From a virus, in IMG/VR virus record IMGVR_UViG_3300020202_000194, positions 1 to 27,230 of that record: a DNA stretch of 27,230 nt. The stretch is one strand, 5' to 3'. Each line of letters starts with the position of its first letter. The first letter of the stretch is position 1. Under the pieces are notes generated by a model, which saw only the letters and a list, made by a program, of their open reading frames with translations, did no database searches and was not told the origin of the DNA. Below, piece after piece: positions 1 to 27,230 of this stretch. The position numbers and the translations under genes are program-made.

Positions 1-377
1 CGTTCCTCCGCGCTGACGTCAGGCGATGTCAGCTCAGCGAAGTCCACGAGTCCGCTGAGCGTTGGATCGGCGGCGATTGCCGCGGCGGTTGCCATGAGGC
101 ACTCGTCGCGCTTCGCGGCGCGCGTTGCTTCATCACTGCCGGCGACGACGAGCTCGAACACCGCCTGGTGCTCGAACTCGTAGGGCGTCGCCGAACCGAG
201 CAGGTACTCCCCCTCGCTGCTCGTGCCCTCACTCAGGCTGACGGCGACCTTGGTCTCATCGACCGGCGATTCCTCGGGATCGAGCGCCCCGATCGGCTCG
301 CTTGCCACGGCGACTCCAAGCGCGGCGCCGATCAGCTCCGCGGCGCGCGCCAGCGCCGACGTGACGACGCGGGTCAT
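1..377 (-). CDS. Minor tail protein U-like (gpU), 3' end cut by the window edge
   Basis: An open minus-strand frame starts with ATG at 377, overlapping the stop of the previous gene (ATGA), and runs off the window after 125 codons without a stop. In lambda, gpU caps the head-proximal end of the tail tube and stops its polymerisation. The visible part has an N-terminal helix rich in Ala, then a mixed segment with YEFEHQAVFELVV and a helix containing KRDECLMATAAAIAADPTLSG; this layout of strand, helix and 'dptL.G' is common to tail-terminator proteins of the gpU and DUF3168 type. The call rests mainly on position: it follows gpFII and gpZ candidates in exact lambda order. The missing C-terminus prevents a length check. 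Confidence 0.6.
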   Translation of the reverse strand, partial: MTRVVTSALARAAELIGAALGVAVASEPIGALDPEESPVDETKVAVSLSEGTSSEGEYLLGSATPYEFEHQAVFELVVAGSDEATRAAKRDECLMATAAAIAADPTLSGLVDFAELTSPDVSAEE

Positions 378-1054
378 CGGCCTGGACCGCCTGTTGCGCG
401 TGCGACCACGGCTTCGTGCTCGATAGCAAAGAGCCGCATTGTCTCGACGCCGACGCGCTGCTCGAAGCCCTGCGAGGCCCGCTGCATCTGCGCGCTCGCG
501 TCGTGCTTCTTCGGAATCGTCGCGCTTTTGCGCACGACGAACAACGCACGAAAGCGGAGCTGGCCGGCCGAGCGCGTGTTGATCCATGCCCCGTAGGCAA
601 GCGTGCCGTCGCGCAGCTTCGACCAGGAGAGCTTTCCGTACTTTTGGCGCATAGCCGCGATGGTGCGGGCGAGGCGGCCGGACTGCTCGGCGAAGTTCGG
701 CTGCTTGAACTTGGCCGCTTCGCCGATCGGGATCATCAACCCGAGGCCCTTCGTCGTGATCACGGCGCCGGTTTCGAGATTGACGAGCGGGATCTCCGCG
801 CTGTTGCCGATGACATACGCCGGCGTGCGCGCCATCGCGCGCTGGTCCTTCGGAAAGATCGTGCCGCGGATCGCCGTGGCCAGGCGCGAGGCGCCGCGGA
901 TGCGCGCCTTGCGGACCGCGCCGCGGCCGGCGTCCTTGATCTTGTCGCCTTCGCTCTTCAGCGCGCGCCACTGACAGCGGCGATATAGCGCCTTCTCCGC
1001 CTCGGCGACACGGATCATCGATCCGAGTGGCGGGGTCGTGACATTGAGCAGCAT
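374..1054 (-). CDS. Minor tail protein Z-like (gpZ)
   Basis: 226 residues, against 192 for lambda gpZ. The start ATG at 1054 overlaps the stop of the preceding gene as TGATG; in-frame codons further upstream only read through the gpFII-like gene in another frame, so the shorter start is preferred. In lambda gpZ joins the tail end to the head and may be needed for correct DNA end placement. The N-terminal half is basic with a helix of YRRCQWRALKSEGDKIKDAG type; a middle part ends PAYVIGNSAEIPL and is followed by GLMIPIGEAAKF. The C-terminal third contains FALFVVRKS-like strand residues (RFRALFVVRKSATIPKKHDA). The fold family is inferred from synteny between gpFII and gpU candidates plus this general pattern. 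Confidence 0.65.
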   Translation of the reverse strand: MLLNVTTPPLGSMIRVAEAEKALYRRCQWRALKSEGDKIKDAGRGAVRKARIRGASRLATAIRGTIFPKDQRAMARTPAYVIGNSAEIPLVNLETGAVITTKGLGLMIPIGEAAKFKQPNFAEQSGRLARTIAAMRQKYGKLSWSKLRDGTLAYGAWINTRSAGQLRFRALFVVRKSATIPKKHDASAQMQRASQGFEQRVGVETMRLFAIEHEAVVARATGGPGR

Positions 1055-1401
1055 CAGACCTTCTCGACCTTCACGGTCCAACGCAAGCCGTCGTCGTCCT
1101 CGACCGTTGGCGCCGCTATGACGCGAAGCTTCGCGGTGACGCTGACGCCGTCGGGTCCCAACAGCTCGAACACGTCCCCCTTCTCGGGCCTTTGCGGCAG
1201 CGCGCTGCGCTGGAGCCGCAACAGCTCGTCGGCCGTTACGATCTTCGTGTCGTCGAGCCCGAACTCTGGCGCCGGACGAAAGCGCTCGACAACACACGTC
1301 GCCGGCGCGCCCGCCTGAGGGCGGAAGCGCGCCGGAACGGCGAACACGGAATCGCAAGCGCTGTGCAGAAGGCCCAGCGCTGCATCGAAGTCGACGCCCA
1401 T
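1054..1401 (-). CDS. Head-tail attachment protein, gpFII-like
   Basis: 115 residues, almost exactly the size of lambda gpFII (117). gpFII forms the ring at the head vertex to which the tail binds. The sequence begins MGVDFDAALGLLHSACDSV, similar in layout to the N-terminal helix of gpFII, then is mostly beta (ATCVVERFRPAPEF, KGDVFELLGPDGVSVTAKL, LRWTVKVEKV), including the 'kGD.f.l...sv..klRVi' arrangement typical of the small beta-barrel of this family. It starts 10 bases after the gpFI-like stop and ends overlapping the gpZ-like start. No strong ribosome-binding site is visible, so translation is probably coupled to the upstream gene. Assignment is by length, beta pattern and exact lambda gene order. 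Confidence 0.7.
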   Translation of the reverse strand: MGVDFDAALGLLHSACDSVFAVPARFRPQAGAPATCVVERFRPAPEFGLDDTKIVTADELLRLQRSALPQRPEKGDVFELLGPDGVSVTAKLRVIAAPTVEDDDGLRWTVKVEKV

Positions 1402-1410
1402 GGCTGGCGG

Positions 1411-2442
1411 CTACTCGACGATCTCAAGGAATCCGAGACTCTTCAGCGACTCCGCTTCGGCGGGGTCCATCAGCGGTGTCGTGCCGACGCCGATCGGCTG
1501 GTTGCGCGCGTTGAAGAGCCCGCCGCGAACAATGCGGACCTGCACGAACGTCGGACCGACCAGGCCGGCCTCGATCATGCCAGGCGTCGTGAGTTGCGCG
1601 ACCGGCGCGAACTCCATCGCCTTGAGATCAGCTTCGGCCTTAGCCTGCGCCGCCAGCTCCGCGGCCGCGTTCACCTCGTCGCGCACGGCTTGCGCCGCCG
1701 CAGTCCTCGCGGCTTCGTCGGCCACGCGCTGCAGCTCGGCCGCGTGGGCCGATTCGGCGGCGACGCGCGCGTCAGCCTCCGCCTTCGCGCGCGCTTCGGC
1801 GTCGGTCTTTTCCTGCGCCAGCCGCTCGGCTTCTGCGCGCGCCGCGGCGAGCTGCGCTTCGAGCTCCTCGCGCTCCTTCTTCTTCTTTGCAGCCTCGGCC
1901 TCGGCGGCGATGCGTTCAGCTTCCTCACGCGCCGCAGCCTCCGCGCGCGCCGCGCGATCGGCCTCCTCGCGCGCGCTCGCTTCGGCCGCCGCCTTTACTT
2001 CGGCTTCGGCGCGCGCACGCGCTTCGTCTTCCTCGGCCTTGCGATCTTTTTCGCGCTCGGCGGCAAGCGCCGCCTCGGCCTGGTCGAGTCGCGCGCGCAC
2101 GGCAGCGAGCTCTTGCTCGGCCGCCGCCGCTTTCGCGAGGGCTTCTTCGGCGCGCGCCGCCTCGTCCGGCGACGGCGCCGGGGGAGCGGACTCCGCCGGC
2201 AGCGAATCCGTCGCAGCGGCTGGTCCCGGCTCAGGGGAGGCGTCGGCGGCGGATGCGTCGGCCGACGGCGGAGCCACCGGCGGAGATTGTTGCGCCTCAC
2301 TCGGCGGCGCGCCATTTTCCGACGCTGCCTCGGCGGGCGGTTGTTCTGCTGCTGCCGCCGCATCGGCGGCAGGCGGCGCTTGTTCGTTGGACTGCGCGGT
2401 CGGCGCTGCGACCGTTTCGTCGGGCTTGTTCTCGTCGGGCAT
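1411..2442 (-). CDS. gpFI-like DNA-packaging/head protein with long coiled coil
   Basis: 343 residues in the slot of lambda gpFI (132 aa), which helps the terminase-DNA complex dock on proheads. Residues about 1-95 are a low-complexity Pro/Ala/Glu segment. Residues about 96-270 form an uninterrupted Ala/Glu/Arg-rich helix with coiled-coil heptads (repeats such as AEREKDRKAEEDEARARAEA and KKKKEREELEAQLA). Residues about 275-343 look globular (TFVQVRIVRGGLFNARNQP, ending LKSLGFLEIVE). The ATG at 2442 has GGAG at a good distance. A terminator and a 29-bp repeat lie just upstream, so it may have its own transcription unit. Function is inferred from position between the major capsid and gpFII genes. 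The extension is far larger than in lambda; such coiled coils can serve as spacers or scaffolds. Confidence 0.6.
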   Translation of the reverse strand: MPDENKPDETVAAPTAQSNEQAPPAADAAAAAEQPPAEAASENGAPPSEAQQSPPVAPPSADASAADASPEPGPAAATDSLPAESAPPAPSPDEAARAEEALAKAAAAEQELAAVRARLDQAEAALAAEREKDRKAEEDEARARAEAEVKAAAEASAREEADRAARAEAAAREEAERIAAEAEAAKKKKEREELEAQLAAARAEAERLAQEKTDAEARAKAEADARVAAESAHAAELQRVADEAARTAAAQAVRDEVNAAAELAAQAKAEADLKAMEFAPVAQLTTPGMIEAGLVGPTFVQVRIVRGGLFNARNQPIGVGTTPLMDPAEAESLKSLGFLEIVE

Positions 2443-2461
2443 CGCGCCGCTCCGTCATCGT

Positions 2462-2490
2462 CGGCGTTAGCGCTGTTGCGCGGACCGCCG
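2462..2490 (-). repeat. 29-bp perfect repeat, copy 1, upstream of the gpFI-like gene
   Basis: This 29-base sequence (plus strand begins CGGCGTTAGCGC and ends GCGGACCGCCG) occurs identically at 19123-19151. In both places it is in the same orientation relative to a minus-strand gene, with its edge 19 and 17 bases upstream of the ATG, and in both a hairpin lies further upstream. Its ends are short inverted repeats (CGGC/GCCG). It holds no obvious -35/-10 pair. It may be a protein-binding or start-associated element; function is not known. Confidence 0.75.
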
Positions 2491-2500
2491 AATGAAAGGG

Positions 2501-2540
2501 AAGGAAAACGAACGGCCAGGCCGGTGGGCGGCCTGGCCGT
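2501..2540 (-). terminator. Rho-independent terminator after the major capsid gene
   Basis: Positions 2512-2523 and 2529-2540 form a 12-bp perfect stem with a 5-base loop. Read on the minus strand it is followed by TCGTTTTCCTTCCC, a T-rich tract. It sits 50 bases past the major capsid stop codon and ahead of the gpFI-like gene, so it should limit read-through from the strongly expressed capsid gene. Confidence 0.75.
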
Positions 2541-2589
2541 CAGTCGAGGGGTCCTCGCGCATGGGGAAGAGACGCGCGCGAGCTCTGCG

Positions 2590-3594
2590 TTAGGTGCGCC
2601 GCGCGCTCTGCAGAACGCCAGGGCGCGTGCAGATGTTGAGCGGATTCGACTGCGCCTCGAGTTCGAGGCCCTTGTCGAACTTCATGGGCGCCGCCTTCGC
2701 GTAGCGCGGCAGGCCGATCGTGTTGACGGTTTCGAGATAGTCGGCCGGCGCGAAGATCGTCTTGAAGAGATCGGGCACGCCGGTCGGGAAGAAGCGGCAC
2801 TTGTCCGTGCCGATCGCCACCGGGCCGTGGCCGCGATAGTTCTCGAATACGATGCCGCCGTACTGGAAAGTCTGGTAGGCGGAGTTCTCGCGCAGCACGT
2901 CGGCGCTTTGCTGGATCTCGAACAGCTTCTGCGTTTCGGGATGCGAGATGAGGTCGTCGAAGAACGCATCGCCGCAGAGCGCGTGCACGCCCGTGAACGG
3001 GATGTTGCCCAGTGCGACAGCGATCGCGCGGATGACCTGCGTGCACTTCCGCTTCACCGCGCCCACCGCCGGCGACGCGTTGTCGAGGTCGAAATCGATC
3101 TCGGTCGGCTCAGCGATGTTGAACGTGGTGAAGAGGTTGTAGAGGACGGTCGAACCGTCGGCGTCGAGCACCTTGCCCTGCAGCGCGCCCATGCGGTGAT
3201 ACTCGAGGGTATAGTCGAGATCGCGCGACATGGCGCCGAGCTTCTCGTCGCGCTTGGCCTGCTGCGCCACGAGCGTGTCGGGCGAACCGAACGCGCGCAC
3301 GTTCTGGATCGAGTCGGCGTAGAGCGCGTCGTTGACCTGCAGGTGCGGCACGGCGAGCTGCACGCCGCGGCGCTTGTCGTCCATGCGCGTCTGGCCGACG
3401 GCGCCGCGCTTGGACGTCGCCACGAGCGTCAGTACGCCGGCGATGCTCTCGACCGCGACCGACGTCGTCTCGACGCCGCTCTCGGTGAAGAGTCCGAGCT
3501 CGCCGAGGCGGCCAGGCAAGAACGGCTGCGCGTTGATCGCGGCGACCAGCGCCGTCGTGGTGAAGAGGTCAGGTTTGAAGACGTCGGGAAACAT
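2590..3594 (-). CDS. Major capsid protein E (gpE family)
   Basis: 334 residues, close to lambda gpE (341), matching the phage major capsid protein E family with the HK97 fold. It forms the icosahedral shell. Visible family features are the N-terminal FKPDLFTTTALVAAINAQPF, then the LGELGLFTESGVETTSVAVE stretch, a middle LDYTLEYHRMGALQGKVLDA, and near the C-terminus FFPTGVPDLFKTIFAPADYL and the KGLELEAQSNPLNICTRP ending; these are landmarks of this family. ATG at 3594 is preceded by CTGGAGAAC, a good ribosome-binding site. It follows the decoration gene by 83 bases and is followed by a terminator. No processing site or frameshift is apparent. Confidence 0.93.
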   Translation of the reverse strand: MFPDVFKPDLFTTTALVAAINAQPFLPGRLGELGLFTESGVETTSVAVESIAGVLTLVATSKRGAVGQTRMDDKRRGVQLAVPHLQVNDALYADSIQNVRAFGSPDTLVAQQAKRDEKLGAMSRDLDYTLEYHRMGALQGKVLDADGSTVLYNLFTTFNIAEPTEIDFDLDNASPAVGAVKRKCTQVIRAIAVALGNIPFTGVHALCGDAFFDDLISHPETQKLFEIQQSADVLRENSAYQTFQYGGIVFENYRGHGPVAIGTDKCRFFPTGVPDLFKTIFAPADYLETVNTIGLPRYAKAAPMKFDKGLELEAQSNPLNICTRPGVLQSARRT

Positions 3595-3619
3595 CGGAAG
3601 TTCTCCAGGATCGAGGGTT

Positions 3620-3637
3620 CCGGCGCTCCCCCGCCGG
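3620..3637 (-). promoter_or_regulatory. Small hairpin in the leader of the major capsid gene
   Basis: CCGGCG and CGCCGG pair across a 6-base loop, 26 bases upstream of the capsid ATG. There is no T tract on either side, so it is not a clear terminator. It could protect the 5' end of a processed capsid mRNA; this is speculation. Confidence 0.3.
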
Positions 3638-3677
3638 CTAGGTCAGTCGAAGTGTGTGTGAAGGGTGAGAGCGCGCC

Positions 3678-4052
3678 TCAGCGCACGATGATGCCTTCGG
3701 TCGCGAGGTGGCCGTGCAGCGAGGCTTTGTTGCCCGCGCTGGCGCCGGCCATGTAATTGAGCGCGCCGACCTTCACTTCCGCGTCGCGGCGGAGCACCAG
3801 GCCAGGCTTGTCAGCCGCGGAGGCATCGACGTCCTCGAGCAGCACGGCCTTCGCCGTCTGGCTGCCGTCCGACGCCGGCGTCACGTTGTCGGCGATCTTG
3901 TATTTGCCGCTCGCGGTGACGATGCCGACGACCGCGCCGGCCTTCAGGTTCTGGCCGGAGAGGATCGTCACGGTCTCGCGCGAACGATGGCCGTTCGCTT
4001 CCGATAGGATCGCTTCGAGCGGATAGTTGTTTTCAGTGAACGACGTGGGCAT
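3678..4052 (-). CDS. Head decoration protein D (gpD family)
   Basis: 124 residues, close to lambda gpD (110). gpD trimers stabilise the expanded capsid at three-fold positions. The sequence shows the family pattern: a flexible N-terminus (MPTSFTENNYPLEAILSE), the conserved SRETVTILSGQNLKAGAVVG start of the beta core, then GKYKIADNVTPASDGSQTAKAVLLEDVDASAA and a C-terminal strand pair ending LHGHLATEGIIVR. The ATG has an excellent AGGAGG ribosome-binding site at the right spacing, as expected for a protein made in capsid amounts. It lies between the protease/scaffold gene and the capsid gene, exactly as in lambda. Confidence 0.93.
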   Translation of the reverse strand: MPTSFTENNYPLEAILSEANGHRSRETVTILSGQNLKAGAVVGIVTASGKYKIADNVTPASDGSQTAKAVLLEDVDASAADKPGLVLRRDAEVKVGALNYMAGASAGNKASLHGHLATEGIIVR

Positions 4053-4097
4053 TTTCGCCCTCCTGCTTTCAATGTTGGGTTGGTCCAGTTCAGGCGT

Positions 4098-4123
4098 GCG
4101 CGGAGCCCTCGATCTCTCCGCGC
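4098..4123 (-). other. Hairpin between the gpC-like and gpD genes
   Basis: An 8-bp inverted repeat (GCGCGGAG/CTCCGCGC) with a 10-base loop lies in the 83-base gap after the protease/scaffold stop codon. No T tract follows it on the minus strand, so it is more likely an mRNA processing or stability hairpin than a terminator. Confidence 0.3.
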
Positions 4124-4135
4124 GGCCTGCGCGCG

Positions 4136-4648
4136 TTACTTCTTGCCGCTCGCTTGCTTGGCGCGCCGGTCGTAGATGCCTTGCGGATTGAGCTGCGTGA
4201 CGGTCGCGCCGCGCGCTGGTTGCTCGCCGCCGCCGTCGCCGCCGAGACGGCGCGCGCTCTCTTCCTCGCCCATGCGTGTCGCGAGGTTGGTGCGCTTGCC
4301 GAGGTTCGGCGCCATGGCCTTGAATTGCGCGAGCGAGAGACCCGCTTCGATCGCGGCGAGCGCACCGGCCGGATTGGCCTTGCCTTCTTTCGATGCGGCG
4401 ATCGCCGCGGCGTGCGGATTGGCCTTCGCCTTGCCGCGCGCCGCCGCCGCCGGCGCGGCTTCTTCTTCCGTCGTTTCTTCTTCGGTCTCGGCCGGTTCGG
4501 CTTCGCCTTCCTCGCGGTTGACGATGCCGCAGATCTGCACGAACTGGCCGATCTTCGCGTTATCGTCGGCCGGCTCTTCGGCGATGATCGCAGCGATCTC
4601 GTCGTAACGCTTGATCTGCTCTTCGGGCGGCAGGGTGGTCGGGTCCAT
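4136..4648 (-). CDS. Nested in-frame scaffold protein (Nu3-like), C-terminal part of gpC
   Basis: In lambda the scaffold Nu3 is translated from an internal start in gene C. Here an in-frame ATG at codon 344 of the protease gene is preceded by AGGAG with a 7-base spacer, a better ribosome-binding site than that of the full gene. It would give 170 residues starting MDPTTLPPEEQIKRYDE. The product is helical, with an acidic run (EEGEAEPAETEEETTEEE) in the middle and a conserved-looking C-terminal part containing NPAGALAAIEAGLSLAQFKA, the type of helical, charged composition expected of a scaffold core. The linker just upstream is a plausible cleavage zone. Start use is inferred from sequence and lambda precedent only. 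Confidence 0.65.
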   Translation of the reverse strand: MDPTTLPPEEQIKRYDEIAAIIAEEPADDNAKIGQFVQICGIVNREEGEAEPAETEEETTEEEAAPAAAARGKAKANPHAAAIAASKEGKANPAGALAAIEAGLSLAQFKAMAPNLGKRTNLATRMGEEESARRLGGDGGGEQPARGATVTQLNPQGIYDRRAKQASGKK

Positions 4649-5677
4649 CGTCTGGCTCCTGGGTTTCGCCGTGGCGCGGGGACGCGTCGGCGTTGTTGAA
4701 CCGGTCGCGCGTGCGCTCGACCGGCGGGGTTGCGCGGCATTCCCCCGCGCGGGATTCTGCTTGGTGGCTGCGCGCGCAGCAGGCGCCGGCGGCGAAGCGG
4801 GCGCGATGACGGGTGCGGCCGCGCGCGCGAGCAGCGCGGCGCAGGCCTGGTCGAACGTCTCGACGGCGTCCGCGAACTTGCCGGCCACGGCGGCGTCGGC
4901 CGTGATGCACGCGCCCTGCGTCGCTTGGACCGAGACTTCATCGATGCCGCGCAGGCGCGCGACGTGCGCGTTGAACGGCGCGTCGCAGAGCGCGATCTCG
5001 CGCTGCAGCTGCGCCAGCGCCGCGGCCGTCAGCGGTTCGAGCGGATTGGTCTCGGCCTTACGCGGCTTCGAGCGGATGACTTGCGCGGTCACGCCGGCGT
5101 CGTCGAGCGCGCGCGAGAACTCGGCGTGGATGCAGAGCGCGCCGATCGAGCCGACGATGCCCGTCGTCGGCGCCGACAAGCGGCCCGTCGCGGTCGCGAG
5201 CCAGTAGGCCATGCTCGTCGCATAGTCGTTGGCGAACGCAGCGCAGGGCTTGCGCGCGGCCACCGCCTCGAGCGCGGCGGCGCACTCCGCGCCGCCAGTG
5301 ACGTAGCCGCCGGGCGAATCGAAGTGGAACAGGATCGCCTTGACGTCGCCGTCCTTGGACGCATCGTCAGCGACGCCGGCGAGATCTTCGTACCAGACCC
5401 ACGGCCAGAAATAGCGCATGGGTCCGAGGTCGCCCCAGATCGGGATGATCGCCAGGCCGTCGGCGCGCTTGAAGTAGCCGCACGTCAGGCGCGTCCACAC
5501 GCACTCGACGCCGTCCATTGATTGCGCCTTGAGCGCGGTCGCGATCATCGCCCAAGCGCGCGGCTTGGTTTCATCCGACGCGCTCGCGCGCTTCGGCCAG
5601 CGGTCGATGTGCTCGAGCGCGATGCCGAGCGGCTCGCGTCCGAAACGCGAGACCAGGTCCTGTTCGTGACGCGGCAT
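4136..5677 (-). CDS. Capsid maturation protease, gpC-like (peptidase S49)
   Basis: 513 residues, against 439 for lambda gpC. The N-terminal part (about 60-300) is a ClpP/crotonase-fold S49 protease that digests the scaffold and allows head expansion. Landmarks: FHFDSPGGYVTGG (118-129), then AFANDYATSMAYWLA where Ser155 aligns with the nucleophile region of gpC, GIVGSIGALCIHAEF (173-187), and SKPRKAETNP where Lys207 matches the catalytic-lysine position. The usual small residue following the serine is Met here rather than Ala, a mild oddity. Residues about 300-345 are a Pro/Ala/Arg linker, and the C-terminal 170 residues can be made separately as a scaffold. ATG at 5677 has AAGGAC upstream. 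The next gene upstream is the portal, 11 bases away. Confidence 0.9.
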   Translation of the reverse strand: MPRHEQDLVSRFGREPLGIALEHIDRWPKRASASDETKPRAWAMIATALKAQSMDGVECVWTRLTCGYFKRADGLAIIPIWGDLGPMRYFWPWVWYEDLAGVADDASKDGDVKAILFHFDSPGGYVTGGAECAAALEAVAARKPCAAFANDYATSMAYWLATATGRLSAPTTGIVGSIGALCIHAEFSRALDDAGVTAQVIRSKPRKAETNPLEPLTAAALAQLQREIALCDAPFNAHVARLRGIDEVSVQATQGACITADAAVAGKFADAVETFDQACAALLARAAAPVIAPASPPAPAARAATKQNPARGNAAQPRRSSARATGSTTPTRPRATAKPRSQTMDPTTLPPEEQIKRYDEIAAIIAEEPADDNAKIGQFVQICGIVNREEGEAEPAETEEETTEEEAAPAAAARGKAKANPHAAAIAASKEGKANPAGALAAIEAGLSLAQFKAMAPNLGKRTNLATRMGEEESARRLGGDGGGEQPARGATVTQLNPQGIYDRRAKQASGKK

Positions 5678-5688
5678 GTCGGTGTCCT

Positions 5689-7317
5689 TCAGGCCGCGCT
5701 CGGTTGCGCGGGCGTTGTCTCTGGCGCGGTGATCTGCGGCGCGGCGGCCGCCGCGAGCGTCACGCCGCCGGCGGGCGCTTCGAGACCCATCTCCTGCATC
5801 AGCAGGAGCTCACGCTTGCGCTCCGCAAGCACGTCGCGAATGTTGCGCCCGTTCGAGGCGCAGACCGCCGTCGCGGTCGTGAACAGATTCTCGACTTCCA
5901 TCGCCTCGGCCTGGATCTCTTTCGGCGCGTCGATGTAGCCCTTGCCGGGTGCGATCCAGCGGCAGCGTGTGAAGGCCGCGAGGTTCTCCCAATAGTCGGG
6001 CGCGCCGGCCGGCAGCGCGACCTTGCCGGACTCCACCGCTTCCTCGAGCCAGGCGACGTAGAAGGGCTGCACGACCTGATCGCGCAGCAGCGTCTGCAGG
6101 GCCTGCGTTTCCGCGAAGGCGTGGATCATGGCCGCGCGCGCCGACGAATAGTTCGTCGTCGAATAGTCCATCGCCAGCTCTTCGTAGGTGCAGCCCACGG
6201 AGGCGGCGATGCGGCGGAGCATCGTGCGCGTGTAACCTTCGAACGACCCGACGTCGCGCGACTGCGTAAAGATCTGCAGCTCGTCGTCCGGGGGCAGCAC
6301 CGGCAACTGAACATTTCCACCGAGCTCGACGACGCGCCCGCCATATGTGTCGGTGCGGGAATCCTCCCACTTCTGCATCGCCTCCGCTTCGAAATTCTCA
6401 CTGACGGCCGAGGGGCCCGCGTTCGACTTCACCGCACCGAGCAGCAGAGCGTTGAGGATCGCGTTCTCCAGCGTCGCGCCGCTGAACTTCTCCAGCGCCT
6501 TCAGCGTCGAGAGGGCGGACACGAGCTGAGACACGCCGCGCGTCTGGCCGGCGCGCTCTCGGTCGTAGACGTGCAGGAAGTTCGGGCGGCCCCATGGCGT
6601 CCAGCGCGAGATGCGCCGCCATTGCGTGTTGGCGATGTTCTCGACGCCGACATCCGCTGGATGGCGCGCGCGCACCCAGTACGCGATCGGCGCGCGCGAG
6701 ACGGGGTCGAGCTCGACGCCGGCGCGCATGAGATCGGTGTCGCCGGCGTTGTCTTTGTTGCAGACGCGATCGGTGTCGATCACGTCGAGCCTGGTCGCCC
6801 ACTCGGAGCACGGCTCGCCCGGCGACCATGGGATGTGCGCGAAGGCCTCGCCGTCGATGAACCAGGACGCCGCGGTCGTGCGCAACAGCCCGCCGAAGGT
6901 GAGCTGACGCTGCGCGTCCATCTCGAACGTGTGGCCGTAGGCGTAGCCCAGCCAGGCGCGCTCGATCGACGCGTTCAGCGCGGTCGTCGCCGCTTCATCG
7001 AGCCCGAGCGCGACGCCGTCGACGTCCGCGACCAGCTGCCAGCCGCTGCCCACCGCGCTCGAGACCCGCCGGCGCTTGGCCGATGCGACGGCGGTGTCGT
7101 TGCGCGCCAGATCGCGCGAACGCGCCACGATATCGGGGCGCTCGGTCAAGTACTCGCGGTCGGCGCTGGCCAGACGCGGGCGCCAGTACTTCAGAAGCAT
7201 GCCGTCCTTCTCGGCGGCGCGATAGGCGCTTCCCGCGAACTTCATCGCAGCGCCGACGCCGCCGGCGAACACGCGCACGGCCAGGCCGACGCGGTCGAGG
7301 AGTGAGGCTGGTTTCAT
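5689..7317 (-). CDS. Portal protein (gpB, lambda family)
   Basis: 542 residues, near lambda gpB (533). The portal dodecamer forms the DNA entry channel at one capsid vertex, docks the terminase and later the head-tail connector. Family landmarks are RDLARNDTAVASAKRRR and VGSGWQL (68-95), the GEAFAHIPW segment (156-164), NFLHVYDRERAGQTRGVS (246-263), which is highly typical of lambda portals, and a downstream TYEELAMDYSTTNYSSARAA. The C-terminus is a Pro/Ala-rich tail; in lambda gpB the end is trimmed by proteolysis. It overlaps the gpW start by 4 bases (ATGA) and ends 11 bases before the protease gene. No transmembrane or signal segment is expected. Confidence 0.94.
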   Translation of the reverse strand: MKPASLLDRVGLAVRVFAGGVGAAMKFAGSAYRAAEKDGMLLKYWRPRLASADREYLTERPDIVARSRDLARNDTAVASAKRRRVSSAVGSGWQLVADVDGVALGLDEAATTALNASIERAWLGYAYGHTFEMDAQRQLTFGGLLRTTAASWFIDGEAFAHIPWSPGEPCSEWATRLDVIDTDRVCNKDNAGDTDLMRAGVELDPVSRAPIAYWVRARHPADVGVENIANTQWRRISRWTPWGRPNFLHVYDRERAGQTRGVSQLVSALSTLKALEKFSGATLENAILNALLLGAVKSNAGPSAVSENFEAEAMQKWEDSRTDTYGGRVVELGGNVQLPVLPPDDELQIFTQSRDVGSFEGYTRTMLRRIAASVGCTYEELAMDYSTTNYSSARAAMIHAFAETQALQTLLRDQVVQPFYVAWLEEAVESGKVALPAGAPDYWENLAAFTRCRWIAPGKGYIDAPKEIQAEAMEVENLFTTATAVCASNGRNIRDVLAERKRELLLMQEMGLEAPAGGVTLAAAAAPQITAPETTPAQPSAA

Positions 7318-7556
7318 GACCTGATCACAAATCCGAATGAGCCGCGGCGGCGCACGACGCCGTCGCCGGCGTCGGCCGCTTCAAGCTTGTCGATTTCCGC
7401 GTCGATGACCTTGAGCGCGTCGAGGGCGGGCAGCGCCTGCAGCGACACCGATCGGCCGCCCGAGCTCACGCTCGCGAGCTGCTCGCCGCGGATGATCTTC
7501 TTGCGCGCAAGGCGAAGCTCGGCGAGCCAGGCTGCGTCTTCGGCCGAGAGCGCCAT
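7314..7556 (-). CDS. Head-tail joining protein gpW-like
   Basis: 80 residues, against 68 in lambda. gpW completes the portal channel and prevents DNA loss from filled heads. The protein starts MALSAEDAAWLAELRLARKK, then has a short beta hairpin with RSVSLQAL and a second helix (LKVIDAEIDKLEAA), which is the helix-hairpin-helix outline of gpW, and ends in a basic tail. It overlaps the portal gene by 4 bases. In lambda it follows gene A directly; here a gene on the opposite strand separates the two. Family membership is based on size, outline and position. Confidence 0.75.
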   Translation of the reverse strand: MALSAEDAAWLAELRLARKKIIRGEQLASVSSGGRSVSLQALPALDALKVIDAEIDKLEAADAGDGVVRRRGSFGFVIRS

Positions 7557-7643
7557 CGCGCGCTAGCCGAAATCCACAAAGTGAACTAACATTCTGCGCA
7601 TCTCGTCTCCTATCGAGTGTTGGGTCGCTTTGGGCGGACAGTG

Positions 7644-8561
7644 ATGACCACTGAACGAGCGCAGTCGCCGCGTCGCTGGCGGATTCCTTCGCCCGAGCAA
7701 GCCTTCAGGACCTTCGTTGATCGCCTGCCGCCCTGGCTCGGGGACGCCGTGTGGAATGCGACAATAGTCGTCGCATGGATCACGCTGCCGCTCTGGTTTG
7801 TTGGCGTGGTCTCAGACCTGGATTACCTGCAACCGTTGGGTCGGTGGCTAGCGATGCACGCCTGGCCGCCTGTGCAGACTGCTCTGGTGGCCATCGCTAA
7901 CGCCGTTCGTGTTTGGCGGGGCTTTGTCGAGCCGTTTCATGCATGGGTGCAGAGCGTCTTGCCATTCCCGCTCCCAAAAGAGCTGACAGAGCTACTGGTC
8001 GCGCTTCTTCCGGCGATTCCCAGCTTTGTCCGCCTTTACATGGTCCGCCGCAGCTTAAGGCTGGCGCAGCGCCAATCGGCGGAGCAGTTCGCGGACTACA
8101 TGGAGCGATCTGTTGTTGCATCGGACCTGTCATCAGATGCAAAGGACACGGCGTTAAGGTGGGCAGCGGAAATTCGACGGCGTGGCGCCTTGGACGATGA
8201 GGCCATAGGCGCTCTGCGGGAAGCGCACGTGCGAAATGTCGCCAAGCTCGTCGATCGTGCGATTCTCGAACTGGATCTCGCCGATGACGAAAAGGATGGC
8301 CTCCTCGAGTGGGTCGAGCAGGTAAGACAACGCGGTACGTTGGACGCCGACTCCTGGGGCGTCATGTTCCATCTCTTGAACACGCTTGAGCCTACCGACA
8401 GTAACGAGAACACCGAAAGAACTCGATCGATTGCTTTAGCTGCGTTGCGCACCGCGACAGCGAAGGTGAGGGAGTACCGAGCGCTAGATCTCGCTATCGT
8501 CGCTTCTTGCCTCGTCATCGTGGCAGTCGTGCTTTCCTTGGTTGAACTCATCTTCCGTTGA
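7644..8561 (+). CDS. Predicted membrane protein, moron inserted between terminase and gpW genes
   Basis: 305 residues from ATG 7644 (a GTG at 7617 would add 9). Neither start has a strong ribosome-binding site. I do not recognise the family. Hydrophobic segments are seen early (TIVVAWITLPLWFVGVV), in the middle (LTELLVALLPAIPSFVRLYM) and at the C-terminus (LAIVASCLVIVAVVLSLVEL). Between them is a charged, helical cytoplasmic-type region of about 150 residues that contains two similar helices (ALRWAAEIRRRGALDDEAIG and LLEWVEQVRQRGTLDADSWG), suggesting an internal repeat. It is on the strand opposite to all neighbouring head genes and has visibly lower GC, both marks of a moron added to the phage. 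Roles such as superinfection exclusion or anti-phage defence are possible but unproven. Confidence 0.75.
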   Translation: MTTERAQSPRRWRIPSPEQAFRTFVDRLPPWLGDAVWNATIVVAWITLPLWFVGVVSDLDYLQPLGRWLAMHAWPPVQTALVAIANAVRVWRGFVEPFHAWVQSVLPFPLPKELTELLVALLPAIPSFVRLYMVRRSLRLAQRQSAEQFADYMERSVVASDLSSDAKDTALRWAAEIRRRGALDDEAIGALREAHVRNVAKLVDRAILELDLADDEKDGLLEWVEQVRQRGTLDADSWGVMFHLLNTLEPTDSNENTERTRSIALAALRTATAKVREYRALDLAIVASCLVIVAVVLSLVELIFR

Positions 8562-8626
8562 GGTCTTCGCGGACGTAACAGCGGCTTCGTTCGTCGTCGC
8601 CGCTAGCGCAACACCAGCGCTTTGCT

Positions 8627-10687
8627 TCAGGCGTTCGAGCGCGGGAACGTATGCTTCGGCTTCCATTCGGAAGTGTGGCCAGCCGCCGACGTATTGGCCG
8701 TCGCCGACGGCTGGTCCGTGGCGCGTCTGGACGTATCCAGATCGGCCTCGCCTCCCTCAGGCGTCTGAATTCTGCGCGGCATGAAAAGATCGCTCTGCCC
8801 TTCACCGCAGATCTGCGCGCGCGCCTTTTCCCAGTCGAACGCGCGCTCCTTGCGCGTGGCGCCGACGCCCAAGCTGAAGGCCAGTGCGCGCGTCCCGCAC
8901 CACACGTCGGTCTCTTCGTTGCGGAAGCCCGGCCGCACCTTCCAAACACGCGTGATCTTCCCGCGCGCAGACTCCTCGGTCAGCATCTCAGCGACGAGCT
9001 CGCGGACGTAGTCGTGGTCGACGCCGTGATGGAAATGGCCGCGGCCGCCGCAGCGTATGCCGACGCCTTTCTCAATCGCCGTGCGCAGCGAGTAGTGCAG
9101 CTCCGCCTTCAGCGACCACGTGCCCGTGGGATAGAGCATCGTCTTGGCGACGATGCGACCGTCCATTTTCGCCTTCACCTTCTTCGGCGTGCCGATGTAC
9201 GGAAAGCTCCAGCCTGGCCGGCCGTCCATCGCGCGCGCCGTCGGATGGCGCGCGCAGAATGCGTAGACATGGTTCGACTTGTAGCCGGCATCGACTCCGA
9301 AGAGCTCGATGCCGATCTCGCCGCCTTCCGCGTGCGGATAGCGCCGCTGCAGGACCTCGGCGAGCTCCTTCCAGACTTCTTCGCCGGCGGGATCGCCTCT
9401 GATCTTGCCGCGATCGACCAGCCACCATTCCGCGCCGGGCGCCCAGGCATAAACGCTCCAGGCGATGTGGTCGCCCTGCACGTCCGCCATGCCCGTCAGC
9501 AGATATGCGCCCGCGGGGCAGACGCCTTCCTCGTACTCTTCGCGCAAGTCGAACAGCTTGACGTGGTCGGGCGCGTCGCGCCCTTCGTCCCATGCGCGCG
9601 CGAGCGCTTGCTGCCAGAACGTCTTCTCGGTCGAGAGCCCGTCGGCCTTGGCTTCCTGACCCGACTGCCAGATCGCGTCCCAATCGGTGAATGGCGAGAC
9701 ATAGCGCCACCAGCGATACGAAGGATGCCGACCCGCTTCGCTCCGGCTTTCCCATCGCGCTCGATCTTCCGCCGGAAACGCGCGGGGCGGCGCGGCGTTT
9801 TCCGCGTTCTTGTCTTCATAGCACGGGACGTAGCAGTGCGCCGCGACCATGGCCTTCTTGTGCTTGTGCTCGACGACGGCGCCGCACAATCTGCAGACGA
9901 AATGCGCGCCGATCGTCTCGGTTGGCGCGTTCATGTCCTCCCATTCCCAGCGGTTGAAGCCGCTGCAGTGCGGGCAGGGGAGATAGATCTCGTGGCTGGT
10001 GCCGTCTTCGTGCGCTTTCGTCGATGGACACTCGCCGAGCACGCCGGCGGCCGAGATCTTCAGCGTCTTCGCGCCACGCAGCTCATAACTGCCCTGCCGA
10101 TTCTTCGCCTGCGCGATCGGCGAGCCGCGGCCGCCGACGTCGCGCAAGAAGCCGGCGATTTCCTCGAGCACCAGAAAGCGGAAGCTCATCATTTGCAGCG
10201 AGTGCGGCGACGTCGCTGTCATGATGCGGATCGAGCCGCCGATGAAGCGCTTGCGCAGCGTCGAGGAGCCTTCGTTGCTGCGGCTCGACACCTTTTTTAC
10301 GCGGTGACGCAGCGCCGGCGACGCATCGATCGTCGACTGCACCTTCTCTTCGGCGTACTTCCGCGCGTCGTCGATCGACGGCAGATAGACCCCGATAGGT
10401 CCCGGGCTCTCGGCGATGCAGTGCCCGATCCAGATCTCGCCGATCTTCGACTTGCCGCTCTGCGCCGAGGCCAGCACGTTCACTTCGCGGCAGCGATCGG
10501 TCGTTTCCAGACGCGACAACGGCGCCAGCAGGTACTCCAGCTCTTCGAACCGCAGCGGGCCTGGCCGTGACGATTGCTCGGCCTTCACGACGATATTGGC
10601 TTCGGCCCATTCGGCGATCGACAGAGCCGGCCGCGGCGCGCAGGCCTCCGCGAGGCGCGCGAGCACCCAGCGCATCGCATCGAGCAT
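8627..10687 (-). CDS. Terminase large subunit, gpA-like
   Basis: 686 residues, compared with 641 for lambda gpA. It is the ATP-driven packaging motor and endonuclease that cuts concatemers. The Walker A-type motif is ASAQSGKS (73-80), Walker B is FLVLEEI (171-177), and the DEAD-like coupling region follows. A Cys4 zinc site (CPHC at 238-241 and CRLC at 265-268) is typical of GpA. The nuclease half has acidic residues in GMADVQGD and LFGVDAGYKS, then TGTWSLKAELHY. The C-terminal 45 residues are low complexity (TSRRATDQPSATANTSAA), perhaps the part that meets the portal. ATG 10687 has no clear Shine-Dalgarno; ATG at codon 5 is an alternative. The gene lies 57 bases after the small terminase gene. 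Confidence 0.94.
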   Translation of the reverse strand: MLDAMRWVLARLAEACAPRPALSIAEWAEANIVVKAEQSSRPGPLRFEELEYLLAPLSRLETTDRCREVNVLASAQSGKSKIGEIWIGHCIAESPGPIGVYLPSIDDARKYAEEKVQSTIDASPALRHRVKKVSSRSNEGSSTLRKRFIGGSIRIMTATSPHSLQMMSFRFLVLEEIAGFLRDVGGRGSPIAQAKNRQGSYELRGAKTLKISAAGVLGECPSTKAHEDGTSHEIYLPCPHCSGFNRWEWEDMNAPTETIGAHFVCRLCGAVVEHKHKKAMVAAHCYVPCYEDKNAENAAPPRAFPAEDRARWESRSEAGRHPSYRWWRYVSPFTDWDAIWQSGQEAKADGLSTEKTFWQQALARAWDEGRDAPDHVKLFDLREEYEEGVCPAGAYLLTGMADVQGDHIAWSVYAWAPGAEWWLVDRGKIRGDPAGEEVWKELAEVLQRRYPHAEGGEIGIELFGVDAGYKSNHVYAFCARHPTARAMDGRPGWSFPYIGTPKKVKAKMDGRIVAKTMLYPTGTWSLKAELHYSLRTAIEKGVGIRCGGRGHFHHGVDHDYVRELVAEMLTEESARGKITRVWKVRPGFRNEETDVWCGTRALAFSLGVGATRKERAFDWEKARAQICGEGQSDLFMPRRIQTPEGGEADLDTSRRATDQPSATANTSAAGHTSEWKPKHTFPRSNA

Positions 10688-10744
10688 GAGCGTTGAGGGT
10701 CGAGAACGTCGCCGCGGCGCGGGATTTGCTGCGCATCGTGCGCA

Positions 10745-11332
10745 TCACGCCGTCTGATCTTCGTCCTCGACCTCTCCTTCGTTCGTTTCTTCGCCCGCTT
10801 CGCCTCCGCCGAGCGCCTGCAGCGCCTGCGCGAACGCTTCCTCGACCTTTCCGTCCTGCTCGATCAGCAATGTCGCCTTCGCACGCGCGTCTTGTGTCGC
10901 TTCGAGCGCCTCCGCGCGGGCAAATCGCGTCGTGCGATGCGCTTCGCGCAGCGCGTCGCCGGCGGCGAGCACCGCGCGCAGGACAGCTTCCTTCGGGATG
11001 AGCTCGCCGCGGGCCCGCGCGAGCTCGAATTCTGCTTTCTCGGCCGCGGCGCGCCGCTCACGGATGCGAAGCGCCGCCGCTTCGTCGCCATCCTCGTCGC
11101 CGGCGGCGCCCTTCGCTTCCTGCACGCGCACGTTTTCGGTGCGATGGCGCTTCAACGCGGCGAAGTCGACGAGCACGGGCTGGCCATTGTCGCCGCCGCG
11201 CCGCGGAATCTCAGGATAGCGCTCCAAGTAGCGCGAGATCTGCTGCTGGCTGATCGTATCGCCTGCAGCAGTGAGCCGTCGCGCCGCCTCAGATTGCGAA
11301 CACCAGTCAGATTCTTCAGCCATCTCCGCCAC
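10745..11332 (-). CDS. Terminase small subunit, Nu1-like
   Basis: 195 residues from GTG 11332, near lambda Nu1 (181); an ATG three codons later (11323) is also possible, though GGAG then directly abuts it. Nu1 binds cosB and hands DNA to the large subunit. The N-terminal winged helix-turn-helix is visible as CSQSEAARRLTAAGDTISQQ followed by ISRYLERYPEIPR. The middle helix with AAEKAEFELARARGELIPKE is a hallmark of Nu1-type small terminases (the 'ELi' dimer/large-subunit region). The C-terminus is acidic (EETNEGEVEDEDQTA) and would contact gpA. It precedes the large terminase gene in the same orientation. A gap of about 190 bases upstream contains a terminator and a possible cos region. Confidence 0.88.
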   Translation of the reverse strand: MAEMAEESDWCSQSEAARRLTAAGDTISQQQISRYLERYPEIPRRGGDNGQPVLVDFAALKRHRTENVRVQEAKGAAGDEDGDEAAALRIRERRAAAEKAEFELARARGELIPKEAVLRAVLAAGDALREAHRTTRFARAEALEATQDARAKATLLIEQDGKVEEAFAQALQALGGGEAGEETNEGEVEDEDQTA

Positions 11333-11360
11333 ATTTCGTTCAGCTGCGGAGACGTTGAAA

Positions 11361-11429
11361 AACCTACCAGCGCTAGCGCTAACCTACACCCCGCACGCAG
11401 GATTTTGAACTATCGAGGGCCCGGCCCTC
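11361..11429. other. Candidate cos/packaging region ahead of the small terminase gene
   Basis: This lies in the non-coding gap where lambda carries cosN/cosB. It contains AACCTAC at 11361-11367 and again at 11381-11387 (20-bp spacing), enclosing a 12-bp palindrome AGCGCTAGCGCT (11369-11380), and a further inverted repeat GAGGGC-CCG-GCCCTC at 11415-11429. Repeated boxes could be Nu1 winged-helix sites and the symmetric element a nicking site. Evidence is position and symmetry only; the same motifs could be a promoter operator. Confidence 0.35.
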
Positions 11430-11468
11430 CGTCGCGCCGTGTTAGCTGCGGGCGCGGGAAGGACCCGC

Positions 11469-11499
11469 AAAACAAAGGCCCCGCCGAAGCGGGGCCTTT
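11469..11499 (-). terminator. Strong rho-independent terminator ending the replication operon
   Basis: Positions 11474-11484 pair perfectly with 11489-11499 (11 bp). On the minus strand the loop is the extra-stable C(TTCG)G tetraloop and the stem is followed by TTTGTTTTGC. It comes 24 bases after the stop of the 399-residue gene and separates the leftward replication operon from the packaging genes, implying that the terminase gene has its own promoter or an antiterminated transcript. Confidence 0.85.
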
Positions 11500-11522
11500 C
11501 CGAACGCGATTCGCGACCGTGC

Positions 11523-12722
11523 CTAAGTCGATGCATCCTGGGGGGCCCCCAGGTCAAGGCCCCACCTGACCGCGAGCCGCTCCAATCCACAACGAAGTGT
11601 CTGCACGACAGCGCCTTCCGCCTTTTCTCGTTTCGTGAAGTGCACGAGATCGCGCGCGCGAGCGAGCGAACCGATCGGCGTCTCGTACACGCACACTTCC
11701 ATCACGACGCGCTCTTCGATCGGCAGCAGGCTCTTCAATGCGCCCTCAAGCTTGCGCCAGCTGTCGCATGCGGTGTCGAGCCCCGCGGCGCGCGCGCCAG
11801 CGCTCCCGCCATCGACCACGACGCCGTCATACGATCCGATCAGCTTCGCGTTCTTCATGGAGGCGAAGTAGAGCTTTACAACTTCCTCGGCCGCACGCAC
11901 GTGCTGCGCTTCGAGCGCTGGCTTATCGCCTGGCCGCGCCGGCCGCGACAAGCGCCCGATCGGCGCGTTCGGTTCAATGCACACAACGAAGGCCGGCTTC
12001 GCGATCGAGCCCTCAGGCGTGTCGACGACTTGGACGCGCCAGCTGCGCTTCTGCACCAGCTCAGCCGTCGGCAGCTTCGCGCCGCGCTTGCTCACCGCAT
12101 CGATCGCGGCCGCGCCATACGCTTCAGCGCGCCGCGCCCCGGTGCGCAGCTTGCGCGCGACGCGGCCATCGAGCTGCACGCCGCGCGCCTTGGCAATGCG
12201 CGCCAACCGTTCCAGCACATGCGCGTTCGACGCCGCTTCGTCGACGAGCCTCGACACATCCAGCGTCGTCGATGTCTCCGACAGGCCGCGGAATGCGTTG
12301 AGCAGCACCTGGCCCAGCAGCGGGCCATGCTTTGCCTCGAGCGCGTCGATCATCTCACGCACGCGCTTGGCCCGCTCGCGCCGGCGGCTGCGCTGAAGGC
12401 CTGCGGCATCGATCAGCCCTACGAGACGGCGCATTGCTTTCTTGCCCGCGCCTGTCGTCTGGCCGGCGGCGACCATCACGCGCGCCACCGTCACATAGGT
12501 CTCGTGCGTCGCCGCGTTCGGGAACGCTTCGATCAGCGCTGCCACTCCGCCATCGAGCCCCGCCATGCCCTCGATGAGCGCGTGCGCCCTGGCGCGCGCC
12601 GACTCGCGCTGCAGACGCGCGCCGCGGTCCGCATCGAAGCTGGCGGCAACGGGCAGGGCTTGCCCTCTCCGAGATCGAGCGTCGTCGCCAACGGAACGAA
12701 GAGCAGGTTTTGATTTAGTCAT
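11523..12722 (-). CDS. Uncharacterised phage protein, possible DUF6456-like C-terminus
   Basis: 399 residues from ATG 12722; longer starts would run into the iteron block and give repeat-derived sequence, so they are rejected. I do not recognise a firm family. The N-terminal half is helical and Ala/Arg-rich, with several Lys/Arg clusters (LQRSRRRERAKRVREM). The C-terminal part (LEAQHVRAAEEVVKLYFASM, LDTACDSWRKLEGALKSLLP, then VVMEVCVYETP and LRCGLERLAVRWGLDLG) has the layout of the DUF6456 region that accompanies regulators in Alphaproteobacteria: a helix pair, a valine strand and a final 'L..LA..wGL' helix. It is the last gene of the leftward replication operon, directly after the iterons, and is followed by a strong terminator. 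A role in replication control or as a late regulator (Q-like position) is possible but inferred. Confidence 0.75.
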   Translation of the reverse strand: MTKSKPALRSVGDDARSRRGQALPVAASFDADRGARLQRESARARAHALIEGMAGLDGGVAALIEAFPNAATHETYVTVARVMVAAGQTTGAGKKAMRRLVGLIDAAGLQRSRRRERAKRVREMIDALEAKHGPLLGQVLLNAFRGLSETSTTLDVSRLVDEAASNAHVLERLARIAKARGVQLDGRVARKLRTGARRAEAYGAAAIDAVSKRGAKLPTAELVQKRSWRVQVVDTPEGSIAKPAFVVCIEPNAPIGRLSRPARPGDKPALEAQHVRAAEEVVKLYFASMKNAKLIGSYDGVVVDGGSAGARAAGLDTACDSWRKLEGALKSLLPIEERVVMEVCVYETPIGSLARARDLVHFTKREKAEGAVVQTLRCGLERLAVRWGLDLGAPQDAST

Positions 12723-12739
12723 GAGATCACAGAGACAAA

Positions 12740-13081
12740 GTGACGAGAGTGACGAATATTCAGGGGTACCGACGCATTGCGCGCGCGGATGGGCGCGCCA
12801 CGCATTGGGGTTGGTCGTCACTTTCGTCACTCTCGTCACTGAGCCTTGCGCGCCATGGCTCACGGCGAGTGACGATTAGTGACGAAAGGGACGAATTAGT
12901 CCTCGCCGTGAAACGCGTGAAACAGGTCGAGCGGGAAGCAATCGTCACTTCGTCACTAATCGTCACTCGATGGCGCGGGTGACGAAGGGTGACGAATTCC
13001 GCAATCGTCACCCGCCCGCGGCCGAAGCCTCTGGAATTCCGGGCAGGGCAGGCGGGTGACGAAAGGTGACGAAGGGGACGA
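12740..13081. repeat. Iteron array GTGACGA/TCGTCAC, candidate replication origin
   Basis: The 360-base gene-free stretch 12723-13082 carries fifteen perfect copies of a 7-mer. GTGACGA starts at 12740, 12749, 12869, 12879, 12979, 12989, 13056 and 13066; the reverse TCGTCAC starts at 12815, 12824, 12833, 12942, 12950, 12960 and 13005. Two near copies GGGACGA lie at 12888 and 13075. Copies come in groups of two or three at 8-10 bp spacing, so on one face of the helix, and groups alternate in orientation. The array directly follows the SF3 helicase gene, like the origin/iteron arrangement of P4-type replicons. Frames through it are repeat artefacts, not genes. Confidence 0.85.
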
Positions 13082-13082
13082 A

Positions 13083-14708
13083 TCATTCGTCGCGCCCTTT
13101 CTTCTTGCCCTTGTCGGAATCATCGCCGCCGAACACGCCGGCACGCACGCGCTGCTTCCACTCGTCCGTGAGATCGAGGCCGATGCGGATCACCGCCCCG
13201 CATGACTTCTCGCGCCCGAAGCCCCGATCGGTCAGGCGACGTCCCACCATGTTGGCTGACAGCGGCTCCTTCATGCCTTCGTCCTTCGACCAGGCCTTGA
13301 AGGCGTCATAGAGCTCGGCGCCATCGACGCGCGCCCCGTCGCTCTTGACGCAGCACTCGGCGATGAAGCGGCCGATCACGTCGCTGTCGGTGCGATAGGC
13401 GAGCGTCTCGGCCAGGACGCTCTCCGGCGGGTCGAGCCCGCCGCGTTCGAAATAATCGGAAAGCCCGTCGATCAGCCAGTTGAGGATGCCCGGAGCTTCG
13501 CGTTCGAGCGCGGCCTCGAGCGCCGGCCCTTTCTCGCGCTGCTCTTCCGGTGGGATCTGCACCTTCCACGGCACGAGCAGGATGCGACGCCAGATGCCGT
13601 CGTCGCCGCCGCGGATCGAGGGACGGTTGTTGCACGAGAGAATGATCTTGCCGACGATGTGAAACTCGACCGGCGCTTCGTGCAGCTTGCGCGCGACGAT
13701 GGGCTCGCCGCCCGTGAGCGATTTGACGCCGCCTTCGCTCAGCTTGGCGCCAGGTTCCGGCTCGGAGACGCGGATCATGCGCGGCCGCTCGGCCAGGCGC
13801 GCGACGTCGGGCGAAGCGGAAGAGCCCGACTGCTCGGAATAGAGCAGCGTCTGCACCGCCACCGTCATGCAATAGGAGCCGAGCACGCGCGCAACCGCGT
13901 TCAGCAGCGTCGACTTGCCGTTCGCGCCGCCGCCGTGGAAGACGACCATCGCCTGGTCGCGCACGGAATCGATGAGGCACGCGCCGAGCGCGCGCTGCAC
14001 GAAGCCTTGCAGTGCGCGGTCTTCGTTGCCGTGTTCGTCCTTCGCCGGCGGAAGCACGCGATCGAGGAAGGCGCGAAACTCCGGGCACTGGGCGTTCTCG
14101 TCGTAGGCGACGCCGGCCATGTGCGTGAGGTAGTCTTCGCGCCGATGCTCGCGCAGCTTCTTGTCGAGCCCGTCGAACTCGAGCGTGCCGTTCTCGACAT
14201 TGAAGAGATTGGGCTTGGCGTTCCACGCTTCGAGGTCGTGGTGCAGGTGCGGCCATGATTGCGTCAGCATCGCGCTCAGCCGCGCCGAATTGCTCGATTG
14301 CGTGCGCCAGCCCATCAGCGTGCGCGCCATGTTGCGCAGTTGTTTCTTCTTGCGCTGGGTTGGCGTCAGTTTCTTGTCGTCGGCGTCGTCCTCATCCTCA
14401 TCGCCTTCATCGCCGCCGTCGAGCTTCTTCGCTTCCTCGAGCACGGCCTTCGCCTCGAGCTCGATCGCCCGCGCCGTCAGCTGCGCGCGCTTGAGGGCCT
14501 CTGCGTTTTCCGGATCGAGCCGCCAGCGTTTGCCGTCGATGAACACGAGCGTTCCCAGCCCCGGCGTGCGCCGGAGATCTTCGCCGTGGCGAAAGCGCAG
14601 CCGCTCTGAGTTGCCGATATCGTCGCGGCCGAGATCGGCCAGCGCACGATCGTCGACGACCGGGCCGCCGCCTTCGGTGACAAGACGAAGGGCAGGGGCG
14701 CTGCTCAA
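13083..14708 (-). CDS. D5/P4-type superfamily 3 replicative helicase
   Basis: 541 residues if translation begins at TTG 14708, which overlaps the upstream stop (TTGA) and has GGAG 8 bases before it; no ATG lies in a sensible place and longer frames only read the upstream genes out of frame. Domains: N-terminal region with FIDGKRWRLDPENAE; an acidic linker (98-113, DGGDEGDEDEDDADD); D5-type region (about 125-255); SF3 ATPase with Walker A GGGANGKST (259-267), motif B MIRVSEPE (311-318), motif C KIILSCNNRP (354-363) and arginine finger WRR (373-375); a C-terminal winged helix followed by a basic end (DKGKKKGRDE). It should unwind DNA at the phage origin together with the separately encoded Prim-Pol protein. 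The origin candidate begins right at its stop codon. Confidence 0.92.
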   Translation of the reverse strand: MSSAPALRLVTEGGGPVVDDRALADLGRDDIGNSERLRFRHGEDLRRTPGLGTLVFIDGKRWRLDPENAEALKRAQLTARAIELEAKAVLEEAKKLDGGDEGDEDEDDADDKKLTPTQRKKKQLRNMARTLMGWRTQSSNSARLSAMLTQSWPHLHHDLEAWNAKPNLFNVENGTLEFDGLDKKLREHRREDYLTHMAGVAYDENAQCPEFRAFLDRVLPPAKDEHGNEDRALQGFVQRALGACLIDSVRDQAMVVFHGGGANGKSTLLNAVARVLGSYCMTVAVQTLLYSEQSGSSASPDVARLAERPRMIRVSEPEPGAKLSEGGVKSLTGGEPIVARKLHEAPVEFHIVGKIILSCNNRPSIRGGDDGIWRRILLVPWKVQIPPEEQREKGPALEAALEREAPGILNWLIDGLSDYFERGGLDPPESVLAETLAYRTDSDVIGRFIAECCVKSDGARVDGAELYDAFKAWSKDEGMKEPLSANMVGRRLTDRGFGREKSCGAVIRIGLDLTDEWKQRVRAGVFGGDDSDKGKKKGRDE

Positions 14709-15250
14709 CGCGTGATCTCCGCGTAGCGGGCGAGAAAGCGCTCGAAGGCCTCGTCGGGCATCATCGGCGCGATGACCTGGTCCAGCGGCTCGTAGCCGTC
14801 TGTGCTGCTCCACACATCGGAGCTGCCCGCGGTGAGATCGCGTTGCTCCGTGCGCAGCAGTCGCAGGTCGGCGTGCTTGACTTCCGCCGGCCATGGATAC
14901 GGAAGGTCGAAGCGCGCGGCGATCGCGTGCTCGACGCGCCGCTCGATCACTTTGTATTCGGGCAGCAGCTGCTTGAGCGGCCCCACGATGTCGCCCATGT
15001 ACGCCTCGGCGGCGTCGTGCAGCAGACCAGCCAAGGCGAGCGCCGGCGGCACGTGGCGGCTGACGAGTACCGAGTGCTGCGCAACGGAATAGAACGCCAA
15101 GCATTGGCCGGCGTAGCGACACGCGTTCGAGAGTCCCCACGCAATGTCCTCGACGTCGATCGTCCACGGTTTCGGGTCGAGGAAATCGAAATAGACGCCG
15201 GATCTGCAAACGATAGTCGCGCCGACGACGCCGGGCTTGGTCGCGTTCAT
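14705..15250 (-). CDS. HD-domain phosphohydrolase, YfbR-like 5'-deoxynucleotidase
   Basis: 181 residues. HD-family metal site: His59 (SVAQHSVLV), His78-Asp79 ([12 protein letters not shown]), and a later acidic residue in the [14 protein letters not shown] helix. The surrounding [10 protein letters not shown] and [15 protein letters not shown] are characteristic of YfbR-type nucleotidases, which remove phosphate from deoxyribonucleoside monophosphates with a bound divalent metal. In phages, members can reshape nucleotide pools or spare modified nucleotides. It overlaps the Prim-Pol gene at its start (ATGA) and the helicase start at its end, so the three are co-translated. Placement between primase and helicase suggests a direct contribution to phage DNA synthesis; substrate is not known. 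Confidence 0.87.
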
Positions 15251-16635
15251 GCCGCCTCCGCTTCGCTAGGCAGCACCGCGACCTGAACGTCGGAAGCGCC
15301 GGCGTGACGCCACCAATGCGTTGCGAGAATGCCGAGCACCTGCGTGTGGCGCTCGACGGAAATGAACCTTTCCCACTTCGTGCCCTTCGACACGGTGAAG
15401 CTCTGCAACCTGTCAGGCAGCACGACGAGCACGCGGCCATTCCAGCGCATCGTCGCGCCGGGCCTGGCGATATCGGCGCGCGGTAGCCGCCAGTCCGGGA
15501 AGCCGCCTGAATTGCAAGCAAGTCCCCCGACGAGCGTCTGCAAGTCGCGCGTCACGAAAAGGCCGTAGGCGCCGCCGTGCGAAGCTTCCCACGCCAGCGC
15601 TGCACGTTCGGCGTCGTCTTCGGTCGCGACGATCAGCGTCGCCGCGGCTTCGGGCGGCGCGATTGCCAGACGTGCCGAGAAGTTCTCGGCCGCTTTTTCA
15701 TCGCGCATCAGAACGGTCGGTGTTCTTCGGTCGCGCCGCTCTTCACGCGTGACCTTGCGCGGCCGCGACTGTCCGACGGCGAGGCCCCAGGCGATTTTCT
15801 CGGCGATCTGCTGCGAAAGCCAGGGCTCGCGGCTCGTCGCCATCTGCTCCGCCGCGGCCTGCAGCGCGCGGGTAGCATACGCGGCTTCGATTTCGCCGCC
15901 ACCGACGAGCTCGCCGATCGACGCGGCCTCGCCGGTCAGCGTGGTGTTTTGCGTGCCCGGCTGCGCTGTCGCGATGCGCCGGCACGCGCTGTCGAGCGCT
16001 TTCTCGCCATAGGCCGTCGCGCGCCCGCCGCGAAAGCGATCGGCATAAACCTGCGCCGCCGCTGATGGCTTAGGCGCGGGCGGCACGATCGCATCGAGCA
16101 GCCAGCGCGGCGCTTCGGCGATCGCCTCTCCCTCAAGCGTCCATTTGTAGACGCGGCCTGAGGGGTGCACGGAAGGCGGCAGCACGATGTAGCCGCCTTC
16201 GCCGCGAACATCGAACCCGGCGCACGGAACGCGCTTGCCATCGACCAGGTAACCGCCGCCCCGATTCCTGACGCCCGCGGCGTGACGGAAGAGCAGGTGT
16301 CGGCCTTTTCCCGTGCGCTGCTGCAAGGTGGAAGGCAGCGCGCCATGCGCGGCCTGCAATTGGCCCAGCGCCGCCTCGGCGCCGGGGCCGTCGAGGTCCA
16401 GCACGAACACGCCGGATTCCTCGCCGCACCTGAGGCCGATGTTCGCGTCGGGCCACTTCGCCCACCACTTAGCGATCTGCTCGGCGTCGCGCGTCGCAAG
16501 ATGGAAGCCGCCGTCGTGCGCGCCCGGTTTTGACGGGCCAATCATCGGCGTCTTGTCGCGCGGTTTCAGCGGAAACACTGCCCAGCCGCGCGCGGCGTAG
16601 GCCTGCGCTGCCTCGTGGAAAGCGGAGCCGGTCAT
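15247..16635 (-). CDS. Bifunctional DNA primase/polymerase (Prim-Pol, AEP superfamily)
   Basis: 462 residues. The N-terminal 180 residues match the Prim-Pol family: AAQAYAARGWAVFPLKPRDK (10-28), KWWAKWPDANIGLRCG (57-71), the metal-binding VLDLDG (Asp80, Asp82), GKGRHLLFRH (109-118) and FDVRGEGGYIVLPPS (141-155) with the substrate-binding His/Arg positions. This fold synthesises primers and can extend DNA. Residues about 190-462 lack a recognisable helicase; the helicase is a separate protein two genes downstream, so this is a split version of the primase-helicase fusions found in many mobile elements. It overlaps its neighbours by 4 bases on both sides. Confidence 0.9.
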   Translation of the reverse strand: MTGSAFHEAAQAYAARGWAVFPLKPRDKTPMIGPSKPGAHDGGFHLATRDAEQIAKWWAKWPDANIGLRCGEESGVFVLDLDGPGAEAALGQLQAAHGALPSTLQQRTGKGRHLLFRHAAGVRNRGGGYLVDGKRVPCAGFDVRGEGGYIVLPPSVHPSGRVYKWTLEGEAIAEAPRWLLDAIVPPAPKPSAAAQVYADRFRGGRATAYGEKALDSACRRIATAQPGTQNTTLTGEAASIGELVGGGEIEAAYATRALQAAAEQMATSREPWLSQQIAEKIAWGLAVGQSRPRKVTREERRDRRTPTVLMRDEKAAENFSARLAIAPPEAAATLIVATEDDAERAALAWEASHGGAYGLFVTRDLQTLVGGLACNSGGFPDWRLPRADIARPGATMRWNGRVLVVLPDRLQSFTVSKGTKWERFISVERHTQVLGILATHWWRHAGASDVQVAVLPSEAEAA

Positions 16636-17516
16636 GCCGCGCGCTCCGCGGCGATCGCCTCGAAGTCGCGCCCGTCGCCGTCGAGCAGCGCTTGACTTCC
16701 GGTGAAGCGCGCCACGCGCTTGACCGCGGCGTCGACATAAGCCGGCTCGATCTCAACGCCGGCGCCGATGCGCCCGCTCGACGCCGCGGCGATCAGCGTC
16801 GAGCCTGAACCCAGGAATGGATCGTAGACGGCCTCGCCGCGCTGTGTGTGGTTGAGCAGCGGCCGCTGCATCAGCCCGACGGGCTTCTGCGTCGAATGGC
16901 CGGTGCGGCCGTCGTCTTCAACGCGCAGCGGCGCTTGCCAGACGGTCACCTGGTCGCGCGCGCCGTTCCATCGCGCCGTCGCGCCCTTGCGCACCGCGTA
17001 GAGGCAGCTCTCGTGCTTCCAATGGTAGTGGCCGCGTCCGATCGCAGCGTGCGTCTTGTTCCAGACGATCTGATAACGCAGCTCGAAGGCGCAGGCCTGA
17101 AGTGCGCGCTCGACCGCGCTGTGCTGCAGCGCGGCGCACCACACGTACGCGACCGCGCCGCTGAAATGGCGAAAGGCCGAGCGCCAGTCGGCGCGGTTGT
17201 CGTTCGCGACCTCGCCGATCGCCAGCGAGCCGCCGGCGCGCACGCGCAGGCGCCAAGCGGGATCGTAGTTCACGCCGTAAGGCGGGTCCGTCACCATGAT
17301 CGGCGGCTTCAGCGCGCCGATCGCGCGCTTGGCGTCTTCGCGCCGCGTGGCATCGCCGCAGAGCACGCGGTGCGCGCCGATCAGCCAGAGATCGCCACGG
17401 CGGCTGACCGCCGGCGCCGCGCGCGGATCGCGCGCTTGCGTTTCGCGCGCCTCCTCTGGCGCGTCGTTGTCATTTGCCGCGCCGAAGAGCGGGCCGGGGG
17501 CGTTGTCGTCGCTCAC
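16632..17516 (-). CDS. Site-specific DNA methyltransferase (beta-type N6-adenine/N4-cytosine)
   Basis: 294 residues. Catalytic motif IV DPPY is at 77-80 and the AdoMet motif I DPFLGSGST at 232-240, the order that defines the beta class (as in CcrM). HSTQKPVGLM (207-216) is the usual motif X region. The N-terminus is short and Asp/Asn-rich (GAANDNDAPEEA), and GDLWLIGAHRVLCGDA precedes the catalytic core as in phage and ParB-linked methyltransferases. The CcrM C-terminal RAMA domain is absent and no restriction enzyme gene is next to it, so it is a solitary methylase. It could protect phage DNA or change expression. It overlaps the GcrA-like gene by 4 bases; the recognition sequence cannot be read from the protein. 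Confidence 0.92.
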   Translation of the reverse strand: MSDDNAPGPLFGAANDNDAPEEARETQARDPRAAPAVSRRGDLWLIGAHRVLCGDATRREDAKRAIGALKPPIMVTDPPYGVNYDPAWRLRVRAGGSLAIGEVANDNRADWRSAFRHFSGAVAYVWCAALQHSAVERALQACAFELRYQIVWNKTHAAIGRGHYHWKHESCLYAVRKGATARWNGARDQVTVWQAPLRVEDDGRTGHSTQKPVGLMQRPLLNHTQRGEAVYDPFLGSGSTLIAAASSGRIGAGVEIEPAYVDAAVKRVARFTGSQALLDGDGRDFEAIAAERAA

Positions 17517-18040
17517 GCCCGCCGCCGCCTGCTCTGCATCGATGTTCCGCGCTGCCGCGCGAGCTGCCTATGACACTCGCAATAGGGATCGCGCTCGCCG
17601 TCGGTATTCGCCGGCCTGGCGCAGAATGCGAAGCTCGCCTTGAGCGGGTCGCCGATCGGCCAGCGACACTGGCCGCGCACGAGCGACTCGGCGTTGCGCG
17701 CGCGCGGCGCGCCCGTGTCATCGAGCAGCGGCTCGAGCTCTTCGATCGGCGCAGGCGCTGCAGCGGCGATCGCGCGCGGCGGCCGCGGCTCGGCATAGGA
17801 GCGTGCGCGTGCGCGAAGCCTCTCGCGCGATTGCGGCCGCGCCGGCGACGCGCGTTTGCCGAGGCCCAGCCGGTTCACCTTGCCGATGACCGCGTTGCGC
17901 GTGAACATGCCGAGCTGCTCGGCGCCGAGGGCGTTGGCGATCTGCGAGCAGCTCCGGCCCTCGGCCCATAGCGCGCGCAGCCGCGCCACGGCCTTGTCGG
18001 TCCAGACGCCCTGGCTGATGCAGTCGAAGCGCCGGCTCAT
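17513..18040 (-). CDS. gcrA: GcrA-family cell-cycle regulator homologue
   Basis: 175 residues, the normal size of GcrA. The N-terminal DNA-binding domain is clear: GVWTDKAVARLRALWAEGRS then CSQIANALG and MFTRNAVIGKVNRLGLGKR (11-63). The C-terminal signature CRWPIGDP, FAFC, DPYCECH gives Cys125, Cys140, Cys154 and His157, a likely metal site and the sigma70-contacting part in the host protein. In Caulobacter, GcrA binds RNA polymerase sigma70 and activates promoters with methylated GANTC. Here the gene is embedded in the phage operon, overlapping both a DNA methyltransferase gene and a DnaA-domain gene by 4 bases. The linker is long and proline-rich. A role in diverting host cell-cycle transcription or driving phage promoters is inferred. 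Confidence 0.92.
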   Translation of the reverse strand: MSRRFDCISQGVWTDKAVARLRALWAEGRSCSQIANALGAEQLGMFTRNAVIGKVNRLGLGKRASPARPQSRERLRARARSYAEPRPPRAIAAAAPAPIEELEPLLDDTGAPRARNAESLVRGQCRWPIGDPLKASFAFCARPANTDGERDPYCECHRQLARQRGTSMQSRRRRA

Positions 18041-18375
18041 TGCGGCGCTCCCTTCTTCGGCTTCGTGATGCGGCCAAGCGCGTAAAGGATGGCCGTGTGG
18101 TCGCGGTTGAAGATCTCGCCCAGGTGCGGCGTCGAGAACTCAGGGAATACCTTGGCCACGAGCCCGATGGCTTCCCAGCGAGCGGCCACGATCTCGCGCC
18201 GGCGGCTGTGGCCGAGAATGTCCGCGACGCTGACGCTATGGCGCGTCGCGCAGCGGTCGATGATCGCGTTGACGCGTTTGCGCGCGGGACCATCGGTCAC
18301 GTCGCGCGCTTCAGCATCCGGGCAATGCTCCGCCGCGCCTGACCCTGCAGGCGACGGCCTCGATAGATTTGTCAT
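18037..18375 (-). CDS. Stand-alone DnaA domain IV (origin-binding domain) protein
   Basis: 112 residues from ATG 18375; GGGGAGGA lies 13 bases upstream, rather far. In-frame TTG and GTG codons exist further upstream but would place this purine-rich site inside the gene. Residues 33-103 match DnaA domain IV: VNAIIDRCATRHSVSVADIL, then HSRRREIVAARWEA, and the signature FNRDHTAILYALGRI with RDHT at 91-94, the residues that contact DnaA boxes in bacterial DnaA. The AAA+ ATPase and the DnaB-loading domains are missing, so it cannot initiate alone. It may bind DnaA boxes as a competitor, a transcription regulator, or bring phage replication proteins to the origin. It overlaps the GcrA-like gene by 4 bases. 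Confidence 0.88.
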   Translation of the reverse strand: MTNLSRPSPAGSGAAEHCPDAEARDVTDGPARKRVNAIIDRCATRHSVSVADILGHSRRREIVAARWEAIGLVAKVFPEFSTPHLGEIFNRDHTAILYALGRITKPKKGAPQ

Positions 18376-18414
18376 GACTGGGTCTTGTCCTCCCCGCAGC
18401 ACACACAATCGAAA

Positions 18415-18443
18415 GCGCGCGTCCCGACCCTAAAAACGCGCGC
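18415..18443 (-). other. Inverted repeat between the winged-helix and DnaA-domain genes
   Basis: GCGCGCGT (18415-18422) and ACGCGCGC (18436-18443) could form a hairpin with a 13-base loop in the 77-base gap. The loop, not the tail, holds the T run, so it is a poor terminator. It may pause transcription or bind a regulator. Confidence 0.3.
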
Positions 18444-18452
18444 GGCTCAGTT

Positions 18453-18644
18453 TCATTTCTTCGCGGCGTACACGTCCTCTCCGTCGCGCTTCTTCACGCT
18501 CACGCGCTTTTCGTCCGTGAGCTCAGAGAGCCGCGGGCTGATCTTCTTGGCCGGCACGCTGAGGCGTTGTGCGATCGTGTCCGCCGAAGCGGGCCCGCGC
18601 TTGACCAGCGTCGCGTGGATGCGTTCCTTCAATGGCTTGACCAT
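18453..18644 (-). CDS. Small winged helix-turn-helix protein
   Basis: 63 residues, basic. The whole chain fits a minimal winged helix: helix 1 PLKERIHATLVKRG, helix 2 SADTIAQRLSV, recognition helix KKISPRLSELTDEKRV, and a wing RVSVKKRDGEDVYAAKK. Such proteins bind DNA or act as excisionase- or repressor-like factors. The start ATG overlaps the stop of the upstream CII-like gene as TGATG, so it is translated with it. Its target is unknown; as the second gene of the leftward operon it is likely an early regulator. Confidence 0.82.
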   Translation of the reverse strand: MVKPLKERIHATLVKRGPASADTIAQRLSVPAKKISPRLSELTDEKRVSVKKRDGEDVYAAKK

Positions 18645-19105
18645 CAGCTGCTCCCTTCGAGTTTGGCTGTCAGCGCCTGCTCGTGCCCAACCAGGGCGGC
18701 GATCGCTTCGCGAAGCTCGGCGCGCGCCGCCCTGATCTGCTGTGTATCCAGGCCCCCAGCAGCATCGAGCGAAGCAATCGCTGCGACCGCCTCGCTTGTC
18801 TCTTTGATCGCGCTCATCACGCGTGCATGCGGATCGCCTTCGACCCGCGCGACGACAAGCCCACAGATTTGCGCAAGCGCGCTCGTGAGGATGGGCTTAC
18901 CGGCGGCGCGATCGAGATCGGCGGCGACGTCGATCGGCGCGAACATCTCGTCGCTGTGATCAGCGTACTTACGCACCGTGCGCGCCTCGACGCGCGTCAG
19001 CGGCGCGAATGCTTCAGCCGATCCTTTGGGTGTAGCGATCGCCAGGGCTGCCGCCGTCGCGCCCTTGAGCGCGCCATAAGCTTGCGGCGTAAGGAGACGC
19101 GTCAT
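18644..19105 (-). CDS. CII-like phage regulatory protein (tentative)
   Basis: 153 residues from ATG 19105. The N-terminal AYGALKGATAAALAIATPKG then FAPLTRVEARTVRKYAD is a helix-turn-helix-like stretch, and FAPIDVAADLDRAAGKPILT followed by ALAQICGLVV resembles the 'pldva.dLd...G.p.it..lA...G' pattern of CII-type regulators (CP76 family) of temperate phages. The C-terminal 60 residues are a helical bundle (VMSAIKETSEAVAAIASLD, IRAARAELREAIAAL). Activity would be DNA binding in the lysis-lysogeny or replication decision, but this is a family-pattern guess. It is the first gene of the replication operon; the 29-bp repeat and a 12-bp inverted repeat lie directly upstream. Confidence 0.6.
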   Translation of the reverse strand: MTRLLTPQAYGALKGATAAALAIATPKGSAEAFAPLTRVEARTVRKYADHSDEMFAPIDVAADLDRAAGKPILTSALAQICGLVVARVEGDPHARVMSAIKETSEAVAAIASLDAAGGLDTQQIRAARAELREAIAALVGHEQALTAKLEGSS

Positions 19106-19122
19106 GCGCGCCCCCGCGAGCA

Positions 19123-19151
19123 CGGCGTTAGCGCTGTTGCGCGGACCGCCG
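19123..19151 (-). repeat. 29-bp perfect repeat, copy 2, upstream of the CII-like gene
   Basis: Identical over 29 bases to 2462-2490. Here it ends 17 bases before the ATG at 19105 on the minus strand, with a purine-rich GGGGG ribosome-binding stretch between. A 12-bp inverted repeat lies 14 bases further upstream. Two unrelated genes sharing the same non-coding block at the same distance from the start suggests a regulatory element rather than shared coding ancestry. Confidence 0.75.
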
Positions 19152-19165
19152 CACGAGAAGCGAGC

Positions 19166-19197
19166 GCGCCGGCGGATGCTGCGATATCCGCCGGCGC
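19166..19197. promoter_or_regulatory. 12-bp perfect inverted repeat in the divergent gap
   Basis: GCGCCGGCGGAT (19166-19177) and ATCCGCCGGCGC (19186-19197) are perfect inverted repeats with an 8-base spacer, so the arms are 20 bp apart centre to centre, two helical turns. They lie between the CII-like gene (minus) and the 84-residue gene (plus). No T tract follows on either strand. This is typical of a dimer operator controlling both genes; an RNA hairpin is the alternative. Confidence 0.55.
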
Positions 19198-19234
19198 ATG
19201 CGATGCTGGGCTTAGGGCATAAGGAGCATCGCAA

Positions 19235-19489
19235 ATGGATCGATTGGCGGAACTGGAAACGAACTTCGAAGCGCTCAAGGTTGCGACCGGGATCGCAATC
19301 GGTCGATTGGCGCTGCACGCGCATCCAGACCCACAGGGCCTGGCGCAGTACTTTCGGACGTGCGGAATGGGAATCAAGGCTGCGACCCCCGAACAGGATG
19401 ACGAGATGATCCGCGCTCAACGAATGCTCGAAGAGTTCGCAGAAACGCTGGAACGCTACGTCGAAAATCCCACCAACGAAGAGGCGTGA
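19235..19489 (+). CDS. Small hypothetical protein, counter-oriented
   Basis: 84 residues with a strong ribosome-binding site (AAGGAGCATCGCAA before ATG 19235). I do not recognise a family. It begins with a helix (MDRLAELETNFEALKVATGI), has a His-rich middle (LALHAHPDPQGLAQYF), and ends in a charged helix (RMLEEFAETLERYVENPTNE). Composition and length suit a small helical dimer. It is on the plus strand between two leftward genes, Cro-like and CII-like, so a transcript from the Cro promoter that reaches the replication operon would pass through it antisense. GC is lower than in the replication genes. It may be a modulator of the switch or a separately acquired gene. Confidence 0.72.
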   Translation: MDRLAELETNFEALKVATGIAIGRLALHAHPDPQGLAQYFRTCGMGIKAATPEQDDEMIRAQRMLEEFAETLERYVENPTNEEA

Positions 19490-19546
19490 TGGGGCGCGGC
19501 GTCGCGTAGCGCGCGCGCATGACCACATCGTATTCGCCTGGCCCGC

Positions 19547-19870
19547 TCATGACGCGGCGCCTTTGAGGGGAGGCCGCCGCGATCGCGATTCGGACTCTTT
19601 GGCGCTGGTGGCAGCAGGTAGAGTGACACCTGCTTCGGCAGCCATCGCTGCGAGCTTCTCGTCGGCAAGGGCGAGAACCTCGACGTTGACATCGCTGGGA
19701 TCGGCCTCATCGCGCATCGCCGCGACTTTCCGGACCGAACCGAACAGGGCGTCAGAAACGCCACCCGGCCGACGGCCGGTCGCGGCGCAGAACGCGTCGA
19801 AGCGCGCGAGAAAGTCGCGTTTCGCCGCCCGAAGGGCGACGGCTGGGGAGGGGGAAGTGGCGACTCTCAT
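19547..19870 (-). CDS. Cro-like early repressor
   Basis: 107 residues from ATG 19870. The core RDFLARFDAFCAATGRRPGG, then VSDALFGSVRKVAAMRDEAD and VNVEVLALADEKLAAMAAEA, has the pattern of small helix-turn-helix proteins of alphaproteobacterial prophages (helix, 'atG', a FG-containing turn, helix, final 'l...d'). It is divergent from the S24-type repressor gene across a short gap that has repeated ACCGG boxes, which is the standard Cro/CI arrangement. Longer starts would extend across this operator and the repressor start, so ATG 19870 is chosen. A Pro/Arg/Ser-rich C-terminal tail (KESESRSRRPPLKGAAS) follows. Family placement is moderate; the genetic position supports it. Confidence 0.68.
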   Translation of the reverse strand: MRVATSPSPAVALRAAKRDFLARFDAFCAATGRRPGGVSDALFGSVRKVAAMRDEADPSDVNVEVLALADEKLAAMAAEAGVTLPAATSAKESESRSRRPPLKGAAS

Positions 19871-19890
19871 TGCGGAAGCGGTCGCAGCAG

Positions 19891-19923
19891 ACCGGCATAA
19901 TAACCGGTTTGTCAACCGGCCCA
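19891..19923. promoter_or_regulatory. Switch operator with three ACCGG boxes
   Basis: ACCGG occurs at 19891, 19903 and 19915, exactly 12 bp apart; the middle one is the palindrome AACCGGTT. The last lies in CAACCGGCCCA, which recurs at 21212-21222. A TTGACA (minus strand, 19915-19910) overlaps the boxes and a CATAAT (plus, 19896-19901) could be a weak -10 for the repressor gene. The site lies between the divergent Cro-like and repressor genes. Confidence 0.65.
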
Positions 19924-19955
19924 CATTCCGTTCGCACGCGGAAGCTGTGGACAGC

Positions 19956-20684
19956 ATGGTCCGGCCCATGCCCCGGAAAGACGCCAAGAGCCAGTTTCCC
20001 CCCGCGTTTTTGGCCCTGCTGAAGGCCGCCGGCCACACGCCTCACTCGGCGTCGGTCGCGCTCGGCAGTCCAGACCTCTTACGCAACTTCGGCCGGGGAA
20101 AATCGCGAACGCTTCGCGCCGATTCCCTACTTGGCCTTTCGACGCTGGTCGGGCGAAGCATGGATGAGGTAGCTGAGGCCCTCGGAATCCCTATGCCGTC
20201 CGGCGGGGCCGGGGCATTCCGCATGCCGGTCGGCGGCGGGTCGGCCCTCCCTGTGCGATATGTCGTCCAGGCGGGCGCCTGGCTCGAGGTGGACGAAGCG
20301 GCCCAAGCGCGCATTGCCAGTCCGCCCGTTTCTGCCGATCCGAGTTATCCGCGCGAGGCACAATGGCTTGAGCTGGTGCGCGGAGATTCGGTGGATCTGT
20401 TCTATCCTGAGGGCTCTTTCGTGCATGTGGTCGACGCCGTGGCGATCGGCTACGCTCCACGCAACGAGGATTTTGTGGTCGTCGAACGCAAGCGCCAACA
20501 AGGCGGACTGATCGAACGGTCGCTGAAGCAGATTGCCGTCGCGCGCCGAAAGATCGAACTATGGCCGCGGTCTCGTAATCCAAAGTGGAAAGCGCCGCTC
20601 GATCTCAAGCCTGAATCGGAAGACGATACCATCGTCGAGATCGCAGCGCTCGTGCTGGGCGGCTATTTGCCGGCGAGAAGATGA
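19956..20684 (+). CDS. LexA/CI-like repressor with S24 peptidase domain
   Basis: 242 residues from ATG 19956 (a second ATG four codons on is possible). The N-terminal helix-turn-helix covers about 18-78 (FLALLKAAGHTPHSASVALG, SMDEVAEALGI). The S24 domain has Ser145 in VRGDSVDLFYPEG and a later Lys191 in ERSLKQI as candidate catalytic pair; a likely self-cleavage site Ala106-Gly107 is in YVVQAGAW. This predicts RecA-stimulated inactivation and thus SOS induction of the prophage. The end YLPAR is typical. The gene is divergent from the Cro-like gene and its stop overlaps the region of the next gene's ribosome-binding site (TGAAGGGAGGG), so a lipoprotein gene is co-transcribed. Confidence 0.9.
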   Translation: MVRPMPRKDAKSQFPPAFLALLKAAGHTPHSASVALGSPDLLRNFGRGKSRTLRADSLLGLSTLVGRSMDEVAEALGIPMPSGGAGAFRMPVGGGSALPVRYVVQAGAWLEVDEAAQARIASPPVSADPSYPREAQWLELVRGDSVDLFYPEGSFVHVVDAVAIGYAPRNEDFVVVERKRQQGGLIERSLKQIAVARRKIELWPRSRNPKWKAPLDLKPESEDDTIVEIAALVLGGYLPARR

Positions 20685-20698
20685 AGGGAGGGCCATAC

Positions 20699-21199
20699 AT
20701 GACCCGCGTGCTCTTGGTTGCGCTGATGCTTTGCGCGATTTCAGCGTGTACGACGACTCACGGCACTCAAGCGGTGAACGATTTCGGTCGATGGCAGCAG
20801 ATGCACGCCGGCGTCACCACCAAACCGCAAACCTTCGAGCTCTTCGGCCAGCCGCACGAGGTTCGCTACGACGAAGCAAGCACCGAAAGCACCTGGACCT
20901 ACTACCACATCACCGATCGCATGAATCCCTCAACGCTGATCCCGATCGTTGGCCTGGTGACGAACGGGAGCGATGTCGATGTGACGCGCGCCGAGTTTTT
21001 CTTCGACGCGAACGGCATCTTTCTTCGTTCACGCCGCGAGGAAAACAGCCGCTACGTGAATTCGTATGTTGGGATTGCTGACGCTCTGACGCCGTCGGGA
21101 CGCGTCGCTGCGGTCGAACGCGAAATGCAGCTGCTTGGGCTGCCGTTCGACAGGCGCGTGGCGCAGGACACCGCTGCTTGGGCCGATATCGCCAACTAG
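20699..21199 (+). CDS. BamE/SmpA-like lipoprotein, probable lysogenic-conversion gene
   Basis: 166 residues from ATG 20699, with a very good GGGAGGG site; an upstream ATG at 20681 would add six residues and lacks it. A lipoprotein signal is clear: MTRVLLVALMLCAISAC with the lipobox cysteine at residue 17. The mature part has WQQMHAGVTTKPQTFELFGQ, then PHEVRYDEASTESTWTYYHI, the 'G.tt..v...lG.P......g..W.Y' pattern of SmpA/OmlA (BamE) domains. The predicted site is the outer or inner membrane periplasmic face. BamE helps outer-membrane protein assembly; phage-borne relatives could alter receptors. Lower GC than neighbours and placement directly after the repressor suggest expression in the lysogen. 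Confidence 0.82.
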   Translation: MTRVLLVALMLCAISACTTTHGTQAVNDFGRWQQMHAGVTTKPQTFELFGQPHEVRYDEASTESTWTYYHITDRMNPSTLIPIVGLVTNGSDVDVTRAEFFFDANGIFLRSRREENSRYVNSYVGIADALTPSGRVAAVEREMQLLGLPFDRRVAQDTAAWADIAN

Positions 21200-21211
21200 G
21201 TAATCCACAAC

Positions 21212-21251
21212 CAACCGGCCCAAAGCCCGTTGACGACCGGTAAATAAACCG
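21212..21251 (+). promoter_or_regulatory. Second operator and promoter candidate of the rightward operon
   Basis: CAACCGGCCCA (21212-21222) repeats a segment of the switch operator exactly. Two more boxes, ACCGG at 21236 and ACCG at 21248, are 12 bp apart as in the first operator (12 of 16 bases match). TTGACG (21230-21235) is a good -35; GCTTAGCG about 15 bases later is a possible Caulobacter-type -10. The rightward operon starts at 21286, so the repressor probably controls it here. Confidence 0.6.
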
Positions 21252-21285
21252 CTTAGCGTCCTCTCCGTTCTGCGGAGGGGCCGTC

Positions 21286-21621
21286 TTGCCCGAACCTGTC
21301 ACTTCCCTTGCCATCGAAAGCGCCCGTAGGGCGGCCCACGCCGCCTTGGCGCCGCCCATCGACCGCGCCGGCCAGGCTGCGGCCATCGCCGCCCTCCATC
21401 GCACGATCGCCTTCGAGGCGGAGGCCAGGGGCGTCCCGCTTTTCGAGCGGATCAGCGGCCTCACCACGGCGCTCGCCGCTGATATCGCCAACGCCGCGGT
21501 CGATCCCAGCAACGGCGACGCGGCGCGCGCGCTGCTTCGCAACGCGCACCAGCTCGCCGTCTCTCAACTCGAAATCCTGCTCGCGCTGCCCAAGCGCGCG
21601 CCGGCGCCAACCGGAGAATAA
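21286..21621 (+). CDS. Small hypothetical phage protein with TTG start
   Basis: 111 residues. A TTG at 21286 is preceded by GGAGGGG with a 5-base spacer, so it is the start; there is no suitable ATG. Family not recognised. The chain is Ala-rich and helical (LAIESARRAAHAALAPPIDR, IAALHRTIAFEAEARGVPLF, RALLRNAHQLAVSQLEILLA) and has no motif or membrane segment. It is the first gene of the rightward operon, immediately downstream of the second operator, and ends two bases before the ParB-like ATG. A regulatory or helper role for the ParB-like protein is possible from this proximity only. Confidence 0.75.
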   Translation: MPEPVTSLAIESARRAAHAALAPPIDRAGQAAAIAALHRTIAFEAEARGVPLFERISGLTTALAADIANAAVDPSNGDAARALLRNAHQLAVSQLEILLALPKRAPAPTGE

Positions 21622-21623
21622 GC

Positions 21624-23744
21624 ATGAACACTCTAACGCGCCCGCGCGCGCCGAAATCGATTCGCGGCGAAGAAGTGAAGCCCAAGCTGGCCCCGCTCGA
21701 AGCGCGCGGCGTCCCGCTCGATCGCTGCTATGTCGCGCCTGAGAACGCGCGCGCGGGCCTGCCGCCCGAGAACATCGACGAGCTCGCCGCCAACATCGCC
21801 GAGTATGGCCAGCTGCAGCCGCTGATCGGCTATGTCGACGACAAGGGAAACTTCGCCATCGTCGGCGGCCGCCGTCGCCTGGCCGCGCTGACGCAGCTGA
21901 AGGCGCAGAACGCCGGCGGCGTCAGCCCATGGGCGGAAGCGATTCCGTTCCGCGAGATCGATCAGGCCGACGCGATCGGCGCGTCGCTCGCCGAGAACAC
22001 GCAGCGCGTTGATCTCGGCGTCGTCGAAGCGGCGTTGCAGTTCAACCGCATGACGCTCGACGGCAAGAGCGCCGCCGATATCGCCAAGGCCTTCGGCGTG
22101 ACCGAGCGCTTCGTGAAGAGCCGCATGCGTCTGGCGTCGCTGCACGAGCCGATCCTCGAAGCGCTGCGCAAGGGCGAGATCACGCTCGATGTCGCGCAGA
22201 TCTACGCCGGCGCCGTCACCGCGCGCCAGGAGCGCGTCTGGAAAGCCCTCGGCCGGATGCGCAACGTCGAGTATCGCGTGAAGGAGGAGCTCAAGAAAAA
22301 CACGCTGCGCGCCGGCGATGCGCTCGCACGTTTTGTCGGCGAGGAGGCCTACGTCGCCGCCGGCGGCGTTGTCGAAGCCGAGCTTTTCACGCAGGCAAAC
22401 GACTCGCGGTGGCTGAACGTCGATCTCGCCGAGAAGCTGGCGAAAGAGAAGCTCAAGGCCAAGGCCGCGGAGCTCGAGGCCGAAGGGTTCCTGTTCGTCG
22501 AGCCCGGTGTCTCCATAGACTCGAGCAAGTACGTCGACGGCAACCTCGGCAAGGCGCGCAAGCCGACCGCGGACGAAAAGAAGCGCCTCACCGAGATCAG
22601 CGCGCGCGAGAAAGCGATCGACGCCGAGCAGCGCGCCATCTGGAAGAAGTCTGACGAAGAGCGCGACGGCGATCTGACCGAGGAGGAGGACGCGCGCATC
22701 GATGCGCTCCAGGCCGAGGAAGCCGACCTTCGCACTGAGCGTGAGCGGATCACGGCTGGCCAGATCGAGTTCGACGAAAAGGCTAAGAAGAAGTCGGGCG
22801 TCATCGTCACCGTCGACGAGGATGGCGCGCTGCTGATCACGCGCGGCGTCGTCGCGCCGAAGGAGCGCCCGATCGGCAACGGCCGTGCGCCAACGCCGCA
22901 GAAGCGCGCCGCCAAGATCGACCAGGCGCACAAGCGCGAGGCCAACGGCGCGCCGATGACGAACACGACGCACGAACGCGCCTCGCGCGTGGCCAGCGCC
23001 GTCGTCGGCCGCTCGCTCATGGACAAGCCCGCCGTCGCGGTCGCGGTCATCGCCGCCTTCCTGGCCCGCCAGGTGCTGAAGGCCGGCACGCGCCACGAAT
23101 ACGGCCGCGGCGCATCAAGCGAAGTGCTCGACCTTTCGCTGCCTGACCATCGCTTCGAGAAGACCGAGTGTCCGAAGCTGCTGAGCGACAAGGCGCGCGA
23201 GACCGACCGGCAGCGCTGGCTCACGGCAATCGACAAGCGCTGGGACGAACTCGAGTCGGTCATCGCCGCTTGGCCGATGGACGATCAGCTCAAGCTGCTG
23301 GCGTTCTGTGTCGGCGAGCGCGTGCGCCTCGTCGAAACGACGCCAAGCTACGTCGACAAGAAGGAGCGCACTCAGCTCGCCGCGATCGCCAAGCTCACCG
23401 GCGCCGATCCGAGCGCACACTTCACGCCCGACATCGACTTCCTTAAGGGCGTCGCCAGCGAAGGCCTGCAGGCGGCGGCGCGCGAAATGGGCCTCGACAG
23501 CGCCGGCTGCAAGACCAAGGGCGCGCTCGCCTCGCTGATCGCGACCAAGGCGCCCGAGAAACGCTGGACGCCGCCGATCGTGCGCACGCTCTGCGGCATC
23601 GCCATCGCGCCCGTGCCGAAGGCCAAGCCCGCGAAGAAGGCTGCGAAGGGCGTGGTGAAGAAGGCCGTCGCGAAGAAGGCAAAGGTCAAGAAGGTCGCGA
23701 AAGCGTCGCCGAAGAAAAGCGCCCGCGCGGAGCCGCGGGCATGA
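21624..23744 (+). CDS. Large ParB-like CTPase-fold DNA-binding protein
   Basis: 706 residues, about twice a chromosomal ParB. The N-terminal ParB/Srx domain has the CTP-binding motifs GGRRR (81-85) and ENTQR (124-128), followed by a helix-turn-helix SAADIAKAFGVTERFVKSRM (149-168) of the ParB/KorB type. Residues about 240-430 are charged and helical (a predicted coiled coil around 310-390). Residues about 450-650 form a second domain without a known match (FLKGVASEGLQAAAREMGLD). The last 44 residues are a Lys/Ala-rich tail like a histone H1 tail (KPAKKAAKGVVKKAVAKKAK). Similar long ParB-like proteins occur on alphaproteobacterial phages and plasmids. No ParA is present. It may act as a phage DNA organiser or regulator. 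Confidence 0.9.
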   Translation: MNTLTRPRAPKSIRGEEVKPKLAPLEARGVPLDRCYVAPENARAGLPPENIDELAANIAEYGQLQPLIGYVDDKGNFAIVGGRRRLAALTQLKAQNAGGVSPWAEAIPFREIDQADAIGASLAENTQRVDLGVVEAALQFNRMTLDGKSAADIAKAFGVTERFVKSRMRLASLHEPILEALRKGEITLDVAQIYAGAVTARQERVWKALGRMRNVEYRVKEELKKNTLRAGDALARFVGEEAYVAAGGVVEAELFTQANDSRWLNVDLAEKLAKEKLKAKAAELEAEGFLFVEPGVSIDSSKYVDGNLGKARKPTADEKKRLTEISAREKAIDAEQRAIWKKSDEERDGDLTEEEDARIDALQAEEADLRTERERITAGQIEFDEKAKKKSGVIVTVDEDGALLITRGVVAPKERPIGNGRAPTPQKRAAKIDQAHKREANGAPMTNTTHERASRVASAVVGRSLMDKPAVAVAVIAAFLARQVLKAGTRHEYGRGASSEVLDLSLPDHRFEKTECPKLLSDKARETDRQRWLTAIDKRWDELESVIAAWPMDDQLKLLAFCVGERVRLVETTPSYVDKKERTQLAAIAKLTGADPSAHFTPDIDFLKGVASEGLQAAAREMGLDSAGCKTKGALASLIATKAPEKRWTPPIVRTLCGIAIAPVPKAKPAKKAAKGVVKKAVAKKAKVKKVAKASPKKSARAEPRA

Positions 23745-23995
23745 AGAACAAGATCACCGACCTCAACAATCACCTGTTCGCGCAACTCGAGCGGCTGAGC
23801 GAGGAGGACCTGACGGCCGAGCAGATCGATCGCGAGGTCAAGCGGACCGAGGCGATCGTCGCGGTCAGCGAACAGATCGTGCGCAGTGCGGCGGTTTCTC
23901 TCAAGGCGGCTGAACTCGTCGCCGAGCACGGCTTTCGTGCAACGGACAACTTGCCGCCGCTCCTCTCTGGCAAGACGGAGACGAAGTCGCCATGA
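23741..23995 (+). CDS. Small hypothetical phage protein
   Basis: 84 residues. ATG 23741 overlaps the stop of the ParB-like gene (ATGA) so translation is coupled. Family unknown. It is all-helical (NHLFAQLERLSEEDLTAEQI, VKRTEAIVAVSEQIVRSAAV, SLKAAELVAEHGFR) with a Pro-rich end (DNLPPLLSGKTETKSP). The 'lt.eqi..Ev.Ra.ai..v..qIi..a...lka' layout is widespread in small proteins that precede HNH genes in alphaproteobacterial prophages, as it does here. No function can be assigned. Confidence 0.82.
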   Translation: MKNKITDLNNHLFAQLERLSEEDLTAEQIDREVKRTEAIVAVSEQIVRSAAVSLKAAELVAEHGFRATDNLPPLLSGKTETKSP

Positions 23996-24633
23996 AGGGG
24001 CGATGGATCCGCTACAGCGAGCACGAGCTGCGCTGGATCGAGGCAAACAAAACGCTCTCGCGCCGCGAGCTGCACGCACGCTTCGTCAAGAAGTTCAGGC
24101 GCGCGGATATTAGGCTGGACGACGTCAAGGCGCTCTGTACGCGCCGGCGCTGGAACACCGGCCGCACTGGCCGCTTCGAGAAGGGTATTGTCCCCCACAA
24201 CAAAGGAAAGCCCTTTCCCGCGCGCGGACGCGCCGCCGAGACGCAATTCAAGCCCGGCGTGCGCCGCGGCGTCGCGGTCAAACTCTACAAGCCCATCGGC
24301 ACCGAACGGCTCAGCAAAGAGGGCTTCCTCGAACGCAAGATACATGACGGCCTGCCGCTGCAGTCGCGTTGGCGCGCGGTCCACCTTCTCCGCTGGGAAG
24401 AAACGAACGGGCCGGTCCCTAGAGGCCACTGCCTCAAGTGCCTCGATGGCAATCGGCTGAACACGGAGCCGTCGAATTGGAAGCTCATCTCGCGCGCGAC
24501 ACTCGGCATTCTCAACCGCGCGTGGAACGGCATCAGCTATGACGACGCGCCGCCCGAGTTGAAGTCATCCATTCTCGCCATCGCCGAACTCAAAGCCGCA
24601 AGCGCGAAAAAGCAGCGGAGAGCCGCGTCATGA
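23992..24633 (+). CDS. HNH endonuclease of the phage type
   Basis: 213 residues, start overlapping the previous gene (ATGA). The N-terminal half is a basic DNA-binding region with a helix-turn-helix look (YSEHELRWIEANKTLSRREL, DVKALCTRRRWNTGRTGRFE), then GIVPHNKGKPFP, a motif common in phage HNH proteins. The nuclease core is HLLRWEETNGPVPRGHCLKC (131-150) with His131 and His146, then LDGNRLNTEPSNWKLISRA (151-169), where the Asn residues complete the HNH pattern. Cys150 occupies a position where other subgroups have His, or Phe in the closest phage group. It could act as a homing-type nuclease or in DNA packaging or recombination; packaging HNH genes normally lie next to terminase, and this one does not. 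Confidence 0.88.
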   Translation: MKGRWIRYSEHELRWIEANKTLSRRELHARFVKKFRRADIRLDDVKALCTRRRWNTGRTGRFEKGIVPHNKGKPFPARGRAAETQFKPGVRRGVAVKLYKPIGTERLSKEGFLERKIHDGLPLQSRWRAVHLLRWEETNGPVPRGHCLKCLDGNRLNTEPSNWKLISRATLGILNRAWNGISYDDAPPELKSSILAIAELKAASAKKQRRAAS

Positions 24634-25769
24634 GCGACGGCACGAAGATCGAGTGGGCCGCCAATCACGATGGCTCGGCTGGAGCGACGTGGAATCCCAT
24701 CCGCGCGCGCCATCGCGAGACCGGCGCGATCGGCTGGCATTGCACGCACGCCTCAACCGGCTGCGGCGGATCGAAGGAGGGCGGGGGCTGCTACGCCGAG
24801 GCGATCAACAGGCGCCTCGGCACCGGCCTGCCGTTCATTCCGCAGAGCGCCGAGCAGGTTGAAATCTTCCTCGATGAGGCCGTCCTGCTAAAACCGTTGA
24901 GCTGGAAGAAGCCGCGCACGATCTTCGTCTGCTCGATGACCGATCTCTTCGGCGACTTCGTCAGCGACGACATGATCGATCGTGTCTTCGCCGTCGCGGC
25001 GCTCGCCCCACGCCACACCTTCATCGTGCTGACAAAACGCGCACGGCGCATGCGCGCCTGGTTCGCCGAGCGCTGGCAAGGCACCGCCGCGCTCGTCATC
25101 GACGGCCAGAGCATTCCTGCAGGGCCTGAGACCGGTCGCGATGCGCAGATCGAAGAAGCCGCATCGGAGATCGCCGATCGCGCGGGGCTCTGCGATTCCA
25201 AGCGCGACGAGCTATGGACTGACGATGGGCAATGCCGCGCGCTGCAGTTCACATGGCCGCTGCCGAACGTCTGGCTCGGCGTTAGCGCCGAGCGTCAGCG
25301 CGAGCACGACGAGCGCAAGCCCGACCTTGAGGCAACGCCGGCGTCGGTGCGCTTCCTCTCCATCGAGCCGCTGATCGCGCCGATCGCCGTCGACCTCCGC
25401 GGCCTCGACTGGATCATCGTCGGCGGAGAGAGCGGGCCGAAGGCGCGGCCGATGCACCCCGACTGGGCGCGCGACATTCGCGATCAGTGCGCCGCGGCCG
25501 GCGTGAAGTTCTTCTTCAAGCAATGGGGCGAGTGGCGAGAAGTCGACGGGCCAAAGACACTCATCGACAACCGAGACTTGCGCGCAGGTACACACTGGCT
25601 GCTGCGCGACGGCCGCCTGCACGCGAACGCTAACGCGCAGCGGAGCTTCAGCATCTACCATGACTACCAGGTCGCGCGCCTCGGCAAGCGAAATGCTGGC
25701 CGCATGCTCGACGGCCGCACGCACGACGAGCGTCCGCTGCTGGCCTGTCAAAGCATGGAGCTCGTCTGA
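24630..25769 (+). CDS. DUF5131 (phage Gp37/Gp68) family protein
   Basis: 379 residues. The family is recognised by KIEWAANHDGSAGATWNPI at the N-terminus, three cysteines in HCTHASTGCGGSKEGGGCYA (Cys38, Cys45, Cys54), then FVCSMTDLFGDFV, APRHTFIVLTKRARRM, PNVWLGVSAE, VRFLSIEPLIAPI and the characteristic DWIIVGGESGPKARPMHPDW and KFFFKQWGEW at the C-terminal side. The cysteine trio recalls radical-SAM-like proteins and a TIM-barrel-type fold is likely, but the biochemical role is not established. Between about 165 and 210 there is an insertion with an acidic helix. ATG overlaps the HNH gene by 4 bases. Confidence 0.9.
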   Translation: MSDGTKIEWAANHDGSAGATWNPIRARHRETGAIGWHCTHASTGCGGSKEGGGCYAEAINRRLGTGLPFIPQSAEQVEIFLDEAVLLKPLSWKKPRTIFVCSMTDLFGDFVSDDMIDRVFAVAALAPRHTFIVLTKRARRMRAWFAERWQGTAALVIDGQSIPAGPETGRDAQIEEAASEIADRAGLCDSKRDELWTDDGQCRALQFTWPLPNVWLGVSAERQREHDERKPDLEATPASVRFLSIEPLIAPIAVDLRGLDWIIVGGESGPKARPMHPDWARDIRDQCAAAGVKFFFKQWGEWREVDGPKTLIDNRDLRAGTHWLLRDGRLHANANAQRSFSIYHDYQVARLGKRNAGRMLDGRTHDERPLLACQSMELV

Positions 25770-25978
25770 TGCTCCAGCTTCCCACGCTGATCTTCACAAC
25801 GCTCGGCGTGCTGTGCTTCTACGCCGCCCCGCATTGCCGCGGCTGGCAGTTCGCACAGCGCCTGCGCGACGACCGCAATGCGGCAGCGCGCTTCGAGGGC
25901 GCGAGTATCGGCTGCGTGTTCGGCGGCTGCACCGCGTTCAGCATGGCGTTCGCCTGGGCTCTCGGAGTCGCCCCATGA
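25769..25978 (+). CDS. Small membrane protein
   Basis: 69 residues, TGATG overlap with the DUF5131 gene. Two hydrophobic segments are visible: an N-terminal LPTLIFTTLGVLCFYAA and a C-terminal IGCVFGGCTAFSMAFAWALG, linked by a charged loop (QRLRDDRNAAARFEGA). The topology would be a hairpin with the loop in the cytoplasm. No family recognised. It is followed, with a 4-base overlap, by another tiny membrane protein, so the two may work together. Neither position nor sequence looks like a holin operon: no endolysin is near. Confidence 0.75.
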   Translation: MLQLPTLIFTTLGVLCFYAAPHCRGWQFAQRLRDDRNAAARFEGASIGCVFGGCTAFSMAFAWALGVAP

Positions 25979-26088
25979 GCTTGCGCCGCTACCGAGGGCC
26001 GATCTGGGTCGGCGTCATCGCCTACTGCGTCGCGGCGTGGGTCGCGATCATCTGGCTCGTCGCCGAAATCGCAAAGGTGTTCGCATGA
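25975..26088 (+). CDS. Tiny single-span membrane protein (37 aa)
   Basis: ATG 25975 overlaps the preceding stop (ATGA) and the stop at 26086 overlaps the next ATG in the same way. The basic start MSLRRYRGP is followed by one hydrophobic span (IWVGVIAYCVAAWVAIIWLV) and AEIAKVFA. It fits the gap exactly between two coupled genes, which makes it more than chance. Function unknown. Confidence 0.7.
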   Translation: MSLRRYRGPIWVGVIAYCVAAWVAIIWLVAEIAKVFA

Positions 26089-26513
26089 CCGATCTCAGAG
26101 ACCAGCTGCGCGCCAGCGCTGCGGCCGCCATCGAGGATGACGGCGACTTCGTCGAAGTCATCCGCGCCTACATCGACGCGCGGCCGCTCAGCGAGCCAGG
26201 CCTCGGCGTCCTGATCGAGGGCGACGCCGCGGCGCGCCTGGTGCGCCTCGCCAATGAAGCACTGCGCTCGCGCCGCACGCCGGAAGCGCCGCCGCAAATC
26301 GGCGCCAAGGGCCGGCTGGTCGCGCTTGTCGACCGCGACGATCGCGCGCGCCTGATCGCGGAGATCGAGTTCAGCGACGAGGACGCGCTGCGCCAGGCCG
26401 GCGCGCTCATCGCGTGCGCCGTCTCGATCGAGCCGGTGTTCGACACGGACGCCGCCAACGAATCCACCCCAGGGCAGGGGTCGCTCAACCAGGAAAGCGA
26501 GACATCACCATGA
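26085..26513 (+). CDS. Hypothetical phage protein
   Basis: 142 residues from ATG 26085, overlapping the tiny membrane protein gene by 4 bases. Longer frames exist upstream but would overlap three genes. Family not recognised. It has an acidic N-terminal helix (LRDQLRASAAAAIEDDGDFV), a helix with LVRLANEALRSRRTPEAPP, then an alpha/beta half (GRLVALVDRDDRARLIAEIE, ALRQAGALIACAVSIEPVFD). No membrane segments, signal or metal motif. It sits ahead of the ASCH-like gene and ends overlapping it by 4 bases. Confidence 0.75.
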   Translation: MTDLRDQLRASAAAAIEDDGDFVEVIRAYIDARPLSEPGLGVLIEGDAAARLVRLANEALRSRRTPEAPPQIGAKGRLVALVDRDDRARLIAEIEFSDEDALRQAGALIACAVSIEPVFDTDAANESTPGQGSLNQESETSP

Positions 26514-27001
26514 TCACGTACGGATTCAAGCGCGAGTTCGGCCCTCAGCTCGAGTCGGGCGGCAAGACGCTCACCATGCGCCAGTCGCGCACGCCGCCAT
26601 CGCGCCATGCCAACACCGGAGAACCGATCGGCCTCTGGACCGGGCTGCGCACGAAGGAAGCCAAGCGCCGCGGCGTCGGCCTGGTGACGCTGACGTGCCT
26701 GGTGCGCTTCGACGAGACCGGCATTCGCCTCGTGTCGGATCTCCGCCTTTGCAACCAGCCCGACGCCGGCGTCGAAGCGCTGCAGCGCGAGCTCCTCGAT
26801 CGCGACAACGACGCCTTCGCGCGCCGTGACGGCTTCGAGAATTACGCGAGTCTCTGGGGCTGGCATCGGTCGAACCGCACGCCGGAAGAGAAGCGCTCCG
26901 CCGACCAGTCGATCGTGCGCCATCTCATCGCATGGAATCCGCTGAGCGCGGAGGCGGCCGCCGCAGTGGAAGCTGGCGCGTCGCTCGAGGAGGTCGCGTG
27001 A
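26510..27001 (+). CDS. ASCH-like domain protein
   Basis: 163 residues, start overlapping the previous gene (ATGA), with AGGAAAG upstream. The first 75 residues, ITYGFKREFGPQLESGGKTL, then TMRQSRTPPSRHANTGEPIG, LWTGLRTKEAKRRG, VGLVTLTCLVRF, follow the ASCH/PUA-like pattern 'f......i..G.Kt.T.R......a..Gd...l..g.rt......g...v..v..i', a beta-barrel fold that binds RNA or nucleotides. The middle has FARRDGFENYASLWGWH, the usual 'dGF.s...l..wf' element of ASCH proteins. The last 30 residues are Ala/Glu-rich. Several phage ASCH proteins are of unknown role; RNA- or modified-nucleoside binding is the general idea. Confidence 0.75.
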   Translation: MITYGFKREFGPQLESGGKTLTMRQSRTPPSRHANTGEPIGLWTGLRTKEAKRRGVGLVTLTCLVRFDETGIRLVSDLRLCNQPDAGVEALQRELLDRDNDAFARRDGFENYASLWGWHRSNRTPEEKRSADQSIVRHLIAWNPLSAEAAAAVEAGASLEEVA

Positions 27002-27230
27002 TGGGAACGAAAGAGAACCCCGGCCAATTCGATTGCTACGCCAACGCCGCACCCGACGAGCCCATGTTCGTGCTGCTCGGCCGCGACAAGCACGCGCCGA
27101 CGCTCGTGCGGCTATGGGCGCTGCTGCGCCAATACGACGGGGAGACCGACGACAAAATCGCCGAAGCGCTCGCCTGCGCTGACGCGATGGATCAGCACGC
27201 CGTGAAGATCGGCAAGACGCAATGGCTGTC
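27001..27230 (+). CDS. Conserved hypothetical phage protein, cut by the window end
   Basis: 76 codons visible from ATG 27001 (TGATG overlap with the ASCH-like gene), still open at the edge. The start MGTKENPGQFDCYANAAPDE followed by PMFVLLGRDKHAPTLVRLWA is a pattern I know from many alphaproteobacterial phages and genetic elements, annotated as hypothetical; it forms a mixed alpha/beta unit. Then comes a helical part (LLRQYDGETDDKIAEALACA). No function can be given. Confidence 0.8.
   Translation, partial: MGTKENPGQFDCYANAAPDEPMFVLLGRDKHAPTLVRLWALLRQYDGETDDKIAEALACADAMDQHAVKIGKTQWL

Follow-up and report, generated by a model that had tools for sequence, protein, structure and literature searches.

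How a phage that encodes a D5/SF3 helicase marks the place where its replication starts, and which protein reads the mark, are the questions raised by a dense array of short repeats in IMG/VR virus record IMGVR_UViG_3300020202_000194, of which positions 1-27,230 (hereafter the window, probably a fragment) were analysed. The array occupies positions 12740-13081 and had been read in a first-pass annotation as a probable replication origin. Comparison with other phages and with described origins supports that reading, as such arrays travel with the 3' ends of D5/SF3 helicase genes in unrelated phages, just as in P4 crr, SaPI/PICI and SCCmec. The array is very probably a phage replication origin, and the C-terminal winged helix of the adjoining D5/SF3 helicase very probably binds it.

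Within the array, the word GTGACGA stands eight times on the plus strand (starting at 12740, 12749, 12869, 12879, 12979, 12989, 13056 and 13066) and seven times on the minus strand, where it is read as TCGTCAC (12815, 12824, 12833, 12942, 12950, 12960 and 13005), accompanied by two GGGACGA near copies (~12888-12894 and 13075-13081). These numbers agree exactly, on recount, with those of the first-pass annotation, and the copy positions likewise bear out its description of iterons spaced at 8-10 bp within groups whose orientation alternates. The whole 27-kb window holds 21 copies of GTGACGA, where 100 dinucleotide shuffles lead one to expect 4.4 and never gave more than 10; six of the copies fall outside the block and are scattered. 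Counting the most frequent 7-mer in each 342-bp stretch told nothing, since simple repeats swamp such counts.

The groups are arranged in modules. Module 1 (12740-12839) comprises two forward iterons, about 60 bp, and three reverse iterons, with perfect inverted arms of 18 bp (12739-12756 / 12823-12840), and module 2 (12869-12966) comprises two forward iterons and a near copy followed by three reverse iterons, with perfect arms of 21 bp (12866-12886 / 12949-12969) and 62 bp between them. Module 3 (12979-13081) is made of a forward pair, a single reverse iteron, and a forward pair with a near copy. The cruciform potential suggested earlier thus has real inverted repeats behind it, of which opposed binding sites, rather than cruciforms, are the simplest reading. 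The gaps between opposed iterons are GC-rich (~0.70), and the most AT-rich stretch near the array (12700-12759, GC 0.37-0.43 vs 0.67 for the window) is a candidate melting site. Cumulative GC skew of the window does not turn clearly at the array.

The array fills the whole gap between two minus-strand genes. On one side lies the gene for the 540-aa D5/SF3 helicase (13083-14705, minus strand; matches to D5_N, DUF5906 and Pox_D5), the proposed initiator, whose stop codon is at 13083-13085; the block therefore begins immediately 3' of the helicase gene, its end at 13081 being 1 bp short of the stop, as had been noted at first pass. On the other side, 18 bp from the array edge, starts the next gene (11523-12722, minus strand), encoding a 399-aa protein with a weak DUF6456 match just below the curated cut-off; a search with one sequence found no relatives of this protein in viral contigs, nor were any found in the phages collection. 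Upstream of the helicase gene are an HD-type phosphohydrolase gene (14705-15250, minus strand), whose product resembles phage deoxyribonucleoside 5'-monophosphate phosphatases, and a Prim-Pol primase/polymerase gene (15247-16635, minus strand; PF09250, E 1e-48), the probable primer maker at the proposed origin. Further along, a methyltransferase, a GcrA homologue and a stand-alone DnaA domain IV protein are encoded in a row (16632-18408) and resemble parts of alphaproteobacterial cell-cycle control, and a 706-aa protein with a ParB-like N-terminal part and an HTH region is encoded at 21624-23744.

Conservation of the array is evident in relatives of the helicase. Contig IMGVR_UViG_3300048834_000325 (L008/L200) encodes a helicase ~70% identical to that of the window and carries GTGACGA seven times directly 3' of it, past a small ORF, followed by a relative of the 399-aa protein at the same place as in the window; the small ORF (L200, ~3405-3650) is HTH-like and absent from the window. 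In a second contig (L197/L245) the array likewise lies beside a related helicase. Both L200 and L197 carry the word at the same place. When the window is aligned with these two, the iterons are conserved and the spacers vary; module 2 has its equivalent in both, and module 3 is an extra module of the window, absent from both.

A further question is whether repeats lie 3' of D5 helicases in general. In a survey of loci found by helicase protein search alone (n=80, of which 76 were scored for repeats), the 400 bp beyond the 3' end of the gene held more repeats than any other window of the locus in 47 of 76 cases and ranked in the top 5% in 55 of 76; after thinning, the top-5% counts were 33/51 at <90% identity, 16/31 at <70% and 7/19 at <50% (p 2e-5 for the last). 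About a quarter of the D5 loci have no strong repeat at this place. None of the 80 protein-selected loci carries two copies of GTGACGA 3' of the helicase gene; most have other words there, such as AGTAACA, AGTAACC, AAGTGTCC, TGACAGG, GTGACGC and GTGAATA. Whatever the word, same-orientation neighbours are mostly 9 bp apart, and the grammar common to D5 lineages, with neighbours at ~9 bp and opposed groups at ~70-100 bp, is combined with a lineage-specific word. Iteron pairs 9 bp apart stand 3' of the helicase in phi105, RcapNL and Marshawn, and the word of the alphaproteobacterial phage RcapNL, AGGGACG, is similar to the window's near copies (GGGACGA); RR1-A has no such repeat 3' of its helicase gene. 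A protein search for D5 helicases in genome contigs gave no match, and literature searches on D5-like helicases with iterons and on Sfi21 returned nothing relevant.

The helicase itself points to the reader of the word. Domain matches and a structural model (pLDDT 90.4) assign it a D5_N region and an SF3 core with a C-terminal winged helix at residues 452-521 and a recognition helix at 484-493. Among known structures the model matches that of the SaPI5 primase-helicase best, with Z 28.9 across 398 residues and an alignment that runs to model residue 527 (profile E 2e-25). The solved origin-binding domain of P4 alpha is absent from the structural matches, which says nothing either way, because matches in this search were dominated by the helicase core. 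Across 35 thinned helicases, similarity of the word tracks similarity of the winged helix once ATPase-core similarity is removed (partial r 0.26, permutation p 0.0005, in a type of test, the partial Mantel, known to be liberal, and with one 7-mer per locus as a crude description of the word); the reverse case, word against ATPase core given the winged helix, gave no such correlation. In a sliding scan, the segment best correlated with the word was 481-510, covering most of the recognition helix and the wing, with segments 121-150 and 271-300 nearly as well correlated. This co-variation is suggestive of reading by the winged helix. Moreover, the helicase is constant among loci and the genes across the array from it differ, so that, among the four candidate initiators listed at first pass, the winged helix of the helicase is favoured.

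The word GTGACGA recurs well beyond close relatives. A first search pattern, a single iteron pair, was too loose, most of its matches lacking an array; a stricter pattern of two close forward iterons with one reverse iteron 50-80 bp on occurred in 117 viral stretches vs 11 for a reversed-word control, a count that includes many near relatives and is not one of independent events. Two matches (L206, L154) lay within coding sequence and were discounted as chance occurrences. Across the viral GTGACGA loci, neighbours are 8-10 bp apart, opposed groups ~66-86 bp and divergent groups often 45 bp, and the D5 helicases beside such arrays turn their 3' end toward the array in 18 of 20 viral loci and in all seven genome-contig loci. 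In a set of AT-rich phage loci (L202:5000-5521, L141:5328-5762, L082:1577-1966 and 54 others), a DnaA domain IV gene is followed by a GTGACGA array and then by a BT4734/PriCT_1 primase-helicase gene, the former with its 3' end toward the array (57/57) and the latter with its 5' end toward it (56/56); these loci apparently represent a second initiator type with the same word. Profile comparison of the D5 helicase with the primase-helicase of these phages was collinear through the P-loop and C-terminus at a probability of 3.7%. Firmicutes mobile elements (L253, L255, L263, L264 and similar) carry a near-identical 73-bp GTGACGA/TCGTCAC element beside an AAA_25 helicase and a Mob_Pre relaxase, with an integrase in the group, and this element is probably their vegetative origin. 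In actinophage-like loci (L133, L162, L228 and similar), an opposed GTGACGA pair with a conserved centre lies away from the D5 helicase, near a serine recombinase, a PD-(D/E)XK-like protein or a repressor-like gene. In one Steroidobacter MAG (L266, L282, L302, L303, L307, L327-L329), GTGACGA-GTCAGA palindromes occur on many contigs, resemble interspersed REP-like repeats and look unrelated. A literature search on GTGACGA as an iteron or origin-of-replication word returned nothing relevant.

Two generalisations follow the same lines: that one origin grammar directly 3' of the gene may be common to the D5/SF3 helicases of phages, satellites and some archaeal viruses, each lineage having its own word for the winged helix to read, and that GTGACGA may have come to stand beside three helicase types (D5, BT4734-type primase-helicase with DnaA domain IV, and AAA_25 RepA-like) through shared ancestry of the reader domain or through convergence. 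They are put forward tentatively and jointly, with chances that we place slightly short of even.

Other explanations of the array start from its remaining neighbours. The stand-alone DnaA domain IV protein (18037-18408, minus strand; PF08299) might bind the iterons of the origin and recruit the helicase, a possibility prompted by its presence in the window and by the 57 AT-rich viral loci, where the same GTGACGA grammar lies between a DnaA domain IV gene and a primase-helicase gene. In the window, however, that gene is ~5 kb from the array, a search with its product found no relative in any other array locus, the window contains no DnaA boxes (TTATNCACA), and the repeat rule holds across D5 helicases in a survey that scored helicase loci for repeats. 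Altogether, a DnaA-led origin is unlikely here.

An array lying just upstream of the start of the 399-aa gene (12722) could also be an operator or regulatory region for the 399-aa and terminase genes, to which a repressor or the 399-aa protein itself would bind, and in a few actinophage-like loci similar arrays do adjoin a repressor-like gene. Yet D5 loci keep the helicase but not the gene beyond the array (VRR-NUC, DUF6456-like or small unknowns), and 17 sites over 342 bp are more than is usual for an operator, which makes a regulatory role very unlikely. The terminase genes, ~1.4 kb from the array, would suit a packaging (pac/cos-like) site, and the recurrence of some GTGACGA palindromes on many contigs of the Steroidobacter MAG would suit an interspersed palindrome with no part in replication; but the array occurs once in the window and tracks helicase, not terminase, genes across phages, and either of these roles is extremely improbable.

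The reading of the array as an origin served by its own helicase draws on the position, repeat grammar and conservation of the array, its recurrence 3' of D5 helicases and the structural kinship of the helicase, all of them observed. In the mechanism that we propose, the D5/SF3 helicase, whose gene lies immediately upstream, would bind the GTGACGA iterons with its C-terminal winged helix; oppositely oriented iteron groups would load helicase rings face to face; the rings would open the DNA, possibly at the AT-rich stretch, and start two forks; and the neighbouring Prim-Pol would supply primers. By these results, much the same layout seems to be common among full-size phages encoding D5 helicases, cultured ones included. 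If so, sequence alone could show where the origins of many uncultured phages lie, and perhaps which words they use, and the pairing of word and winged helix would offer a direct way to study start-site recognition by a self-loading helicase.

As a probable origin, the array is of a known kind; what goes beyond that kind is the wide recurrence of the layout in phages and the use of GTGACGA next to three types of helicase. In P4, the type 1 repeats (TGTTCACC, i.e. GGTGAACA) set in ~46 bp beyond the 3' end of alpha, and the first pair of crr is 9 bp apart and faces inverted copies, much as in the window; P4 differs in its word, GGTGAACA rather than the GTGACGA of the window, in a second origin region ~5 kb away and in the fusion of the primase within alpha. 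The C-terminal domain of SaPI Rep helicases and of SCCmec Cch2 has been reported to recognise iterons directly downstream of their own genes (PMC7581432). Cch2 is a D5_N-type helicase like that of the window, but its iteron is AAGTG in three copies, against 15-17 copies in alternating groups here.

Origins of the pRN1 and BIP-1 type also lie 3' of a Prim-Pol/SF3/winged-helix gene: in pRN1 a stem-loop of ~100 bp 3' of the replication gene is required, and phage BIP-1 has been proposed to have the same (PMC4234260). Unlike the window, these origins are described as stem-loops without iterons; yet the pRN1 element, with a 21-nt stem and a 58-nt loop, is close in its dimensions to module 2, which suggests, by analogy, that stems of this type may be opposed binding sites.

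The array also closely resembles SaPI and PICI origins, which lie 3' of rep and consist of two iteron sets flanking an AT-rich region (PMC6092414). The array shares with them its place immediately 3' of an SF3 helicase gene and its opposed sets (here two full opposed modules plus extra copies), and SaPI5 provides the best match to the helicase model. The window differs in its full phage gene set, its separate Prim-Pol and its word; an AT-rich region between the iteron sets is lacking, the gap at 12760-12819 having a GC of 0.70. The array was accordingly not filed as a PICI origin, because its gaps are GC-rich and the AT-rich stretch stands at one end; most likely, it works like one.
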